From an uncultured Oscillospiraceae bacterium (GTDB lineage Bacteria; Bacillota; Clostridia; Oscillospirales; Acutalibacteraceae): DNA of 64,000 nucleotides. Shown piece by piece: positions 1 to 64,000 of the stretch; positions within the stretch are counted from its first letter, which is position 1; every line of letters begins with the position of its first letter. Position numbers and translations under genes: made by a program. Where the stretch lies: NCBI GenBank assembly GCA_900541975.1, contig UQLR01000014.1, positions 8,413 through 72,412 of the forward strand, given 5' to 3'. Below the pieces are notes generated by a model. That model was not told the origin of the DNA. It did no database searches and worked only from the letters and a program-made list of their open reading frames with translations.

Positions 1-1022
1 ATCTTGTAATCCGTGTTCCCAGGGGAACCGTCGTCAGGGAACTGCAAACCGGGAGGATTATGGCGGATATTTCCGGCGACGAGCCTGTGATCGTAGCGCG
101 CGGCGGCAACGGCGGCTGGGGAAATATCCATTTTGCAACGCCCACAAGGCAGGCGCCGCGTTTTGCAAAGCCCGGCCTGCCCGGCGAAGAATTTGACGTG
201 CAGCTGGAGCTTAAACTTTTAGCCGACGTTGGGCTGGTCGGGTTTCCGAACGTGGGCAAGAGCTCACTGATTTCAGTGGTCAGCGAAGCGAAACCAGTGA
301 TTGCAGATTACCATTTTACAACCATTACGCCAGTGCTCGGCGTGGTCAGAATGGGGGACGGCGCCTCTTTTGTAATGGCCGATATTCCCGGGCTGATTCA
401 GGATGCAAACCAGGGCGTGGGTCTGGGACACCAGTTTTTGCGCCATGTAGAGCGCTGCAGGCTGCTGGTGCATATGGTGGATATTGCAGGCAGCGAGGGA
501 CGCGACCCAAAAGAGGATTTTGCAATTATCAATCATGAGCTTGCGGCCTTTAATCCGGAGCTTGCAAAGCGCCCGATGTTGGTGGCAGGCAATAAATGTG
601 ATCTTGCAACCGACGAGCAGATTGAAGAATTCCGGCGTTTTACAGAAGAAAAAGGCTATGCTTTTTTTCCGATTATGGCGCCAATCCGCCACGGTGTAGA
701 CGAACTTTTAAATAAAATTTACGAAAGCCTAAGCAAGCTGCCGCCGATTGTCCGTTATGCGGCGGAACCTGTTCCCGTGGAGCGGGCAGAGGAAATAGAA
801 AGGCGCGAGGTGACTGTCCGGGTTGTGGACGGTATTTATGTCGTAGAGGGAAAATGGCTGTTAAACATAATGCGCAGCGTAAACTTTGACGATTATGAAT
901 CCCTGCAGTATTTTCAACGCGTACTGATCAATGCGGGTGTGATCGACGCACTGCGGCAGGCCGGCGTTCAGGAGGGTGATACGGTTTCAATTTACGACCT
1001 GGATTTTGATTTTGTCGAATAG
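1..1022 (+). CDS. obg: GTPase Obg (CgtA), 5' end outside window
   Basis: Obg is an essential GTPase that binds the 50S subunit and links ribosome maturation to stress signalling in the cytoplasm. The reading frame is open from base 3, before the first ATG at 60, and the upstream codons continue the Gly-rich Obg fold, so the gene starts outside the window. The G1 loop GFPNVGKSS, the DIPG switch and the NKCD specificity motif are all present. The last 70 residues form the Obg-specific OCT domain, ending in an acidic DLDFDFVE tail. It is followed at 25 bp by mrnC, probably in one operon. The identification is secure from motif order and the C-terminal domain. Confidence 0.97.
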   Translation, partial: LVIRVPRGTVVRELQTGRIMADISGDEPVIVARGGNGGWGNIHFATPTRQAPRFAKPGLPGEEFDVQLELKLLADVGLVGFPNVGKSSLISVVSEAKPVIADYHFTTITPVLGVVRMGDGASFVMADIPGLIQDANQGVGLGHQFLRHVERCRLLVHMVDIAGSEGRDPKEDFAIINHELAAFNPELAKRPMLVAGNKCDLATDEQIEEFRRFTEEKGYAFFPIMAPIRHGVDELLNKIYESLSKLPPIVRYAAEPVPVERAEEIERREVTVRVVDGIYVVEGKWLLNIMRSVNFDDYESLQYFQRVLINAGVIDALRQAGVQEGDTVSIYDLDFDFVE

Positions 1023-1046
1023 ATCCTGCAAAGCGGAGGAACAAAA

Positions 1047-1433
1047 ATGGAAAGACTTTTAAATACGGCGTGCGATCCCAGCCAGTACAGCCCTTTAACG
1101 CTTGCGTTTATCGGCGACGGGGTGTTCGACCTGATGGTGCGGGAAACACTTGTCTGCCGGGCGAACAGTCCGGTAGGTATTTTAAATGCGGAAAAGGTAA
1201 AGGCGGTTTGCTGCCGGTCGCAGGCTCAAAACGCGGGAAAGCTTTTGCCTGTGTTGACGAAAGAGGAAACGGCGGTTTATAAACGGGGCAGGAACGCCCA
1301 CAGCCGCCCGCCCAAAAGCGCGAGCACCGCAGATTACCACACTGCAACGGGTTTGGAAGCGCTTTGGGGCTATTTATACCTGCAGGGGCGGATTAAACGT
1401 TTAAGGGAGCTGTTCTCCCTGCTGTCAATTTGA
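1047..1433 (+). CDS. mrnC: Mini-ribonuclease III (MrnC)
   Basis: Mini-III is a dimeric RNase III catalytic domain without the dsRNA-binding domain; in Bacillus it matures 23S rRNA ends. The protein is 128 residues, the usual size. Near the N-terminus it has the segment LAFIGDGVFDLMVRE, which carries the acidic metal-binding residue of the family, and near the C-terminus it has the second family block TATGLEALWGYLYL with its Glu. An RBS (GGAGG) lies 8 bp before the ATG. It sits directly behind obg, whereas many Firmicutes have it next to cysS, so the location is slightly unusual. Confidence 0.92.
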   Translation: MERLLNTACDPSQYSPLTLAFIGDGVFDLMVRETLVCRANSPVGILNAEKVKAVCCRSQAQNAGKLLPVLTKEETAVYKRGRNAHSRPPKSASTADYHTATGLEALWGYLYLQGRIKRLRELFSLLSI

Positions 1434-1494
1434 TAATGCTGTACATAAATGCCGTTATACACTGTAAAATATAGGTAGGAAGTATGGAAGCACG

Positions 1495-1532
1495 CAGAAA
1501 GCGCGCCGCTTTTCTATGCGGCGCGCTTTCTG
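1495..1532 (+). terminator. Perfect 15-bp inverted repeat after mrnC
   Basis: Arms 1495-1509 and 1518-1532 are perfectly complementary with an 8-nt loop. The arms begin with CAGAAA and end with TTTCTG, so the stem has A-rich and T-rich flanks but no separate long T run. It probably ends the obg-mrnC transcript, and could act in either direction. Confidence 0.55.
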
Positions 1533-1566
1533 TACGCGTTTCTAAATTCAGACTGGAGGTTATTGC

Positions 1567-2442
1567 ATGAATATAACGGCGCTTAACAGAAAGTCCCTGC
1601 TGCTCGACGGCATTTTCTTTTTGGCGGGCAGCATTTTGTATGCACTGTCGGTAGATGTTTTTACCGCGCCTAACAATATTGCACCCGGGGGGCTGACCGG
1701 TATTGGTACGCTGTTAAACTTTTTGTTTGGCATGCCCATCGGTACGGCGGTGCTTATTTTGAATATTCCGCTTTTCCTTTGGGGCGCAATCGAGTTCGGC
1801 TGGAAATTTCTCGGCAAAACGGTTGTGTCCACCGTACTGGTATCTGTCATGATCGACCTTCTGGCGCCCTTTGTGCCGGCCTATACGGGCGATAAAATGC
1901 TTGCAAGCCTTTTCGGCGGTATTTTTTCCGGTGCGGGGTTGGCGCTTGTTTTTATACGGGGCGGTACCACAGGCGGTACGGATATTATCGCGAGACTTTT
2001 GAACAGGCGGCATCCAGCGCTTTCAATGGGCAAGCTGATTTTGCTGACCGACATGCTTGTCATTGCGGCGGCGGCATTGGTCTATGGCAATCTGGAAAGC
2101 CCGCTATACGCTGTGATCAGTATTTTTGTCAGCACAAGGCTGATCGATATGCTTATTTATGGCACCAGTCTGGGAGCCGGAAAAATGATGTTTATCATTT
2201 CCGGTAAAAATGAAGAAATCGCAAAGGCCATTTTAACGGGGATCAGCCGCGGCCTGACCAAAATCAGGGCTACGGGCGGCTACAGCAATGAAGAGAGCGA
2301 AATCCTGCTCTGTGCGCTGCGCCGCAATGAGGTTTATAAAACGTACGAGCTGGTAAGAAAAATAGATCCCAAAGCTTTTATTATTGTAGGTGAGGCGGGG
2401 GAAATTACCGGCGAAGGATTTGCACATTTAAAAAAGTCTTGA
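1567..2442 (+). CDS. YitT family membrane protein (YitT + DUF2179)
   Basis: The 291-residue protein has five to six hydrophobic segments in residues 10-175, including the glycine-rich GGTTGGTDIIARLL segment typical of the YitT family, followed by a soluble C-terminal DUF2179 domain (about 205-285). The function is unknown in the family; a transporter or sensor role at the membrane is inferred. The RBS GGAGG is close to the ATG. The stop codon overlaps the -35 box of the rpsF promoter, so the two genes are abutted but transcribed separately. Confidence 0.88.
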   Translation: MNITALNRKSLLLDGIFFLAGSILYALSVDVFTAPNNIAPGGLTGIGTLLNFLFGMPIGTAVLILNIPLFLWGAIEFGWKFLGKTVVSTVLVSVMIDLLAPFVPAYTGDKMLASLFGGIFSGAGLALVFIRGGTTGGTDIIARLLNRRHPALSMGKLILLTDMLVIAAAALVYGNLESPLYAVISIFVSTRLIDMLIYGTSLGAGKMMFIISGKNEEIAKAILTGISRGLTKIRATGGYSNEESEILLCALRRNEVYKTYELVRKIDPKAFIIVGEAGEITGEGFAHLKKS

Positions 2443-2467
2443 CAGGAATCTGCACGATTGCTATAAT
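2439..2467 (+). promoter_or_regulatory. SigA promoter of the rpsF operon
   Basis: TTGACA at 2439-2444 and TATAAT at 2462-2467 are both perfect consensus with exactly 17 bp between them. The -35 box overlaps the yitT stop codon (2440-2442). Such strength fits a ribosomal protein operon. Confidence 0.93.
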
Positions 2468-2580
2468 TAACCTGTTATGTCTGTAAGTATATTACAGGCA
2501 GGATGCGTGGCCGGGGTGCAACCCTTGGGCCTGGACATCCATATCCTTGCTCCGCTTAGCGGGGCCAAAGTCCAAAAGGA
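2468..2580 (+). promoter_or_regulatory. Structured rpsF leader, candidate S6:S18 autoregulatory RNA
   Basis: The leader of about 110 nt has a hairpin closed by GGATG and CATCC with an inner GGGT/ACCC stem and a CCG in the internal loop region. A second hairpin at 2549-2565 is a 7-bp stem with a TTA loop. TGGAC (2532-2536) can also pair with GTCCA (2570-2574) next to the Shine-Dalgarno, competing with the first stem. S6:S18 leaders with a CCG-containing bulge are known in many bacteria. Calling this one of them is inference from position and shape. Confidence 0.55.
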
Positions 2581-2592
2581 GGTGCAGGAAAG

Positions 2593-2889
2593 ATGGCAGT
2601 AACACATGCTTATGAATCTGTAATGGTGATTTCTACAAAACTTGGCGAGGAAGAAATTCAGGCGTTGATTGAAAAATTTAAAACGCTCATTGAAAAACAT
2701 GCCACTCTTGAAGGTGTTGACGAATGGGGCAAGCGCAGGCTTGCATACCTGATCAACAAAGAGGCGGAAGGTTATTATGTGCTTTTTAATTTTACATGTG
2801 ACGCGCAGTTCCCCGCAGAGCTTGACAGGCGCTATAAAATTACAGACGGCATTCTGCGTAGCCTGATCGTAAAAAAAGAAGAAATTTGA
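2593..2889 (+). CDS. rpsF: 30S ribosomal protein S6
   Basis: S6 binds 16S rRNA together with S18 in the platform of the small subunit. The 98 residues match the family length, with the conserved N-terminal strand MAVTHAYESVMVIS, the block GVDEWGKRRLAYLINK and the YYVLFNF strand. The RBS AAAGGAGG lies 11 bp before the ATG. It is the first gene of the canonical rpsF-ssb-rpsR operon under a consensus promoter. Confidence 0.98.
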   Translation: MAVTHAYESVMVISTKLGEEEIQALIEKFKTLIEKHATLEGVDEWGKRRLAYLINKEAEGYYVLFNFTCDAQFPAELDRRYKITDGILRSLIVKKEEI

Positions 2890-2926
2890 TCGAGTAGATG
2901 ACACAGGGAAAGAAGGATGACAGGAA

Positions 2927-3376
2927 ATGAATAAGGTAATTTTAATGGGCAGGTTAACTGCGGATCCTGAGCTTAAAACAACACCGTCGGGTATATCTGT
3001 GACCAGTTTCAGTATTGCGGTGGACCGCAATTACGTAAAACAGGGTGAAGAACGTCAAGTCGATTTTATTAATATTGTCTGCTGGAGGCAGCGGGCAGAA
3101 TTTGTTTGCAGGTATTTTACCAAAGGGCAGCTCATTGCATTGGATGGTTCAATCCAGACGCGCCAGTATCAGGACAAAAATGGAAACAACCGCACAGCGT
3201 TTGAGGTGGTAGCGGATAATGTCTATTTTACCGGTGACCGCCGCAATGGCGGTGCTGCTCAGGGTGGCGGCTTTGCACAGCCTTCTGCTCCGGCAGAGGC
3301 GCCCGCGCCTGCGTACACAAGTGGGACGGCCGGCGATTTTGAAGAAATGCCTTTAGATGACGATTTACCGTTTTAA
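2927..3376 (+). CDS. ssb: Single-stranded DNA-binding protein
   Basis: SSB coats single-stranded DNA during replication and repair. The protein has 149 residues: an OB fold (about 1-105) starting MNKVILMGRLTADPEL, with the conserved FINIVCWRQRAEFVCRYFTKGQ core, then a Gly/Ala/Pro-rich linker (106-140) and the acidic tip DDDLPF that recruits partner proteins. It lies between rpsF and rpsR, as in most Firmicutes, and is co-transcribed with them. Confidence 0.97.
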   Translation: MNKVILMGRLTADPELKTTPSGISVTSFSIAVDRNYVKQGEERQVDFINIVCWRQRAEFVCRYFTKGQLIALDGSIQTRQYQDKNGNNRTAFEVVADNVYFTGDRRNGGAAQGGGFAQPSAPAEAPAPAYTSGTAGDFEEMPLDDDLPF

Positions 3377-3423
3377 GTCTATATATTTCCAACATAATTT
3401 TTTGTATAAAGGAGCGATAAAAA

Positions 3424-3675
3424 ATGGCTGAAAAACCGGAAAGAGACAACCGCCGGGGCGGACGCAAGGGTCGCAGAAAGGTTTGTGCTTTTTGTGTGGA
3501 TAAGGTTGAAACAATTGACTATAAAGATATAGCGAGGCTTCGCCGTTTTCTCTCGGAAAGGGCAAAAATTCTTCCCAGAAGGGTAACCGGCACGTGCGCA
3601 CACCATCAGCGTGCACTTACGGTTGCGATTAAAAGAGCAAGGCATTTAGCGTTGCTTCCTTATATCAGCGACTGA
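3424..3675 (+). CDS. rpsR: 30S ribosomal protein S18
   Basis: S18 is the partner of S6 on 16S rRNA. The protein is 83 residues with the usual basic N-terminus, then [17 protein letters not shown] and the C-terminal block [22 protein letters not shown]. The CxxC after the basic tail is the cysteine-containing (zinc-type) form of S18. The RBS AAAGGAG precedes the ATG, and a strong terminator follows, closing the operon. Confidence 0.98.
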
Positions 3676-3687
3676 TTATTTTCTATA

Positions 3688-3734
3688 AAACGCACAGGGC
3701 CCGTTGGTTACAAGCCGACGGGCCCTGTGCGTTT
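3688..3734 (+). terminator. Strong terminator of the rpsF operon
   Basis: The 20-bp arms 3688-3707 and 3715-3734 pair fully apart from one G-U, with a 7-nt loop. The stem begins AAACGCACAGGGCCCG and ends with GTTT. Confidence 0.9.
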
Positions 3735-4029
3735 ATCAGATATATCCGTTAAGCAGGCTGCTTTTGAGCAAACTGCCGCCTTTTTTATAAGACAAAAAAG
3801 AAAATGTGGCGGCCCATCCCGGCAAACGGAAGAAAAAAGCGGCGACTACAAACAGGCGGCAAGCGATAATACGAACTTTTTTTGACTGAAAGGCCTGTGC
3901 AATATGTTATACAGGCTTATTTATGCCCGGCAAGGTCATATTTGCACCTTCTTTTTCATGCTTTATCGTTCATATTAAAAATAAAAAGGTATTACATGGA
4001 TGCGGCAGCTTACCGTAAAAGCCTTTCAT
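3735..4029. other. Intergenic region, no gene seen
   Basis: I see no ORF with an RBS here. A short inverted pair (GCCTGT at 3893-3898 and ACAGGC at 3911-3916) is the only structure noticed. The region is bounded by the rpsR terminator and the terminator of the minus-strand gene at 4073-4372. Confidence 0.5.
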
Positions 4030-4068
4030 GAAAAAAAGCTCTTGCAGGCATTGCCTGTAAAAGCTTTT
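4030..4068 (-). terminator. Terminator of the 4073-4372 minus-strand gene
   Basis: A stem with AAAAGCT/AGCTTTT outer arms and CAGGC/GCCTG inner arms has one mismatch and one G-U. On the minus strand it is followed by a run of seven T. It lies just past the stop codon. Confidence 0.75.
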
Positions 4069-4072
4069 GCGT

Positions 4073-4372
4073 TTATTCGGCATTTTTTTCTTTCAGTGCT
4101 CTGTTTAACCAGATTTCTCCGATATCCATAGCAAGGTACAATCCGTTTTTTTCACTGGATTTTACAACCTGCTTGCGGGGGCTGATGTCCGGATCAGTAC
4201 ACATCAGCTGCACGGCAACCTTGTCGGCAACCTCCAGATCGTTGACCATTTTTTTTGTTTTTATTTGAAGTCGTATCACATAGCGCTCATCCATGTTGCC
4301 GTAAAAAAGAACGTCCCCGCAGCGCACAAGCGGTTTACCTTTATAGGTGGGAAATGCTTCCTTTTTTGTCAT
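4073..4372 (-). CDS. Conserved hypothetical protein, 99 residues
   Basis: No known domain is recognised. The protein is small and soluble, starting MTKKEAFPTYKGKPLVRCGD, with a likely beta-rich core (VLFYGNMDERYVIRLQIKTK) and a helical C-terminus. I chose the ATG at 4372 because AGGAGGG stands just 5' of it on the minus strand; the frame is open another 11 codons upstream, but without an RBS. It is monocistronic, with its own terminator. Similar-looking small proteins occur in clostridial genomes, but I cannot name a function. Confidence 0.7.
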   Translation of the reverse strand: MTKKEAFPTYKGKPLVRCGDVLFYGNMDERYVIRLQIKTKKMVNDLEVADKVAVQLMCTDPDISPRKQVVKSSEKNGLYLAMDIGEIWLNRALKEKNAE

Positions 4373-4696
4373 ATGCAAACCCTCCTTGTTTATAAAATTT
4401 CCCACTCATTATAGCATAATATATGCCTTTAGTAAAGACTTTTTTGTACTTATCACAATTTTCTATAGAAATGGGACCCATTGGTTTTAGCAATTATCAA
4501 CAATATTTAAGAAAGAAATTTTCAATTCAAGATACATATTATTCCCTTTTGGAATTTCTATATAGGGTTGAAATGTTAAAATAATACAACGGAATATGTA
4601 AGCTTATCTATACCCAAAAACCTGTATGTTTTCTCTTGCAGACGGGATGAACTCAGGCCTGTTCTATAAGTATTTTCTGTTTTAGGAGGGTTTCCG

Positions 4697-6982
4697 GTGC
4701 TAAAAAAACTGATTGCGGGGGCGGTGGCTTTTATGTTGACTTTTTCTGCAGTTGGCGTAACGCGTGAGGCACATGCACAGGAGGATTACACTTCGCAGGC
4801 GCGCCAGCTGGACAAGCTTGCTTACGAAGGCGACGATCTCGGCGCTGTTTACAGCCCTGAAAACACAGTGTTCAAAGTATGGGCGCCTACGGCTTCAAAG
4901 GTAGAACTTAAGCTGTATAAAACCGGCAGTGATCAGGAGAAAAATGCCGGGCTGATCGCGCAGTCGCCTATGGAGTACAATCCGGAAAACGGCGTATGGA
5001 CTGTAACAAAACAGGGAGACCTGAACGGTGTTTATTATACGTATCTTGTAACAGTGGAAGGAAAGACCAACGAAACGGCGGATATTTACGCGAAGGCGGC
5101 GGGTGTTAACGGGGAGCGCAGTATGGTGGTTGATCTGGACGTGACCGATCCGGACAATTGGGAAAACGACAGGCATATTTTGTTTGACCACCAGACACAG
5201 GCCACGGTATGGGAGGTGCATATTAAGGATTTCTCCAGCAGTCCTTCCTCCGGCGTATCGCAAGACAACAGGGGCAAATATCTGGCTTTTACAGAAGAAG
5301 GAACAACGCTCAACGGAGAAGGTGAGGTTCCAACCTGTGTGGATTATTTAAAAGCTCTGGGTGTGAATTGCGTACAGATCAATCCTTTTTATGATTTTGG
5401 CTCTGTGGATGAAAGCAAAACAGACGATCAGGAAGCATTTAACTGGGGCTACGACCCTAAAAATTATAATCTTCCGGAGGGCAGCTACAGCTCCAATCCA
5501 TATGATGGCGCCGTGCGCATTCGCGAAGCAAAGCAGATGATTCAGGCGTTGCATGACGCGGGAATTGCCGTAGTAATGGATGTGGTATACAACCACACCT
5601 ATACAGGGGAAGATTCTTTCTTTAATAAAACCGTGCCCAATTATTATTACCGCTTTCATGAAGACGGCTCCTGGGCCAACGGCTCCGGCTGCGGGAACGA
5701 TACCGCTTCCGAACGCGCCATGTATCGGAAATTTATGGTCGATTCTGTTGCCTATTGGGTGGAAGAATATCATATTGACGGCTTTCGGTTTGACTTGATG
5801 GGTCTGCACGACGTTGAAACAATGAATGCCATACGTGAAAAGCTTGACAGCTTTGAAAACGGCGAGAAACTGATTATGTATGGCGAGGCATGGGAAATGG
5901 CGCAGGCTACAGACGCTACCATGGCCTGCCAGGACAATATGCACCTTTTAAACGAGCGCATCGGCGCGTTTAACGACGGTATGCGTGATATTTTAAAAGG
6001 AGACAATTTTCAGGCTGCAGATATTGGCTTTATTCAGGGCAGGGGAGCGCCAAGTCTTGTGAAAAAAGGGATTAAAGCAGCCACGGATGAATGGGCGCGA
6101 CAGCCATCTCAGACTGTCTCCTATATGTCCTGCCATGACAATATGACCTTATACGATAAACTGGTGGCCTCGGTATTGGGGGAAAAAGAAGATTACAGAG
6201 CGCGCAATGAGCAGCTTGTGCAGATGAACAAGCTGGGGGCGTGTGCCTTGCTGACAAGCCAGGGGATTGCTTTTATGCTGGCTGGCGAAGAAATGGCCCG
6301 TTCCAAAGATGGCGACCATAACAGCTATCAGTCCAGTGTGCAGCTCAACCAAATAGATTGGAACAACCTGGCGCTTTACGGAGATCTTGCCGCCTATTAT
6401 ATGGGGCTGCTGGCAATTCGAAATAATTTTGCGCCGTTTACACAAGACGACAATACTTCTGTTGCGCATATGGTATTCTATGAAAATACGGACAAGCATG
6501 TTGTTGCTTATACATTGGAAAATACCGTCACCAACGCAACGCAGTGGGATGCAGTGACCGTGCTGCTGAACTCTAATACAGATAAAGACGTCACGGTTCA
6601 ATTAGAAGGCGCAGCCGCAAATAAAGACTGGGTGATCGTGGCTGACGGGCAGAGCGCCGGGCTTACAAGCCTGGGAGAAATTACCGACGGGAAGGCAGTG
6701 CTTCCCAGAAGCAGCGCCATGGTTTTGGTGGACAAAGAAAGCTTTGCACGCGTAAAATTGGACGCAGACCTTTCTTTACAGCAGGTGTTGCAAAATGCTG
6801 CCGGCACGGTAGAGGAAGACGCTTCACAAGCGCAGGCCTCTTCCACTGCACAGCAGCAAACGGGTGCCGGCGCGCAATTCTTTACAGGTCATGGCGTTCT
6901 GTGGCTGCTGGGAGCCGCGGCTGCGGCGGTTGTTGCCATTGCGGGCTTTGTCTTTTATAAAAAACGGAAAAATAAAAAATAG
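4697..6982 (+). CDS. Secreted, membrane-anchored type I pullulanase-like GH13 enzyme
   Basis: A predicted extracellular enzyme cleaving alpha-1,6 (or alpha-1,4) links of pullulan and starch. The 761 residues contain a signal peptide (1-28, ending AHA), a CBM48-type domain (about 45-140, FKVWAPTASKVELKLY) and a GH13 barrel. The pullulanase signature FNWGYDPKNYN is present. Catalytic residues are D366 (GFRFDLMG), E397 (YGEAWE) and D481 (CHDN). A beta-sandwich domain and a Ser/Ala/Gln-rich linker follow, and the protein ends with a hydrophobic helix and KKRKNKK, so it stays attached to the membrane. It starts with GTG, with AGGAGGG 8 bp upstream. The next gene is a close paralogue. Amylopullulanase activity cannot be excluded. 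Confidence 0.9.
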   Translation: MLKKLIAGAVAFMLTFSAVGVTREAHAQEDYTSQARQLDKLAYEGDDLGAVYSPENTVFKVWAPTASKVELKLYKTGSDQEKNAGLIAQSPMEYNPENGVWTVTKQGDLNGVYYTYLVTVEGKTNETADIYAKAAGVNGERSMVVDLDVTDPDNWENDRHILFDHQTQATVWEVHIKDFSSSPSSGVSQDNRGKYLAFTEEGTTLNGEGEVPTCVDYLKALGVNCVQINPFYDFGSVDESKTDDQEAFNWGYDPKNYNLPEGSYSSNPYDGAVRIREAKQMIQALHDAGIAVVMDVVYNHTYTGEDSFFNKTVPNYYYRFHEDGSWANGSGCGNDTASERAMYRKFMVDSVAYWVEEYHIDGFRFDLMGLHDVETMNAIREKLDSFENGEKLIMYGEAWEMAQATDATMACQDNMHLLNERIGAFNDGMRDILKGDNFQAADIGFIQGRGAPSLVKKGIKAATDEWARQPSQTVSYMSCHDNMTLYDKLVASVLGEKEDYRARNEQLVQMNKLGACALLTSQGIAFMLAGEEMARSKDGDHNSYQSSVQLNQIDWNNLALYGDLAAYYMGLLAIRNNFAPFTQDDNTSVAHMVFYENTDKHVVAYTLENTVTNATQWDAVTVLLNSNTDKDVTVQLEGAAANKDWVIVADGQSAGLTSLGEITDGKAVLPRSSAMVLVDKESFARVKLDADLSLQQVLQNAAGTVEEDASQAQASSTAQQQTGAGAQFFTGHGVLWLLGAAAAAVVAIAGFVFYKKRKNKK

Positions 6983-7057
6983 AAACATTTCCAGGATAAT
7001 TTTTTCTGCCTTGCAGAAATGATTATAAACAAAACATTATTTTAAGGAGGAATTGAA

Positions 7058-10000
7058 GTGAAAATCAGGAGAGTTATGGCAGTCATGCTTTCATTGCTTA
7101 TGATTGCCGGCGTTTTCTGTATGCCTACTGCATTTGCGGCCACCGGCAATTTCTTTGAAGAAGAAGCTGCGGCCCTTGATCAGCGGGCATATGATGGGGA
7201 CGATCTGGGCGCGGTATACACACCGGAATCTACAACTTTTAAGGTGTGGGCGCCAACAGCAAGTGATGTAAAGCTGAACCTTTACACAACAGGCAGCGAC
7301 AGTGAAGAGGGCGCTGCAAAGATTTCCACAACCGACATGACCTATACGGAAGAAAACGGCATATGGGCCGCAACCGTAGAAGGAGATCAGAAAAACGTTT
7401 ATTACACATACTCTGTTACAAACGACGGTACCACGCGCGAAGTAGTAGACGTTTATGCGAAGGCTGTAGGTGTAAACGGGGACAGAGGCATGGTTGTCGA
7501 CCTGGATTCTACAGACCCGGAAGGCTGGGAAGACGACAATTATGTGCTTGTACAGAACCAGACAGACGCTTCTGTTTGGGAGGTACATGTAAAAGACTTT
7601 TCTTATGATCCTGAATCCGGAATTTCTGAAGCAAACAGGGGTAAATATCTTGCCTTTACAGAAACGGGCACAACCTATAAAAGCGAAGGCAAATACAAAA
7701 CCGGTATTGATTATTTAAAAGAGCTTGGCGTAAAGTATGTACATATCAACCCGTTTTATGATTTTGGCTCTATAGATGAAACCGGCGATGATACACAGTT
7801 CAACTGGGGCTACGATCCGAAAAACTATAATGTACCGGAAGGTTCCTATTCTACGAACCCGTATGACGGCAATGTAAGAATAAACGAAGTCAAGCAAATG
7901 GTTAAAGCCCTGCATGACAACGGGATCGGTATTATCATGGACGTTGTTTACAACCATACCTATGTGACCGATTCCTGGTTCCAGCAGACAGTGCCGTACT
8001 ATTATTATCGCTTTGGCGCAGACGCAAATACATGGTCCAGCGCATCCGGCTGCGGCAACGATACTGCCTCCGAGCGTGAAATGTACAGAAAGTACATGGT
8101 GGAATCTGTTAAATACTGGGCAGATGAATACCATATCGACGGCTTCCGTTTTGACCTCATGGGCCTGCATGACTCACAGACAATGAACGAGATCCGCGCC
8201 GCTCTGGACGAAATTGACACAAGACTGCTTATGTATGGTGAAGGCTGGGATATGAGCTCCACCTCAACAGATGCAGATTGTCCTCCGCTTGCATCCCAGA
8301 AGAACTCTGCTTCTTTAAGTGAAAGAATCGGCTTCTTTAATGACGAAATCAGGGACGGCATCAAGGGCAGCGTATTTAACGCAACAGAAAAAGGCTATAT
8401 CCAGGGCAACAACAGTAAGGTTAGCGCAGTAAAGAATGGCATTAAGGCAAATGTCGGCGGCGGTGCATGGACGTCTAAAGCACCTACACAAACTGTCACA
8501 TATGCGTCTGCGCATGATAACCATACGTTGTATGACAGGCTGGTAAATTCTGTTAAGGGCGAAGTAGCGGAGAATTATCCACAGAGATATGAAGACTTGG
8601 TTGCAATGAACAAGCTGAATGCAGCAATTGTTTATTCTTCGCAGGGTATTCCGTTTATTCTTGCCGGTGAAGAATTTGCTAGGACAAAATATGGCGACCA
8701 TAACAGCTATATGTCTTCTGCTGATATCAATATGCTGGATTGGAGCAGGGTTGTAGAGTATAAAGATTTGGTTGCTTATTATTCCGGCATGATTGAACTT
8801 AGAAACAATTATGCACCGTTCAGGGATCCTACCACCAATACAGTTAAGAACAATATGAAAGATATAACAGGCGTCCCAACAGGTGTAATTGCTTATACGA
8901 TTTATGACGAAACACAACCGTGGAAAACCGTTGCTGTCTGCTTTAACAACAATGCAGAAGCTCAGGAGGTTACCCTGCAGAGCAACGGCGCACTGCCCAC
9001 AGATTGGGTTATTGTTGCAAATGACCAGTCAGCGGGCGTAAAGAATTTGGGCGAGGTATCCGGCAGCACAGTGACAGTGCCTGCTTCCAGCGCACTGATC
9101 CTTGTTGATAAGGAATCCTTTGATACAGCGGCAATTCCCTCAACAAAGGGACAGGTAACAATCAACCATGTAGAAGCACAGTCCGGCGACGTACTCAGCA
9201 CAGATGTACTGACGGGGACAATCGGAACTTACTTTGAAGCAACACCGGATTCTTCCCTGGCGCTGCGTTACGATGTAGTTTCTGCACCGGAAGAAACATC
9301 CGGTACGTTTACGGAGGAAGATCAGACGCTGACCTATACCTACGAGCTCTATACGCTCAAAGCACAGGATATCACCGGCGATGGCGATGTATCTACAGAG
9401 GATGTTCTTCTGCTGCAAAAAGCGATTGCGCGTCAGGAGCAGCTTACAGAGGAGCAGCAGACAGTTGCAGATGTAAACTGTGACGGCGAGCTTTCTGTAG
9501 AGGATGTGCTGATTTACCAGAAGACAATTGCAAAAGTGTTTGTCAATGGTATTGGGACAGTAACCGTAAACTATCTTGATTCTGAAACCGGTGAAAAAGT
9601 TGCAGATCCAACGGTTCTGGAAGGCCGTACGGGCCAAAGCTACCAGACAGAAGCAAAGTCCGTGCCATATTATGACCTGGACGAGACCAAGCTTCCTGAA
9701 AATGAAGCAGGCCTGTTTACAAACGGTGATACGCAAGTTAACTATTATTACAATGAGGCCAAAATCAGCAGAACTGTTTATGTGAAGCTGCAGGAAGGCG
9801 CAACCTGGACGCCCACGCTGCATGCATGGGATGATTACAACGGCTTCCTGCTGGGAGACTGGCCCGGTACAGAAATGACGTTGCAGGACGATGGATGGTA
9901 TGCAATTACAGTTGAATGCGGCGGCGTTTTTAGCTGCGTTTTGAGCATTGGCGGAGCAAACGCCAATACGGCGCAGACGAACGATATTACAGATGTTGAC

Positions 10001-10084
10001 AGCGATATCTGGATTGTTATGAACGTGGAACGTCCAAACAAGCAGAGCAGCGATTATACACTTTACACAAGCAAGCCGGAATAA
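7058..10084 (+). CDS. Secreted pullulanase-like GH13 with dockerin and starch-binding module
   Basis: The 1008 residues start with GTG after AAGGAGG. A signal peptide (1-27, cleavage near AFAA) is followed by CBM48 and a GH13 barrel with FNWGYDPKNYN and catalytic D366, E395 and D487. After a C-terminal beta domain, a type I dockerin spans about 771-830, with two calcium-loop repeats (DITGDGDVSTEDV and DVNCDGELSVEDV). Then comes a MucBP-like domain (about 835-905, GTVTVNYLDSETGEKV) and a C-terminal CBM25/26-like starch-binding module. The dockerin implies docking on a cohesin scaffoldin, as in the Ruminococcus bromii amylosome. No cohesin lies in the window. It is 75 bp behind its anchored paralogue and probably co-transcribed. 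Confidence 0.92.
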   Translation: MKIRRVMAVMLSLLMIAGVFCMPTAFAATGNFFEEEAAALDQRAYDGDDLGAVYTPESTTFKVWAPTASDVKLNLYTTGSDSEEGAAKISTTDMTYTEENGIWAATVEGDQKNVYYTYSVTNDGTTREVVDVYAKAVGVNGDRGMVVDLDSTDPEGWEDDNYVLVQNQTDASVWEVHVKDFSYDPESGISEANRGKYLAFTETGTTYKSEGKYKTGIDYLKELGVKYVHINPFYDFGSIDETGDDTQFNWGYDPKNYNVPEGSYSTNPYDGNVRINEVKQMVKALHDNGIGIIMDVVYNHTYVTDSWFQQTVPYYYYRFGADANTWSSASGCGNDTASEREMYRKYMVESVKYWADEYHIDGFRFDLMGLHDSQTMNEIRAALDEIDTRLLMYGEGWDMSSTSTDADCPPLASQKNSASLSERIGFFNDEIRDGIKGSVFNATEKGYIQGNNSKVSAVKNGIKANVGGGAWTSKAPTQTVTYASAHDNHTLYDRLVNSVKGEVAENYPQRYEDLVAMNKLNAAIVYSSQGIPFILAGEEFARTKYGDHNSYMSSADINMLDWSRVVEYKDLVAYYSGMIELRNNYAPFRDPTTNTVKNNMKDITGVPTGVIAYTIYDETQPWKTVAVCFNNNAEAQEVTLQSNGALPTDWVIVANDQSAGVKNLGEVSGSTVTVPASSALILVDKESFDTAAIPSTKGQVTINHVEAQSGDVLSTDVLTGTIGTYFEATPDSSLALRYDVVSAPEETSGTFTEEDQTLTYTYELYTLKAQDITGDGDVSTEDVLLLQKAIARQEQLTEEQQTVADVNCDGELSVEDVLIYQKTIAKVFVNGIGTVTVNYLDSETGEKVADPTVLEGRTGQSYQTEAKSVPYYDLDETKLPENEAGLFTNGDTQVNYYYNEAKISRTVYVKLQEGATWTPTLHAWDDYNGFLLGDWPGTEMTLQDDGWYAITVECGGVFSCVLSIGGANANTAQTNDITDVDSDIWIVMNVERPNKQSSDYTLYTSKPE

Positions 10085-10143
10085 GCTTATTTGTATAGAT
10101 CCAAAATATGAAAAGAAAAGGGCCGTAAAGCAAAATTGGCCTG

Positions 10144-10179
10144 GCGCACCCGGTGCGGCGTTTGCCGTACCGGGTGCGC
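10144..10179 (+). terminator. 16-bp stem-loop after the pullulanase pair
   Basis: GCGCACCCGGT (10144-10154) pairs with ACCGGGTGCGC (10169-10179), continued inward by CGGC/GCCG around a GTTT loop with one G-U. There is no T run behind it, so it may be a pause or RNA-stability element as well as a terminator. Confidence 0.55.
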
Positions 10180-10365
10180 TGCATACAGCGGTGTTTATTG
10201 CATAAACAACGGTGCCTGCTTATGCGTCTGTGGAAAGATAATTTTATAAGCGGGCGCCGGGAAGTCTTTTTGCAGAAGGGTGGAGTTTTTGCATAGACCT
10301 GCTTGCTTTTTATTTTGCGGCGTATTACAATTATTATAAAAATAATATAAAAAGGAGTGCGTGAT

Positions 10366-11535
10366 ATGAATTTTACATATTTTATCCCTACAAGAATTGT
10401 CTTTGGCAGCGGCGTACTCAGGCGTTTACACGAACAGCAGCTGCCTGGGAAGAGGGCGCTGCTTGTAACCACCAACGGAACTTCCGTAAAAAAGTACGGT
10501 TATTTGGAAACATTACAAAATGAGTTGAAACTGAGCGGCGTAGAATATGTCTTATATGACAAGATTTTACCGAATCCTGTAAAAGAGCATGTCATGGAGG
10601 GCGCTGCAGTTGCCAAAGCGCAGAAAGCGGATTTTATTATTGGGATTGGCGGCGGAAGTGCTATAGATTCCGCCAAGGCAATTGCCATCATGGCAACAAA
10701 TAACGGAGATTACTGGGACTATATCTCCGGCGGCAGCGGGAAAGACCGGCCGGTTTTAAAGGATCCGCTGCCGGTCGTGGCAATTACAACGACTGCAGGA
10801 ACGGGTACGGAGGCTGACCCTTGGACGGTTATCACAAAAACGCAAACAAATGAAAAAATAGGTGGGGGGTACGATAAAACCTTCCCGGTCCTTTCCATTG
10901 TAGATCCGGAAATTATGCGTACGGTGCCGCCAGAGCTTACGGCTTACCAGGGCTTTGACGCGCTCTTCCATAGCACAGAAGGGTATCTGAATAAAAAGGC
11001 CAATCCGGTCAGCGACCTGTATGCACTGAAAGCGATAGAATATATTGGCAGAAGCCTTTCGAAAGCGGTGCACAATGGAAACGATCTGCATGCAAGGGAA
11101 GAGGTTGCACTTGCGAACACGCTTTCTGGTATGGTGGAATCTTTGTCCGGCTGTACTTCAGAGCATAGCCTGGCGCATGCAATCAGCGCATATCATCCCA
11201 ATTTTGTACATGGCGCGGCTTTGCTTGCAATCAGTCGGGCGTATTATGCGCATTTTGCATCCACAGGCGCTGTGGATGCGCGCATGATCCAGATGGCAAA
11301 GGCCTTGGGCGTTGAAAATGCATCTTCACCGGAAGATTTTGTAACGGCCCTTGAAAGGTTGCAAAAAGATTGCGGTGTAGACGCAATTAAAATGAGCGAA
11401 TATGGCATGCAGAAAGATATGCTTGCACAGTATGTTCATAACGCCAGAGATACAATGGGCTGCCTGTTTGCCTATGACCGTGTACCCTTAAACGACACAG
11501 ATGCGTTGCGTATCCTGCAAAATTCTTACAGGTAA
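10366..11535 (+). CDS. Iron-containing alcohol dehydrogenase
   Basis: This cytoplasmic NAD(P)H-dependent enzyme of the group III (Fe-dependent) family interconverts aldehydes and alcohols. It has 389 residues. The N-terminal part is a nucleotide-binding domain with GIGGGSAIDSAKAIA and the family motif TTAGTGTEAD. The C-terminal helical domain has the metal ligands in QGFDALFHSTEGY and TSEHSLAHAISAYHPNFVHG. I use the ATG at 10366, which has AAAGGAG 8 bp upstream; an in-frame GTG at 10357 overlaps that RBS. The substrate is not predictable; butanol or lactaldehyde-type roles are common in fermenters. Confidence 0.92.
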   Translation: MNFTYFIPTRIVFGSGVLRRLHEQQLPGKRALLVTTNGTSVKKYGYLETLQNELKLSGVEYVLYDKILPNPVKEHVMEGAAVAKAQKADFIIGIGGGSAIDSAKAIAIMATNNGDYWDYISGGSGKDRPVLKDPLPVVAITTTAGTGTEADPWTVITKTQTNEKIGGGYDKTFPVLSIVDPEIMRTVPPELTAYQGFDALFHSTEGYLNKKANPVSDLYALKAIEYIGRSLSKAVHNGNDLHAREEVALANTLSGMVESLSGCTSEHSLAHAISAYHPNFVHGAALLAISRAYYAHFASTGAVDARMIQMAKALGVENASSPEDFVTALERLQKDCGVDAIKMSEYGMQKDMLAQYVHNARDTMGCLFAYDRVPLNDTDALRILQNSYR

Positions 11536-11877
11536 GGGTATATCCGTGCGGGTAGGCAAACGGCAAATAAGCACCATGGTTAAAACTGCAATATAATATG
11601 GTTGTGCAGTATATAAAACAGGCAAAAAATTGCGCTGCTTTACAAGCAGCGCAATTTTAAAAAAACGTTTTTCTTTATTTGTTGCGTCCCATTTTCCAAG
11701 CTTTTCCAGATGCGTACAGTCCTGTATACCGTTTAATCTGCTGTGCAGCTGCGCTGCCGAATGGATATACGCATTATGCTTATGCAGCCTATATTGTGTT
11801 GCAATGGGAAGCGAAAGAAAAAACTTTCGGCTGCTTAAGCTTTTTTGAATCAGTTCGTGCAGATCCTTGTACTGCAT
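11488..11877 (-). CDS. Small conserved protein with C-terminal read-through
   Basis: The start is credible: GGGAGGA lies 6 bp before the ATG on the minus strand, and the first 50 residues (MQYKDLHELIQKSLSSR, then FFLSLPIATQYRLHKHN and YIHSAAQLHSRL) look like a real helical small protein. After that the frame runs through the terminator stem at 11626-11658 and into the antisense of the alcohol dehydrogenase gene. The last 70 residues are therefore unlikely to be ancestral. The original stop codon may have been lost. The function is unknown. Confidence 0.45.
   Translation of the reverse strand: MQYKDLHELIQKSLSSRKFFLSLPIATQYRLHKHNAYIHSAAQLHSRLNGIQDCTHLEKLGKWDATNKEKRFFKIALLVKQRNFLPVLYTAQPYYIAVLTMVLICRLPTRTDIPLPVRILQDTQRICVV
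11626..11658. terminator. Bidirectional terminator after the alcohol dehydrogenase
   Basis: Arms 11626-11640 and 11644-11658 form a perfect 15-bp stem (AAAATTGCGCTGCTT and its complement) with a TAC loop, with A and T runs on the two sides. Confidence 0.85.
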
Positions 11878-12028
11878 AGCATTCCTCCCATTTCTAGCGT
11901 TTACGGTTCAAAGCCGGATATTCTCCTAAAAATGCAGGAAAGCGTTTGCAATTTCTGAGCATGTCTTTGCCTTTGACGCCGTCGCTTTATGGGTGGCGCG
12001 CTTTTTTCAGGTATAAAGCGCTAGTAAT

Positions 12029-12217
12029 ATGATGTCCGCTTTGAACGAAGGGGAGTTCAAATGTGAAAACCTATCGTTTGAAGAGGCACGGGCAATTATT
12101 GACGTGCATGACGAAACAGACATGCTGCGCTGTTTTTCAAACAATGACATTGAAACGGTTATTTTCGACTATCTGATACATATGTTGCCAGTACCTTGTG
12201 CGCCTAAAATAAAATGA
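12029..12217 (+). CDS. Small DUF1874-like protein
   Basis: The 62 residues contain FKCENLSFEEARAIID and later IFDYLIHMLPVPCAPKIK. This resembles the shape of the DUF1874/YddF family (a LSLEEAK helix followed by a helix ending in VPxNR), which is known from archaeal viruses, phages and mobile elements. The family His of the GHEST loop is not seen, so it would be a divergent or reduced member. No good RBS precedes either of the two adjacent ATGs, which lowers confidence. A terminator follows directly. Confidence 0.45.
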   Translation: MMSALNEGEFKCENLSFEEARAIIDVHDETDMLRCFSNNDIETVIFDYLIHMLPVPCAPKIK

Positions 12218-12227
12218 CAAAAAGAAT

Positions 12228-12262
12228 ACCCGGCAGCTTTTGAAAAGCTCGCCGGGTTCTTT
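12228..12262 (+). terminator. Terminator
   Basis: ACCCGGC (12228-12234) pairs with GCCGGGT (12251-12257) and AGCTTT pairs with AAAGCT inside, with one bulged C and a TGA loop. A T-rich tail (TCTTTGTATT) follows. It may serve both converging genes. Confidence 0.8.
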
Positions 12263-12273
12263 GTATTATATTT

Positions 12274-12687
12274 TTAAAATTGAATATTCACAGAGAATTC
12301 ATTTTTGCATTTTGGGCATACGGCTGTGTGCTTACCTTTCTTTTTTGGAAGACGGAGGATTGCTTTGCACGCCGGGCATTTGCGATACCGGTGCGTTTTT
12401 ATATCGCGCAGCCGCAAATAGAGTGTTTTACATGCGTTCTTTACCATTTTCCATATATAATCAAACTTTTCGCATTCCAGAGAACGACGGTACACATTTT
12501 TGGAAAGAATCCGAAAAACCAGATACGCCAGAACAAGCAACATCAGAACTTGCAAAACCAGCGTTTTGAAAAACAGGTTGACAATTCCCAGAATCAGGTA
12601 AAGGATCAGCAGTGCAAAGCACAACCGGTCTACTCCATTTCTGCCGGACATAAAGATCAATAATTTTTGTCGAAGCGTATACAGCAT
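12274..12687 (-). CDS. Two-TM membrane protein with C-terminal zinc ribbon
   Basis: The protein is about 137 residues. After MLYTLRQKLLIFMSGRNGVD there are two hydrophobic helices, a basic stretch, and a zinc ribbon with KCPACKAILRLP and VCPKCKNEF (two CxxC pairs). The frame is open to an ATG at 12720, but the ATG at 12687 has AGAGG about 10 bp upstream and gives the more natural N-terminus. This looks like a conserved clostridial family of unknown function. Confidence 0.75.
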   Translation of the reverse strand: MLYTLRQKLLIFMSGRNGVDRLCFALLILYLILGIVNLFFKTLVLQVLMLLVLAYLVFRILSKNVYRRSLECEKFDYIWKMVKNACKTLYLRLRDIKTHRYRKCPACKAILRLPKKKGKHTAVCPKCKNEFSVNIQF

Positions 12688-12720
12688 AGAAGGAAGCCCT
12701 CTTTCAAAGTAATAGAACAT

Positions 12721-13202
12721 CTATGCCTATTATATAAATTGTGCGTGTAAAATCAAGAGAAAAACAGGAAATTCAAAATTTGTTTACGTTTACATAAAAG
12801 TACATATTACGCTGTATCAGACAATAGCGAAAAAGAGCAATTTTGCGTACAGCAAAATACAACGCAATTATGCATTTTTTCGGGAAAAATGTTTTGACTT
12901 GTGTATTGATATCATATAAAATAGTATTAAATTAGAGTGATTAAAATTCACAAATTTTTATGACAAACAGGATTTTATTTATATCGTTAAAAGTGTTAAA
13001 AGCGGCGGTTATTACATAACCGTTATGCATACTTAAATGCATTTATGGCCCTGTGTAAAAATGAAAATGCGGCGCCGCATACTTTTCTGTAATGAAAGAA
13101 TGTCTGCGCAACCGCCTCTGTAAAACAAGGCCGGTACGCAGCGCAGTGTGTTATATCTGTGTTCCGGCGGCGATAAGGTAAGAAATGTGGTGAGTTTACA
13201 AC
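12721..13202. other. AT-rich intergenic region before the MATE gene
   Basis: It holds a candidate promoter (12894-12922) and a perfect 7-bp hairpin CGGTTAT-TAC-ATAACCG at 13006-13022. No ORF with RBS was found. The hairpin lies about 180 bp before the MATE start and could be a leader structure. Confidence 0.5.
12894..12922 (+). promoter_or_regulatory. Candidate promoter of the MATE gene
   Basis: TTGACT (12894-12899), a 17-bp spacer and TAAAAT (12917-12922). It would leave a 5' leader of nearly 280 nt. Confidence 0.5.
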
Positions 13203-14915
13203 ATGCCAGATACATTGGTTTCAAAAATTTTTTTTCGTATGCTTGTACCGACAATTCTGACGAATTTGCTCTCCGCCGTCGGCGCTTTTTCCGACACGGT
13301 CATAGTGGGTAATATTATGGGGGAAGCGGCGCTTTCCGCGGTGACCTTTTCCTCTCCCGTTTTTATGCTTATCAATACAATTGCCATTATTTTTGCAGTC
13401 GGCGGCGCCACTGCCATGAATATTGATATGGGGCGCGGCGACCGCAATTCTGTCAATAAAATTTTTACAACGGCTATTTCTACAGTCACGCTGCTTGGCA
13501 TTTTGTTGGGAATTATATGCGTCGTTTTTATCGATGGGATTATAAAAATCTTGGGCGCAAATACAGAAACTTACCAATATGTGAAAGAATACGCGGTGGT
13601 TATATTAGGCGGGTTTCCTGTCGTGTTGTATAATACGTGCATCGCTTTTTATGTGCGAAGCGATGGAAGAGCACGGCTTTCTATGTCCGGTATGCTGGTT
13701 GCCATACTTGCAAATATTGTTTTGGATCTTGTACTTGTCCCAATTATAGGAATTGCAGGCGCCGCCTGGGCGCTTGTTATTGCGCAGGGGTTAAGCGCCG
13801 GCATTATATCCACGCATTTTTTGTCTGAAAAAAATACGCTGTCCTTTGTGCCAAAAGGAATTTTCCCCGGACAGGTTTTGCGTGTGCTTAAAAGCGGAGC
13901 AAGCACCTCTTTAACCTTTATCTGCCAGTTCCTTGTAATTTTGCTATTTAATCATTTGATCGTTTCAATTTCTGGCACAAAGGGAATGGTCGTATATACC
14001 GTAATATACAATATTTCTGTGGTTGCTCTGGCTATTTTTGAAGGAATGAGTCAAACCATTCAGCCAATGGTCAGTGTGTACTATGGGGAAAAAAACAACT
14101 GTTCAATGCGCCGAACCATGCGCGTCGCCTATAAAACGGCAGCGGTGATCTGCGGCACGGTAATTTTGTTGTTGGAAGTTTTTCCGCAGCCGTTTGCACG
14201 GCTGTTTGGCGTGACCGATCCTGCAATTTTAGAGGATGCAGTGATGGCTACGCGCATATACGCGCCGGCTGTTTTGCTGATGACCTGCAATGTTTTAATG
14301 AGTTATTTCTACCAGTCGACGGAAAAGCGTTTTTTTTCAGCCATGATCGTATTATCCCGTTGCCTGGTGGCGTTGCTTGCCTGTGCGCTTTTGTTCACTG
14401 CCTTTTGGGGGCTCAACGGCGTATGGTCTGGGTATCTGGCGGCGGAAATTTTAACACTGCTGCTCTGGCTTTCTGTATCTGCGTTACAGGCGCGAAAAAA
14501 GGGGCTGAGCAGATTTTTACTGCTCAAAGAACAGGGCCCCGTGTTTGTATGTTCTTTTGCAGGGACTTTACCGGACCTTTCCCGCACGCTTTTGCAGGCG
14601 AAGGCGTATTTGCAGAATAACGGCGTGGAAACAAACAGGGCGGACAAAGCGCTTTTGGCGGTGGACAAGCTTGTTACCAATAGAATTGAGCACAGCGGCG
14701 GGAAAAAGCGCTGCAGCATAGAGGTGTACATTGCACAGGAGTCGGAAGCGCTGCGCGTGATTATCCGCGATGACGGGAAAAGTTTTGCTCCGGCTGTTTT
14801 TGAACCGGATGGAGTAAAACAGGAAGAAAGGGACTTATATCTTGTTAAAAAAAGTGCTGCGTTTTTCGAATACCGGCCTACGCTTGGCTTTAACCGCACA
14901 ATGCTGAAATATTAG
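13203..14915 (+). CDS. MATE family exporter fused to a degenerate HATPase domain
   Basis: The 570 residues begin with a MATE multidrug/toxin exporter core of 12 predicted TM segments (1-440; MLVPTILTNLLSAVGAFSDT, GGATAMNIDMGRGD). A soluble domain of about 120 residues (450-570) follows and resembles RsbW/SpoIIAB-type HATPase: DKALLAVDKLVTNRIEHSG matches the N box, with D for the usual E, and IIRDDGKSF matches the DxG box. The glycine-rich lid is replaced by RDLYLVKKSAAFFEY, so ATP binding or kinase activity may be lost. A role in gating or sensing is inference. The RBS is weak (GTGGTGAG). Confidence 0.85.
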   Translation: MPDTLVSKIFFRMLVPTILTNLLSAVGAFSDTVIVGNIMGEAALSAVTFSSPVFMLINTIAIIFAVGGATAMNIDMGRGDRNSVNKIFTTAISTVTLLGILLGIICVVFIDGIIKILGANTETYQYVKEYAVVILGGFPVVLYNTCIAFYVRSDGRARLSMSGMLVAILANIVLDLVLVPIIGIAGAAWALVIAQGLSAGIISTHFLSEKNTLSFVPKGIFPGQVLRVLKSGASTSLTFICQFLVILLFNHLIVSISGTKGMVVYTVIYNISVVALAIFEGMSQTIQPMVSVYYGEKNNCSMRRTMRVAYKTAAVICGTVILLLEVFPQPFARLFGVTDPAILEDAVMATRIYAPAVLLMTCNVLMSYFYQSTEKRFFSAMIVLSRCLVALLACALLFTAFWGLNGVWSGYLAAEILTLLLWLSVSALQARKKGLSRFLLLKEQGPVFVCSFAGTLPDLSRTLLQAKAYLQNNGVETNRADKALLAVDKLVTNRIEHSGGKKRCSIEVYIAQESEALRVIIRDDGKSFAPAVFEPDGVKQEERDLYLVKKSAAFFEYRPTLGFNRTMLKY

Positions 14916-14999
14916 ATATGCACCGGAGGCTTACAGATCTTAAAGACAAGGCGCGCGTTTTTTATGTACAGAAAACCTTTCTGCGTTTTCCGTCTCTGG

Positions 15000-15026
15000 A
15001 AAAGTGGTTTCACCGCACTTTTTCTG
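15000..15026 (+). terminator. Probable terminator after the MATE gene
   Basis: AAAAGTG (15000-15006) pairs with CACTTTT (15016-15022), followed by a T-rich stretch (CTGTTTTATT). Confidence 0.55.
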
Positions 15027-15166
15027 TTTTATTAAAGGTAAAAACAACATGTTTCTGAAGAAATAATTTTAGTTTATTTAATTTTGTACTTGATTATTTT
15101 TTTATACAGCAGTATTATAGAATTGAAGATATAATTATGCGCTTTTCATGCGAAAGGATGAGTGCC

Positions 15167-16120
15167 ATGCTGATCAGGGCGGTTCGTTCAATGCTGGGGG
15201 CCTTTCGGCCTTCAGGTGTGGATATAAAGAAAATGCACAAGCTCTATTGCTCGTTTGAACAGATGAACGCTTCATTATCCTCCAAGCAGGTTTTGTGCGA
15301 AATATGGGCGCAAAGGGTTGTAAGCGGCAGGCGGAACGTTCAGGTTCATATATATACCCCTATAAAGCAAAAGAGTAGAAAAATTCTTTTATTTTTTCAT
15401 GCCAACCGGTGGACTGGAGAGAGGGCAGAGGCTTATCGTTTTATGTGCGCAAATCTGGCGGTTTATAATTTTTGCAGAGTTTTTTCGGTGGAATATAGCC
15501 CAACGCCGGAAAATTCTTTTCCAAAGGGATTGGACGACTGCTATGCAGCGGCGCGGGAGCTTTATGCGCACGCCGGGCAGTTGGGGGTAAATCCTGCGGA
15601 TATTGTGTTAATTGGAGACAGCTTTGGCGGAAACCTGGCCGCGGCGGTTTCCCTGCGTGCGCAGGATGAGGGCCTGTTCGCAGTACAAAAGCAAATTTTA
15701 TTATACCCTGTTACCAACAGCGACCACACGGAAAACGCGCCGTTTCCTTCTGTTTTGGAAAATGGTACGGACTACCTTCTGACTTCTGCGCAGATCTGTG
15801 AGGATATGGAGCGCTACAAAAGAAGTGATCAGGATCTGCATAATCCTTACTTTGCACCGTTACTTGCAAAAAACTTAAAAAAGCAGCCCAACACACTGAT
15901 TATAACAGCGGAATATGACCCTCTGCGTGACGAAGGGGAAGCGTATGGGCAACGCCTGGAAAAGGCTGGAGTAAAGGTAACTGTGTTCCGCATGCCGGAT
16001 GTATTGCATGGCTTTTTTTCGTTGGAGCCGTTATACACACATGTTAAGGTTGCATACGCCCTGATCCATGAGTTTCTATATGAAGAGGGTGTGCCTGCAC
16101 ATCGCCGGCTGTGGGCATAA
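15167..16120 (+). CDS. Alpha/beta hydrolase (HSL/arylesterase family), atypical oxyanion motif
   Basis: Probably a cytoplasmic esterase of about 317 residues. The nucleophile elbow is GDSFGGN, the acid is in YDPLRDEGEAYG and the histidine in DVLHGFFS, so the catalytic triad is complete. The usual HGGG oxyanion motif is replaced by FHANRWTGER, which keeps the His but loses the glycines; the alpha/beta core is otherwise normal. I use the ATG at 15167, with AAAGGA 8 bp upstream; in-frame ATGs at 15137 and 15158 lack an RBS. Reduced or altered activity is possible. Confidence 0.82.
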   Translation: MLIRAVRSMLGAFRPSGVDIKKMHKLYCSFEQMNASLSSKQVLCEIWAQRVVSGRRNVQVHIYTPIKQKSRKILLFFHANRWTGERAEAYRFMCANLAVYNFCRVFSVEYSPTPENSFPKGLDDCYAAARELYAHAGQLGVNPADIVLIGDSFGGNLAAAVSLRAQDEGLFAVQKQILLYPVTNSDHTENAPFPSVLENGTDYLLTSAQICEDMERYKRSDQDLHNPYFAPLLAKNLKKQPNTLIITAEYDPLRDEGEAYGQRLEKAGVKVTVFRMPDVLHGFFSLEPLYTHVKVAYALIHEFLYEEGVPAHRRLWA

Positions 16121-16159
16121 TCTTTTTATGTCGGCAAGCGCGAGGGCATTGCATGGTAT

Positions 16160-16203
16160 ATACAAACAGCGCCGTATGGGAGCTCGTACGGCGCTGTTTG
16201 TAT
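16160..16203. terminator. Perfect 17-bp stem-loop after the hydrolase
   Basis: Arms 16160-16176 and 16187-16203 pair perfectly with a 10-nt loop. The 3' arm carries GTTTGTAT. It separates the hydrolase from the sugar operon. Confidence 0.75.
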
Positions 16204-16223
16204 GCGAAAAAGTTAAAATTGTA

Positions 16224-16252
16224 TTGTAAAAACACTGTATATATGGTAAAAT
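16224..16252 (+). promoter_or_regulatory. Promoter of the amino-sugar operon
   Basis: TTGTAA (16224-16229), a 17-bp spacer and TAAAAT (16247-16252), 45 bp before the aminotransferase start. No other clear promoter is seen until 24.17 kb, which supports one long operon. Confidence 0.65.
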
Positions 16253-16296
16253 AAACTGTATTTTAAGGGAATTGTCGTATAAAAGGGAGAAAGATT

Positions 16297-17463
16297 ATGA
16301 TACCGTTTAACGTCCCGCCGTATGTGGGAACAGAACTTGCTTATATGCAGCAGGCGCTTTCGAATCAAAAAATTTGCGGGGACGGCCCTTTTACCCAAAA
16401 GGCGTCGAAACTGCTGTGTCAATTGACTGGTGCAAATAAAATTTTGTTGACGACGTCCTGTACGCATGCGCTGGAAATGGCGGCGATTCTGCTGGATATC
16501 GGGCCGGGTGATGAGGTGATTATGCCCTCTTACACGTTTGTTTCTACAGCCAACGCCTTTGTCATGCGCGGTGCAAAAATTGTTTTTATAGATATTCGTC
16601 CCGATACAATGAATATGGACGAAAACCTGATCCAACAGGCAATTACAGAAAAAACCCGGGCGATTGTGCCGGTGCATTATGCGGGCGTTGCCTGTAATAT
16701 GGATGTAATTTTACAAATTGCGCAAAAGTACAGCCTGCAGGTTGTAGAGGATGCGGCGCAGGGCGTAATGGCTTTTTATAAGGGACAGGCACTGGGCACG
16801 TTAGGCAACATGGGTTGCTTTAGCTTTCATGAAACAAAAAATTACAGCATGGGCGAAGGCGGTGCAGTGCTGCTTAACAGCGAAAGTCTGTATGAGCGTG
16901 CGGAAATTATCCGCGAAAAAGGAACAAACCGCAGCCGTTTTCTGCGCGGCCAGGTTGATAAATATACTTGGGTTGATGTAGGTTCCTCTTATTTACCAAG
17001 CGATTTAAACGCCGCGTTTTTAACAGCGCAGCTTGAAAAGGCGGAGCAAATAAACCAGAACCGCTTAAAAAGCTGGTCGCTCTATCATGCGCAGCTAAAG
17101 CCTCTTTCGGACAAAGGCGTAATTCAATTGCCGTATATCCCGCAGGACTGTATGCATAATGCGCATATGTTTTATATTAAGGTCAAAGACCTTCAGGAAC
17201 GCACGCTGCTTATGGCGTATTTAAAAAGCAGGGGAATAGCATGCGCGTTCCACTATGTGCCTTTGCATACTTCGCCGGCCGGGCGAAAGTACGGTCGCTT
17301 TTGTGGGGAAGACCACTATACCACCCAGGAAAGCGAACGCCTGCTGCGTCTACCCATGTATTACGGGATAAAGGAAGAGACAATTGCGTATGTTGCAGAG
17401 CATATCCGTGCATTTTACAACCAAGGCGGCACGGCGGCGCTGGAAAGGGCGGCGAGCGTATGA
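16297..17463 (+). CDS. DegT/DnrJ sugar aminotransferase, WecE/RffA type
   Basis: This PLP enzyme would convert a dTDP-4-keto-6-deoxyhexose into a dTDP-4-amino-4,6-dideoxyhexose. The 388 residues start MIPFNVPPYVGTELAYMQQA, matching the WecE (RffA) subgroup, with GDGPFTQKA, SCTHALEMAA, and the Schiff-base lysine in FSFHETKNYSMGEGG. It is the first gene of the operon. RmlA and RmlB, which would make its substrate, lie at the other end, and the ligase, transferase and flippase genes lie between. Whether the product is the galacto or gluco epimer cannot be told from sequence alone. Confidence 0.92.
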   Translation: MIPFNVPPYVGTELAYMQQALSNQKICGDGPFTQKASKLLCQLTGANKILLTTSCTHALEMAAILLDIGPGDEVIMPSYTFVSTANAFVMRGAKIVFIDIRPDTMNMDENLIQQAITEKTRAIVPVHYAGVACNMDVILQIAQKYSLQVVEDAAQGVMAFYKGQALGTLGNMGCFSFHETKNYSMGEGGAVLLNSESLYERAEIIREKGTNRSRFLRGQVDKYTWVDVGSSYLPSDLNAAFLTAQLEKAEQINQNRLKSWSLYHAQLKPLSDKGVIQLPYIPQDCMHNAHMFYIKVKDLQERTLLMAYLKSRGIACAFHYVPLHTSPAGRKYGRFCGEDHYTTQESERLLRLPMYYGIKEETIAYVAEHIRAFYNQGGTAALERAASV

Positions 17464-18569
17464 AAAAACTTGTGATTATTGGTGCCAATGATTTTCAAAA
17501 CCGCCTGATTTTAAAAGCCAGAGCACTGGGGTTTGAAACGCATGTTTTTGCCTGGGAGGATGGAGCGGTCGGCAAAGAGACGGCAGATTTTTTTTATCCG
17601 GTCAGTATTACCGAAAAGGAAGAAATTTTGCGTATCTGTAAAACAATACGTCCGTCCGGTATTACAACCATCGCCTCCGACCTTGCGGTCCCTACGGTAA
17701 ATTATGTCGCGCAGGCGCTTTCCCTCAATGGAAACCCCTATGCCGTTTCCCAAAAATGTACCAACAAATTTGAAATGCGTCGGGCGTTTTTGAACCATGG
17801 AATTCCTACGCCCAGGTTCATCAGATCAGGGGCGTCTATTGACTTTTGCGCGCTTGCGGATTTTCGTTATCCGTTAATTGTAAAGCCAACCGACCGCAGC
17901 GGCAGCAGGGGGATTTACAAAGTGCTTTCGCCTGAAAATTTGCAGGCGGCGGTCGATCTGTCTATACAGAGCGCGTTTGAAAAACAGGTGATAATAGAAG
18001 AGTTTATTGAAGGGCAGGAATACAGCTGCGAATGCATCTCTTATCACGGAGCACATACCTTTCTTGCCTTTACAAAAAAGTTTACAACTGGTGCTCCGCA
18101 TTATATAGAAACAGGCCACAGACAGCCTTCAGACATACCGCAGGCGATACAGGAAAAGGCGAAAGCGGTTGTTTTTAAAGCCCTTGATGCACTTTGTATA
18201 CAAAACGGGGCGAGCCACAGCGAATTTAAGATTGACAAAGCGGGGAATATAGGATTAATTGAAGTCGGGGCGCGTATGGGTGGCGATTGTATCGGGTCAG
18301 ATCTGGTCATCCTTTCCACAGGCTATGATTTTTTAAAAATGGTCATAGATGTTGCCTGCGGCCAGGCGCCAGACTTAAGGCCGGCTGGCAAAAGCGTGAG
18401 CAAGGCGGAAATCCGCTTTCTCTTTTCGGAAGAAGACGTGCGTGCGCTGGAAAAAATAAAAGCAGAAAATCCTGCTTCGATTTACCGGACCAGCGCAATT
18501 GATTTATCTAATCTTGGAAAAATAAAAGACAGCGCAACAAGACTGGGATATTATATTTTAACAAACTAA
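17460..18569 (+). CDS. ATP-grasp ligase, sugar cluster (first copy)
   Basis: The 369-residue protein starts at the ATG overlapping the aminotransferase stop (ATGA), so the two are translationally coupled. The N-terminal Rossmann-like part (MKKLVIIGANDFQNRLILKA) is followed by an ATP-grasp fold with KPTDRSGSRGIYKV, a VIIEEFIEGQEYSCE block and the metal site IEVGARMGGDCIGSDL. ATP-grasp enzymes join a carboxylate to an amine or thiol via an acyl phosphate. Here the natural acceptor is the new 4-amino group of the sugar, so transfer of an amino acid or other carboxylate is proposed. The donor is unknown. Confidence 0.85.
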   Translation: MKKLVIIGANDFQNRLILKARALGFETHVFAWEDGAVGKETADFFYPVSITEKEEILRICKTIRPSGITTIASDLAVPTVNYVAQALSLNGNPYAVSQKCTNKFEMRRAFLNHGIPTPRFIRSGASIDFCALADFRYPLIVKPTDRSGSRGIYKVLSPENLQAAVDLSIQSAFEKQVIIEEFIEGQEYSCECISYHGAHTFLAFTKKFTTGAPHYIETGHRQPSDIPQAIQEKAKAVVFKALDALCIQNGASHSEFKIDKAGNIGLIEVGARMGGDCIGSDLVILSTGYDFLKMVIDVACGQAPDLRPAGKSVSKAEIRFLFSEEDVRALEKIKAENPASIYRTSAIDLSNLGKIKDSATRLGYYILTN

Positions 18570-18593
18570 CAATTTAATGCGGGGGTTGTATTT

Positions 18594-19784
18594 ATGGGAA
18601 AGAAACTTATGATCCTGGGCGCCGGCAGGGGGCAGGTTGGTCTAATCCAAACTGCAAAGAAACTGGGGTATACCACAGTTGTTACAAGCATTCCTGGCAA
18701 TTACCCGGGGTTTGCATATGCCGACGAAATCTGCCATGCAGACATTTCTAACCCGCAGCAGGTGTCGCAGGCGGCAATGCGGCTTGGCGTTTCGGGCATA
18801 GCAACCGCCTGCCTTGACACAGGTGTTCCGGCGCTTGGCTACGCGTGCGAACAAAACCGTTTGAACGGCTTATCTGAACGGTCCGCCAAATTGTGCGGAG
18901 ATAAACTGCTGATGAAAACTGCGTTTATGGAAAAAGGCGTTAATACGGCGCGGTTTAAAAAGGTGTCGTCTTTAGAAGACATGGAACGTGTTTTAGAAGT
19001 ATTGCACCTGCCCCTGATTATTAAAGCTGTGGATCTGCAGGGCAGCAGAGGGATTTTTATAGCAAGGACCAGGGAGGAACTCCTTGACGGCTATGAGAAG
19101 GCTATGCATGAGACAAAAAAGGATTTTTGTATTATTGAAGAGTTTATAGAAGGGTATGAGTTTGGCGCGCAGGCGTTTGTTGTAGACCACAAAGTTCTGT
19201 TTATTTTGCCGTGCGGCGACGAAACGTATATGGCAGGCACCGCCATTCCTGTGGGGCACTATGCGCCTTTACAGTTGGAAGAAGACGTTTTGCAGCAGGT
19301 GTATGAGCAAGTTTCCCTGGCCATAAGCGCAGTTGAGTTAAACAATTGCGCTGTGAATATTGATATGATCTTAAAAGACAAAAAGGTATATATGATTGAG
19401 CTTACCGGCAGAATCGGCGCCAATTGTTTGCCGGAACTTACGTCTATTTATTATGGCGTTGATATTTATAGAATGATTATTGATACGGCGCTGGGGAAGA
19501 ACCCCGAAGCATATTTTCATGCAGCAAAAAAGAAACCTACCCCCTGTTATGCCAAAATGTTGTTATCTGAAAAAAGCGGGACTATTCAAAAAATTATCAA
19601 TCAGAACGGCGATCACAGCGATATTGTCGAAACCACTTTTTTTGTACACGAAGGCGACACGATTAACCGTTTTTCAAATTCGCGCGATTGCCTGGGGCAG
19701 GTCATCGTAAAGGGGAACACGTTAGAGGAATGCGAAAAATTGATAACAAAGGTTGTTTCAAATATTCAATTTGTGTTGGAGTAG
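18594..19784 (+). CDS. ATP-grasp ligase, sugar cluster (second copy)
   Basis: The 396 residues have the same architecture as the preceding gene and are clearly paralogous: N-terminal MGKKLMILGAGRGQVGLIQ, ATP-binding KAVDLQGSRGIFIA, IIEEFIEGYEFGAQAF and metal site IELTGRIGANCLPELT. Two ligases in one amino-sugar operon suggest two successive acylations, for example a dipeptide-like side chain, or two alternative donors. The RBS is weak, so translation may be partly coupled. An alternative role in amino-acid ligation independent of the sugar cannot be ruled out. Confidence 0.85.
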   Translation: MGKKLMILGAGRGQVGLIQTAKKLGYTTVVTSIPGNYPGFAYADEICHADISNPQQVSQAAMRLGVSGIATACLDTGVPALGYACEQNRLNGLSERSAKLCGDKLLMKTAFMEKGVNTARFKKVSSLEDMERVLEVLHLPLIIKAVDLQGSRGIFIARTREELLDGYEKAMHETKKDFCIIEEFIEGYEFGAQAFVVDHKVLFILPCGDETYMAGTAIPVGHYAPLQLEEDVLQQVYEQVSLAISAVELNNCAVNIDMILKDKKVYMIELTGRIGANCLPELTSIYYGVDIYRMIIDTALGKNPEAYFHAAKKKPTPCYAKMLLSEKSGTIQKIINQNGDHSDIVETTFFVHEGDTINRFSNSRDCLGQVIVKGNTLEECEKLITKVVSNIQFVLE

Positions 19785-19787
19785 TCA

Positions 19788-20525
19788 ATGGATACAAAAA
19801 AAGTTTTTATTCACGATACGTCTGTAGTTTTAGATACCTGCTGCGAAGATGACGCAAAAATATATCAAAACTGCAATGTACAGCGCTGCCGTCTGGGTGT
19901 GCATACCAGCATTGGCGATTTTTCCAGAATTGCAGATTCCAGCTTTTCTGAGCATGTCGCAATTCAAAGAAACGCAATGATTTATTCTTCCTGTATCGGA
20001 AGGTACACCTATACAGGAAGAAATTTTACAGCCTGGCACTGTACAGTGGGCGGCTTTTGCTCTGTTTCCTGGAATGTGAGCATCGGGGGCGCCAATCATG
20101 ACTATACAAAAACGACAACGCACGCTTTTCTTTATTCGCCCGATTTTGGGATGCTCCCGGAAGGCCATGCGCCCGGCTATAATCGGTTTAAGGAAAAGTG
20201 TGTGATTGGAAACGACGTTTGGATTGCGGCCAATGCATGTATATGTAGGGGCGTTACGGTGGGAGACGGTGCGGTCGTTGCCGCCGGCGCAGTGGTTACG
20301 AAAGACGTCGATCCGTATACCATTGTTGCCGGAGTTCCTGCAAAGCCTGTCAGAAAAAGATTTTCAGAGGATATTATTGCTGTTTTACAAAAAAGCAAAT
20401 GGTGGAATTACCCGGAGAAGGTCATAAAAGAACATTTTGATTTATTTAACTGTACGCCTGATATTTACACTGCAAAAAAAATACTGCAGCTTCGTGAAAA
20501 ATTTGATCCGGAGATGATACGATGA
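19788..20525 (+). CDS. Hexapeptide-repeat acyltransferase (CatB/XAT-like)
   Basis: The 245 residues form a left-handed beta-helix acetyltransferase. Hexapeptide repeats run through the middle ([40 protein letters not shown]). The catalytic His is probably in GGANHDY, and the C-terminal repeats [15 protein letters not shown] and [27 protein letters not shown] are classical. It would acetylate a sugar hydroxyl or amine. GGAG at the end of the previous gene acts as RBS, and its own stop overlaps the next start by ATGA. Confidence 0.9.
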
Positions 20526-21475
20526 TAATTTCCATAGCCATACCCTGTTACAATTCGTCCAAAACGCTCAGGCAGGTTGTCAATGAGATAAAGTCGGTTA
20601 TTCAGACAAGGGAAAATACCGACTATCAGATTATTCTTGTCAACGACACCTCCCCGGATAATACGTTTGAAGTTATTACACAATTGTGCAGCGAAGACAA
20701 CAAAATTATTGGCGTGGATTTGTCCAAAAACTATGGACAGGCGTCTGCACAAATGGCTGCAATTGGGTATATAAAAGGGGATGTGGCTGTTTTTATGGAT
20801 GATGATGGACAGCATCCTCCCGCAGAGCTATTTAAGCTGGTGGATAAAATTTCAGACGGCTTTGATGTGGTCTATGCACAGTTTTCTTCCAAAAAGCATT
20901 CTTTGTTTAAAAGAGCGACCAGCCGCATTAATTCCAAAATATTGGAATTTACAAACAGAAAGCCAAAGGGCATACAGCTGTCAAGCTATTTTGCCTTAAG
21001 CAAATTTGCCGTACAGGCGCTTAAAAATTACAAAAGCCCTTTTCCGTCGTTGGGCGGATATTTACTGCAGGTCACAGGAAGAATCGCAAATGTGCAAGTG
21101 GAGCACAGGGCAAGAATCTGCGGACGCAGCAATTACAGCTTTAAAAAATTGCTTAAACTTTGGCTGCAGGGCTTTACCAATTTTTCCATTGCCCCTTTGC
21201 GCTTTGCGTCTATCGTGGGGTCGTTGTGCGCTGCGGTGGGTATCATTGCCGGAATTGTTCTGGTGGTAAGAAAGTTGATTTTCCCGAATATCGCAGTCGG
21301 GTATACCTCAATTGTTTCCGTCCTTCTGTTTATTGGCGGGCTTATCATGCTTATGCTGGGCATACTTGGGGAATATCTGGGAAGAATTTACATATTGTTG
21401 AGCAATATGCCGCAGTATGAAGTTAGAAATGCATTAAATTATACAGAAATGAATGAGGATATTGATGAATCATAA
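20522..21475 (+). CDS. GT2 polyprenyl-phosphate glycosyltransferase (GtrB/ArnC type)
   Basis: The enzyme would move the sugar from its nucleotide to undecaprenyl phosphate on the inner face of the membrane. The 317 residues have a GT2 domain ([35 protein letters not shown] with the DxD-like metal site) and two C-terminal TM helices (about 230-255 and 262-290), the standard GtrB/ArnC layout. The motif [10 protein letters not shown] is in the expected place. It overlaps both neighbours and directly precedes two small membrane proteins of flippase type. Confidence 0.9.
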
Positions 21476-21815
21476 GCCAAAAGTAAAAGATTACATATTT
21501 TTACATGTTATTCTGCTTCAAATTTCCTTGTGTGGACTCTTGTCGAAATTTGCCGCGTCCTACGATTTTTTATCGTTTGAATTTTGTCTGTTTTACGGCC
21601 TGATGATTATAAACCTGGGAATTTATGCAATTCTTTGGCAGCAGGTTTTAAAGCGGATTTCTCTGACGACGGCCTTTTGTAACAAAGCGGTTACGATTAT
21701 ATGGGGAATGTTATGGGGCTTTTTTATTTTTCATGAGCAAATTACTGTCAATATGCTCATTGGCGCCGTCATTGTACTGGTCGGCGTATGTTTGGTGGTG
21801 ACGGCCAATGAATGA
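21465..21815 (+). CDS. Small EamA/SMR-like membrane protein, ArnE-like flippase subunit
   Basis: The 116 residues contain four predicted TM helices (about 10-28, 35-55, 65-85, 92-113), the size and layout of ArnE or SMR proteins. ArnE/ArnF form a heterodimer that flips undecaprenyl-phosphate aminoarabinose in Gram-negatives. The ATG at 21465 follows GAGGA by 6 bp and is preferred over 21453. It overlaps the glycosyltransferase in front and the second subunit behind. The flippase role is inferred from context. Confidence 0.75.
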   Translation: MNHKPKVKDYIFLHVILLQISLCGLLSKFAASYDFLSFEFCLFYGLMIINLGIYAILWQQVLKRISLTTAFCNKAVTIIWGMLWGFFIFHEQITVNMLIGAVIVLVGVCLVVTANE

Positions 21816-22152
21816 TTTATTGCTATATACGCTTTTGTACCTTTTGGGCGTATTTGTTTCGTCTGTTTCACAGATTATCCTTAAAAAAAGCGCAGGAATC
21901 CATTATAGAAATAAAATTCGGGAATATTTCAATTTGCGCGTGATCCTCGCGTATACAATTTTTTTTCTGGCAACCCTGTGTACCGTTTTTGCATATAAAT
22001 ATGTACCGCTGTCCATGGGGCCAATTTTAGGTGCAACAGAATATGTTTTTGTTGCCCTTTTAAGCTTTTTCCTTTTAAAAGAAAAGATTGGCAATAAAAA
22101 GTTGGCAGGTCTTCTTGTGATTATTGCGGGGGTCATTATATTTTCCCTTTAA
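21808..22152 (+). CDS. Small EamA/SMR-like membrane protein, ArnF-like flippase subunit
   Basis: The 114 residues have four predicted TM helices and a C-terminal block SMGPILGATEYVFVALLSFF typical of EamA half-proteins. It overlaps the previous gene by 8 bp, so the two are probably made in equal amounts and work as a heterodimer like ArnE/ArnF. The expected substrate is the undecaprenyl-linked amino sugar made by the upstream enzymes. A polyamine or drug-resistance SMR role is the alternative, but it does not fit the context. Confidence 0.75.
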   Translation: MNDLLLYTLLYLLGVFVSSVSQIILKKSAGIHYRNKIREYFNLRVILAYTIFFLATLCTVFAYKYVPLSMGPILGATEYVFVALLSFFLLKEKIGNKKLAGLLVIIAGVIIFSL

Positions 22153-22219
22153 GGACTACGGAATAAAGCAGAATAATGCTGTAAGACGCAGGGCCGTTTA
22201 AAAAAGACGAAAGAGAGTT

Positions 22220-22236
22220 TTGACAATGCTTGTCAA
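22220..22236 (+). promoter_or_regulatory. Dyad upstream of rmlA
   Basis: TTGACAA-TGC-TTGTCAA is a perfect 7-3-7 inverted repeat ending just before the rmlA RBS. It may be an operator or a small RNA hairpin. There is no -10 box at the expected distance for a promoter. Confidence 0.35.
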
Positions 22237-22250
22237 AGGGGAGGGGAACC

Positions 22251-23126
22251 ATGAAAGGAATTATTCTTGCCGGCGGCAAAGGTACGCGTTTGTACCCAAT
22301 GACACAGGTGGTGTCCAAACAACTTTTACCAATTTATGATAAACCAATGGTTTATTACCCGCTATCTGTTTTGCTTTTGGCAGACATACGGGAGGTGCTG
22401 GTGATTTCGTCCCCGGACGATCTTCCGCTTTATGAAAAACTGTTGGGGGATGGCCGACGCTTTGGCATATCGCTTTCCTATAAAGCGCAGGAAAAACCAC
22501 AGGGGTTGGCACAGGCGTTTATCATCGGAGAGGATTTTATTAACGGAGACAGCGTATGCCTGATTCTGGGCGACAATATTTTTTATGGACAGGACTTCAC
22601 GCGGGTGCTCAATGCGGCGAAAAAAAGAAAAGAAGGCGCTACCATTTTTGGGTACCCGGTTAAAAATCCGTCTGCTTTTGGCGTTGTAGAGTTCGATCAA
22701 AACCAGCATGTTGTTTCTATTGAGGAAAAGCCGGAAAAGCCAAAATCCAGTTACGCGGTACCCGGTCTGTATTTTTACGATAACAGCGTTGTACATATAG
22801 CAAAAGACATACGTCCCTCCGCACGCGGAGAGCTGGAAATTACTTCTGTAAACGAGCGTTACCTTGCAATGGGACGGCTGCATGTTTCACTGCTTGGGCG
22901 CGGAATGGCGTGGTTGGATACAGGCACGCCCGAGGGCATGCTCAAGGCGGCGGAATACGTGGAAGCGGTTCAGTCCCGTCAGGGGTTTTACATATCCTGC
23001 CCGGAAGAGATCGCGTGGCGGCGTGGTTTTATCAATACAAAGCAGCTCGAAGAAATTGGCCGGCAGCTGCAAATGACTGATTATGGCCGGTATCTTCTTT
23101 CTCTTGCGGAGGAGGCGGTAAAATGA
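22251..23126 (+). CDS. rfbA: Glucose-1-phosphate thymidylyltransferase
   Basis: RmlA makes dTDP-glucose from glucose-1-phosphate and dTTP. The 291-residue protein has the signature [40 protein letters not shown] and [16 protein letters not shown]. The ATG at 22251 follows GGGAGGGG; an upstream in-frame TTG at 22230 lies inside the dyad and is less likely. It overlaps rmlB by 4 bp. No rmlC or rmlD follows, so the pathway is not for rhamnose within this cluster. Confidence 0.97.
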
Positions 23127-24142
23127 AAATTCTAGTAACAGGCGGCGCCGGTTTTATCGGCAGCAATTTTATTTATTATATGCTGCAGGCGCATCCGGAT
23201 GATCAAATTGTCTGCCTCGACAGCCTGACCTATGCAGGAAATATGCAAACGCTCAGGGGCGCACTGCAAAATAAAAACTTTCGCTTTGTCAGGGGCGATA
23301 TAACAAACCGCAGGGACGTTTTTGACTTGTTTGCACAGGAGCAGTTTGACGTGGTGGTCAATTTTGCGGCGGAAAGCCATGTGGACCGTTCTATACTGGA
23401 CCCCGGTGTGTTTCTTAAAACCAATGTTTTGGGTACACAGGTACTGCTAGACGCTTCCAGGGCTTACGGCGTTTCCCGCTATCATCAGATTTCTACAGAC
23501 GAGGTATACGGCGATTTACCGCTGAACAGGCCAGACCTCTTTTTTACAGAGGAAACACCGCTGCATACCTCAAGCCCATATTCGGCAAGTAAAGCTTCGG
23601 CAGATCTGCTTGTGCTGGCATATTACAGAACCTATGGGCTTCCCGTGACAATTTCGCGCTGTTCTAACAATTACGGACCGTACCATTTTCCGGAAAAGCT
23701 GATTCCGCTTATGATAATCAATGCGCTGCACAACAAGCCCTTGCCTGTATATGGCAAAGGAGAAAATGTACGGGACTGGCTGTATGTAGAGGATCACTGC
23801 AGCGCGGTGGATTTGATTGTGCGCAGGGGAAAAGCCGGAGAAGTGTATAACATAGGTGGACATAACGAAAGAAAAAATATTGACGTTGTCAAGCAGATTC
23901 TGCATATTCTGGGGAAGGATACCTCCCTGATTACGTTTGTAAAGGACAGGGCGGGGCATGACAGGCGCTATGCAATTGATCCGGCAAAGATTCATAAAGA
24001 ATTGGGATGGCTGCCCAAAACAAACTTTAACGACGGCCTTGAAAAAACGATACAGTGGTATCTGGAGCATAAGGACTGGTGGGAGGAAATTATCAGCGGC
24101 GACTACCAAAGCTATTATGAAAAAATGTATGAAAAAAAATAA
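23123..24142 (+). CDS. rfbB: dTDP-glucose 4,6-dehydratase
   Basis: RmlB converts dTDP-glucose to dTDP-4-keto-6-deoxyglucose, the substrate of the aminotransferase at the head of this operon. It is a 339-residue SDR protein: NAD-binding [10 protein letters not shown], the STDEVYGDL block, and the catalytic [11 protein letters not shown] tyrosine-lysine pair. The Asp-Glu of the dehydratase active site (STDEVYG) is present. It starts inside the rmlA stop codon, so it is translationally coupled. It is the last gene of the operon; no clear terminator stem follows. Confidence 0.97.
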
Positions 24143-24172
24143 ATCTTTTCAGGCGATTCTTTTTTACGTATA

Positions 24173-24202
24173 TTGACAATATATATTTTAGTATGATAAA
24201 CT
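24173..24202 (+). promoter_or_regulatory. Promoter of the DUF4190 gene
   Basis: A perfect TTGACA (24173-24178) is followed after 16-18 bp by GATAAA/TAAACT. The gene start is 60 bp further. Confidence 0.55.
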
Positions 24203-24261
24203 GTATATAACAGCGTGAGGGGTACTCATTTTGTTATTTTACTTTTGAGGAGGCATTAAAA

Positions 24262-24693
24262 ATGGATAACAACAATAACAACATCCCCCAGCAGGATCCC
24301 ATGAACAATCAGCCGCAGGAGCAGCCGGTCTACCAGCAGCCGCCAATGAATACGCAACCCCCGATGGGCCCTGTTAAGGACCCCAACAAGGGCAAAGCGA
24401 TTGCTTCACTTGTTTTGGGTATTGTCAGTATTGCAATCTCATGGTTTATTAGCGTTGGCGCAATTGTAACGCTGGCTCTTGGTATTGTGGGAATTGTTCT
24501 TGCAAACAATTACAAAAAGAGCATGAATGAATATTCCACAAGCGGCAGCTTGGCGACAGCCGGTATGGTTCTTTCCATTATTGGCGTAGCATGCTCCGGT
24601 ATCGCACTTGTGTGCTCTATTTGTGTAATTTGCAGTGTTGCAGGCATTGCGGGGTCTGGACTTTCCTATTCTTCTTTTTCTTCTTTATACTAA
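24262..24693 (+). CDS. DUF4190 domain membrane protein
   Basis: The 143 residues have an Asn/Gln/Pro-rich cytoplasmic N-terminus (1-40) and two TM regions (about 46-75 and 92-125) with small-residue repeats, the DUF4190 pattern (KGKAIASLVLGIVSI, TAGMVLSIIGV). The function is unknown in the family. It has a good RBS (GAGGAGG) and its own promoter and terminator, so it is monocistronic. Confidence 0.85.
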   Translation: MDNNNNNIPQQDPMNNQPQEQPVYQQPPMNTQPPMGPVKDPNKGKAIASLVLGIVSIAISWFISVGAIVTLALGIVGIVLANNYKKSMNEYSTSGSLATAGMVLSIIGVACSGIALVCSICVICSVAGIAGSGLSYSSFSSLY

Positions 24694-24716
24694 TTTTTTA
24701 CAATTGGAAAACGCGG

Positions 24717-24757
24717 GGCAGTGTGTTCTGTATTGCAGAACACCTGCCTTGTTTTTT
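24717..24757 (+). terminator. Strong terminator before lgt
   Basis: GGCAG-T-GTGTTCTG pairs with CAGAACAC-CTGCC, with one bulged T and a 5-nt loop, followed by TTGTTTTTT. It stands just in front of the lgt RBS and could also attenuate lgt expression. Confidence 0.85.
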
Positions 24758-24771
24758 AAATGGAGGTTTTC

Positions 24772-25596
24772 ATGTTTCCCCTGATTCATCTTTTTGGAAG
24801 AGAAATATCTACCTACGGTATTATGGTGGGATTGGGAATTCTTGCATGTTATCTGGCCGTTGTTCGGCCTGGGCTTAAGCGTTGTAAGGATTTAAAAGGT
24901 ACAACGGTTGTTACGCTTAGCCTGTGGGCTGCGTTGGGGCTTTTTCTTGGCGCGCATCTGCTTTATGGCCTTACCCATGCCTGGAAAATTGGTTATGCGT
25001 TTACACATTTGGACAAGGTCTTTCAAAGCTGGGATTCCTTTGCGGCTTATGGTGCGGATATTTTTGGAGGTATGGTTTTTTACGGAGGACTAATCGGGGC
25101 GGTGATTGCCGCAGCCATTTATTTAAAGGCTTCCAGACAGGATATGGCTGGTTATGCAGACCTGTTAAGCCCGGCAATCCCTCTATTTCACGCCTTTGGC
25201 AGAATCGGCTGTTTTTTGGGCGGATGCTGCTATGGTGTGGAATCGCCGTTTGGGTTTGTTTATACAAATTCACTGGTGCCAGAGGCAAACGGCGTTTCCC
25301 GTTTTCCTGTCCAGTTGGTGGAAGCGGCCGCAAATTTTTTGCTGGCAATTTGTATGCTTTGGCTTTTTCATAAGAAAAAGCCTGGAAAAGGGCGGCTGAT
25401 TTTGGTTTATGGGCTTTCTTACCCGGTTATACGTTTTATTCTGGAATTCTGGCGCGGCGACCAGATTCGTGGGATTTTTTTCGGGCTTTCCACATCGCAG
25501 TGGATCAGCATTGCTGTGTTTGCAGTATCGGCAGCCGTTGTTGTGTGTGATTTCGCCCGAAGCAGAAAAAATCGGCGAAGTTCCGCAGCAGTATAG
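24772..25596 (+). CDS. lgt: Prolipoprotein diacylglyceryl transferase
   Basis: Lgt moves a diacylglyceryl group from phosphatidylglycerol to the lipobox cysteine of prelipoproteins at the membrane. The 274 residues have seven predicted TM segments and the Lgt signature region HAFGRIGCFLGGCCYG, the clostridial form with extra cysteines, plus FPVQLVEA and the C-terminal EFWRGD block. The start at 24772 has GGAGG 5 bp before it; the in-frame ATG at 24760 overlaps that RBS. Lipoproteins in this window (52.2 and 60.7 kb) would be substrates. Confidence 0.93.
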   Translation: MFPLIHLFGREISTYGIMVGLGILACYLAVVRPGLKRCKDLKGTTVVTLSLWAALGLFLGAHLLYGLTHAWKIGYAFTHLDKVFQSWDSFAAYGADIFGGMVFYGGLIGAVIAAAIYLKASRQDMAGYADLLSPAIPLFHAFGRIGCFLGGCCYGVESPFGFVYTNSLVPEANGVSRFPVQLVEAAANFLLAICMLWLFHKKKPGKGRLILVYGLSYPVIRFILEFWRGDQIRGIFFGLSTSQWISIAVFAVSAAVVVCDFARSRKNRRSSAAV

Positions 25597-25638
25597 AAGG
25601 CAGTAGATTGTTTTACGCTTGCCATGCGCACAAATAAA

Positions 25639-25676
25639 AGAAACCCGCAATACAACTTGTTGTATTGCGGGTTTCT
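25639..25676. terminator. Bidirectional terminator between lgt and the lectin-protease
   Basis: The 17-bp perfect arms 25639-25655 and 25660-25676 have a 4-nt loop, with AAA on one side and TTAAA on the other. It serves two converging genes. Confidence 0.88.
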
Positions 25677-25719
25677 TAAATGGCGCTTTTTAATTTATGC
25701 CGCTTATCCGAGCGTGTAA

Positions 25720-28353
25720 TTAACCGGCATGTGCGGAGGCAAAGAAGATAATCTTGCGCAGACAGTGGTCGCACCAGTAGTCCGGTTTTTGTGTACAAAC
25801 GTCTACACCCGGCAAACCTCCCTGGCAACAGGACCATACGCCGTTGTAGGCCTCACCGTTTGGGTCTTCTGTTATATGGTGGAATACCCCAAAATTGTGG
25901 GTGAATTCATGTGCCATTACGCCAACATTGGAATACAGCCCACCATCTTGCGTATAATTCATGACAAAGGCGTTTCCGTTTTTTGCCGTATAGGCAAGTC
26001 CGCCGCGGGCTCCGTTTTCATAAATAGTTCCGGTAAACAAACATGCAAAACTGCCGGGATGCAGTTGTTGGTTATAGCTGGAAATCCAATTGAGAAGTAC
26101 ACCCCAGTCCTTATGACGCTCTTCATGGCTGCAGGTGCTGCTGTTGCCGGAAGCACACTGGTCTACGGGAGAATTTACCTTTATATAGCTTTTAACAAGG
26201 TGGACGGAGGTTTTTTCATAAATTGCCTCCGACAGTTCCTCCCAATACGATTTTAAACCATTGACAATATGAGTTTCAGGATTTTCTTCCAGTACAGTCA
26301 GATCGGTATCCTGCGCAATTGATTCTAAGTACCATTCGTCATTTCCGGTTCCGATATAAGTATACTGAATAATTTCCTCGCCAGGCTCCTTACCGTCATA
26401 GTAGACGTTTAAACCTTTTGTAAAATTGCTGCATTCTGAGACAATTCGGTAAGAAAGGCCGTCGCTGTTGCGAAGTATTTTAAAGCGCATGCCGCTGCTG
26501 TTGTCATAGGTTTTCAGTTCAATGTCAGCGTTGTTGCTGTTGTCCGCCGGGTTTACAGACAGTCCTCTTGTGCTGTTTCCCAACATGGTCATAATCTTAT
26601 AGGTTCCGTTTCCAGCCGGTACAAATTTCCAGCGCTGCCCATCTCCGCCGTTTGGCGTCCATTGAATGATATTGTTTCCGTCCTCGTCATATCCCCAGTA
26701 TACGTCTAAATTTAAACCACTGCTCTTGCTTTTAATATAATATTCTGCATCTGATAATGAATTTTCAGAAACATAATGATTATCATAATAGACATTGGTT
26801 TCAATGGCGGGCTCTAAAATCCAAGCGTCGTTCCAGCCGTCGTTGTAATTATATTGGATAATATTGGCGCCGGCGAAAAATGAAGCGGACTGAACAGTAG
26901 CACATTTTTTAAAGTTGCTGTTTTTTGTAAGCAGCCGGTAGGAATAACCGTCGCTGTTTTTGATAATTTTAAAATGCATGCCGTCGTTTTGCGCGTTGTA
27001 CTCTTCCAGCAAAATAGCGGTGTCGTTGCTGTCTTGTGCATTTTCTACAGATAAGGCCAAATCGGTCTCGGCGCTTGCATCTGATTGAATTTTAATTCCA
27101 TTAGCCGTGTTTACAATTTTCCATCTTTGTGTGGCCGCATCTGGATCAAGCGTTTGCTGAATCACCTGTGTGCCGGCGGTTGTTGCACTGTTTAATGTGT
27201 CAAGGTACAGGCCGCTGCGCCTGTTTTTGATGTAGTAAGTTTTATTGTTCTCAATTTGCATGACAGGCCGGTCTTTTTCTAAAACCCAGCAGTCGTTCTG
27301 ACCGGCGTTATAGGTGTACTGAATAATATTGATTCCGTGCACTGTTCCGGCACTATAGACGGTCATACATTTCTGGTAGTTGGAAAGCTTTGTAAGAATA
27401 CGGTAGGTCTGTCCATCTGCATTTCTTACAAGCTTAAATTTCATGGCGTCGCTGTCTGTGTCGGGTTGTACCAGAATATTTGCGTTGTTTAAAGTAGAAG
27501 CGTTTTCAACGGTCAGTGCGTTTTGGCTGCTTAAAGCGGCGTTGGAAAGTTTATACGTTCCGTCGCCTTGCAGTGCAAATTTCCATTTTTGGCTTTCTGT
27601 ACCGTCGAAACGCGATTGCTGCACGTTTGTGTTGTTGTTTCCAAGGCTCAAATACAGGCCGCTGTTTAAATTCTTTAGGTAATACGTATCACCGTCTATG
27701 GGTGTAGGTGTATGCTGCGGATCAAAAACAGAATAATCATCGATGGGAGATTCAAAAAACCATTCGTCATTCCAGGTTCCGTTATAGTCATACTGTATAA
27801 TTTTTGCGCCGTTATACTGGCTTGCGCCTCTAACTGCCAGAACCTTATTGTAGTGGCTGCACTGCGTAAGGAGCTTATAGCTTGCGCCGTCTGTCGTTTG
27901 CTCAATTTTAAACAGAATGCTGCCAATTGTGGTAGAAACGGGCTGCACATCTGCAACTGTGTTGTTTGCATTTATTGCCGGCGTTACGGAAATTGCCAGA
28001 GTGTTCCCGCTTGCAAGGGACAATAGATGATATATCCCGTCGCCGTCTGGGTCACTGAGCGTCCATTTCTGGTCGTCGTTCCCCGTGTAGGCCTGTTGTG
28101 TAATAATGGTAACCTCTTCTTCCGTGTCTTCCGTAAGAGTAATATACTTTCCGCTGCTTTTTGAACGGATAAAGTACGTGCGCCCTTCTATCGGTTTTTC
28201 CGGGTCGGTATATCCGTAAGGCCGGTAATCCTCTGCCGTTTCATTTTCTGAGGTGCTGTCAGTCGCCGCGCCGATAGAAATAACAGCTGATAAAAATAGA
28301 ATTACGGATAAAAGTATGGACAGTGCTATTTTTCCCATTTTTTTGCTTAACAT
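25720..28353 (-). CDS. Secreted ricin-lectin repeat protein with metzincin-type protease domain
   Basis: The 877 residues start at the ATG at 28353 (AGGAGG 7-8 bp upstream; longer frame to 28464 not used). A signal peptide (about 1-32) is followed by about five RicinB_lectin_2-type modules (residues 45 to about 680) with recurring TYYIKNRRSGLYLD and IIQYTYN blocks. The C-terminal 150 residues hold a zinc motif HEFTHNFGVFHH (H815, E816, H819, H825), which fits HExxHxxGxxH, and a Cys-rich tail. No methionine follows the zinc motif, so the usual Met-turn is missing. It is probably a secreted protease targeted to host or plant glycans; the substrate is unknown. Confidence 0.85.
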   Translation of the reverse strand: MLSKKMGKIALSILLSVILFLSAVISIGAATDSTSENETAEDYRPYGYTDPEKPIEGRTYFIRSKSSGKYITLTEDTEEEVTIITQQAYTGNDDQKWTLSDPDGDGIYHLLSLASGNTLAISVTPAINANNTVADVQPVSTTIGSILFKIEQTTDGASYKLLTQCSHYNKVLAVRGASQYNGAKIIQYDYNGTWNDEWFFESPIDDYSVFDPQHTPTPIDGDTYYLKNLNSGLYLSLGNNNTNVQQSRFDGTESQKWKFALQGDGTYKLSNAALSSQNALTVENASTLNNANILVQPDTDSDAMKFKLVRNADGQTYRILTKLSNYQKCMTVYSAGTVHGINIIQYTYNAGQNDCWVLEKDRPVMQIENNKTYYIKNRRSGLYLDTLNSATTAGTQVIQQTLDPDAATQRWKIVNTANGIKIQSDASAETDLALSVENAQDSNDTAILLEEYNAQNDGMHFKIIKNSDGYSYRLLTKNSNFKKCATVQSASFFAGANIIQYNYNDGWNDAWILEPAIETNVYYDNHYVSENSLSDAEYYIKSKSSGLNLDVYWGYDEDGNNIIQWTPNGGDGQRWKFVPAGNGTYKIMTMLGNSTRGLSVNPADNSNNADIELKTYDNSSGMRFKILRNSDGLSYRIVSECSNFTKGLNVYYDGKEPGEEIIQYTYIGTGNDEWYLESIAQDTDLTVLEENPETHIVNGLKSYWEELSEAIYEKTSVHLVKSYIKVNSPVDQCASGNSSTCSHEERHKDWGVLLNWISSYNQQLHPGSFACLFTGTIYENGARGGLAYTAKNGNAFVMNYTQDGGLYSNVGVMAHEFTHNFGVFHHITEDPNGEAYNGVWSCCQGGLPGVDVCTQKPDYWCDHCLRKIIFFASAHAG

Positions 28354-28993
28354 CTTGTTCTCCTCCTTTTGTTTTGTCGGCCGTTCAAACAGAAAAAGCA
28401 GACAGTAAAAAGCAATAAATATGTCTATACGCCGCCATTTTGTATGTTTGATGGACGAATGCATCCCAAATCCAGCTTTCTATTGTTCCCTCCTTATCTT
28501 CATCTTTTTTGCAATTATGTGAAAATATTACACAATTGCTGGTGAAATAAAGCAGCAAAAGCAGTTTGGCAATATAAAATGTGAAAACAGAAACGATAAC
28601 GTTTGCGGCCTTATTTTATTTCATATTATAACATAGCGCCCAAAAAATGACAATATTTTTCTATTTTCTTTCTTTTTTTATCTAAAATGCAGGCGTACTA
28701 GATTTATGTTTTATGGAACAGTTCGATAATAAATGAAAATTATAACCGGTAAGGGTATATAAGAAATAGGCAAATGGATTCCAATATAAAATATAATTTT
28801 TTATTTGTATTTCAGAAACGACGGTGAATATCACTTTAAAAAGATACAAATATTTAAAAATAGTAGAGTGACAGAGAGACAAAAAAGATTTTATTTAAAA
28901 TTTCCCATAATTCTATTAAGTAATTTTGCCTCTGCAGGTTATACGCTATAATGGCAAAAGATAAGAATACGATATGGGAAAGGGTTGTGCTAA
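28354..28993. other. AT-rich intergenic region, divergent promoters
   Basis: It carries the upstream region of the lectin-protease (minus) and of pyrE (plus). A TATAAT at 28947-28952 could be the pyrE -10 box, with only a weak -35 (TTGCCT, 15 bp). No RBS-supported ORF was seen. Confidence 0.5.
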
Positions 28994-29575
28994 ATGATTA
29001 CAGAGGAAAGAGTACTGGAAATTTTAAAGGAGGCCGGCGTATTGCTGGAAGGGCATTTCCGCCTTACCTCCGGCAGGCACTCCAATCGTTATTTACAGTG
29101 TGCGAAAATTTTCAGAAATACAAAATACAGCGAAGAACTTTGTATGGCGCTTGCAAAGCAATTTTCTGGCGAAGGTGTACAAGTTGTAATCGGTCCGGCA
29201 ATGGGAGCTGTGCAAATGGCATATGAGGTAAGCCGGCATTTACAATGTGAAAATTTTTTTGCAGAGCGCAATGACAAGGGCGAAATGGAGCTTAGAAGAG
29301 GTTTTGCTGTTACGCCCGGCATGAAGGTTTTGCTCGTAGAAGACGTAGTTACAACCGGCGGTTCTGTCAAAGAGGTGCTTAATCTTGTGCAGGGCGCAGG
29401 CGGCGTCGTTGTGGGGGTGGGCTCCATTGTCAACCGCACCGGCGGCAAGGTTGATTTTGGCGTTCCGTTTAAGTCGGTTATAACGGTTGATGTAGAATCT
29501 TGGGAGCCGGAAACCTGTCCGCTTTGCAAAGAGGGAAAACTTCCGGTTGTCAAGCCTGGTTCCAGAAAGGTTTGA
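28994..29575 (+). CDS. pyrE: Orotate phosphoribosyltransferase
   Basis: PyrE makes OMP from orotate and PRPP in pyrimidine synthesis. The 193 residues have the PRPP loop [14 protein letters not shown], the flexible loop region [16 protein letters not shown] and the N-terminal [16 protein letters not shown] block typical of the clostridial type. The start codon appears to be ATG at 28994. It stands alone without other pyr genes. Two hairpins follow before radC. Confidence 0.95.
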
Positions 29576-29598
29576 GCGTCCGGCGCATGGCCGGATTT

Positions 29599-29631
29599 AC
29601 TGCCATCATGCTGTTCGGGCATGGTGGCAGT
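29599..29631 (+). terminator. 13-bp stem-loop between pyrE and radC
   Basis: ACTGCCATCATGC (29599-29611) pairs with GCATGGTGGCAGT (29619-29631) with one G-U and a 7-nt loop; a small TCCGG/CCGGA hairpin precedes it. No T run follows, so termination is uncertain. Confidence 0.45.
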
Positions 29632-29695
29632 GCTAGTAGGGATAAAAAATATAAGCGATCACGCTGTGTCCGGCAGTGTGGAGCTTTAGGGGCAG

Positions 29696-30403
29696 GTGGA
29701 AGCTTTGGCACAAAACGGCGACATGCACAAGGGGCACAGAGAAAGAATGCGCAGGAAATTTCTTTCAAACAGTTTAGATGGGTTTGAACCGCATGAAGCG
29801 CTTGAGCTTTTACTGTATTATGCCGTCCCCAGAAAAGACACAAATCCGCTGGCGCACCGGTTGCTGGATCTGTTCGGTTCCATATCGGCTGTATTTGACG
29901 CGCCGGTCGATGCGCTGATGCAAGCGGGCCTTACGCAAAGCGCCGCTGTACTGATCAAGCTTTTTCCGCAAATGAGCCGTCTGTACCTGGACGACAAACA
30001 TAACAGCCAAAAAAAGGTGATTCGTGAAGAGGCGATAGGGGAAATCTTACTCAATAAATTTATTGGGCGCGATTATGAGGCAGTTGTACTATTGCTGCTG
30101 GACGCCAAATTGAAAGAGGTTTTCTGTGGGGTTATCAGCAAGGGCTCAGTTTCCGCCTGTGCGCTTTATGTTAGGAAAATCGTAGAAAATGCGTTGCTGT
30201 ATAATGCAACCTACGCGGTGCTGGCGCACAATCATCCAAGCGGTGTGGCGCTGCCGTCGCAAGAAGATTTAAACGCAACCATACAGGTGGCGGAAGCCCT
30301 TGGACTAATTCACGTTACACTGCTTGACCACATTGTGGTCGCAGATAACGATTATGTATCAATTGCCCAGTCTGGTATTTTAAACGAAGTGTTTAGAACA
30401 TAA
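29696..30403 (+). CDS. radC: RadC family JAB/MPN domain protein
   Basis: The 235-residue protein has an N-terminal UvrC/HhH-like helical region (about 10-100, HKGHRERMRRKF and FEPHEALELLLYY) and a C-terminal MPN domain with the metal motif HNHPSGVALPSQED (HxHPSG, S, D). The biochemical role of RadC is still not settled; a part in DNA repair was proposed and later questioned. It starts with GTG at 29696, after AGGGG. The terminator shared with the converging ZIP gene follows. Confidence 0.93.
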   Translation: MEALAQNGDMHKGHRERMRRKFLSNSLDGFEPHEALELLLYYAVPRKDTNPLAHRLLDLFGSISAVFDAPVDALMQAGLTQSAAVLIKLFPQMSRLYLDDKHNSQKKVIREEAIGEILLNKFIGRDYEAVVLLLLDAKLKEVFCGVISKGSVSACALYVRKIVENALLYNATYAVLAHNHPSGVALPSQEDLNATIQVAEALGLIHVTLLDHIVVADNDYVSIAQSGILNEVFRT

Positions 30404-30440
30404 AAGGGCGCGCAGGTTTCTATGGCTGCGCGTCCTTTTT
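30402..30440. terminator. Bidirectional terminator, radC and ZIP genes
   Basis: AAAAGGGCGCGCAG (30402-30415) pairs with CTGCGCGTCCTTTT (30426-30439) with one G-U and a 10-nt loop. Confidence 0.88.
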
Positions 30441-30452
30441 ATAATATATTGC

Positions 30453-31244
30453 TTATCCAAGCGCGACGTCCAGGATCATCATAATTAAAAATCCACCCAT
30501 TACGCTTAACGTTCCAATATGGGAATGCTCACCCAGATGTGCTTCCGGAATCAACTCTTCCACAACAACGTACAGCATGGCGCCTGCGGCAAACGACAAA
30601 AGCCAGGGCATAAGCGGTTGTATGTTTCCTGCCACAAGCACGGCCAAAATGCCAAAAATCGGTTCAACAATTCCGGAAAAGCTGCCGTATAAAAAGCTTC
30701 GCGCTGCAGAAAGTCCCTCGCGGCGCAGCGGCAGGGAAATAGCCGCGCCTTCTGGAAAGTTTTGTATGCCCATACCAAGCGCCAGCGCCAGCGCCGCTGC
30801 ATAAAAGCCCGGTGCATTTCCTTTTTGAGCGGCTAAGGCAAATGAAAGCCCCACAGCCATGCCTTCGGGAATATTATGCAGGGTAACGGCAGACACCAGC
30901 AGGGTTGTGCGTTTAAAAGAGGAGTGCAGCCCTTCCGGCTGCGCGGCTTGTATGTGTAAATGCGGCAATAGGCCGTCTAACAGCATCAAAAAGGCAATTC
31001 CCAAAAGAAAGCCGCCCGCTGTTGGCAGCCAGCCGATTTGCCCCGCTTCTTCGGCTGTTTCAATTGCCGGAATCAACAGGCTCCATATGGAAGCGGCGAT
31101 CATAACGCCGGCGGCAAACCCCAAAAATATGCGCTGTATATTTGGATGAATTTTCTTTTTAAAGAAAAAAACAAGCGAAGCGCCCAGCATTGTCATTAAA
31201 AAAGTAAAACCGGTGCCGGCGGCAGCTAATAAAACCGGATGCAT
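30453..31244 (-). CDS. ZIP family metal transporter
   Basis: This membrane protein of 263 residues with eight predicted TM helices would import zinc or a similar divalent metal. TM4 carries HNIPEGMAVGLSFA and TM5 carries QNFPEGAAISLP, the paired metal-site motifs of ZIP proteins (GufA-like subfamily). The ATG at 31244 follows AGGAGG; the frame extends upstream to 31385 but without RBS. It is divergent from the ArsR-type sensor and exporter operon, so metal import and export share a regulatory region of about 200 bp. Confidence 0.9.
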   Translation of the reverse strand: MHPVLLAAAGTGFTFLMTMLGASLVFFFKKKIHPNIQRIFLGFAAGVMIAASIWSLLIPAIETAEEAGQIGWLPTAGGFLLGIAFLMLLDGLLPHLHIQAAQPEGLHSSFKRTTLLVSAVTLHNIPEGMAVGLSFALAAQKGNAPGFYAAALALALGMGIQNFPEGAAISLPLRREGLSAARSFLYGSFSGIVEPIFGILAVLVAGNIQPLMPWLLSFAAGAMLYVVVEELIPEAHLGEHSHIGTLSVMGGFLIMMILDVALG

Positions 31245-31385
31245 AGAATACCTCCTGTTATATATGTATATTGTTCCCCTGTTATAAAAAAGGATTCTAA
31301 ATTTTGAATTTATATTTTCTACTATAAAATGGAACGGCTTGTAAGTCAATATGAAAACGCTATGTAAAAATTTTTCAAAAAACAA

Positions 31386-31433
31386 TTGACAATAAAGGTT
31401 TTATGTATTATCATATGAATAGATGTTCATATG
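31386..31433 (+). promoter_or_regulatory. Promoter with ArsR/SmtB-type operator for the zinc export operon
   Basis: TTGACA (31386-31391), a 17-bp spacer and TATCAT (31409-31414). A perfect 8-6-8 inverted repeat, CATATGAA-6-TTCATATG (31412-31433), overlaps the -10 box and the start site. This is the typical shape of SmtB/CzrA operators, so the downstream sensor should repress its own operon until metal binds. Confidence 0.85.
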
Positions 31434-31448
31434 AAGGGACGTGAAAGA

Positions 31449-31811
31449 ATGGAAAAAGAAACCCAGGCGCAAACGGGGGCCTTTTTATGTGTGCACAGCG
31501 ACACTGTGGAAAAAGTGGTTTCCAAAATGCCGCCGGATGAAACCCTGTACGATTTATCGGAGCTTTTTAAGGTTTTTGGGGATTCGACAAGAATCAAAAT
31601 TCTTTATGCGCTGTTTGAAGCAGAGCTTTGCGTGTTTGATATTGCGCAGCTCTTAAATCTGACGCAGACCGCGGTGTCTCATCAATTGCGCATATTAAAG
31701 GCCAATAAGCTGGTTAAGTTCCGCCGGGAAGGAAAAATTGTTTTTTACTCTTTAGCAGATGATCATGTACGCAGTATTATCAATCAGGGTATGGAGCATG
31801 TAGAGGAATAA
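31449..31811 (+). CDS. ArsR/SmtB family metal sensor (CzrA-like)
   Basis: A winged-helix repressor of 120 residues. The recognition helix region is TQTAVSHQLRILKANKLV. The alpha-3 motif reads ELCVFDIA, so the second Cys of the CadC-type ELCVCD site is missing. The C-terminal helix has DDHVRSIINQGMEHVEE, matching the alpha-5 zinc ligands (Asp, His, His, Glu). Zinc or cobalt sensing through alpha-5 is therefore more likely than Cd/Pb sensing through alpha-3. The ATG at 31449 is used because the ATG at 31431 lies inside the operator. Confidence 0.88.
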   Translation: MEKETQAQTGAFLCVHSDTVEKVVSKMPPDETLYDLSELFKVFGDSTRIKILYALFEAELCVFDIAQLLNLTQTAVSHQLRILKANKLVKFRREGKIVFYSLADDHVRSIINQGMEHVEE

Positions 31812-31848
31812 ACTGTGTGATTGCATTTTATAGAAAGGTGGATTTATT

Positions 31849-32067
31849 ATGAAAAAAACATATAAACTGGTGGACTTGGACTGTGCCAATTGTGCCCGAA
31901 AAATGGAGGAAGCAATCAGAAAAATTAACGGCGTACAGGATGTGAGCGTTAGCTTTTTGTCGCAAAAATTAACACTTACAGCCGACGATGCGCAATATGA
32001 AAGCGTTTTACAGGAAACCGTTAAAGCGTGCAAACGTGTAGAACCGGACTGTAAAATTAAAATTTAA
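31849..32067 (+). CDS. Free-standing heavy-metal-associated (HMA) domain protein
   Basis: The 72 residues form one HMA fold with the metal-binding loop DLDCANCARKM (CxxC). The aspartate before the first cysteine is typical of the Zn/Cd/Pb ATPase N-terminal domains rather than copper chaperones. It directly precedes a ZntA-type ATPase that lacks its own HMA domain, so the domain appears to be supplied as a separate protein, possibly as a metal donor. Confidence 0.9.
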   Translation: MKKTYKLVDLDCANCARKMEEAIRKINGVQDVSVSFLSQKLTLTADDAQYESVLQETVKACKRVEPDCKIKI

Positions 32068-32109
32068 TATATATATAGAAAACAAAGCATATAGAAAAGA
32101 GGCGGCTTT

Positions 32110-33960
32110 ATGACGGGAAAACAGAAAAAAATGTTGCTTCGGATTCTTTTCAGCCTGGCTTTATGGATTTGCGCATTTTTCTTGCCACTGGAGGAAATCT
32201 GGAGGTTTTTGGCCTTTTTGACGCCTTATCTGGTGATCGGGTGGGATATTCTTTGGAAAGCCGTACGCAATATCCTCCACGGGCAGGTTTTTGATGAAAA
32301 TTTTTTGATGGCGATTGCAACGGTTGGGGCGTTTTGTATAGGAGAATACCCCGAAGCCGTGGCGGTTATGCTTTTTTACCAGGTTGGAGAATTTTTTCAG
32401 GGCTATGCTGTGGGCCGGTCGCGGCGCTCCATTGCGGCTTTGATGGATATCCGGCCGGACTATGCCAATATAGAACGCGACGGGAAGCTAGTGCAGGTGG
32501 ACCCCGAGCAAATTGCCGTGGGGGAGCAGATCGTTGTAAAAGCCGGCGAAAAAATACCGCTTGACGGTGTGGTGCTTGATGGGAGCTCCTTTGTAGACAC
32601 GGCGGCGCTTACGGGGGAGTCCCTGCCGCGCGGCGTAGAACCGGGCGACGATGTGGTCAGCGGCTGTATCAATCAGACTGGGCTTTTGCATATACAGGTG
32701 ACAAAGCCTTTTGGAGAGTCTACTGTTTCAAAGATTCTGGATCTGGTGGAAAATGCGAGCAGCAATAAGGCGCATGCGGAAAATTTTATTACAAAATTTG
32801 CAAAATATTATACGCCCTGCGTTGTAATCGGCGCACTGCTGCTGGCGTTTATACCGCCTGTGCTCGATATGCGTTGGAGCCATTGGATTGGCCAGGCGCT
32901 GATCTTTCTTGTCATTTCCTGTCCGTGTGCGTTGGTCATCTCTGTACCGTTGAGTTTCTTTGGCGGGATCGGCGGCGCTTCAAAATGCGGGATCCTTGTC
33001 AAAGGCGGAAATTATATGGAAGTACTCGCCAAAACGGAAACGGTTGTTTTTGACAAAACCGGCACATTAACAAAGGGTGTGTTTAATGTAACGGTTATAC
33101 ATCCGGATAAAATATCGCAATCGCAGCTTTTGGAGCTTGCGGCAATTGCGGAAAGCTATTCTGAGCATCCCGTGGCTCGGTCAATTCGTGAAGCCTGCGG
33201 GCAGGAAATGGATATGTCCCGCTTGTCCGATGTGCATGAGCTTTCCGGGCGCGGCGTGTGTGCGGTCATAGACGGCAGGAAAGTGTGTGTGGGCAACGAC
33301 AGGCTTATGGAAGAAAACGGTGTGACCTGGCATCCCTGCCACCATGTGGGGACGACTGTCCACGTTGAAGTTGACGGAACATATGCCGGACATATCGTTA
33401 TCTCGGACGAAATAAAAGAAGACGCGGCGCAGGCTGTCAAAGAACTTAAGGAGCAGGGCGTACAGAAAACGGTTATGCTTACCGGGGATGCGCAGGCGGT
33501 AGGTGAAAGCGTAGGAAAACAGTTGGGACTCGACGAGGTATATACGCAGCTGCTGCCTGCTGGAAAAGTGGAGCGCGTAGAAGCGCTTTTGCAGCAGAAA
33601 AGTGCAAAGGGAGAGCTTGTGTTTGTTGGCGATGGAATCAACGATGCGCCGGTTCTTTCCCGTGCAGATGTAGGGATTGCCATGGGCGCGATGGGTTCCG
33701 ATGCGGCAATCGAAGCGGCGGATGTTGTACTGATGGACGACCGTCCGTCCAAAATTGCGAAGGCCGTGCAGATTTCCAGAAAAACGCTGCGTATTGTACG
33801 GCAAAATATTGTTTTTGCGCTGACGGTAAAAGCAGTGTTTCTGGTTTTGGGCGCGGTTGGCCTTGCCAATATGTGGGAGGCGGTTATTGCCGACGTTGGC
33901 GTTTCCGTAATTGCAATTATTAATGCCATGCGCGCTTTAAAGGTACAGAAAATAAAATAG
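32110..33960 (+). CDS. Zn/Cd/Pb-exporting P1B-type ATPase
   Basis: The 616-residue ATPase would pump zinc or cadmium out of the cell. It has the TGES actuator loop, CPC motif at 271-273 (SCPCALVIS), phosphorylated D315 (DKTGTLT), the SEHPVARS motif and GDGINDAP. The last TM helix has DVGVSVIAIINAMRAL, whose Asp marks the Zn/Cd/Pb subgroup (P1B-2). There is no N-terminal HMA domain; it is encoded separately upstream. It belongs to the operon of the ArsR-type sensor. Confidence 0.94.
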   Translation: MTGKQKKMLLRILFSLALWICAFFLPLEEIWRFLAFLTPYLVIGWDILWKAVRNILHGQVFDENFLMAIATVGAFCIGEYPEAVAVMLFYQVGEFFQGYAVGRSRRSIAALMDIRPDYANIERDGKLVQVDPEQIAVGEQIVVKAGEKIPLDGVVLDGSSFVDTAALTGESLPRGVEPGDDVVSGCINQTGLLHIQVTKPFGESTVSKILDLVENASSNKAHAENFITKFAKYYTPCVVIGALLLAFIPPVLDMRWSHWIGQALIFLVISCPCALVISVPLSFFGGIGGASKCGILVKGGNYMEVLAKTETVVFDKTGTLTKGVFNVTVIHPDKISQSQLLELAAIAESYSEHPVARSIREACGQEMDMSRLSDVHELSGRGVCAVIDGRKVCVGNDRLMEENGVTWHPCHHVGTTVHVEVDGTYAGHIVISDEIKEDAAQAVKELKEQGVQKTVMLTGDAQAVGESVGKQLGLDEVYTQLLPAGKVERVEALLQQKSAKGELVFVGDGINDAPVLSRADVGIAMGAMGSDAAIEAADVVLMDDRPSKIAKAVQISRKTLRIVRQNIVFALTVKAVFLVLGAVGLANMWEAVIADVGVSVIAIINAMRALKVQKIK

Positions 33961-34007
33961 AGTAAAGTGAAAGCGGATTTGCTTAAGAATGCAAAGGAGG
34001 AATGAGG

Positions 34008-34736
34008 ATGCTGAAGCTAAGCCATATAACATGGAATTCACCAGATGGAGAGGAAATTATAAAAGAGATGAATCTTACTGTTTCCAAAGGAAAACTGGTG
34101 GTTGTAACAGGTCCAAACGGCGGCGGGAAAACAACGCTTGCAAAGCTGATAGCCGGGATAGAAACGCCTGCAAAAGGCGCCATTCTGTTTAACGGCGAAG
34201 ATATTACAAAGTACAGTATTACGCAGCGCGCACAAAAGGGGATCGCATATGCTTTTCAGCAGCCTGTCCGCTTTAAAGGCCTTACCGTGCGCAATTTGCT
34301 GGAAATGGCGAGCGGCGCAACCCTTGATGAAGAAGGCCTTTGCAGCCTGCTGGGGAAGGTTGGCCTATGTGCGAATGAATATATTGACCGGGAACTGGAC
34401 GCAGGCTTGTCCGGCGGGGAAATGAAACGTATAGAGATTGCGTCTGTTGTAGCGCGGCGCGCACCGTTGTCTATTTTTGACGAACCGGAGGCGGGAATTG
34501 ACCTCTGGAGCTTTTCACGTCTGGTAGAAACCTTTGAAGAACTGCGCCGTAAAAACAGCGGTACGCTGCTTGTTATTTCACACCAGGAGCGTATTTTGTC
34601 CATTGCAGATGAAATTGTTGTCGTAGCGCAGGGACGCGTGCGCGCTTCGGGCCCGCGGGAAGAAATTTTACCAAACCTTTTATCCGGCGAGTGTAAACCG
34701 CGCTGTCCGCTGGGGAAGGAGGAAACGCATTTATGA
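34008..34736 (+). CDS. sufC: SufC-type Fe-S assembly ATPase
   Basis: The ABC-type ATPase of the SUF iron-sulfur cluster scaffold. The 242 residues have Walker A GPNGGGKTT, the Q-loop FQQPVRFKG, signature LSGGEMKRIEIA and Walker B SIFDEPEAGID, which is the SufC-specific wording. AGGAGG fits the ATG at 34008 better than the one at 34002. The next gene overlaps by ATGA and encodes the SufB/D-like partner. No sufS, sufU or second sufB/D is present. Confidence 0.93.
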   Translation: MLKLSHITWNSPDGEEIIKEMNLTVSKGKLVVVTGPNGGGKTTLAKLIAGIETPAKGAILFNGEDITKYSITQRAQKGIAYAFQQPVRFKGLTVRNLLEMASGATLDEEGLCSLLGKVGLCANEYIDRELDAGLSGGEMKRIEIASVVARRAPLSIFDEPEAGIDLWSFSRLVETFEELRRKNSGTLLVISHQERILSIADEIVVVAQGRVRASGPREEILPNLLSGECKPRCPLGKEETHL

Positions 34737-35653
34737 AAAAAATTACGGCTGAACTTTTACGCATGGTATCTGAATTTAAAGGTACGTTTCAGGGTGCGTT
34801 CAATATCCGGGAGAACGGGCGCTGCGCCGGCAGGCAGTCCACAGAGCATATCAGTATTGAACCCAAAGAAGACGGCCTGCCCGGGATAGTTGTGCGTGTA
34901 GAACCCGGAACCAAGGGAGAAACTGTCTATATCCCGGCCTGTGTAACACATGGCGGAATAGATGATCTTGTGTATAACGATTTTTATATAGGGGCGGATG
35001 CAGACGTTACTATTGTTGCGGGCTGCGGCGTGCATACAGACGGAGAGGAAGAGGCACGCCATAACGGGATTCACCGCTTCGTTTTGGAAAAGGGCGCGCA
35101 TGTGTTGTATAAGGAGAAGCATGTAGGAACGGGAGACGGTGCTGGTCTACGTCGTATTGATCCTGTAACGCAGGCAGTTTTGTGGGAAGACGCCGTGCTG
35201 GAAATGGACACGGTCCAGATCCGCGGCGTGGATACCACCGAACGTAAAACAACGGCAACGCTGCATTCCCGCGCCAGAATGATCGTGCGGGAACGGATTA
35301 TGACCGATGGGCGGGAAACAGCCAAATCAGATTTTGAAGTCACGCTGCAAGGGGAAGATTCCGGCGTGGATTTGGTGTCCCGTTCGGTTGCAAGGGGGCA
35401 TTCGCATCAGTCGTTTTATTCCAATGTCCATGGCAATAACCGCTGCACCGGCCATTCAGAGTGCGACGCAATTCTGGCGGATCATGGAATGGTTACAGCG
35501 TTGCCTGCTTTACAGGCAGCGCATGTAGACGCCTCGCTGATTCATGAGGCGGCAATTGGGAAAATTGCCGGGGAGCAGATTTTAAAGCTGTGTACGCTTG
35601 GGTTAACAGAGGAAGAGGCGGAAAGAAAAATTATAGACGGCTTTTTGAAATAA
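34733..35653 (+). CDS. SufB/SufD family scaffold protein (short form)
   Basis: The 306-residue protein would form the SufBC complex with the preceding ATPase and build Fe-S clusters. The beta-helix core carries EDAVLEMDTVQIRGVDTTERKT, a SufBD-type repeat, then SVARGHSHQSFYSNV, the conserved HxCTGHSECDAIL block (NNRCTGHSECD) with Cys, and the helical tail LIHEAAIGKIAGEQILKL. It is much shorter than E. coli SufB (about 495), as in the minimal SufBC-type systems known from archaea and clostridia. Confidence 0.9.
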   Translation: MKKITAELLRMVSEFKGTFQGAFNIRENGRCAGRQSTEHISIEPKEDGLPGIVVRVEPGTKGETVYIPACVTHGGIDDLVYNDFYIGADADVTIVAGCGVHTDGEEEARHNGIHRFVLEKGAHVLYKEKHVGTGDGAGLRRIDPVTQAVLWEDAVLEMDTVQIRGVDTTERKTTATLHSRARMIVRERIMTDGRETAKSDFEVTLQGEDSGVDLVSRSVARGHSHQSFYSNVHGNNRCTGHSECDAILADHGMVTALPALQAAHVDASLIHEAAIGKIAGEQILKLCTLGLTEEEAERKIIDGFLK

Positions 35654-35747
35654 AACGCTGAAAAGCGCTGTACAAAACAAAAGGCAAATTTTCTTTTTTT
35701 AAGACTTATTCTGCGAGTACGGAAAATTTTTTGCCTTTTGCTCTTTA

Positions 35748-35792
35748 AAACAGCGGGTGGTTCCTGTATACTGGAACTGCCCGCTGTTTTTT
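35748..35792 (+). terminator. Terminator of the sufCB operon
   Basis: Seventeen base pairs with two G-U (AAACAGCGGGTGG and CTGCCCGCTGTTT as outer parts), 8-nt loop, then a run of T. A weaker, larger AT-rich stem-loop around 35677-35740 precedes it. Confidence 0.85.
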
Positions 35793-35890
35793 ATTGCAGG
35801 CTTTTTAGTTGCTGTATTTGTGTTAGAGAAACGGGGAAAAACCCATTACCGGATATTTCCCAAAAGAAAAGGAAAAGGAAGGCAGTGAAG

Positions 35891-36562
35891 ATGTACCGTA
35901 TTTTCATTGTAGAAGACGATCAGGGGATTGCCCATGCAATCCGGGAACAAGCGGAAAGATGGGGGTTGTATGCCAAATGCGCCCAGGATTTTAGAAATAT
36001 TCTTTCAGAGTTTTCAGAATACGCGCCGCATTTGGTGCTGCTTGATATTTCGCTTCCGTTTTTTAACGGCTATTACTGGTGTGAAGAAATCAGAAAGCTT
36101 TCCAAGGTGCCAATCCTTTTTATTTCGTCTGCATCGGATAATATGAATATTGTTATGGCGATGAACATGGGGGCCGACGATTTTATTGCCAAACCCTTTG
36201 ACCGGAGCGTACTGATGGCAAAAATACAGGCAATGCTCCGGCGTACCTATGATTTTGCGGCTTCTGTTCCGGTTTTGGAACATCGCGGCGCGCTTTTAAA
36301 TACGGGCGACAACACCCTTGCCTATCGGGGAAAGCAGATTGAGCTGACAAAAAATGAGTACCGTATTTTGCTTGCGCTTATGGAAAATAAAGGGAAAACA
36401 GTTAGCCGCGAACGGCTGATGGAACGTCTATGGGAAACGGATCATTTTATAGACGACAATACCCTTACAGTCAATGTCAACCGTCTGCGTAAAAAACTGG
36501 AGGCGGTCGGCCTTACAGATTTTATTGCAACCAAGTTCGGGGTGGGCTATATCGTCGCTTGA
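35891..36562 (+). CDS. OmpR-family response regulator, BceR type
   Basis: The 223 residues have a receiver domain (MYRIFIVEDDQGIAHAIRE; phosphorylated Asp in LVLLDISLPF; KPFD lysine) and a winged-helix DNA-binding domain (LTKNEYRILLALMENKGKTVSRERLMERLW). The ATG at 35891 is used; AAGGAAGG lies a little upstream and the longer frame runs through the terminator. It is followed by an intramembrane-sensing kinase and a BceAB-type transporter, so it should activate bceAB when a bacitracin-like antibiotic is detected. A matching palindrome lies before bceA. Confidence 0.93.
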   Translation: MYRIFIVEDDQGIAHAIREQAERWGLYAKCAQDFRNILSEFSEYAPHLVLLDISLPFFNGYYWCEEIRKLSKVPILFISSASDNMNIVMAMNMGADDFIAKPFDRSVLMAKIQAMLRRTYDFAASVPVLEHRGALLNTGDNTLAYRGKQIELTKNEYRILLALMENKGKTVSRERLMERLWETDHFIDDNTLTVNVNRLRKKLEAVGLTDFIATKFGVGYIVA

Positions 36563-36585
36563 TCAAAGAAGAAAGAAGGGGTTGG

Positions 36586-37578
36586 ATGTATTTTATTTTT
36601 TTCTATATAAAGCAGCATCGGCTTGGGATCCTGGCTTTTTTTCTTTTTTGTATGGTATTTCTTGCCGCCTTTTTGCTATATCGGCTGCCGGCCGGCGCTG
36701 TAATGTATCCTGCGCTGGTCTGCATGCTGGTGGGACTTGTGTTTTTAACATTTCATTTTTATAAAACATACCGCAAGCATCGGCAGCTGCAGGCCCTTAT
36801 GCGTCTTCCGGCTTCTTTAATAGAAACTTTTCCGCCTGTGTATACGCAGGACGACGCCGATTATCAGCAGCTTATCAGGTTGCTTGCATCTGCGCAAAAG
36901 CAGCTGGAGACACAGATGCGCCTGCAATACTCCGACATGGTGGATTATTATACCAATTGGGCGCATCAGATTAAGACGCCCATTGCGTCCATGCGGCTGA
37001 CGCTGCAAAACGAAGATTCCGACCTCGCCCGCAGGCTGTCAGACGACTTGTTCCGCATTGAGCAGTATGTAGAAATGGCGCTTGTTTTCGTCAGGCTGGA
37101 TTCTTCCTCCAGCGATTATGTTATACGGGAATATAAGCTGGATGACGTCATTCGGCAGGCTATCCGAAGATTTGCCGGGCAATTTATACGCAAAAAAATC
37201 CGGCTTGTCTATACGCCGGTGGATGTCTGTGTTGTTACAGACGAAAAATGGCTGTTGTTTGTCATAGAGCAAGTGCTTTCCAATGCGTTGAAATATACGC
37301 CGCCTTCCGGTACGATTACAATTAATATGGAACAGCCCAAAACGTTGTGTATCCGCGATACGGGGATTGGCATCGCGCCGGAAGACCTTCCCCGTATTTT
37401 TGAAAAGGGTTATACAGGGTATAACGGCAGGGAAGATAAAAAGGCAAGCGGAATCGGGCTTTATCTATGCAGGAAAATCTGTAAAAATTTGGGGCATGCG
37501 ATTGCAGCCAATGCCTCTTTGGACAACGGTACAGTCATACGCATCTATCTGGAGCAGGCAAAGCTGGAAATAGAATAA
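36586..37578 (+). CDS. Intramembrane-sensing histidine kinase, BceS type
   Basis: The 330 residues have two closely spaced TM helices with almost no external loop (about 8-30 and 36-55), then the H box NWAHQIKTPIASMRL, an N box (FVIEQVLSNALKY), DTGIGI and the KKASGIGLYLCRKI G2 box. Kinases of this type sense the activity of their ABC transporter rather than the drug. The ATG at 36586 follows AAGGGG; the frame is open to a TTG at 36559 overlapping the regulator stop. Confidence 0.9.
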   Translation: MYFIFFYIKQHRLGILAFFLFCMVFLAAFLLYRLPAGAVMYPALVCMLVGLVFLTFHFYKTYRKHRQLQALMRLPASLIETFPPVYTQDDADYQQLIRLLASAQKQLETQMRLQYSDMVDYYTNWAHQIKTPIASMRLTLQNEDSDLARRLSDDLFRIEQYVEMALVFVRLDSSSSDYVIREYKLDDVIRQAIRRFAGQFIRKKIRLVYTPVDVCVVTDEKWLLFVIEQVLSNALKYTPPSGTITINMEQPKTLCIRDTGIGIAPEDLPRIFEKGYTGYNGREDKKASGIGLYLCRKICKNLGHAIAANASLDNGTVIRIYLEQAKLEIE

Positions 37579-37580
37579 CC

Positions 37581-37600
37581 TTCTTACAAAACTGTAAGAA
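37581..37600 (+). promoter_or_regulatory. BceR-type palindrome upstream of bceA
   Basis: TTCTTACA-AAAC-TGTAAGAA is a perfect 8-4-8 palindrome, with the TACA-N4-TGTA core like that of known BceR/PsdR sites. It lies 52 bp upstream of the -10 box TACAAT (37652-37657), which has no recognisable -35, as expected for an activated promoter. Confidence 0.85.
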
Positions 37601-37687
37601 GTACAGGGGGAAATGTAAGCCGCTTCCATGGCGCTGCGTTTCCCTTTTTGCTACAATGAAAGCACCAAAGCAATAGGAGGAACGTAT

Positions 37688-38452
37688 ATGAGTATATTGG
37701 AAGTCGGCGGGTTGAAAAAAGTATATACCACCCGTTTTGGCGGAAATAAGGTAGAAGCGCTCAAAAATGTATCTTTCCGTGTGGAGCAGGGAGAATACGT
37801 CGCTATTATGGGAGAATCAGGCTCCGGTAAAACAACACTTTTGAATATTTTGGCAGCGCTCGATAAGCCAACCAGTGGCACAGTGCTGTTGGACGGACAA
37901 GATCTTTCCCAAATTAAGGAATCCCGCATTACCGCATTTCGCCGGGACAACTTAGGGTTTGTCTTTCAGGATTTTAATTTGCTCGACACATTTTCTTTAG
38001 AGGACAATATTTATCTTCCGTTGGTACTGGCAGGAAAGCCTCATACGGAAATGAGGCAGCGGCTTGCACCTGTTGCGGCGCAGCTTGGCATTACGGATAT
38101 TTTAAAAAAATACCCATATGAGGTTTCCGGCGGACAAAAGCAGCGCGCGGCGGTGGCCAGAGCGCTGATCACCGGCCCACGCCTGATTCTGGCCGACGAG
38201 CCTACCGGCGCGCTTGACTCCAGAGCTACCGATGAGCTGCTCAACCTGTTTGCTAAAATCAATCAAAGCCGTCAGACCATTTTAATGGTCACACACTCTG
38301 TAAAGGCTGCCAGCCATGCTGGAAGGGTGCTGTTTATTAAAGACGGCGAGGTTTTTCACCAGATCTACCGCGGCAACAGCAGCAACGAGCAGCTCTATCA
38401 GAAAATATCCGATACCCTAACGATGCTTGCAACAGGCGGTGAAAGAAAATGA
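37688..38452 (+). CDS. ABC transporter ATPase, BceA type
   Basis: The 254 residues have Walker A GESGSGKTT, the signature VSGGQKQRAAVARAL, Walker [13 protein letters not shown] and a final region typical of BceA (GEVFHQIYRGNSSNEQLYQKI). AGGAGGA precedes the ATG. It energises the BceB permease encoded by the overlapping next gene. Together they remove peptide antibiotics such as bacitracin from their lipid-linked targets. Expression should be driven by the palindrome-promoter region in front. Confidence 0.94.
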   Translation: MSILEVGGLKKVYTTRFGGNKVEALKNVSFRVEQGEYVAIMGESGSGKTTLLNILAALDKPTSGTVLLDGQDLSQIKESRITAFRRDNLGFVFQDFNLLDTFSLEDNIYLPLVLAGKPHTEMRQRLAPVAAQLGITDILKKYPYEVSGGQKQRAAVARALITGPRLILADEPTGALDSRATDELLNLFAKINQSRQTILMVTHSVKAASHAGRVLFIKDGEVFHQIYRGNSSNEQLYQKISDTLTMLATGGERK

Positions 38453-40506
38453 AAAAGGGATTTTACTTAAAGCTTGCATGGCTGGGCATTCGGAAAAATA
38501 AAAAGCTGTATACGCCTTATCTGTTAACCTGTATTGGCATGGTTATGATGTTCTATATCGTTTCTTTCTTAGGGAGCAGCAATGTGCTTGCCGGTATGGC
38601 CGGCGGGGACACCATGCAGGGAACGCTTAGCCTGGGTAGCGGGGTTATCGGTGTGTTTTCCTTAATTTTTCTGTTTTACACCCATTCTTTTTTAATCCGC
38701 AGAAGAAAAAAAGAGTTTGGGCTGTATAACATACTTGGTATGGAAAAACGCAATTTGGTCCGTGTGCTTTTATGGGAAAGCCTGCTTATTGCGCTGCTGT
38801 CTCTTGCGTTGGGGCTGCTTGCAGGTATTGTGTTTTCTAAATTTGCCGAGCTGGGAATGGTTAATATTTTGGAAGGGACGGCAACGTTTTCCCTAACGCT
38901 TGCGCCTGAGGGAATTTTACAGACGTTGACGCTATTCGCCGTTATTTTTACCCTGCTTCTGCTCAACACGCTGCGCCAGATTCATCTGACCAATCCCATT
39001 GAGCTGTTACACAGTGAAAGCGCCGGCGAAAAACCGCCGAAAGCCAACTGGATTTTAGCGCTGTGCGGCATATTTATTCTGGCCGGTGCGTATTACCTGG
39101 CAGTTTCCATTCAGGAGCCGGTGACGGCTATGCTGTGGTTTTTTGTGGCGGCCGTGCTGGTTATTATCGCTACGTATCTGCTATTCATTGCCGGCTCGGT
39201 GACAGTTTGCCGACTTCTGCAAAAGAAAAAAAGCTACTATTATAAAACCAGCCATTTTGTTTCGGTATCCTCTATGGCGTACCGCATGAAGCGCAACGGC
39301 GCGGGACTTGCTTCTATTTGTATTCTCTGTACCATGGTGCTGGTTATGGTGTCGTCTACTGTCTGCCTGTACATTGGGGCAGAAGACAGCCTGCGCAGCC
39401 GTTATCCCCGGAATATTAATCTGGATACCTCTGTAAGCAGCCTGGCCATGCTGCATTCTGACAAAGTAAAAGAAATCAAAGCGTGCACGTCTCAAATTGT
39501 TGCAGAAAACGGACAAAGTATGCAAAATGTGTTGGATTACAACGTTGCCGCGTTTGTGGGGTATATTGAAAACGGCCGGATTGCAACGGACAATTCCAAT
39601 CCATATGCCTTCCAGTTGAACGCCTATTCCGATGTATGGCAAATCTTTATAATATCTTTGGACGATTATAACCGGTTGATGGGGAAAGATGAAACATTAA
39701 AACCCGGCCAGGCGCTGATTTATACGACAAAGCAGAATGCATATCCGGAGGATACGATTGCGATCGGCGAGGCGGAACCGCTGAAAATTCAAAAGGTTGT
39801 GACAGACTTTACTGATAATGGATTGGACACCATGCAGGTTATATCCTCTCTTTTTATTTTTGTCCCGGATTTTGAAGAATACGTCGCTCCATTGACAAAG
39901 CTCACAGAAGAAGACGGAGACCCGCTGCTGCAGATGCACTGGTATTATGCGTTTGACCTGGATTGTGACGATCAGACGCAAATACAGATACAGGAGCAGC
40001 TGGAAAAAGGACTGCAACAGTTTTACGTGTCAAGTGCTACAGAGGAATTTTCTACCTATTGCGAGGGCGTGGTAGAGGAGCGCGCCGGGTTTTATGGGTT
40101 GTATGGAGGGCTGTTTTTTCTGGGCATTCTTCTGGGTGTGGTATTTATCTTTGCCGCCGTGCTGATTATGTATTATAAACAGGTTTCAGAAGGGTACGAG
40201 GATCATTCCCGCTTTGCTATCATGCAAAAAGTTGGCATGACGAAAAAGGAGATTAAAAAAAGCATTAATTCTCAGGTGTTAACCGTCTTTTTCCTTCCTC
40301 TTATAGCAGCGGGTCTGCATCTTGCGTTTGCTTTTCCGTTGATCTATAAGCTGCTGGTGCTGTTCAGCCTTACAAACCTGCAATTGCTTATTTTTGTTAC
40401 AATATGCTGTTATCTTGCATTTGCGTTGTTTTACGCACTGGTATACCGCATTACTTCTAAAGCGTACTATTCTATTGTCAGCAGTGCAGAAGAAAGAGGC
40501 TTATAA
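38449..40506 (+). CDS. ABC transporter permease, BceB type
   Basis: The 685-residue permease has about ten TM helices with a FtsX-like domain at each end (around 60-165 and 575-680) and a large extracellular domain of about 230 residues between TM7 and TM8, which is the hallmark of BceB and decides drug specificity. The start overlaps the bceA stop. KNKKLYTPYLLTCIGMVMMF near the N-terminus and IMQKVGMTKKEIKKSINSQ near the C-terminus are typical. Confidence 0.93.
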   Translation: MKKGFYLKLAWLGIRKNKKLYTPYLLTCIGMVMMFYIVSFLGSSNVLAGMAGGDTMQGTLSLGSGVIGVFSLIFLFYTHSFLIRRRKKEFGLYNILGMEKRNLVRVLLWESLLIALLSLALGLLAGIVFSKFAELGMVNILEGTATFSLTLAPEGILQTLTLFAVIFTLLLLNTLRQIHLTNPIELLHSESAGEKPPKANWILALCGIFILAGAYYLAVSIQEPVTAMLWFFVAAVLVIIATYLLFIAGSVTVCRLLQKKKSYYYKTSHFVSVSSMAYRMKRNGAGLASICILCTMVLVMVSSTVCLYIGAEDSLRSRYPRNINLDTSVSSLAMLHSDKVKEIKACTSQIVAENGQSMQNVLDYNVAAFVGYIENGRIATDNSNPYAFQLNAYSDVWQIFIISLDDYNRLMGKDETLKPGQALIYTTKQNAYPEDTIAIGEAEPLKIQKVVTDFTDNGLDTMQVISSLFIFVPDFEEYVAPLTKLTEEDGDPLLQMHWYYAFDLDCDDQTQIQIQEQLEKGLQQFYVSSATEEFSTYCEGVVEERAGFYGLYGGLFFLGILLGVVFIFAAVLIMYYKQVSEGYEDHSRFAIMQKVGMTKKEIKKSINSQVLTVFFLPLIAAGLHLAFAFPLIYKLLVLFSLTNLQLLIFVTICCYLAFALFYALVYRITSKAYYSIVSSAEERGL

Positions 40507-40515
40507 AATTTCATA

Positions 40516-40543
40516 AAAAGAGGGCGCTTATGCGCCCTCTTTT
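40516..40543. terminator. Bidirectional terminator, bce operon and gpsA
   Basis: AAAAGAGGGCGC and GCGCCCTCTTTT form a perfect 12-bp stem with a TTAT loop. Confidence 0.92.
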
Positions 40544-40579
40544 CTGGTAAAACAAAACGGAGAAAAAAATAAAGCTGTG

Positions 40580-41545
40580 TCAATCAAATTCTTCTTTTAT
40601 ACTTCTTAAAAATAGGGCAGACAAAGTAGTCTTTGGATCTTTATGGTCTGCCAGTACATCGTTTACCGCTTTTGCAATAGGCAGGTCGACCTTATATTGC
40701 GCGCCAAGACGGATCAGTGCGCGTGTGGTGGAAACGCCCTCTGCAAGCTTATGAAAATGCTCCCCTTTTACGCACATTTCTCCATATCTTCTGTTATGGC
40801 TGAATGGGGAAAAGAGCGTCGCCTCGTAATCGCCCAGATGGCACAGCCCATAAGCGGACATTTCATTTCCACCCATGGCTTTGATCAGGCGTGCAATTTC
40901 CCTTGTGCCTCTGGCCATCAGCGCGCCTTTAAGAGAAGAGCAGTTCAGGCCGTCGAGCATGCCTGCTGCGATGCCAACCACATTTTTTGAAGCCGCGCCT
41001 ACCTCTGTTCCAATCATGTCTTTGCCCAGGTAAAAACGAATCAGTTCACTTGAAAAACGGTTGACCAGCATTTCTTTAACTGACCGGTTGCAGGAATCGA
41101 TCACCATGCAATTGGGGATGCCTTTAACAAAATCTTGCGGATGGCCGGGGCCGACCCAAACGGCAATTGGCGTGGTCTGCTCGTCGACAAAGCTTCCCAC
41201 AATTTGTGAAAGACGCAGGCCGGTCGTTTCCTCCAGTCCTTTCATACATAAAACAATCGGCTTTCCCTGTATGCTTTCTTTGGCTAAGCGCGACATAAAG
41301 GAGCGCAGGTGTTGTGAGCTGATCGAGATAATCATGACGTCGGCATGCTCTACAGCCGCCGTCAGATCATCGGTAAAAATTACCTGATCGCCAAAGCTGA
41401 GATATTCATTTTTTCTTTCTGCTTTCAGCTGTAACAGCTCCGGCGCCTCCGGAAGGCCCCAGGAACAAACGCGGTTTCCGATTCTATCCTGATACCATGC
41501 AATAAAAGAGCCCCATCGTCCGCAACCTAAAACAGATACATTCAA
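40580..41545 (-). CDS. gpsA: NAD(P)-dependent glycerol-3-phosphate dehydrogenase
   Basis: GpsA makes sn-glycerol-3-phosphate for phospholipid synthesis. The 321 residues have the nucleotide motif GCGRWGSFIAW, the block WVGPGHPQDF in place of the usual GPS motif, the catalytic lysine in GAASKNVVGIAAG and the C-terminal GEHFHKLAEGVSTTRA region. The GxxK helix reads ASKN where most have LKN, and LSGPSFA is changed, so it is a divergent member. A related NAD-dependent dehydrogenase on a similar substrate remains possible. Confidence 0.85.
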   Translation of the reverse strand: MNVSVLGCGRWGSFIAWYQDRIGNRVCSWGLPEAPELLQLKAERKNEYLSFGDQVIFTDDLTAAVEHADVMIISISSQHLRSFMSRLAKESIQGKPIVLCMKGLEETTGLRLSQIVGSFVDEQTTPIAVWVGPGHPQDFVKGIPNCMVIDSCNRSVKEMLVNRFSSELIRFYLGKDMIGTEVGAASKNVVGIAAGMLDGLNCSSLKGALMARGTREIARLIKAMGGNEMSAYGLCHLGDYEATLFSPFSHNRRYGEMCVKGEHFHKLAEGVSTTRALIRLGAQYKVDLPIAKAVNDVLADHKDPKTTLSALFLRSIKEEFD

Positions 41546-41603
41546 AGAAGCACACCACCTTGTTTAAGTTTAGGAAGATTATACCATATTTATATAAAAA
41601 ATA

Positions 41604-42038
41604 CTATAGTCTGTTGCAACCGTTTTCCACATGGGCAGAATTTTTTTTATTGGCATGCTTCCTGCTGAACAACGTTTTTAAACCCATCAGTAAAAGCAGA
41701 GCGCCAAACATTTTGGAAAGCAAGGTGTTGTCTATATTTGCCGAAAGCCATGCGCCCGCAAAAGAGCCCAAAATTCCCAAAAGGGCAAAAGGAATGGCAA
41801 GACGCCAGACAATCAGCTTTTTTCTTTGATAAAAAAACAGCGCAATGACAGCTGCAGGCAGGAAAAAAAGCAGATTAATCCCCTGTGCCTGGTCTTGCGG
41901 CGTATTTGTAAACAGACTCAGGTAAATGATCAGTACACCCCCGCCGCCCATGCCCATAGCGCCTAACAGGCCCGATAAAATACCCGCGGCGGCAGAAAGA
42001 AAGGCGTTCAACGCAACAACAGGCGAACGCCTGCCCAA
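41604..42038 (-). CDS. TauE/SafE family half-protein (second of pair)
   Basis: The 144 residues have four predicted TM helices and the TauE/SafE glycine motif SGLLGAMGMGGGGVL at the first helix. Full-length TauE/SafE proteins are about 250 residues and contain two such halves; here each half is a separate gene. The family exports small anions such as sulfite or sulfoacetate; the substrate here is unknown. It starts with TTG at 42038, overlapping the previous gene by about 30 bp; no clear RBS, so translation is probably coupled. Confidence 0.78.
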   Translation of the reverse strand: MGRRSPVVALNAFLSAAAGILSGLLGAMGMGGGGVLIIYLSLFTNTPQDQAQGINLLFFLPAAVIALFFYQRKKLIVWRLAIPFALLGILGSFAGAWLSANIDNTLLSKMFGALLLLMGLKTLFSRKHANKKNSAHVENGCNRL

Positions 42039-42355
42039 ATCATCAAAAGCGAAAACGCTTTTTTCAGCAGCTTGTCATCTATTCTGGGCAACAGCCATGC
42101 GCCCAGAATAGAACCCAGTACACCCCACCAGATATACGGTTGTACATCCAAAAAGGTCACTTTTCCCGCCTGAAGATAGCTCCATGCGCTTGAAATACAA
42201 ATTGGCAAAATAATAGACACCGAAGTTGCATGCGCTTTTTTGCGATCTATTCTTTTATTAAGCATGGGGACGACAACCATACCGCCGCCTGCACCTAAAA
42301 GACCGTTAAGCATGCCGGTTATGGTAGCGCCAAGCGCAAAAGTAAGCTTTTTCAC
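42008..42355 (-). CDS. TauE/SafE family half-protein (first of pair)
   Basis: The 115-residue protein has three to four TM helices and the same motif as its partner (NGLLGAGGGMVVVPML). It starts with GTG at 42355 with GGAAGGA about 8 bp upstream; the frame is open further but lacks an RBS. It overlaps the second half-gene. The two very likely assemble into one pseudo-symmetric transporter. Confidence 0.8.
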   Translation of the reverse strand: MKKLTFALGATITGMLNGLLGAGGGMVVVPMLNKRIDRKKAHATSVSIILPICISSAWSYLQAGKVTFLDVQPYIWWGVLGSILGAWLLPRIDDKLLKKAFSLLMIWAGVRLLLR

Positions 42356-42426
42356 AAATAGTTCCTTCCCGCCATAAAAAATCGTTTCTATCAGATATTG
42401 TTTATAAAAACTTTCGGAAATATGCA

Positions 42427-42456
42427 AAAACACCGTGCTTGTAAGCACGGTGTTTT
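42427..42456 (-). terminator. Terminator, minus strand
   Basis: AAAACACCGTGC and GCACGGTGTTTT pair perfectly around TTGTAA, followed on the minus strand by T residues. It lies at the 3' end of the 6S-like RNA candidate and DUF1292 transcripts. Confidence 0.88.
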
Positions 42457-42655
42457 ATTATGGATTGTTGCCCGCCGGACCGTATTGGTTGATGATAACC
42501 TGCCTACACAAAAGCAGGTGGGTGCTCTCCCCGCGGGTTCACGCTCCCTTCGTCCGCTTAGCGGGAGGTCTGCAATCCGCCGCGGGAGCAAAGCTCCCAA
42601 AATATCGATTGTAGGGTTATATGAACACAATTCGCGCATCAGGCAGGCGGTGGGT
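42457..42655 (-). ncRNA. Candidate 6S-like structured RNA
   Basis: Between the DUF1292 stop and a strong terminator lies a non-coding GC-richer stretch of about 200 nt. On the minus strand CCTGCCT near the 5' side pairs with AGGCAGG near the 3' side (plus coordinates 42641-42647 and 42499-42505). Inside are GGGAGC/GCTCCC (42584-42598) and CCGC-TAA-GCGG hairpins. Length, rod-like folding and a central open region (ATAACCCTACAATCG) fit 6S RNA, the RNA polymerase regulator. Identification by eye only. Confidence 0.55.
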
Positions 42656-42966
42656 TAAAGTGATTCCTCTTCCGGGTCGTTTTCATCATAAATTTCTTCA
42701 AAGTGGCTTTCAAAAATCTCTGCAAGTTTACTTAAAAGGTCTTCGTCTTCCACCTCTGTTAAAACTTCTTCGCCGTCTTCTTCCACAGCTTCAAATATAT
42801 AGTATTCGCCGTCAGACTCCACTTGCTCTTCCGGTGTTTCAAAAACGGGGTAAAGTGCGTAAAAAACACCGTCATCGTTTTCAATTACGTCAAGGATTTC
42901 AAATGTATGCTCATTGTCTTCCTCGTCAAGCAGGGTTATTAAATCTGCCGCGTATTCATTATCCAT
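42655..42966 (-). CDS. DUF1292 family acidic protein
   Basis: The 103 residues are very acidic and match the DUF1292 (YrzB-like) pattern: ITLLDEEDNEHTFEILDVIE, then YYALYPV-type strand and a C-terminal acidic helix. In many Firmicutes the family lies next to ruvX/yrrK and alaS; here it is alone. I use the ATG at 42966, with AAAGGA 9 bp upstream, instead of the ATG at 42975 that touches the RBS. The function is unknown. Confidence 0.85.
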   Translation of the reverse strand: MDNEYAADLITLLDEEDNEHTFEILDVIENDDGVFYALYPVFETPEEQVESDGEYYIFEAVEEDGEEVLTEVEDEDLLSKLAEIFESHFEEIYDENDPEEESL

Positions 42967-43093
42967 ACTGCTCATTCCTTTCAGATCAGACCAAAAACTC
43001 TATTCCTATTTTACCCTTGTGTACAGATTTAGTCAAGGAAAAGTTTAGCTAAACAAAAAATATAAAAAAAATAGAAAAAGTTTAAAAAAAGTA

Positions 43094-43121
43094 TTGACAA
43101 TATGAAAAAAGATGTTATAAT
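43094..43121 (+). promoter_or_regulatory. Consensus promoter of the 43.1-44.06 kb non-coding unit
   Basis: Perfect TTGACA (43094-43099) and perfect TATAAT (43116-43121) with a 16-bp spacer. No gene with an RBS follows within 900 bp. Confidence 0.88.
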
Positions 43122-43127
43122 AAAGAT

Positions 43128-44056
43128 GAACTTAAGGAGAGGCAGTGAATCAAAAGCTGATTCTAAAGTGAAGCAGCCGCAATGAAAAGCAGTAAGGTTT
43201 TAAGCAGTGTAAGTTGGTTTGGAGAAGAAACGTTAAAAGCTTAAAGCCAAAAGCACAGTAAGGGTTTTGTTTACACTAAAAACTGTCGGCAATATTTGGT
43301 TCCTGTTTTAAGCATGATTATAACGAAGGGAAAAGCGATAGTAAAAGAATAAAATGTACTTGTCTAAGACAGTTTATTTTCGTTGTGCGCTTTATTTTTC
43401 GGACAGTCAGTTGCTGAACCTTAAGGAAATGGAAAAGAAAGGAGCTGAGTCCAATGGGCGAATTGACACCTGGAAGTTCTTACAGCTTCGTTCCTGCGGA
43501 ACGGAGCTCAGATATAAAGCGGGTTTGAGAATATCGCTTTTGTTTTATAGAGAAACAGGCAGATGATAAAACATTTTTAAATATTATGAAAAATAAGAAA
43601 GTAGTTCTTTATCCTCTGTAGCTTTTTACAATACCCAATGGGGAATAGGATATTTAGAATTTCGCTTTATAGAAAGAACTTACAATTGAATAGCGAGCAG
43701 TTGTAGTATCAATGAGGAAATGCATTGAGAAACACAAGTATAATTTTTATTATGGACGCAAGCCTTAAAAGCAAAAACTTCGATTTGTTTGTACGTTCCG
43801 GGGATAAAATTTATAAACAAATTGATAAAGACAGAAGGTCTTTATATAGAGTAAAAACATGAAGGTATTCTGCAAAAACAGGATGCTGAGGGTTGTGGGG
43901 GATAACATCCATAGCCGAATGTAATTTTGCTGAAAGGTGTCCGGGTATTCAGAAGATATTTATCTTTAATTATAGATATAGATGGATTCTAATACAATCA
44001 GCTAAGGATAAAAATTGTATTGTAACCGGCGGCAGTGTTTGCCGCCGGTTACGTTT
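43128..44056 (+). ncRNA. Candidate large structured non-coding RNA, about 0.93 kb
   Basis: A consensus promoter and a strong terminator bracket a region without credible coding. Stems seen: GAATCA/TGATTC (43147-43163), AGTGTAA with TTACACT (43206-43212 and 43271-43277), CTGAG with CTCAG enclosing an 11-bp stem around 43484-43508 with loop TGC, TACAATTG with CAGTTGTA (43681-43705), TCAATG/CATTGA (43709-43728), TAAAGAC/GTCTTTA (43826-43844) and GGATG/CATCC (43881-43910). ORFs here are short, and most ignore RBS rules. Large ornate RNAs such as OLE, ROOL and GOLLD occur in Firmicutes; assignment to one of them, or to a new class, is open. A decayed gene is the alternative. Confidence 0.5.
44022..44056 (+). 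terminator. Terminator of the non-coding unit
   Basis: GTAACCGGCGGC (44022-44033) and GCCGCCGGTTAC (44041-44052) pair perfectly around a 7-nt loop, then GTTTTATA. Confidence 0.85.
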
Positions 44057-44247
44057 TATATCCCAGCATTTATTTTGGGGGATTTTTTGTGATTGTATCT
44101 TTATGGTTGCTCCAATTTGTTATTACTTTCATATTATGTTACATAGGATAGAAGCGAGACTTTTTTATACAGCTTTCTCTTTTTCGGAAAAATTGCGCTT
44201 ACAAGGGCATTTTTTATCAGTATCTTTTCAAAAATAAATCTTTTCAA

Positions 44248-44282
44248 AAATAAAAGGCCAGTGTTACACTGGCCTTTTATTT
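44248..44282. terminator. Bidirectional terminator-like stem
   Basis: The 16-bp perfect arms AAATAAAAGGCCAGTG and complement have a TTA loop, with A-rich and T-rich flanks. It isolates the following esterase gene from upstream transcription. Confidence 0.85.
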
Positions 44283-44412
44283 TATCTTGAATGGATAGGA
44301 GAAAATGCGCTTTTCGTTTACAAAATTGCAAAGTTTTTAATATTATATTCAAAATATAAAATTATATATTGAAAAATATTTATGATAATGCATAGAGTTA
44401 TCTATTTGTTAA

Positions 44413-46254
44413 TTTATTAATGTAACAATTCCGGAACCTGTGCCAGAAGGGACAAGTATTAGTATTGGATCAACTTTAAATAATTGGACGCCATCTGATA
44501 CAGATTGGTTTGCAAAGAAAGTAGATGATACGCATTATCGCCTTACCAAAACTTTGGATGCGTCATATATTGGAACTGCCATTGAATATAAATGGACGCA
44601 GCAAACTGCCGAAACTGCAGACAGAACCCACATGTGGGACTTGGTTGAGGAATACGAAAACCGTACCTTTACTTTATTAGCGGGGGAAAACATAATAAAT
44701 GATACGGTTTATAGCTTTAAACAGGTTAGAGACCCCTCAGTTCAGCCATCATCGCCGGATGATACAGCAGAACTTATATTCAATATTACAATTCCATACG
44801 CTATTCCGGATGATGCAAACATCAGCATGGGATCGTCTTTAAACGATTGGGATCCTACCGATGCTGATTGGTTTGCAGAGAAAGTGGATGATACACATTA
44901 CCGCCTTACCAAAATTTTAGATGCATCATACATAGGACTTATTGCAGAATACAAATGGACGCTCCAAATTAATGGACAAGCACAAATGTGGGGGCAAGCT
45001 GAAGTAGACGCGGAGGGTAACAACGTTGCAAATCGAAGAGTTACCGTGTATCCTGGAGAGAATGTTATCAATGATACAATTATAGGATTTCAGCAAGACA
45101 GCGGTCTAACCACTGTAACAGGGGGTACGCTTGAAGTTGTAAGAATGGTAATGCCGCAGTATGAGGATCAGCGCGAAAGAAATATCCGTATATGGCTGCC
45201 GAAAGGTTACGATCCTGCAGATACGTCGAAAAGATATCCTGTTCTTTACATGCACGATGGACAAAATATTTTTGACCAATATACATCATCTTCCGGAGAA
45301 TGGCAGGTAGACGAATCTATTGCGGATATGATTGATGCGGGTTATGAAGGTGTTATTGTTGTAGGTGTTGATCACGGCGCAATGGAAAGACGAAACGAAT
45401 TATGTCCGGCAGGCTATGGAGTTGCATCAATCGGTAATGTACCCACCGGGGAACAATATGCAGAATTTATTGTACATACATTAAAACCTTATATTGATAA
45501 ACATTACAATACATTGCCTGATCGGGGGAATACAGGTATTGGCGGAAGCTCTATGGGTGGACTGGAGTCTTTTTATATGGCGACCACTTATCCTGATATA
45601 TTTGGATATGCACTTTGTTTATCACCTGCCTTGGCATTTTTTACAGATGCAGAGCTGGAAAAAGTTTTTGATACAATTGACTATAGCGATCCTTTACAAT
45701 TGCCAAAAATGTATCTTTCCTGTGGAGGAAGCGACAGTACGGAAACATGGTTCCTGCCAGCGGTGATTTTTACAAACGAAGCGCTGTTAAAGCGAGGTTA
45801 TCCAGCGGATAAACTCTATACGTTTATTGATGAATCGCTTGCGCATGTCGAGGCTGACTGGGCCAAAATTTTTCCAGATGCTTTTAAATGGGCAGCGGGG
45901 AGCAATCCAATTGATCCTACAGACCCCACAGAGCCGGTAACAGAAGGAACCGAGCCTACGGAACCTGTCACGGAAGCTACAGACCCCACAGAGCCGGTAA
46001 CAGAAGGAACCGAACCTACGGAACCTGTCACGGGAGCTACAGACCCCACAGAGCCAGTAACAGAAGGAACCGAGCCTACGGAATCTGTCACGGAAGCTAT
46101 AGATTCCACAGAGCCGGTAACAGGTGCTGTATCGGCCAACGGAGTGGTTCAGACCGGCGGTAGTACACCTTTTGCAATTCTAGTTTTTATATTTCTTGCT
46201 TCCGGGAGCATTCTGTTTGTATTCAAGAAAAAAGGGCTGTGGTTTAAAAAGTAA
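44413..46254 (+). CDS. Wall/membrane-anchored esterase with two CBM20-like domains, 5' truncated
   Basis: Two tandem CBM20-like starch-binding domains come first (about 44.42-44.74 and 44.77-45.09 kb; SISIGSTLNNWTPSDTDWF and SMGSSLNDWDPTDADWF). A putative esterase domain follows (IRIWLPKGYDP, YPVLYMHDGQN, nucleophile GGSSMGG, His in LAHVEADW), then a Thr/Pro/Glu repeat stalk and VVQTGG plus a TM helix and KKKGLWFKK, a sortase-like anchor. The frame starts after a stop at 44410 and enters the first CBM at once: no signal peptide, no RBS. The first possible start is GTG at 44440. The gene has probably lost its 5' end and may be a pseudogene, though the rest is intact. Confidence 0.75.
   Translation, partial: FINVTIPEPVPEGTSISIGSTLNNWTPSDTDWFAKKVDDTHYRLTKTLDASYIGTAIEYKWTQQTAETADRTHMWDLVEEYENRTFTLLAGENIINDTVYSFKQVRDPSVQPSSPDDTAELIFNITIPYAIPDDANISMGSSLNDWDPTDADWFAEKVDDTHYRLTKILDASYIGLIAEYKWTLQINGQAQMWGQAEVDAEGNNVANRRVTVYPGENVINDTIIGFQQDSGLTTVTGGTLEVVRMVMPQYEDQRERNIRIWLPKGYDPADTSKRYPVLYMHDGQNIFDQYTSSSGEWQVDESIADMIDAGYEGVIVVGVDHGAMERRNELCPAGYGVASIGNVPTGEQYAEFIVHTLKPYIDKHYNTLPDRGNTGIGGSSMGGLESFYMATTYPDIFGYALCLSPALAFFTDAELEKVFDTIDYSDPLQLPKMYLSCGGSDSTETWFLPAVIFTNEALLKRGYPADKLYTFIDESLAHVEADWAKIFPDAFKWAAGSNPIDPTDPTEPVTEGTEPTEPVTEATDPTEPVTEGTEPTEPVTGATDPTEPVTEGTEPTESVTEAIDSTEPVTGAVSANGVVQTGGSTPFAILVFIFLASGSILFVFKKKGLWFKK
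45911..46128 (+). repeat. 60-bp tandem repeats in the esterase stalk
   Basis: About 3.5 copies of a 60-bp unit encode DPTEPVTEGTEPTEPVTEAT. Copies start with GACCCCACAGAGCC at about 45922, 45982 and 46042, spaced exactly 60 bp. The last copy is diverged. Repeat number probably varies between strains. Confidence 0.92.
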
Positions 46255-46318
46255 AGAATGTAAAGATACGGTTATCACAAAGAGTATTATACATAAACGG
46301 CAAAATTGATAAATATAG

Positions 46319-46362
46319 AAAAGCAACCGCCAGTGGATTAAAACCAAATGGCGGTTGCTTTT
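46319..46362. terminator. Terminator after the esterase
   Basis: AAAAGCAACCGCCA (46319-46332) pairs with TGGCGGTTGCTTTT (46349-46362) with a 16-nt loop. Confidence 0.88.
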
Positions 46363-46468
46363 TAGCTTTCTTCTTATTAAAAAGACGGAGCAAAACAATA
46401 GTTGCTGTATAGCGTCTGTCCCAATTTTCCATGCTATAGTGATTGAACACATGCCTGCCGACAGAGCA

Positions 46469-46495
46469 TTGACAAATTTGTAAAACGATTATAAG
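46469..46495 (+). promoter_or_regulatory. Promoter of the diguanylate cyclase gene
   Basis: TTGACA (46469-46474) and TATAAG (46490-46495) with a 15-bp spacer, 40 bp before the start codon. Confidence 0.6.
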
Positions 46496-46534
46496 ATATG
46501 GCTGATTAAAGCAATCTGTTGTGGAGGGGTTTTT

Positions 46535-47125
46535 GTGGAAAACGAAGCGCTGGAAAAAATGTATAAGCTGGAAAAGGAGCTGGAGATGCTCAAAAGGGAA
46601 CTGCGGCAGTATAAAGAACGCGACATTTTAACAGGGCTGTACAACCGCATGGCTTTCCAGAAAAAGATGGAAGACTACCTGAAAGGAAAAAGACAATTTA
46701 AAACGCAAACAGCGGCCCTTTTGATGTTGGATATAGACAATTTTAAACAGATAAACGATGCATTGGGACATATGCAGGGGGACCATGTGCTGCAGAAGAC
46801 AGCAGATATCCTGCGAAGCACATTTGACACAGAAGCTGTCATTGCGCGCTTTGGCGGCGACGAATTTACCGTATTGGCGGCTGCGTGCAGTAAACAGGCT
46901 GTTTGCAGCCTTGCGCAATCGCTTTGCGACCAATTAAACCACATTTGCCTTAACGGTGGTGCAGCCTGCTTTGTTGCGGCTTCTGTAGGAATCGCTTTTT
47001 TGTGTCCGGGTGATTCGGCCGCCGACTTTTACACATATTACAAGCAGGCGGACCAGGCGCTTTATAAAGCGAAGAAAAAAGGGAAAAACACCTATGCAAT
47101 GTACTGTAACGGCAAAACGGCTTGA
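46535..47125 (+). CDS. Diguanylate cyclase (GGDEF)
   Basis: It would make cyclic di-GMP from two GTP in the cytoplasm. The 196 residues have a short N-terminal coiled coil (1-30, LEKMYKLEKELEMLKREL) and a complete GGDEF domain: DILTGLYNRMAF, MLDIDNFKQINDALGH, the active motif ARFGGDEFTVL and the C-terminal ALYKAKKKGKNTY. There is no sensor domain and no RxxD inhibitory site at the usual place. It starts with GTG after GGAGGGG. Its stop overlaps the -35 box of the csoR promoter. Confidence 0.92.
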   Translation: MENEALEKMYKLEKELEMLKRELRQYKERDILTGLYNRMAFQKKMEDYLKGKRQFKTQTAALLMLDIDNFKQINDALGHMQGDHVLQKTADILRSTFDTEAVIARFGGDEFTVLAAACSKQAVCSLAQSLCDQLNHICLNGGAACFVAASVGIAFLCPGDSAADFYTYYKQADQALYKAKKKGKNTYAMYCNGKTA

Positions 47126-47150
47126 CAAAGTGCGCCGGCGTAACTACAAT
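47122..47150 (+). promoter_or_regulatory. csoR promoter
   Basis: TTGACA (47122-47127), a 17-bp spacer and TACAAT (47145-47150). The -35 overlaps the stop codon (47123-47125) of the diguanylate cyclase, the same arrangement as yitT/rpsF. Confidence 0.85.
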
Positions 47151-47188
47151 AAGCCATAATGGATCGCTTAGGAACAGGGAGGATGCAT

Positions 47189-47464
47189 ATGAGGCAGTGT
47201 ATGGATGCAGACAATCTGCACCGCCGTTTAAGGAAAATTATTGGCCAGGTGCAGGCGATTGACCGCATGATTGATCAGGATGTTCCCTGTGAAGATATAC
47301 TTGCACAGATCAACGCTGCAAAATCGGCGCTGCATAAAGCCGGGCAGGTAGTGCTGGAAGGGCATATTCAGCACTGTGTCCGCGATGGGATTGAACACGG
47401 GGATGCCGATAAAACCATTGAAAGCTTTACAAAAGCTGTAGAGCGGTTTTCCAATATGTCTTAA
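47189..47464 (+). CDS. csoR: CsoR family metal-sensing repressor
   Basis: A small all-helical repressor that leaves DNA when Cu(I) binds. The 91 residues have DADNLHRRLRKIIGQVQAIDRMIDQD-type helix 1 and the copper ligands in DVPCEDIL (Cys), then GHIQHC (His and Cys spaced x3), matching the C-H-C set of CsoR. The ATG at 47189 is used; GGGAGG lies 6 bp upstream and overlaps an ATG at 47183. It precedes a metal ATPase whose promoter holds a matching operator. Confidence 0.9.
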   Translation: MRQCMDADNLHRRLRKIIGQVQAIDRMIDQDVPCEDILAQINAAKSALHKAGQVVLEGHIQHCVRDGIEHGDADKTIESFTKAVERFSNMS

Positions 47465-47489
47465 TGCCAGAAAAAGGTGGGAGAAAAAG

Positions 47490-47512
47490 CAGCCGGAGAG
47501 GCTGTTTTTTCT
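47490..47512 (+). terminator. Short terminator between csoR and the ATPase
   Basis: CAGCC-GGAGA-GGCTG followed by six T and CTTTTTT. It separates csoR from the ATPase promoter. Confidence 0.6.
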
Positions 47513-47518
47513 TTTTTC

Positions 47519-47547
47519 TTGACAACCCATACCCCTATGGGTATAAT
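47519..47547 (+). promoter_or_regulatory. Heavy-metal ATPase promoter with CsoR operator in the spacer
   Basis: Perfect TTGACA (47519-47524) and TATAAT (47542-47547), 17 bp apart. The spacer is almost entirely a perfect palindrome ACCCATA-CCCC-TATGGGT (47525-47542), the GC-tract palindrome typical of CsoR operators. A bound repressor would block both promoter boxes. Confidence 0.92.
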
Positions 47548-47581
47548 GAAGGCGCAGTTGATATGCAAGAGGAGGCTGAAC

Positions 47582-49453
47582 ATGAAAAAATTAGAAAAAT
47601 TTCTGGAATGGGGCGGCGTAAAAAGAGATGTTATTTGTCTGGCCTTATCAGGCTTTGCGTTGCTGGCCAGCCTTTTTGATCTGTTTCCACAGCCTTTTGA
47701 TGCAGCCTGGATTGCCATTGTGCTTTGTGGTGTTCCCATTGTGCTGGAAGCGGTAATAGGACTGGTTACTGCGTTTGACATGAAAGCAGATGTCCTTGTA
47801 TCGCTTGCGTTGATCGCTTCCGTTGTTATTGGTGAAGCTTTCGCAGCAGGTGAAGTGGCGTTTATTATGCAGCTGGGCGCGTTGCTGGAAGATCTGACGG
47901 TAGCAAAAGCAAGGGCTGGAATAGAAAAGCTTGTCCATCTTACTCCGCAGACCGCAAGGGTGCTGGTTGGCGGCAGAGAAAAAATGATACCGGCAAAGCA
48001 GGTGCAAACAGGCGATGTACTAAGGGTGTTGCCTGGGGAAACAATTCCGGTCGACGGTATGATCCTTTCGGGCCAAACCTCGGTTAATCAGGCTGTGATG
48101 ACGGGCGAATCCCTGCCGGTGGACAAAACTGCCGGGGATGAGGTCGCAAGCGGAACGGTCAACCAGTTCGGCACATTTGATATGCAGGCCACAAGGGTGG
48201 GAGAGGACAGCTCCATTCAGCGAATGGTACGGCTGGTGCAATCGGCGGATGCCGGTAAAGCAAAAATTGTAGGAATTGCAGACCGTTGGGCAACGTGGAT
48301 TGTAATTATTGCGCTCAGTGCAGCCGCGTTGACGTGGTTGATCACAGGTGAAATTATCCGCGCGGTCACCATTTTGGTCGTTTTTTGTCCGTGTGCGCTT
48401 GTGCTGGCCACGCCTACGGCGATTATGGCGGCGATCGGCAATGCGACAAAGCATGGGTTTCTTGTGCGAGAAGGCGATGCCCTGGAGCGACTGGCCGGCG
48501 TATCAAAGATTGCATTTGACAAAACCGGTACGCTGACATACGGCACGCCGCAGGTAGCGGTAGTTTGCAGCCTTTTGCCGCAATATACAAAAGAAAGGCT
48601 CTATGCACTTGTCGCCGCGGCGGAACAGCGCTCAGAGCATCCGCTGGGCAAGGCGGTGGTGTGTTGCTATGGGCAAAAAGCTCAAAGACCGCTTTTACAG
48701 TCGGAGCAATTTCAAATGCTGCCGGGGCGGGGTGTATCAGCCCGGGTGGAAGGCAGGGAGATCCTTGCGGGAAATCTGCAGTTGCTTGCTGAGCAGGGCG
48801 TTTTGAGAACAGAGAACACAGTTTCAGGGGTTGAAGCTTATCTGTCGCAGGGCTGTACCGTTATTTATGTTGCAGTGGATAGAATTTTAGCGGGATACCT
48901 CGTTCTGGCCGACACGTTGCGCCCGGAAAGCGCAGAAATGGTCAAACGTATAATAGCGCTGAAACGGCAGCCGGTTTTGCTGACGGGCGACCATGCACAT
49001 ACGGCGCAAACAGTTGCGAAGCGGCTGCATATCAGCCAGGTGCATGCGAATTGCCTGCCGGAAGATAAGCTCAGGTGGGTTGACGGCTGCCAGAAAAAAC
49101 ACACAGCTGTTTGTATGGTAGGTGACGGTATAAACGATGCGCCCGCACTGAAAAAGGCAAACGTGGGTGTCGCGTTAGGTGGTATTGGGAGCGACATTGC
49201 CGTTGACGCCGCGGATATCGCGCTTGTGAATGATGAAATTAAAGAACTGCCGCACCTGCTGGCTTTATCTAAACGCATGATGACTATCATCAAATGCAAT
49301 TTAACGTTTTCCATGCTGCTCAATTTTATTGCAATTATTCTTGCCATGACGGGTATTTTAGACCCGGTGTTCGGCGCCCTGGTACATAATGCGGGCTCTG
49401 TCCTGGTAATTATAAATTCGGCGTTTTTATTAAAATGGAAGAAAAGAAAATAG
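47582..49453 (+). CDS. Heavy-metal P1B-type ATPase, CsoR-controlled
   Basis: The 623 residues lack an N-terminal HMA domain. They have TGESLPV, the CPC motif at 269-271 (VFCPCALVLATP), D313 (DKTGTLT), SEHPLGKAV and GDGINDAP. Control by CsoR suggests Cu(I) export. The last TM helix reads HNAGSVLVIINSAFLL, not the MxxSS of typical CopA nor the Asp of ZntA, so metal specificity is uncertain. The ATG at 47582 follows AGAGGAGG. Confidence 0.88.
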   Translation: MKKLEKFLEWGGVKRDVICLALSGFALLASLFDLFPQPFDAAWIAIVLCGVPIVLEAVIGLVTAFDMKADVLVSLALIASVVIGEAFAAGEVAFIMQLGALLEDLTVAKARAGIEKLVHLTPQTARVLVGGREKMIPAKQVQTGDVLRVLPGETIPVDGMILSGQTSVNQAVMTGESLPVDKTAGDEVASGTVNQFGTFDMQATRVGEDSSIQRMVRLVQSADAGKAKIVGIADRWATWIVIIALSAAALTWLITGEIIRAVTILVVFCPCALVLATPTAIMAAIGNATKHGFLVREGDALERLAGVSKIAFDKTGTLTYGTPQVAVVCSLLPQYTKERLYALVAAAEQRSEHPLGKAVVCCYGQKAQRPLLQSEQFQMLPGRGVSARVEGREILAGNLQLLAEQGVLRTENTVSGVEAYLSQGCTVIYVAVDRILAGYLVLADTLRPESAEMVKRIIALKRQPVLLTGDHAHTAQTVAKRLHISQVHANCLPEDKLRWVDGCQKKHTAVCMVGDGINDAPALKKANVGVALGGIGSDIAVDAADIALVNDEIKELPHLLALSKRMMTIIKCNLTFSMLLNFIAIILAMTGILDPVFGALVHNAGSVLVIINSAFLLKWKKRK

Positions 49454-49845
49454 CTTTTCCTCCGGCTTGCAGGCAAACAGTCGCAGCAGGCGCACTTTTC
49501 CTATATAGAGGAACACTTTATGGTATAGAAAAGCCAGGGTGGAAGAATTGGCTTTTTAAGGGGGAGATACTTGTTCCAGCACATAAAGCGTTGCCGGAAA
49601 GACGTCCTTAAAAAAATGCAGGGATTCTGTTGCTTGGAACGCTGTACGCCCCCAGAGGGGTTGGCAGCAAAAGCAATATCGGCGCAGAATTCCGATAAAA
49701 ATTTTTGTTAAAGAACAAATAATAAACCACCCGTTACTGGCCAAATTCCAGAAGAATCAGGCCATAACAGGTGGTTAAAAAATAAAAGCGCTACTGAAAA
49801 TCTGCTGTACTTTAGAATGCATTCAGCAGTACTTTAGATTGTTTT
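49454..49845. other. Intergenic region after the metal ATPase
   Basis: No supported gene. A 10-bp direct repeat GTACTTTAGA occurs at 49808-49817 and 49829-49838, each next to a CTGCTG/CAGCAG element. A 62-codon minus-strand frame (49556-49744) has no RBS and was not accepted. Confidence 0.5.
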
Positions 49846-50178
49846 TTATTGACAATGTGGTCCGTCACAGATACAGTTTATCTTGCTTTCACCTGCGCAG
49901 GCAACTACCTGATAATGAATCGGTATCTTAATACTGATCTTTTGTGTAATACAGATTTCACAGCTATCCCCGCACTTGCCTTCCCGGCATTTCACATCAG
50001 GTTCTCCGCAACATTCTATGACGATATCGCCAACTTTTGCACTTGGTTTAAGCTCCATCGGTACGCTGACATCCGCATATTGATATCCAACTTTTACACA
50101 TGCGTCTTCCGGACATTTTTCTTTCTTTGCATCTGCTTGCGCATTCAAGGGATTACCATAGTTTGTACATTCTGTCAA
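49846..50178 (-). CDS. Small Cys-rich protein with TTG start
   Basis: The 110 residues have 14 cysteines in a beta-type pattern: ECCGEPDVKCREGKCGDSC, CITQKISIKIPIHY, and INCICDGPHCQ at the end. The start is TTG at 50178 with GAGGAGG about 9 bp upstream. It has no signal peptide or TM helix. The middle part recalls clostridial proteins suspected to be spore or surface components, but I cannot assign it. It sits at the edge of the acquired block. Confidence 0.65.
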   Translation of the reverse strand: MTECTNYGNPLNAQADAKKEKCPEDACVKVGYQYADVSVPMELKPSAKVGDIVIECCGEPDVKCREGKCGDSCEICITQKISIKIPIHYQVVACAGESKINCICDGPHCQ

Positions 50179-50510
50179 GAATATATCCTCCTCTCAATTC
50201 AGACTATACTATAGTTTATGCGTCAAAATAAAATTGGTTCCTTTGTGTAAAATGTCCATACAAAGCAGGTGAGCAAGGCGCCACTTTTTCGGAAAGGAGG
50301 AGCGACGGCGAGCGTGAGCCGATGACTTTTCAAAAAGAAAAGTCGTCGCGAACGATACACAGTCCGCGACGACGTGTCTAAAGGAACAACATTTGATACA
50401 GGTGGGCGGAAACAAAATAGCGGCAAGAACACAATATGAGGTGTTCAATGCCGCTGTTTTTTTGCCTTCAATCAATATTTTGTGTTTGTATGCCTTAAAA
50501 ATACACATCC
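50179..50510. other. Non-coding junction with inverted repeat
   Basis: It contains an 11-bp stem with one G-U (50321-50331 and 50337-50347: GATGACTTTTC, loop AAAAA, GAAAAGTCGTC) in a GC-skewed patch, then AT-rich DNA. No gene with RBS was seen. It lies between the Cys-rich protein and the frameshifted gene remnants, and may mark the end of a mobile element. Confidence 0.45.
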
Positions 50511-50764
50511 CTAATCTATGAGATAGCGCCGGAGCCAATCCTCGTGGCCATCTTCCTTTAGCCGTTTCACAGAATAGTGCAGCCATTCCTCCGGGTAGGA
50601 ATCTCACCGGCGCAGGGTATTCGTTCCCATTGCGCCCGGCGCTCCGGGTCGGGATCGTGCAGGCCCTCCCATACCCTCTTTGAAATTTTTTCCTTAATCT
50701 TTTCCACGGTTGTATGATCCCGCTCCGCCAGCATGGCGAAGAAATTTTTTCCATTCTCTTGCAA
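50511..50764 (-). pseudogene. Frameshifted small HTH-like protein (possibly Spo0A-C-like)
   Basis: A TTG start at 50764 follows AGGAGG by 8 bp. The frame reads MQENGKNFFAMLAERD, then KIKEKISKRVWEGLHDPDPE and IPCAGEIPT, and continues in another frame as PEEWLHYSVKRLKEDGHEDW to a stop at 50511. The total length is a multiple of three minus one, so a single base (in the CCCGG run near 50610) is missing. The pattern of TVEKIKEKI then DPDPExRAQW and PTPEEW recalls small proteins with a Spo0A C-terminal-like domain on conjugative elements. A sequencing error is possible. Confidence 0.55.
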
Positions 50765-50825
50765 TGTAAGTGCCTCCTGTCTGTATGAATAGTATCTCCA
50801 AGTAAAGCCCATGCTATAAACTACG

Positions 50826-51037
50826 CTATGTTCCAGTATTCTGCAGTGCGTCCACGAGCTTCATTTGCACCTGCACCTTCATATCCTCGTCGATGTGCCA
50901 ATATACCCGGCCATCCAGACCGGTGGTTTCATATTCCACCAGAGAATTGATATAAGCGTCATAGTACAGGAGATATTTTTCGATTGCCGCTGGCTCGCCG
51001 TGAACCGCTCGCTTGATTAGGTCATAGGTTCATTCAT
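50826..51037 (-). pseudogene. Frameshifted helix-turn-helix protein of conjugative-element type
   Basis: The ATG at 51037 overlaps the sigma-factor stop (ATGA). The frame MNEPMT stops at once, but one base later it continues as LIKRAVHGEPAAIEKYLLYYD, then AYINSLVEYETTGLDGRVYW and DEDMKVQVQMKLVDAL to a stop at 50826. This is the pattern of the small HTH_16-type proteins that follow sigma genes on Tn916-like elements. The length is one base short of a multiple of three, so a single T is missing near 51020. An assembly error is possible. Confidence 0.6.
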
Positions 51038-51429
51038 GACTTTGAGCTTTCCTGCTCATAAAAAGTTCTGATTGCCTGAAAAGCGCGCTGCCTCAGATTG
51101 TAGACAGTGCGGGTCGTTACCTCCATTCGCTTTGCAATTTCCACATCCGGTAAAGCTCCCCAAAAGTCAAAGAGTAAGACTTTGCGTTGCTTGTCCGGCA
51201 GGGAGCGGAGTGCTTTATATAAAGTTTCGCTGTGAACCACGCAGGATAGCTCGTCTGCATAAAGCACAAAATAGTCGGACGGATACCTGTCGTCGTGGCT
51301 TAGAGTTTCCAGAAAATAGTCTACCGGCTCGTCGGAGTAATGCTTCTCCGCGTTGGCCTTTGCCCGTTTGAGATTTTTGCTGAAATTCCGGGCCACTGTC
51401 TTGGTGAAGGAACTGGTTAAGAGCCGCAC
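51034..51429 (-). CDS. Sigma-70-like factor of mobile-element type
   Basis: About 131 residues. A short region 2-like part (SSFTKTVARNFSKNLKRAK) is followed by a region 4 helix-turn-helix (LPDKQRKVLLFDFWGALPDVEIAKRM and TTRTVYNLRQRAFQAIRTFYEQE). Such short sigma-like regulators are common on Tn916-type and other conjugative elements. GTG at 51429 (or TTG at 51435) follows AAGGAGG; the frame is open to 51495 but runs through a terminator stem. The next gene is a broken HTH protein that overlaps its stop. Confidence 0.75.
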   Translation of the reverse strand: MRLLTSSFTKTVARNFSKNLKRAKANAEKHYSDEPVDYFLETLSHDDRYPSDYFVLYADELSCVVHSETLYKALRSLPDKQRKVLLFDFWGALPDVEIAKRMEVTTRTVYNLRQRAFQAIRTFYEQESSKS

Positions 51430-51451
51430 ATACAATTTTCCTCCTTCGACA

Positions 51452-51490
51452 AAAATGGGCCAATCCGCACAAGGCAGACTGGCCCATTTT
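51452..51490 (-). terminator. Terminator between the ABC operon and the sigma gene
   Basis: AAAATGGGCCA (51452-51462) pairs with TGGCCCATTTT (51480-51490), 17-nt loop, and on the minus strand TTTTTGTC follows immediately before the sigma RBS. It could be an attenuator for the sigma gene. Confidence 0.75.
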
Positions 51491-51521
51491 GGCAAGTGCT
51501 TGTCTTGCCCTGAAAAATAAG

Positions 51522-52169
51522 TTATAAAGATTTCCCGCCTTGCTCTATCTGTAATTCACCCTTTTTCAGCCGGAACACCACATCCGCCTGTTTTGCCAGC
51601 TCACCTGAGTGGGTAACAACTACCACGCATTTCTTCATCTGATGTGCGCTTTCTTTCAGGATTTCCGTAATATCTCCAGCCGTGTCCTCGTCCAGATTGC
51701 CGGTTGGCTCGTCCGCCAAAATCACTGGAGCTTCGCTTGCGAGCGCCCTTGCAATGGCTACCCGCTGCTGCTGGCCGCCGGAGAGTTTCAGCACGTTCCG
51801 TTTGGATTCCTCCCTCGTCAGCCCCAGCCGTTCCAGAAACGGGAGCGCCGGTTTCTTTGAAGTCAGCCGGACATTCTCCTGCGGGGTCATATAATCAATC
51901 AGGTTGTAGCTCTGAAAGATAAAGGAAACATTCTTTTTCCGATGGCCTGCCAATCCGGCCTGTGCAATATCTTTCCCCTCAAACAGGATACTGCCGCTTG
52001 TGGGGCTGTCCAGACCGCCCAGCAGGGAAAGGAGTGTTGTCTTGCCGCACCCGGATGGGCCAAGAATGGCATACATCTTTCCCGCCTCCATCTGCGCATT
52101 GATCCCTCTCAGCACCTTCCGCTTTTTGTCATAAGCGTATGTTAGGTTTTGCAGTTCCAAAATTCCCAT
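51522..52169 (-). CDS. ABC transporter ATPase, MacB/LolD-like
   Basis: The 215 residues have Walker [11 protein letters not shown]-loop [13 protein letters not shown], signature [15 protein letters not shown] and Walker [13 protein letters not shown]. This is the ATPase for the FtsX-type permease two genes upstream. The operon order is permease, small lipoprotein, ATPase, under a promoter with the response-regulator box at 53807-53827. Likely role: antimicrobial peptide resistance or envelope stress. AGGAGG precedes the ATG. Confidence 0.92.
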
Positions 52170-52180
52170 AGAGGCACCTC

Positions 52181-52369
52181 CTATTCACCTTCGGGCACAA
52201 ATTCATAGTCAAAATCATAGTCCTTTACTTTATCCGGCACCTCGTAATCTATGATGGGCGTGCCGGATTGCTCCTGCGTTTCGTCTGATTTATTCTCCTC
52301 CGGGGTACACCCTGTGAACAGCAATCCCACAAGAAGGAGGACAGAAAACATTTTCCATACTTTTTTCAT
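52181..52369 (-). CDS. Small lipoprotein between permease and ATPase genes
   Basis: The 62 residues have a lipoprotein signal peptide (MKKVWKMFSVLLLVGLLFTG then Cys in the lipobox LFTGC), so about 41 residues would be exposed outside the membrane. The mature part is strongly acidic (EENKSDETQEQ, DYDFDYEFVPEGE) with no known domain. Its place inside an ABC operon suggests an accessory subunit, perhaps a lure for cationic peptides or a periplasmic-adaptor relic. Unknown family. Confidence 0.8.
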   Translation of the reverse strand: MKKVWKMFSVLLLVGLLFTGCTPEENKSDETQEQSGTPIIDYEVPDKVKDYDFDYEFVPEGE

Positions 52370-52385
52370 ATCGTTACCGCCTTTC

Positions 52386-53750
52386 TCAGCTCATTTTTGA
52401 TAAAATCTCTCGCGGTTTCAGCCGCATGACGGAAATCGAGGAAAATCCAGCGGATACCGTTACAATTCCGATCCCAAGCAGGAATAGGAGCCCCATTTCC
52501 TCAAACTGTACGCGAACCTGTAATTTAGGGGGTTCTATTTTCTGATCTTCTGCGTCTGTTCCGGCTTCGCCACGGCTTCCGGCAGATAAGCCGTTCTCCT
52601 GCTGCACCTCTGTTACCGCCTGCCCGGATTGCAGGACGTTTCCCATCTGGCCTGCAATGGCGCTGGCAGAGAAATAAGAAAGGGAAAACGCCAGCACTGC
52701 TATGAGTAAAACCTCGGCAATATACTGTCCTAAAATCGACAGCTTGCTGATCCCAACAGAAAGCAGCACGCCGGTTTCGTGGATTCGGGTTCTGGCCCAC
52801 ATGGTAAGAATGAGCGAAAGGATGGCAATGCTTACAATCAGCGCGACAATCAAAATAGTGGCTACCAGCTCCGATAATTGTTCTAAGGAGGACGCGGCGT
52901 TCTCATAGTCCTCGTTGTCAAGCAGAAAAGAGAATCCCTTCCAGTCCACACCGGAGATACCCTTTACTTTAGAAATAATTTCCTCCATGTTCTGCGGATC
53001 GTCTACTGATACGGTCAGCTCATTAAATCCCTGGATTGCAGGGCCGTTTTCATAAGCCACTAAAGTGGCGAGATCAGTAATAATGAGATTTTGTATTTTA
53101 TCGTAGGTTGTTACCTGATCGTTGATACCTTCGATTTCTTTTGGAGAAAACAGGCCCACAATCTCAATCTCCACGCCTTTGTCCGTTTGGATTTTGTCAC
53201 CAATTTTCAGGCCGTTTTTCTCAGCCAAATCCTTGCTGATTAGCCCCTTGTTTTTGTCGTCCGGCAGGATATGCCGCCCCTGCGTCAGCGTAAGCTGCCC
53301 GGAAGTAAACCGGGTAAGCTCCTCGCTTTTCCATGTGCTTAAAATCTTTGAGGATGCGCGAAATTCTTCCTCAATGGGGATATTGCCGGTAAATAGTTCC
53401 AGAGAGGGGAACGCCGCCAGACTCTCCACGGTGGCGCTACACTCCTTGATCCCCTCAATTCCCCGGATTTGTTCTACCAGCTCCGGGCTGATCTGCTGGG
53501 TGGAATATATCAGGGTTCCGCCCTCCACGCTTTCCACCTTCAAATAGGGATTGTTTTCCGTGTAGTCAAAGCCAATGAGAAAACTCCCGCCAAGGCTTTG
53601 CCGCAGCTCCTGCTGGGCGGCTTTCGAAGCGTTCCCCAGCGCCAGAGCGGTCAGTACAAAGGTTGCCATCACCAGCAAGATGACAAAAAGAAGGATACTC
53701 TTGCCCCTCTTGCGGACGATGTACAGCCACGCTCGATTCATAAAGTTCAT
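52386..53750 (-). CDS. ABC transporter permease, FtsX/MacB type
   Basis: The 454 residues have one N-terminal TM helix (about 18-40), a large extracellular MacB periplasmic core-like domain (about 45-280) with motifs such as QGRHILPDDKNKGLISKDLA, and three C-terminal TM helices in a FtsX domain (about 295-445, ILTMWARTRIHETGVLLSVG and AGFSSISVMRLKPREILSKM). The region around residues 360-400 is a Gln/Gly/Glu-rich loop. GGAGG precedes the ATG. It works with the ATPase at 51522-52169. Confidence 0.9.
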   Translation of the reverse strand: MNFMNRAWLYIVRKRGKSILLFVILLVMATFVLTALALGNASKAAQQELRQSLGGSFLIGFDYTENNPYLKVESVEGGTLIYSTQQISPELVEQIRGIEGIKECSATVESLAAFPSLELFTGNIPIEEEFRASSKILSTWKSEELTRFTSGQLTLTQGRHILPDDKNKGLISKDLAEKNGLKIGDKIQTDKGVEIEIVGLFSPKEIEGINDQVTTYDKIQNLIITDLATLVAYENGPAIQGFNELTVSVDDPQNMEEIISKVKGISGVDWKGFSFLLDNEDYENAASSLEQLSELVATILIVALIVSIAILSLILTMWARTRIHETGVLLSVGISKLSILGQYIAEVLLIAVLAFSLSYFSASAIAGQMGNVLQSGQAVTEVQQENGLSAGSRGEAGTDAEDQKIEPPKLQVRVQFEEMGLLFLLGIGIVTVSAGFSSISVMRLKPREILSKMS

Positions 53751-53794
53751 AGAATGACCTCCGTTTCATATAGGATAAGTGTTGCAACGCTGAC

Positions 53795-53827
53795 AGCATA
53801 GCACCCCAATATGGAACCAGTATGAAA
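53795..53827 (-). promoter_or_regulatory. Promoter and response-regulator box of the MacB-like operon
   Basis: On the minus strand a direct-repeat box TTTCATAC-TGG-TTCCATATTG (53807-53827) stands 6 bp before the -10 box TATGCT (53795-53800). The same box with one change and the same spacing lies before the regulator gene (55645-55677). It covers the -35 position, as in OmpR-type activated promoters. Confidence 0.82.
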
Positions 53828-53847
53828 CGGATAAAAAAGCAATCGCT

Positions 53848-54963
53848 TTATGGGAGATAAAGGATAAAGCACATTCCCGGTGGGTTTTTAGTTGCCTCAA
53901 ATTGATAGGGCAGCCCAAGGGCCTTTGAAAGCGTATCTACAATATATAATCCCAGCCCATTCCCGCCATCTTTACGGTCACGGGCAAAGTCCGGACGGTA
54001 GAACGGCTCAAATACATGTGCCAGCTTATCCGGCGGGATGGGCGTACACTCGTTTTCTATTTTTATCTGCCGGGCGGTCAATAGAACGGTGATCTTGCAT
54101 CCCGGCTTTGTGTAGGAAACCGCGTTGGAGAGCAGATTGGACAGGATTTTTTCAAGGCCTTTCTTTGACGTGTGGACAGGGCACTTTCCCTGTATGCTGA
54201 AAGAAAAGTCGAGTCCCTTTGCCTTCGCAATCAACTGATAAGGCTCGCAGATCGCCGGAAGGCGCTCCGACAGGTCAAAGGTTTCCGCGTCCTGTTTCTC
54301 CTGTGTAAAATCCAGCCGGGAGGTATCTAAAATTTCTTTGATCATAAAGGATAGCTGCCCGGTAATCTCCTTACATTCCAACAGACAGCGATCCCGGTCT
54401 TTGTATTTTCCAATGCCTAAGATCATGTTTTCCAAAATCGCGTTCAGGGCCGTCACCGGCGTTTTCAGCTCATGGGAGGCGGCCCGCAGGAAATCAATTT
54501 TTGACCGTTCCGCCTCACGGACGTTTTGCTTTTCTTCTTCCAGATTTTCAATGGTGGAAAGCAGGCTGGCATACAGCTTATTTACGCGGGCGGCCAGCTC
54601 GCCAATCTCGTCCTTCGTATGCACCACGCAGATTGCAGCCTTATCCAGCTTTTCCATCTTTTCCGTTGTTTCCGCAATCTGCTTGATCGGCCTCGTCATG
54701 GCTCTGGAAAACAACAGGGAACACCCGGCGGATATGATGGCGCAGCAAAGCAGGGATACCGGCAGTGCTTTTCCGATAGCGGATTTTATCAAGATTCCGG
54801 TATTCACAGCACTCTCGATAATGGCCCCTTCCACAAAACGGTTGGTGCTTACGGTCATTTGCGGCGCAAGCACATAGAGAAAAACATGAGCCATCACGGT
54901 GACAAACAGCATTACCAGAAAGGTGTATAAAAAGATTTTAGTAAATAGCTTTAAGTTTTTCAT
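53848..54963 (-). CDS. Sensor histidine kinase (HAMP type)
   Basis: The 371 residues have two TM helices (about 10-32 and 60-85) around a very short outer loop (about 25 residues), a HAMP domain (90-140, RAMTRPIKQIAETTEKME), the H box FLRAASHELKTPVTALNAI, an N box (ILSNLLSNAVSYT), and a G2 box KDGGNGLGLYIVDTL. The ATG overlaps the regulator stop. It pairs with the response regulator to control the MacB-like operon and itself. Confidence 0.92.
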   Translation of the reverse strand: MKNLKLFTKIFLYTFLVMLFVTVMAHVFLYVLAPQMTVSTNRFVEGAIIESAVNTGILIKSAIGKALPVSLLCCAIISAGCSLLFSRAMTRPIKQIAETTEKMEKLDKAAICVVHTKDEIGELAARVNKLYASLLSTIENLEEEKQNVREAERSKIDFLRAASHELKTPVTALNAILENMILGIGKYKDRDRCLLECKEITGQLSFMIKEILDTSRLDFTQEKQDAETFDLSERLPAICEPYQLIAKAKGLDFSFSIQGKCPVHTSKKGLEKILSNLLSNAVSYTKPGCKITVLLTARQIKIENECTPIPPDKLAHVFEPFYRPDFARDRKDGGNGLGLYIVDTLSKALGLPYQFEATKNPPGMCFILYLP

Positions 54964-55625
54964 AGGTGTTCCTCATATTTGTAGCCAACGCCTTTTACCG
55001 TTACAATCCGGTCAAGACTCAGCTTTTTCCGTAAATTTTTGATGTAGGTATCAATAGTGCGGTCAATGATGGGGTAATCATATCCCCACAACTCGTCCAA
55101 GATCTGCGACCGTGTAAGCACCAGACCTTTATGCTCTATCAGCAATTTCAGCAGGTCGATCTCCTTTGGTGTCAGGTCAATAGGGCCGCCCGGCCCGGAA
55201 GCAGTATAGCCGCCAAAATCCACTGTAATATCGCCCATCTGGATTTGTTTCAGTTCCGGACTTTTCCCACACCGCCGCAGCAGGGCTGTCACCCGTTTTC
55301 CCAGCAAAAGCATGGAAAAGGGCTTTGTGATATAATCATCCGCCTGTTCATCAAAGCTGGCCGCCTGAGTAGGCTCATCGTCAAGGGCGGTAAGCATTAA
55401 GATAGGAATGTTGCTTATTTGGCGCAATTCTTTTAATACCTCCAAACCGGTTCGCTTCGGCAGCATAATATCCAGAACCACTAAATCAACCGATTTCTCC
55501 CTTGCAATCTGCAAACCCTGTTCCCCATCAAGGGCCGACAAGGTAATATGCCCTGCGGATCTCATATATTCACAGATTGCCTCGTTGGTGGCAGTATCAT
55601 CTTCCACAATCAATAAAACAGCCAT
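54960..55625 (-). CDS. OmpR-family response regulator
   Basis: The 221 residues form a receiver domain (ILLIVEDDTATNEAI-type start, phosphorylated Asp in LVVLDIMLPKRTG, KPFS) and a winged helix (IDLTPKEIDLLKLLIEHKGLVLTRSQILDELW, YIKNLRKKLSLDRIVTVKGVGYKYE). The regulator would bind the direct-repeat boxes upstream of its own operon and of the permease operon. AGGAGGTG precedes the ATG. Confidence 0.94.
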   Translation of the reverse strand: MAVLLIVEDDTATNEAICEYMRSAGHITLSALDGEQGLQIAREKSVDLVVLDIMLPKRTGLEVLKELRQISNIPILMLTALDDEPTQAASFDEQADDYITKPFSMLLLGKRVTALLRRCGKSPELKQIQMGDITVDFGGYTASGPGGPIDLTPKEIDLLKLLIEHKGLVLTRSQILDELWGYDYPIIDRTIDTYIKNLRKKLSLDRIVTVKGVGYKYEEHL

Positions 55626-55644
55626 TTTTACACCTCCTCACATT

Positions 55645-55677
55645 ATTATACCAAAGCAATATGGAAACAGTATGAAA
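55645..55677 (-). promoter_or_regulatory. Promoter and autoregulatory box of the two-component system
   Basis: Minus strand: box TTTCATAC-TGT-TTCCATATTG (55657-55677), then 6 bp, then TATAAT (55645-55650). Twenty of 21 bases are shared with the box at 53807-53827, and the spacing to the -10 is identical. Confidence 0.85.
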
Positions 55678-55707
55678 TGCTTTGCTTTGAGTTTAATAAG
55701 CGGATAT

Positions 55708-56892
55708 TTACTCTCTTGTAAGCGAATCTCCTTTTTGAGAAAGCGCCTCCAAAATCATTCTTGCAATTTCAGTGTTTCCGCCCGCTTCCTGTGATTTTTC
55801 CGCAAATGAAAGGATACTCTCCTTATAACTCATATCCCGCAAAATTTTCAGTGCATTATCCTGGAGTATAGCAGGAGTTAGTTCTTTTCTTTTAAGATAT
55901 TTCCCCAAATGTAAATCTTCAATCTGCTGCGCCACCCGCGGCTGGTCGTTGCCGACAGGGATAACCAGCATTGGCGTTGCGTAATACAGTGCCTCATTCA
56001 CACTATTCATCCCGCCGTGAGTAATAAAAAGAGAGGCCCTTTTCAGTATTTTTAACTGCGGCACAAAAGGATAGACAAAGATGTTATCCGGTATTTCTCC
56101 AAGTTGTTCTTTCTTGACCGTTTTTCCGATAGAAATAATCACGGAAACAGGCTCATCGCGGAACGCTTCAATACATTTCCGAAAGAACGCTGCGGAAGTA
56201 TTCAGCAGAGTTCCGAGGGAAATATAAATGAGGGGCTTTGTTATTTTGGAAAAATCGAAATCCGGCTCCGCGCGATCTCCAATCGCCGGACCTACATACT
56301 TATAGCGGGCAGATGGAAATTCGTCAGGATAAATCTGAAAATCCCTAATCGTATAGGTGAAATTCAAATCCGGCCCATTGTGTACCATTTCCTTTACAAT
56401 ATCCCCATAACGTAAGCCGAATTTCCTTTTTATCATCTTAGAAAATAGTCGGCATAGCCTTGGATAGCGAAATATGGCAGTCATATACCAGCCACCGGTT
56501 CTCCCAAAATCCTTCAGCACTTTTTCGTTCAGCGTAAAGGTTGAGAACAGGCGAAACGCCGGGATACCCAACTGATCCGCCAAAGCCTTTCCCGGAAGAA
56601 AGAGCATTTCATAAATCAGGCAGTCAAAATCTGCTCCTACACGCTGGACAGTCTGATAAGCGGCAGACCAGCTTTTGATTTCCTTTTGAGAAGGAGAGAG
56701 GGTTTCCGGGTAATTGTCGTAGGGAATGAATGTAGCACCGGTTCTTTCGATTTTTTCTTTGAAATCCGGCGCATTGATATAGGACACATGATGCCCGAAA
56801 TCCACCAATACCTTTGCCAAGCCCAATGTGGGGTTTGTGTGGCCGGAGAATGGAAGGTTTACCATTAGGATGTTCCTTTTTAAATCACTCAT
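55708..56892 (-). CDS. Macrolide-type glycosyltransferase (MGT/UGT, GT1)
   Basis: The 394 residues have a GT-B fold: N-terminal acceptor domain (ILMVNLPFSGHTNPTLGLAK with the catalytic His in the GHTNP loop) and C-terminal nucleotide-sugar domain with FVPQLKILKRASLFITHGGM and the GNDQP motif, typical of UDP-glucose-dependent MGT enzymes (YjiC, OleD). It would inactivate a hydrophobic antibiotic by glycosylation. The start overlaps the end of the TetR gene by 8 bp, so it is controlled by that repressor. Confidence 0.9.
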   Translation of the reverse strand: MSDLKRNILMVNLPFSGHTNPTLGLAKVLVDFGHHVSYINAPDFKEKIERTGATFIPYDNYPETLSPSQKEIKSWSAAYQTVQRVGADFDCLIYEMLFLPGKALADQLGIPAFRLFSTFTLNEKVLKDFGRTGGWYMTAIFRYPRLCRLFSKMIKRKFGLRYGDIVKEMVHNGPDLNFTYTIRDFQIYPDEFPSARYKYVGPAIGDRAEPDFDFSKITKPLIYISLGTLLNTSAAFFRKCIEAFRDEPVSVIISIGKTVKKEQLGEIPDNIFVYPFVPQLKILKRASLFITHGGMNSVNEALYYATPMLVIPVGNDQPRVAQQIEDLHLGKYLKRKELTPAILQDNALKILRDMSYKESILSFAEKSQEAGGNTEIARMILEALSQKGDSLTRE

Positions 56893-57523
56893 AATAACGC
56901 CGTAGCCCCTCCTTTACCCGCACGGTCAATTCCTCATTGAAAATTGGCGTATCAAATTTGGCAGCCAGCAGAGCGATAAAATCAACCTTTTTACACATTT
57001 CTTGATAGTCGCTTTCAGCAATCGCCGGATCGAGCCAAATATCAACCAGAAGTACCAGCACACCAGCCAGCTCCTTCGGATACTTGCAGTCAAATTCCTT
57101 GTTCGCAATTCCTTGCCGCAAGATTTCTTCCAAATAGCCGGAGAGAACATTCAGAGAATTTCTCAAAGTATCCAACAATGCAAAGGGAACCTTTTCCGCC
57201 CACTTTTCTTTTGTAAGTGTTGAGAGCGTATCATTAGAAAAAAGATAAGCAATCATCCGGCTGATTTTTTGCTGTGCCGTCATCCCTGCTTGTGTCACCA
57301 ACTCTTTAAGCCGTTTGGTAAAAAATTCTTTTTCATAATTGGATAGATAAGCGACAATCTCCTGCTTGCTCTTAAAATGATGATAAATCGCCCCTTTTGA
57401 CATCCCACTGACCTGTACAATGTCTTGCATAGTAGTATTTTCATACCCTTTTTCTAAAAACAGTTTCATAGCTGCATCAATGATTTTCCCTTTAGAAAGC
57501 AAGGATTTTTCTTCCTGTTTCAT
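56885..57523 (-). CDS. TetR family repressor
   Basis: The 212 residues have an N-terminal helix-turn-helix (KIIDAAMKLFLEKGYENTTM, SGMSKGAIYHHFKSKQEIV) and a helical ligand-binding domain. AAGGAGGG precedes the ATG. A palindrome lies between its promoter and start codon, so it represses itself and the co-transcribed glycosyltransferase until a drug binds. The ligand is unknown. Confidence 0.93.
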   Translation of the reverse strand: MKQEEKSLLSKGKIIDAAMKLFLEKGYENTTMQDIVQVSGMSKGAIYHHFKSKQEIVAYLSNYEKEFFTKRLKELVTQAGMTAQQKISRMIAYLFSNDTLSTLTKEKWAEKVPFALLDTLRNSLNVLSGYLEEILRQGIANKEFDCKYPKELAGVLVLLVDIWLDPAIAESDYQEMCKKVDFIALLAAKFDTPIFNEELTVRVKEGLRRYYE

Positions 57524-57540
57524 ATTTCCCTCCTTAAAAC

Positions 57541-57592
57541 AAACCGCCAGTCGGTTTTCTTTAAGAATAGCAGTTCCTCACTCATTTGTCAA
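57541..57592 (-). promoter_or_regulatory. TetR promoter and operator
   Basis: Minus strand TTGACA (57587-57592), a 17-bp spacer and TATTCT (57564-57569). The perfect 6-5-6 palindrome AAACCG-5-CGGTTT (57541-57557) lies just downstream of the -10 box, around the start of transcription. ACCG...CGGT is a common TetR-family half-site. Confidence 0.88.
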
Positions 57593-57897
57593 TCTTAAAA
57601 ATAGTATTGACAGCAGCAGAATAACACGTTCCAAAGACAGGGCACAAAATAATTTTAAGGATTCCAAAAAACCTTAAACACTTGAATAAAAAATATGAGG
57701 ATCTTGTTTCATGGCGGCGCCCTCCTAAAGCCGCCGATCTCGCCAGCGTCAGGGCATCGTCAGTTTGAGGGCAAAAAGAGCGGCGGCCTTGATTTTGTCA
57801 AAGCCGCCGCAATTTCATAAGGGCGTGAGTATTGGCTGCTGAACGACGGCTTTTTTTCTTTTGCCGTCGTCCGGCAGATTTTGTTATCAACCTATTT
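57593..57897. other. Non-coding junction between two cargo modules
   Basis: No RBS-supported gene. Contains the terminator of the following minus operon (57771-57810) and a further ACGACGGC/GCCGTCGT stem (57843-57870). The GC-rich patch 57710-57760 differs from its surroundings and may be a remnant of an insertion site. Confidence 0.5.
57771..57810 (-). terminator. Terminator of the three-permease ABC operon
   Basis: GCGGCGG (57780-57786) and CCGCCGC (57804-57810) with an inner CCTTGA/TCAAAG extension; TCTTTTTGC follows on the minus strand. Confidence 0.75.
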
Positions 57898-58047
57898 TTA
57901 GTACCAGCCGAGTTTATCAGCCCATTCCGTCAATCGTTCCACCATGCCTTTTGAATCGTCAGAAGCAGGATGGGTTTCTCTGTGGTGCTGCATTGAAATA
58001 ACCAGCAGGACAACGATTAAAAGTATAATGAATGTTCGTTTTTTCAT
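57898..58047 (-). CDS. Small single-TM peptide, 49 residues
   Basis: MKKRTFIILLIVVLLVIS is a basic start followed by one hydrophobic helix. Then comes a short polar part with HH and a C-terminal amphipathic helix (MVERLTEWADKLGWY). AGAGG lies 6 bp before the ATG at 58047. It is the last gene of the operon, behind the PspC-like protein and the ABC permeases. It could be a small regulatory membrane protein. Not similar to anything I can name. Confidence 0.65.
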   Translation of the reverse strand: MKKRTFIILLIVVLLVISMQHHRETHPASDDSKGMVERLTEWADKLGWY

Positions 58048-58081
58048 TCTATACCTCTTTTGTTAGACAGCCAAAGTCCAT

Positions 58082-58273
58082 TTAACGCTTTGGCTCTTTG
58101 GGAATGAAAAGTGCCAATATGATGTAAATTATCAGACCGCTTCCATATACCATAATCATCAATGCACAGATAATACGCACAACCTTGGGAGAGAGGCCAA
58201 AAAATTCTGCAAGACCGCCACAAACACCCGCAATCCAACGGTTATCTCTTGACCTATAAAGTTTATTTGCCAT
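58082..58273 (-). CDS. PspC domain protein
   Basis: The 63 residues are one PspC domain: KLYRSRDNRWIAGVCGGLAE, FFGLSPKVVRIICAL and a TM segment (SGLIIYIILALF). PspC-type proteins take part in envelope stress sensing in many bacteria and are often placed next to antimicrobial-peptide ABC systems in Firmicutes. GAGGAAAG lies before the ATG. It overlaps the end of the upstream permease gene by about 10 bp. Confidence 0.9.
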   Translation of the reverse strand: MANKLYRSRDNRWIAGVCGGLAEFFGLSPKVVRIICALMIMVYGSGLIIYIILALFIPKEPKR

Positions 58274-59015
58274 GAAATCTTTCCTCCTTTCTGCTGCGCC
58301 GGTGGCATACTAAAATGAACACAGCAAGACAACCGCATAGCAACAAAACGAAGATACTTCCAATCAGATTAGCAGTTGTTGTTTCATAATAACCAGCTAC
58401 ACCCAATAATGCGGTAATAGGATAAAATGTTTTCGTCAGGCTGGACATGCTCATAAATAGCCCGGCAAAAGCGTAAATTTCCGCCAGCAGCAAAGCCAGC
58501 CAATAGCTCTTTTTTGTATAGGATACTAAGGCAATAATCGGTGATACCGCCAAAAAAACGCCAATGCCCTCTAACAGATAACTCTTAAAAAAGGACAATA
58601 CCATACCAATAGACAATTCAGAACCATGTAAAATCAGCTCTATGGCAAGAGTAATGGCAAAAAGCAGCAGGTAAATCAAAACACTAAGAATAAATGTTAC
58701 AATCATTTTTGCTGCGGTTAATACTGTTTCATTGACAGGAATTAACAACAGCGATTTTAATGTGTCGTCTTGTTCTTCCCGGCAGATCATATAACTTCCC
58801 AGCATTGCTATGATGGCGGGAAGAACGAACATGGTCGCCCACGGCTGTACTATTGTCATGTACCAGCCTGCATCACTCAAATAAAAACCATCAACTGTTG
58901 TTTCCCGTCCTGCCACTAACACAATGAAAGCAATCAAGACCGTTGCAAAAATGGTAATCAAGATAATACTGGAACGGCGAAGTTTTTTCCACTCCGCCCA
59001 AAGCATTTTTCGCAT
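58263..59015 (-). CDS. ABC-2 type permease, lantibiotic-immunity type (third permease)
   Basis: The 250 residues have six predicted TM helices and the family start MRKMLWAEWKKLRRSS; the block EEQDDTLKSLLLIPV after TM2 is shared with the two other permeases of this operon. This is the layout of NisG/SpaG/MutG-type subunits. It would work with the ATPase at 59755-60678 to expel peptide antibiotics from the membrane. GAGGTGATCC precedes the ATG. Confidence 0.88.
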   Translation of the reverse strand: MRKMLWAEWKKLRRSSIILITIFATVLIAFIVLVAGRETTVDGFYLSDAGWYMTIVQPWATMFVLPAIIAMLGSYMICREEQDDTLKSLLLIPVNETVLTAAKMIVTFILSVLIYLLLFAITLAIELILHGSELSIGMVLSFFKSYLLEGIGVFLAVSPIIALVSYTKKSYWLALLLAEIYAFAGLFMSMSSLTKTFYPITALLGVAGYYETTTANLIGSIFVLLLCGCLAVFILVCHRRSRKEERFHGK

Positions 59016-59024
59016 CGGATCACC

Positions 59025-59771
59025 TCACTTTCTTTTGCGTAGCGAAAAAATGGCAAACAACACGGACAGCACATCCCAAATAAAGATACACAACAGTGCC
59101 AGAGGAACATGGATGTTGTCAGCAAAGGCAAGTCCCTGAATATTTCCGCCTCTCGCAATGATAACGGAAGTGCTGGATACAGGATGTAGGTACATACTAA
59201 TGGACGTTATAAAAAAGCCGAGAAAGACATAAAGCAGCGTCATACAAACAGGGAAAATGTAACCCTTTTGTGCAGCGGCAACAGCTAAGATTGGCATAAT
59301 GGCAAAAGCGGTCAACACAGCAATCTCCAAACACCTTTCCACCAAAAAGCAAACACTCTGCCACTCAAACGTAACAAATCCAGGCAAAGCACTGAACAAA
59401 ACCGATGCCGCCGCTGAAATGAGCATAAAAATAGTGGAATAGATCAGCGCAACAATAAATTTGCTGAAAAAATAGCCCATTTTACTGATCGGGATAATCC
59501 AAAGCTGTTTCAGCATATCGTAGCGGTTTTCATCGTGCATCAGCACCGTACAAAATACTCCCAGTACAAAGGGTAGAATGATAAAGGGAGTATATCCAAA
59601 AGTGGACAGCTTATAAAATGCCACCGGGTCAACACCGCTTGCCTTAAAGTAATTGAAGTAGACAAAAGAGAAAAACGGCATAATAAACGCAGCCAATAGC
59701 ATGAACCAAACCATTTTCTTGCGCCGCAGCTTCAAAAATTCTGTTTGAACCAGATTAAGCAATTCCCTCAC
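59025..59771 (-). CDS. ABC-2 type permease, lantibiotic-immunity type (second permease)
   Basis: The 248 residues have six TM helices. The block DENRYDMLKQLWIIPISKM after TM2 is the family signature. A GTG at 59771, with AAAGGA 8-9 bp upstream, overlaps the end of the ATPase gene; the frame is open to 59810 but that part lies within the ATPase coding region. It resembles the permease at 61134-61901 more than the one at 58263-59015. Confidence 0.86.
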   Translation of the reverse strand: MRELLNLVQTEFLKLRRKKMVWFMLLAAFIMPFFSFVYFNYFKASGVDPVAFYKLSTFGYTPFIILPFVLGVFCTVLMHDENRYDMLKQLWIIPISKMGYFFSKFIVALIYSTIFMLISAAASVLFSALPGFVTFEWQSVCFLVERCLEIAVLTAFAIMPILAVAAAQKGYIFPVCMTLLYVFLGFFITSISMYLHPVSSTSVIIARGGNIQGLAFADNIHVPLALLCIFIWDVLSVLFAIFSLRKRK

Positions 59772-60678
59772 CCCCTGTAATCCTTTTGAAATAGTCCTCA
59801 AGGGTATCATTGCAGATTTGGGAGCTGATAACAGCTACGTCCTGCACCACAAGGGCCTTGTTGATTGCTGCCATATCCAGTGCGGTATCATAAAGCCGCA
59901 GATTATGTTCGTCCTGCACCGCATAATCAGTCACATGGAACTGCCGCTCTAAAATCAAAGAGGCTTTGGGGACATCCGACACCTGAAGTTGGATGTATTT
60001 CCGATTTTTCTTTTCCAAATCCTCCATGCTGCTTTCTTCCAGCAGCACGCCATGGTCGATGATACCAATATCGTCTGCCAGGAGCGCGATTTCAGAAAGA
60101 ATGTGGCTGGAAATCAAAATGGTTTTTCCGCGTTCCACGCTCAACTCCTTGATAAAGTTTCGCACTTCGGCAATGCCGATAGGGTCAAGCCCGTTGGTCG
60201 GCTCGTCCAAAATCAGAAGTTCCGGGTCGTGCAGGATAGCATTGGCAATGCCGAGGCGCTGCTTCATGCCGAGGGAATATTTACTGAACAGTTTTTTGTC
60301 CCGATAAGGAAGCCCCACGACTTCCAGCGCATTCTTAACCGCATTGGGGCGGGGTGTCCCACGCAGTTTCGCAAAAATTTCAAGGTTCTCCGTACCCGTC
60401 AGGTTGGGGTAAAAGCCGGGGGTTTCGATGATGGCCCCAATACGGGGATATATACGCTTCTCATGGCCTTTAATATTCCGCCCGAACACATCCACTTCCC
60501 CGGAAGTGATCGGCGTAAGGCCCAAAATCATTTTCATAATTGTGGTTTTACCGGCTCCGTTTCGTCCCAAAAGTCCGTAAATCCGGCCTGGCTTTACATG
60601 AATATCCACAGAGTTGACGGCGGTTTGCTCACCGTAAATCTTCGTCAGCTTTTTCGTTTCAATCACAAAGTTACGCAT
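59755..60678 (-). CDS. ABC transporter ATPase, BcrA/NisF type
   Basis: The 307 residues have Walker A GRNGAGKTT, signature KYSLGMKQRLGIANAI (as in BcrA and lantibiotic-immunity ATPases), Walker B LLILDEPTNGLD and a long C-terminal part (about 215-307). In NisF-type proteins an E-loop Glu replaces the Q-loop Gln; here the site reads GAIIETPGFYPNLT, so the Glu is present. This marks the lantibiotic-immunity class. GAGG precedes the ATG. Confidence 0.93.
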   Translation of the reverse strand: MRNFVIETKKLTKIYGEQTAVNSVDIHVKPGRIYGLLGRNGAGKTTIMKMILGLTPITSGEVDVFGRNIKGHEKRIYPRIGAIIETPGFYPNLTGTENLEIFAKLRGTPRPNAVKNALEVVGLPYRDKKLFSKYSLGMKQRLGIANAILHDPELLILDEPTNGLDPIGIAEVRNFIKELSVERGKTILISSHILSEIALLADDIGIIDHGVLLEESSMEDLEKKNRKYIQLQVSDVPKASLILERQFHVTDYAVQDEHNLRLYDTALDMAAINKALVVQDVAVISSQICNDTLEDYFKRITGGEGIA

Positions 60679-60695
60679 AAAAATACCTCGCTTTC

Positions 60696-61121
60696 TTATT
60701 CTGCTTCATTTTTCCAAATGACATAGTTGTAAAGGCTGCCATCCGGCGAATAGTTGATGAACACTTTGAAATCGCCCTTTTCACAGGGAATGACAAATTC
60801 AACACGGATTTGATCGGAGTGTTCCGGCACATAGCAGGACACATTCGGAGCTACGTCCTCCGGCAGCCCGCCCAGTTTGTCGGCTTCTTCCTCCCATGTT
60901 TTCTGTATCGCCTGCGCAGAAGTATTGTCCTGTACGCCCTGCGGCAGCGCATGGAAGAAAGTTTCAAAATCTCCATCCAGCATTTGGTTAAAGTATTCCG
61001 TTGCTTCTTCCGTAATGGTCTGCTGGTCGGGGGCCTCGCTGGAAGATGGAGCGGCCTGCTGGCAGGCGCAAAGAGAACACACAAACAGAATACCGAGTAA
61101 TAAACAAGTCAATCGTTTCAT
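60696..61121 (-). CDS. DUF3887-type lipoprotein inside the ABC operon
   Basis: The 141 residues have a lipoprotein signal with the Cys in SLCAC, a short linker and a compact domain (TEEATEYFNQMLDGDFETFF to YNYVIWKN) resembling DUF3887. Lipoproteins in lantibiotic-immunity operons (NisI, SpaI) bind the peptide outside the cell, and this protein holds that position, though its domain is different. AAAGGAAAG precedes the ATG. Confidence 0.82.
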   Translation of the reverse strand: MKRLTCLLLGILFVCSLCACQQAAPSSSEAPDQQTITEEATEYFNQMLDGDFETFFHALPQGVQDNTSAQAIQKTWEEEADKLGGLPEDVAPNVSCYVPEHSDQIRVEFVIPCEKGDFKVFINYSPDGSLYNYVIWKNEAE

Positions 61122-61133
61122 AGGTCTTTCCTT

Positions 61134-61901
61134 TCAGTAAGATTGTTTTTTTAGAGTTACTACGGATGCGGTGGCAAATGCGGCACCAATCAGGAGCAGC
61201 GAACCGATACAAACAAGCGGTGAAATATCCGGCAAAATGCCTTGCATAAGGCTTTCTACCATGGCTGCGGCTGCTTCGGAAATGTGGGGGTAAATTCCCA
61301 TCACGCTTGCAAGCGGGTGTATTCCCGTAAGGTAGGCCGGGGCAATGACTACGGGAACCAGATAAAGCAGCGCCATGCCGATAGGCAGGATATATCCTTT
61401 CGACAGCGTGGCAAGAAACACAATCGGAAGCATGGCTATGGGGATTAAAATCCCGCCCGCCAAATACAAAAGGGCAGCGTCCATAAGTGTTTCTGCGTTC
61501 AAATCGGGAAAGCCCCCGGCAATCAGCCCACCGACAACACACAAAAGAAAGGTAATCAGGCACAGTCCGACGGACATCAGGATCACCACAGCAACTTTTG
61601 AAAAGTATAACTGTGCTTTTGTGACAGGGATGATAAGCAGTTCTTTCAGCGTGTCGTTCTTGTGTTCGTCAAAAAACAAGGTTGTGGCGAACATTCCTAA
61701 CACAATCGGCAGGAACAGGCTGGACAGGTTCTTAAACGCCAGTGTGTAGAAGTCGCCAAAGCTGTCCATTATGGGGTTGCTCCTTGAAATGCTGCAAGCC
61801 CTCTCAATCGCAAACACCCCAAACAGTAGCGTCAGGGCCAAAATACACCAGACAATCTTATTCCGTTTCCATTTCTGGATTTCAGTTGCAATGATCGTCA
61901 T
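61134..61901 (-). CDS. ABC-2 type permease, lantibiotic-immunity type (first permease)
   Basis: The 255 residues have six TM helices and the block DEHKNDTLKELLIIPVTKAQLY. The ATG at 61901 follows AAAGGAGG; the frame runs on upstream into the kinase gene but without an RBS. It is the first gene of the transporter operon, directly behind the four-hexamer box at 61941-61979. With the other two permeases and one ATPase, the system has three membrane subunits. Confidence 0.88.
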   Translation of the reverse strand: MTIIATEIQKWKRNKIVWCILALTLLFGVFAIERACSISRSNPIMDSFGDFYTLAFKNLSSLFLPIVLGMFATTLFFDEHKNDTLKELLIIPVTKAQLYFSKVAVVILMSVGLCLITFLLCVVGGLIAGGFPDLNAETLMDAALLYLAGGILIPIAMLPIVFLATLSKGYILPIGMALLYLVPVVIAPAYLTGIHPLASVMGIYPHISEAAAAMVESLMQGILPDISPLVCIGSLLLIGAAFATASVVTLKKQSY

Positions 61902-61926
61902 GCGGTTTCCTCCTTTCATGGTTCCC

Positions 61927-61979
61927 ATTATAAGCCGCAAACCTTGCCATAACCTTGCCGAAATCTTGTTTTTACCTTG
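61927..61979 (-). promoter_or_regulatory. Promoter with four 11-bp-spaced hexamers
   Basis: On the plus strand ACCTTG occurs at 61941, 61952 and 61974 and ATCTTG at 61963, that is, four copies exactly 11 bp apart. The minus-strand -10 box TATAAT (61927-61932) lies 8 bp behind the nearest hexamer. One helical turn spacing is typical for OmpR-family dimers; four sites suggest two dimers. It should be the target of the regulator at 62934-63635. Confidence 0.88.
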
Positions 61980-61992
61980 CTTTGAACGCAAG

Positions 61993-62020
61993 GAAAGCCC
62001 TGCGCGGTCACAGGGCTTTC
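61993..62020 (-). terminator. Stem-loop enclosing the kinase stop codon
   Basis: GAAAGCCCTG (61993-62002) and CAGGGCTTTC (62011-62020) pair perfectly; the kinase stop codon lies in the 8-nt loop. It may end the two-component transcript. Confidence 0.55.
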
Positions 62021-62931
62021 GGAATTGTAATGGTAAAAGTTGTACCGGCACCGGGAACACTGGCTGCCGTGATGGTTCCTTTATGGACACTCACCAATTC
62101 CTTTGCAATGGAGAGGCCCAGCCCATTCCCTCTGGCAGATCGGGAGTGGTCGCATTGGTACATCCGCTCAAAGATGTGGGGAAGATCAGCGGCGGAAATT
62201 CCTTTCCCATTATCGGCCACCATGATTTTTGCCTGCTGCTCCGTTTCAGTTACGGTCAGGGACATCTGCCTTGCGTTGCTGTGCGCCAGGATATTTTGCA
62301 ACAGGTTATTGAGAATACGGGTATAGGCGGTGGGGTCAAGCCTCGTCATGTATTCCGTTTCTGGTATTGCTATCTCATAAGATAAATCATGGTTTTCCAA
62401 CAACGGCACCCAATCAGCCATAATATTGCGGGAAAGCTCGTTCAAATCGCAAAGCTCAAAATGAAAAATCTGCTCCCCGGCGTCCAGCTTCACCCATTCA
62501 AACAAAGCCGTCACAAAGTTTTTCAGGTGATGGGCTTTTTCCGTTGCCACCCGAATATATTCTTCCCGCTCGACCCCTGTTACCATTTTGCTTTCCACAG
62601 CCTCTAAATAGCCCACCAGAGAGGCAAGCGGGGTTTTCACATCATGGGAAAGGCTTGTCATGAGCCGCTTATATGCCTGCTCAGATTGCTTTTGCTGGAT
62701 AAGCCTGGATTGGCTGTCCATAGCAATCTCATTGATGTCATAACAGATTTGCTTTGTCAAATCGCTTTCCCGCGCCAGTACACGGCGGTTTAGGTTTCCG
62801 CTCTTTATATCCGCCAGGGCATCTTTGATAAGGGAAAGCTGGCCCCGGAAGCGGTGAAGTTTTGCCGAAAGGCAGCCGATCACCAGCAGGGCGGCGATTA
62901 AGGCCAGCAGCAGGTAAAGGTTGATTTCCAT
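62008..62931 (-). CDS. Sensor histidine kinase, NisK/BcrS-like
   Basis: The 307 residues have one N-terminal TM helix (about 3-22), no extracellular domain, a HAMP-like linker, the H box RLMTSLSHDVKTPLASLVG, the N box (RILNNLLQNILAH), DNGKGI and GNGLGLSIAKEL. The ATG at 62931 is preceded by AAGGAGG at 7 bp; an upstream GTG at 62937 overlaps the regulator stop. Single-TM kinases without a sensor domain often sense through their ABC partner. Confidence 0.9.
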   Translation of the reverse strand: MEINLYLLLALIAALLVIGCLSAKLHRFRGQLSLIKDALADIKSGNLNRRVLARESDLTKQICYDINEIAMDSQSRLIQQKQSEQAYKRLMTSLSHDVKTPLASLVGYLEAVESKMVTGVEREEYIRVATEKAHHLKNFVTALFEWVKLDAGEQIFHFELCDLNELSRNIMADWVPLLENHDLSYEIAIPETEYMTRLDPTAYTRILNNLLQNILAHSNARQMSLTVTETEQQAKIMVADNGKGISAADLPHIFERMYQCDHSRSARGNGLGLSIAKELVSVHKGTITAASVPGAGTTFTITIPKAL

Positions 62932-62933
62932 AC

Positions 62934-63635
62934 TCACGCCTCCTTGTTGAAGCGATACCCCACGCCCCGGACAGTCTGAATGTAAAACGGCTGCTCTGGA
63001 TTTGGCTCGATTTTCTTCCTTAATTTACTGATAAAGGACATGATGTTGCTGTCGTCAAAAGCATATTCCTCCGCCCATACCTGCGTGTAAATCTGCTTTT
63101 TGGTAAACACCCGGCCTTTATTAGACGCCAGGAACAGAAGCAGATCAAATTCCTTGCCGGTCAGTTCTACCGGGAGATTTTGGACAGTCACCGTCCGATT
63201 GACTTTATCAATCACCATACCTTTCAGCAGCATTGTGGCGGCCTCGTTCCCGGCCACGGGATTTAAGGTGGTATAGCGCCGAATTAGAGAATTGACGCGG
63301 GCCATCAGCTCGTTAATGCTGAAAGGCTTTGTCAGGTAATCGTCGGCCCCCAGCCGCAGGCCGGAAACCTTATCTTCCTCGTCGCTTTTGGCAGTCAGCA
63401 TCAGCACCGGCACATTATGCTTCTCCCGGATTTTCTGTAATACCTGAAAGCCGTTTATATCCGGCATCATTACATCCAGAACAACCAGGGAACAAGTACC
63501 TTTGTTTTCTTCCAGTAGCCGTAGGCCCTCTAAGCCGCCATGCGCCACCACCGCAGACAAATTTTCCTGTTCCACGCATTTTTTCATCAAGGCACAAAGT
63601 TCCTTGTCGTCGTCTATAAGCAAAACACTATTCAT
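62934..63635 (-). CDS. OmpR-family response regulator
   Basis: The 233 residues have a receiver domain (VLLIDDDKELCALM, phosphorylated Asp in LVVLDVMMPDINGF, KPFS) and a winged helix (VELTGKEFDLLLFLASNKGRVFTKKQIYTQVW, SFISKLRKKIEPNPEQPFYIQTVRGVGYRF). The start overlaps the end of the preceding HTH gene by 8 bp. The four 11-bp repeats before the transporter operon are the expected target. Confidence 0.94.
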   Translation of the reverse strand: MNSVLLIDDDKELCALMKKCVEQENLSAVVAHGGLEGLRLLEENKGTCSLVVLDVMMPDINGFQVLQKIREKHNVPVLMLTAKSDEEDKVSGLRLGADDYLTKPFSINELMARVNSLIRRYTTLNPVAGNEAATMLLKGMVIDKVNRTVTVQNLPVELTGKEFDLLLFLASNKGRVFTKKQIYTQVWAEEYAFDDSNIMSFISKLRKKIEPNPEQPFYIQTVRGVGYRFNKEA

Positions 63636-63807
63636 GTTTCAAAGCCCTCCCTTGTTTTGTCCTGCCATCAACAGGTTTCTCCGCATCATCTGGTATTAGC
63701 CAAACTCTTCCCATTTTTTCTGCTCCGGGAATACGGCCCGCAGAACAATAATAATTGATCTGTGGAGGAGAAATCCCCCATTTTTCGTCTGCTTCCCTAA
63801 AAGTCAT
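63628..63807 (-). CDS. Small MerR/excisionase-like HTH protein
   Basis: The 59 residues read as one winged helix: MTFREADEKWGISPPQINYY followed by AGRIPGAEKMGRVWLIPDDA. Such proteins are abundant on conjugative elements, either as excisionase-like or as regulators. The frame is open to 63975, but the upstream part crosses the promoter. The start at 63807 has no strong RBS. It heads the two-component operon. Confidence 0.78.
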   Translation of the reverse strand: MTFREADEKWGISPPQINYYCSAGRIPGAEKMGRVWLIPDDAEKPVDGRTKQGRALKHE

Positions 63808-63832
63808 ATAATCTATATTATCTCCGGCACTT

Positions 63833-63861
63833 ATTATACTTCGCTTTCTCGAAGGAAACAA
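63833..63861 (-). promoter_or_regulatory. Promoter of the HTH/two-component operon
   Basis: Minus strand TTGTTT (63856-63861), a 17-bp spacer and TATAAT (63833-63838). A CTTCG-6-CGAAG inverted repeat (63839-63854) fills the spacer, a candidate operator for the HTH protein. Confidence 0.65.
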
Positions 63862-63978
63862 GCTCCAAAGAGCATATATAATTTGAAGAAAGCATGAAAA
63901 AAGCCTTGCTTTTCCACCCGTGGTGTGTAAGCTGTCACGCACAGAAAATAAAACATATCTTTGAGGAGGACGCAATCA

Positions 63979-64000
63979 TGCTGCAAATATCTGAAATCGT
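63979..64000 (+). CDS. Start of a plus-strand gene, truncated by the window end
   Basis: GAGGAGG lies about 8 bp before an ATG at 63979, giving MLQISEI before the window ends. The gene diverges from the HTH/two-component operon. Its product cannot be told from seven residues. Confidence 0.5.

Follow-up and report, generated by a model that had tools for sequence, protein, structure and literature searches.

A probable new family of structured RNAs with a conserved Shine-Dalgarno-like element beside the 6S RNA gene in Clostridia

The locus and its RNA unit

The window analysed here, a stretch of 64,000 nucleotides from an uncultured Oscillospiraceae bacterium, contains a unit of about 0.93 kb (43094-44056) that is bounded by a promoter and an intrinsic terminator (Table 1). 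An earlier note on this DNA had described the promoter as a perfect consensus and the terminator as strong, and both descriptions are borne out, the 12/12 promoter match being unique within 42400-44500 with both strands checked. The unit is flanked by the divergent gene of a DUF1292 protein, and beyond this by the gene for 6S RNA, an RNA that sequesters RNA polymerase. Five frames of at least 40 aa start inside the unit, namely those of 70, 45 and 114 aa listed in Table 1 and two of 46 and 47 aa on the minus strand, and the longest one contained entirely within it is that of 70 aa. Three of the five were scanned against Pfam (the 70-aa frame, the 114-aa frame and a 45-aa piece of the 46-aa frame), and none of these three matched a family.

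The RNA from 43128 to 44060 is predicted to fold with -259.2 kcal/mol, corresponding to a z-score of -7.7 against 20 shuffles. With the terminator excluded and 60 shuffles, the z-score is -5.7 for the whole unit, -5.4 for the core (43434-44010) and only -2.5 for the 5' domain (43128-43430); hence, structure exceeds chance and the terminator alone is not responsible for it. A part of the 5' domain (43162-43419) had no blastn match among 13 relatives.

Downstream of the unit, a near-perfect inverted repeat (AAAATAAAAGGCCAGTGTTACACTGGCCTTTTATTTT, 44247-44283) forms a hairpin resembling a bidirectional terminator between the RNA and an esterase gene (44440-46254, PF00756). The esterase has two similar N-terminal repeats. 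By eye, the repeat seems to run on ahead of the GTG start as far as an in-frame stop, and a signal peptide is not evident, so that the gene may be 5'-truncated.

Table 1. Features of the RNA unit and its upstream neighbours (window coordinates)
Feature	Position	Strand	Remarks
6S RNA gene	42465..42652	-	RF00013, 56.4 bits
DUF1292 protein gene	42655..42975	-	Pfam PF06949; divergent from the RNA
Extended consensus promoter	43094..43121	+	TTGACA-16-TATAAT, TG before -10; 12/12 match
5' domain, ~300 nt	43128..43430	+	closing stem CUUAAGG/CCUUAAG; lineage-specific among the relatives compared
70-aa frame	43354-43566		
Conserved element GAAAGGAGCUGAGUCCAAUGGGC	43437..43459	+	Shine-Dalgarno, GAGUCC spacer, start codon
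24-codon sORF MGELTPGSSYSFVPAERSSDIKRV	43454..43528	+	stop TGA; constrained family-wide in length and in acidic codons 3-7, not in sequence
Hairpin P1, inside the sORF	43482..43508	+	contains the 11-bp stem 43484-43508; alignment A4
Long-range helix P2, 5' strand	43512..43535	+	contains the sORF stop; helix 4 of A7
Hairpin enclosed by P2	43570..43606	+	helices 5-6 of A7; helix 5: 5/8 pairs changed on both sides
Long-range helix P2, 3' strand	43649..43672	+	helix 4 of A7
Hairpin	43715..43744	+	helix 8 of A7: 12 pairs, two of them changed on both sides; 91% of cells paired
45-aa frame	43725-43862		
3' multibranch domain	43769..43933	+	closed by 43769-43777/43925-43933; helices 10-15 of A7
Hairpins of the 3' domain	43825-43845, 43863-43887, 43891-43916	+	the last followed by CCGAAUGUAAUUUU
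114-aa frame	starts 43893		extends beyond the terminator
Intrinsic terminator	44021..44053	+	stem of 15 pairs (9 G-C), then TTTTAT; helix 16 of A7

Relatives and distribution

Relatives were first sought via the nearby gpsA protein, which yielded 80 loci, 37 of them with DUF1292. In three of these 37 (L002, L041 and L058), a promoter followed by sequence sharing GAGUCCAAUGGGC with the window occupies the same place, and two TauE-like genes are retained as well. The element was absent by pattern search from the remaining 34, of which 16 were inspected: 11 have a short, different RNA-like unit, two a variant of it and three neither. Such a short promoter-to-terminator unit, with CTTCCTTTCTATGTGCTTGATTACTCCATAAAATTACC or a sequence near it, lies beside DUF1292 at L010:9080-9250, where all Rfam matches are below cut-off, and likewise in L004, L005, L006, L011 (Ruminococcus bromii), L014, L015, L018, L019, L045 and L060. 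Its hosts are R. bromii and other Ruminococcus-like genomes, L019 differs by one base, and its CTTCCTTTC resembles the anti-Shine-Dalgarno end of 16S rRNA.

In wider searches, eight genomes among 198 relatives of L041 had the 15-letter motif, and a looser motif hit 14 places in 13 of 394 genomes of the order, L164 being apparently a chance match. R1, a model of the element's sequence, was applied to 250 genomes of one family, 60 of which matched at E<=0.02 (about five expected to be false if the E-values hold), and to 291 genomes at the level of the class, where five matched at E<=0.002. Model R2, comprising the element and a hairpin, matched 15 of 148 relatives at E<=0.001, and among the nine matches below 1e-15 five had supplied sequences to the model and four were new. 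L245 was not accepted as a family member, since its E-value of 0.00168 over 291 genomes is near chance and the motif match may be chance as well; at this locus, an M-box riboswitch (RF00380, 1667-1838, minus) is followed by a uORF that starts MESDNDGPFEGRC with the same RBS and precedes an mgtE-like gene (named by eye). At L161, L162 and L165, acidic ORFs of 24-35 codons begin at the element and precede what by eye resemble lipoprotein genes, two such places being found in one genome.

The DUF1292 gene adjoins the element in 21 of 30 fetched R1 loci, with the RNA mostly divergent from it, and 6S RNA was found beyond DUF1292 in all ten relatives known to have both element and DUF1292 among 31 loci scanned with Rfam. 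Judged by this recurring neighbourhood, the RNA gene is conserved in position within one part of the Clostridia. Window included, a promoter with at most one mismatch precedes the element in 27 of 35 loci (the best within 450 nt being picked), and a terminator-like hairpin lies somewhere downstream in 30 of 35 within the sequence covered. In counts across loci, the relatives are not independent events. Where both ends were found, RNA length ranges from 193 nt (L146) to 1,132 nt (L058); the RNA of L208 measures at least 1,362 nt, reaching the end of the locus with no terminator found. In the transcript set, from which L218 was excluded, some ends (L157, L158, L197, L202, L216, L224) were chosen by eye or placed at a fixed length, and the paralogue L170b was cut at fixed length. 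The element lies 17-221 nt from the transcription start in 32 of 34 relatives (17 nt in L208 and L209) as compared with 317 nt in the window, the exceptions being L218, with 346 nt and a poor promoter, and L222, for which there is no such distance. The gene downstream of the RNA is the esterase in the window, a sugar transferase in L002 and L217 and an ORF without Pfam match in L234; since it varies, the RNA is not the leader of one fixed gene. Two element-bearing paralogues stand 1.4 kb apart in L170 (genome G047), one of about 250 nt and the other of similar build. They are small versions of the family, of which the same genome also has a 784-nt member (L154).

Searches for known RNA families

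At gathering score, the sole Rfam match in the whole window is 6S RNA, on the strand opposite to the unit, and no family lies over the unit itself. Between 42980 and 44300, a search at E up to 10 returned 34 matches, all of them sub-threshold and none of them to OLE, ROOL or GOLLD, many sitting at the downstream hairpin near 44250. As Rfam contains models for OLE, ROOL and GOLLD, the absence of a match implies that the unit is none of these. In the relatives, scans of 15 and 16 loci detected 6S RNA, one T-box and one M-box, none of them over the RNA that carries the element. Readings of GUGAGUCC as a hammerhead, a group I or II intron, a T-loop or a k-turn were considered and dropped; Rfam gave no match.

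In blastn searches, 23 phage records matched, none of them over more than 8% of the query and the best with an E-value of 5e-5; the matches of the 20 listed fall mostly on the A-rich promoter stretch. Plasmids yielded a single 28-base match with an E-value of 0.08. The 15-letter motif occurs 63 times in viral contigs; these matches were treated as chance, as only one of them has a promoter-like site (at most two mismatches) together with a purine-rich lead, and that one is without a terminator. Searches of the open-access literature brought up no description of the RNA family.

The earlier note had left the choice between OLE, ROOL or GOLLD and a new class. The three known families drop out for want of an Rfam match, and the second option stands: the RNA is very probably a member of a new structured RNA family. 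By kind, it belongs among the large structured bacterial RNAs, whose general characteristics, an own promoter and terminator and a fold with compensatory changes, it displays; what is new are its putative ribosome-engaging parts.

The conserved element and the 16S rRNA tail

The best conserved motif of the family, GAAAGGnGGUGAGUCC[A/G]AUGGGC, is complementary to the entire 3' tail of 16S rRNA with one base bulged. GAGUCCAAUGGGC is identical in all four syntenic loci (the window, L002, L041 and L058), which were found without using the motif. The first copies of 30 score-selected loci all have G1, A2, C5, C6 and AUGG (30 of 30); between GA and UCC, 28 of them have G, and U precedes CC in 29. 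A profile of 78 copies has G 63, U 9, A 5 and C 1 at the middle base, so that later copies vary more. As GA and CC were prescribed by the search pattern behind this profile, their invariance cannot be read from it. Copies with fewer than five purines in the eight bases before the core were not counted, and the first copy of L225 (GAGCCC) was missed by the pattern. In relatives, one to five copies occur per transcript, some of them without a start codon. As the window has one full copy, the description of the element as repeated rests on the relatives.

Of 15 genomes searched for the 16S rRNA 3' end GGCUGGAUCACCUCCUUUCU, two yielded it, and the six copies are all alike in the searched part. According to RNAduplex, GAAAGG..GGUGA and UCCA pair with the 16S tail and the middle base is bulged, and the mean duplex energy is -15.7 kcal/mol as against -11.6 kcal/mol with random spacers, the 78 copies amounting to about one observation rather than 78. 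The spacer thus appears to add to pairing with the 16S tail. Structures from Staphylococcus aureus (PMC13009471) show that pairing with 16S rRNA can physically continue past CCUCC into this same stretch when one base is flipped. On the other hand, the middle base (G in 28 of 30) seems more constant than a free bulge would need, which argues against the bulge. UCC could alternatively pair with the Shine-Dalgarno sequence of the RNA itself, as modelled in helix 1 of A7, and self-pairing between two copies of the element (GGGUGAGUCC, with tandem G-A) is possible as well.

Short reading frames behind the element

The 24-codon, RBS-backed frame and the 11-bp hairpin pointed out in the earlier note are both present. 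The same note had set this frame aside and regarded the unit as a non-coding RNA with no protein, a view that is at best incomplete: the frame carries the best conserved motif, and across the relatives such short frames begin acidic and further minimal ones occur. The window has a single such sORF. The first ORF comprises 16-37 codons in 27 of 34 RNAs and 2-9 codons in the other seven. In the 33 ORFs of at least eight codons, aspartate or glutamate occupies 55 of 165 positions at codons 3-7 (33%) as compared with 17.1 +/- 3.8 (10%) after nucleotide shuffling; the other two frames have 1 and 8 of 165, and lysine or arginine in frame amounts to 5. All four D/E codons are in use at these starts. 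Among 23 representatives, which were picked by eye and of whose ORFs 21 entered the length test, the corresponding figures are 32 of 105 as against 9.9 +/- 2.9. The spread (0.001) and the maximum (0.005) of ORF length are unusual, the scarcity of ORFs of 8-14 codons (0.11) is not.

A further peculiarity are minimal frames of the type start-X-stop, which follow 13 of 53 copies with a start codon (AUG or GUG) where 2.5 are expected (p 7.6e-7); their stops are TAA in nine, TAG in two and TGA in two cases. Among the representatives, the count is 9 of 35 (p 2.5e-5). This pattern was noticed first and tested afterwards, and stops also exceed 2.5 in other frames, reaching 9 of 53 in frame 2 at codon 4 and 7 in frame 1 at codon 1.

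Of 33 copies, preselected for ORFs of at least eight codons, 30 run without a stop through 14 codons of frame 0, as against 16 and 13 in the other frames. Non-synonymous codon changes exceed synonymous ones in 13 of 13 pairs compared, a count not normalised for the expectation under drift. Taken together, the D/E excess, the length test and the mostly non-synonymous changes suggest that an acidic start and a rough length are kept and the peptide is not; a conserved peptide as the product is disfavoured by the codon changes. Judged by these patterns, the sORF is probably translated.

Secondary structure and covariation

The fold was derived from alignment A7, which consists of five full cores (the window, L209, L230, L233 and L234). 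Rows of A3 and A7 were chosen by eye, and a run of N in its core kept L231 out of A5 and A7. RNAalifold gave a consensus fold that has 124 pairs and an energy of -90.2 kcal/mol; compensatory changes on both sides occur in 39 of these pairs, whereas 100 column-shuffled refolds reached -30.6 +/- 4.7 kcal/mol and 17.7 +/- 4.6 such pairs with a maximum of 30. When letters were dealt anew on A7, 17.3 pairs changed on both sides as opposed to 40 (0 of 500 reaching this number), and when partners were slid, 9 to 13 did. The covariation among homologues that the earlier note had called for is thus found, as assessed by RNAalifold rather than R-scape, on five sequences and with a structure taken from the same alignment.

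Two helices are of particular relevance for the sORF. For P1, alignment A4 (16 sequences, 10 pairs), which was fitted to the model, has a covariation score matched by 0 of 500 shuffles; its seven pairs with changes on both sides were reached by 70 of 500, and 66.7% of cells are paired. Helix P2 comprises 20 pairs in A7, nine with changes on both sides, and its 5' strand includes the sORF stop codon in all five rows. In the 3' domain, 7 of 20 pairs changed on both sides in A6 (nine sequences), the hairpin 43891-43916 being weak when taken alone (covariation score reached by 48 and pairing by 121 of 500 shuffles).

A covarying fold of the RNA family is hence well supported by sequence comparison, and the earlier description of a large, elaborately folded RNA gene can be upheld, with z-scores from -5.4 to -7.7, homologues and compensatory changes. 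The main alternative named at the time, a decayed protein gene, has found no support. A long promoter-to-terminator unit without a protein would fit it, but three frames lack a Pfam match, base changes are compensatory, the same arrangement recurs in many genomes, and no intact homologous ORF was seen among the relatives read; we regard it as practically dismissed.

Comparison with known systems

As a large, elaborately folded bacterial RNA gene, the unit is akin to OLE, ROOL and GOLLD. PMC12286853 describes homo-oligomeric complexes of these RNAs in cryo-EM and mentions ribosomes pulled down with GOLLD and a possible link of OLE to RpsU. The present RNA differs from them by the lack of an Rfam match, its position beside DUF1292 and 6S RNA, its highly variable length, the acidic sORF and the Shine-Dalgarno repeats. 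In leaders of the MgtL type, ribosomes dissociate on acidic residues (PMC11282234), and a short, early-acidic ORF overlaps RNA structure there as it does here, so that dissociation could decide the fold. An early acidic short ORF is found here in 33 of 33 ORFs of at least eight codons, which have D/E at positions 2-8. In contrast to such leaders, the transcript has no regulated gene, ends at its own terminator, is followed by an inconstant downstream gene and has a far larger fold.

The element itself is reminiscent of STAB-SD, a Shine-Dalgarno-like sequence complementary to the 16S 3' end (PMC4113751; here by RNAduplex), and some of its copies are likewise start-less. However, its complementarity is longer, the UGAGUCC spacer is conserved, most copies have a start codon, the first copies open constrained frames, and it lies within a structured RNA, whereas STAB-SD is located in the mRNA leader of Bacillus cry3A. 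Extended SD-aSD sites of S. aureus also pair past CCUCC, with a flipped base, and reach the same part of 16S rRNA (PMC13009471); here, the element is near-fixed in one RNA family and often repeated. A CsrB-like sponge has many copies of a protein-binding motif in one RNA; the present RNA has one to five copies of its element per transcript, and one in the window. 6S RNA is a neighbouring stand-alone RNA gene as well, but its model RF00013 does not match the element RNA, and position is the only link. Single features thus link the RNA to MgtL leaders, STAB-SD and extended SD sites, yet as a whole it is none of these.

Proposed mechanism and rival readings

In our judgement, the best explanation, though one that may well prove wrong, is a stand-alone, ribosome-engaging structured RNA whose fold would be gated by abortive translation. 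Pairing along the full 16S 3' tail (GGAUCACCUCCUUUC), with one base bulged, would let the element recruit 30S subunits with unusual strength. Translation would be meant to be short: ribosomes may pause on acidic nascent chains or fall off, as they do in the MgtL leader, and drop-off of peptidyl-tRNA would be favoured by the start-X-stop frames, as it is in phage minigenes. Because the sORF crosses P1 and ends in the 5' strand of P2, a ribosome completing it would hold P1/P2 open, and the P1/P2 fold would form when the ribosome aborts or is absent; that abortion gates the fold is inferred from this overlap and the MgtL precedent, and as a mechanism it is a tentative and somewhat doubtful suggestion. 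The RNA would then read out the state of the ribosome (such as Mg2+ or rescue factors), and its output may be a trans action of the folded form or titration of initiating ribosomes. Start-less copies fit 30S binding and not abortive translation. An extended version, which we consider unlikely, would make the RNA a translation-side counterpart of its 6S neighbour: near-perfect complementarity to the 16S tail would lure initiating ribosomes into abortive mini-ORFs, and drop-off would sense the ribosome or Mg2+ state and switch the RNA's own large fold. To our knowledge, there is no example of a ribosome-titrating, ribosome-sensing RNA of this kind.

Several other readings account for parts of the data. 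Ribosome binding might merely protect the RNA, with SD-like elements holding 30S subunits as roadblocks for RNase J1, in the way of STAB-SD in cry3A, and a structured body of unrelated function. The GAAAGG at the beginning of the element and the existence of start-less copies agree with this, as does the fact that STAB-SD interacts with the 3' end of 16S rRNA but does not direct translation (PMC4113751); it is nevertheless an unlikely reading, as it leaves the acidic N-termini, the start-X-stop frames and the conserved spacer unexplained. The open frame 0 (30 of 33 copies) and the acidic N-terminus could also point to a dual-function messenger with a small acidic peptide as its product and the rest as a long structured UTR. 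This has a small chance of being right, given that non-synonymous changes prevail in all 13 pairs (not drift-normalised), that the first ORF has just 2-9 codons in 7 of 34 RNAs and that compensatory changes mark the fold in close relatives.

Alternatively, GUGAGUCC may bind an RNA-binding protein or sRNA that the multi-copy RNA titrates in the manner of CsrB and CsrA, for which one to five copies per transcript, some start-less, and the single copies that elsewhere precede lipoprotein-like genes can be cited. Yet 21 of 31 relaxed-pattern matches in 12 genomes fall in this RNA or its paralogue, and the other 10 compare with 8 for a reversed-pattern control, so that no mRNA regulon is seen; with a single copy in the window and with acidic ORFs and stop codons left unexplained, the chance of such a sponge is slim. 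Single elements directly before protein genes in L161, L162 and L165 would suit a very long 5' leader, an attenuator of the downstream gene, which is very improbable in view of a downstream gene that varies between esterase, sugar transferase and an ORF without Pfam match and of a common neighbour, DUF1292, that lies upstream.

Significance

Large structured RNAs are rarely met in bacteria, and most of them lack an explanation. The present family offers handles on such an RNA: a candidate ribosome-binding element, a short frame with selected properties, minimal ORFs and a helix that a finishing ribosome would disrupt. If the proposed gating of the fold is true, the family would represent a stand-alone RNA under the control of abortive translation.
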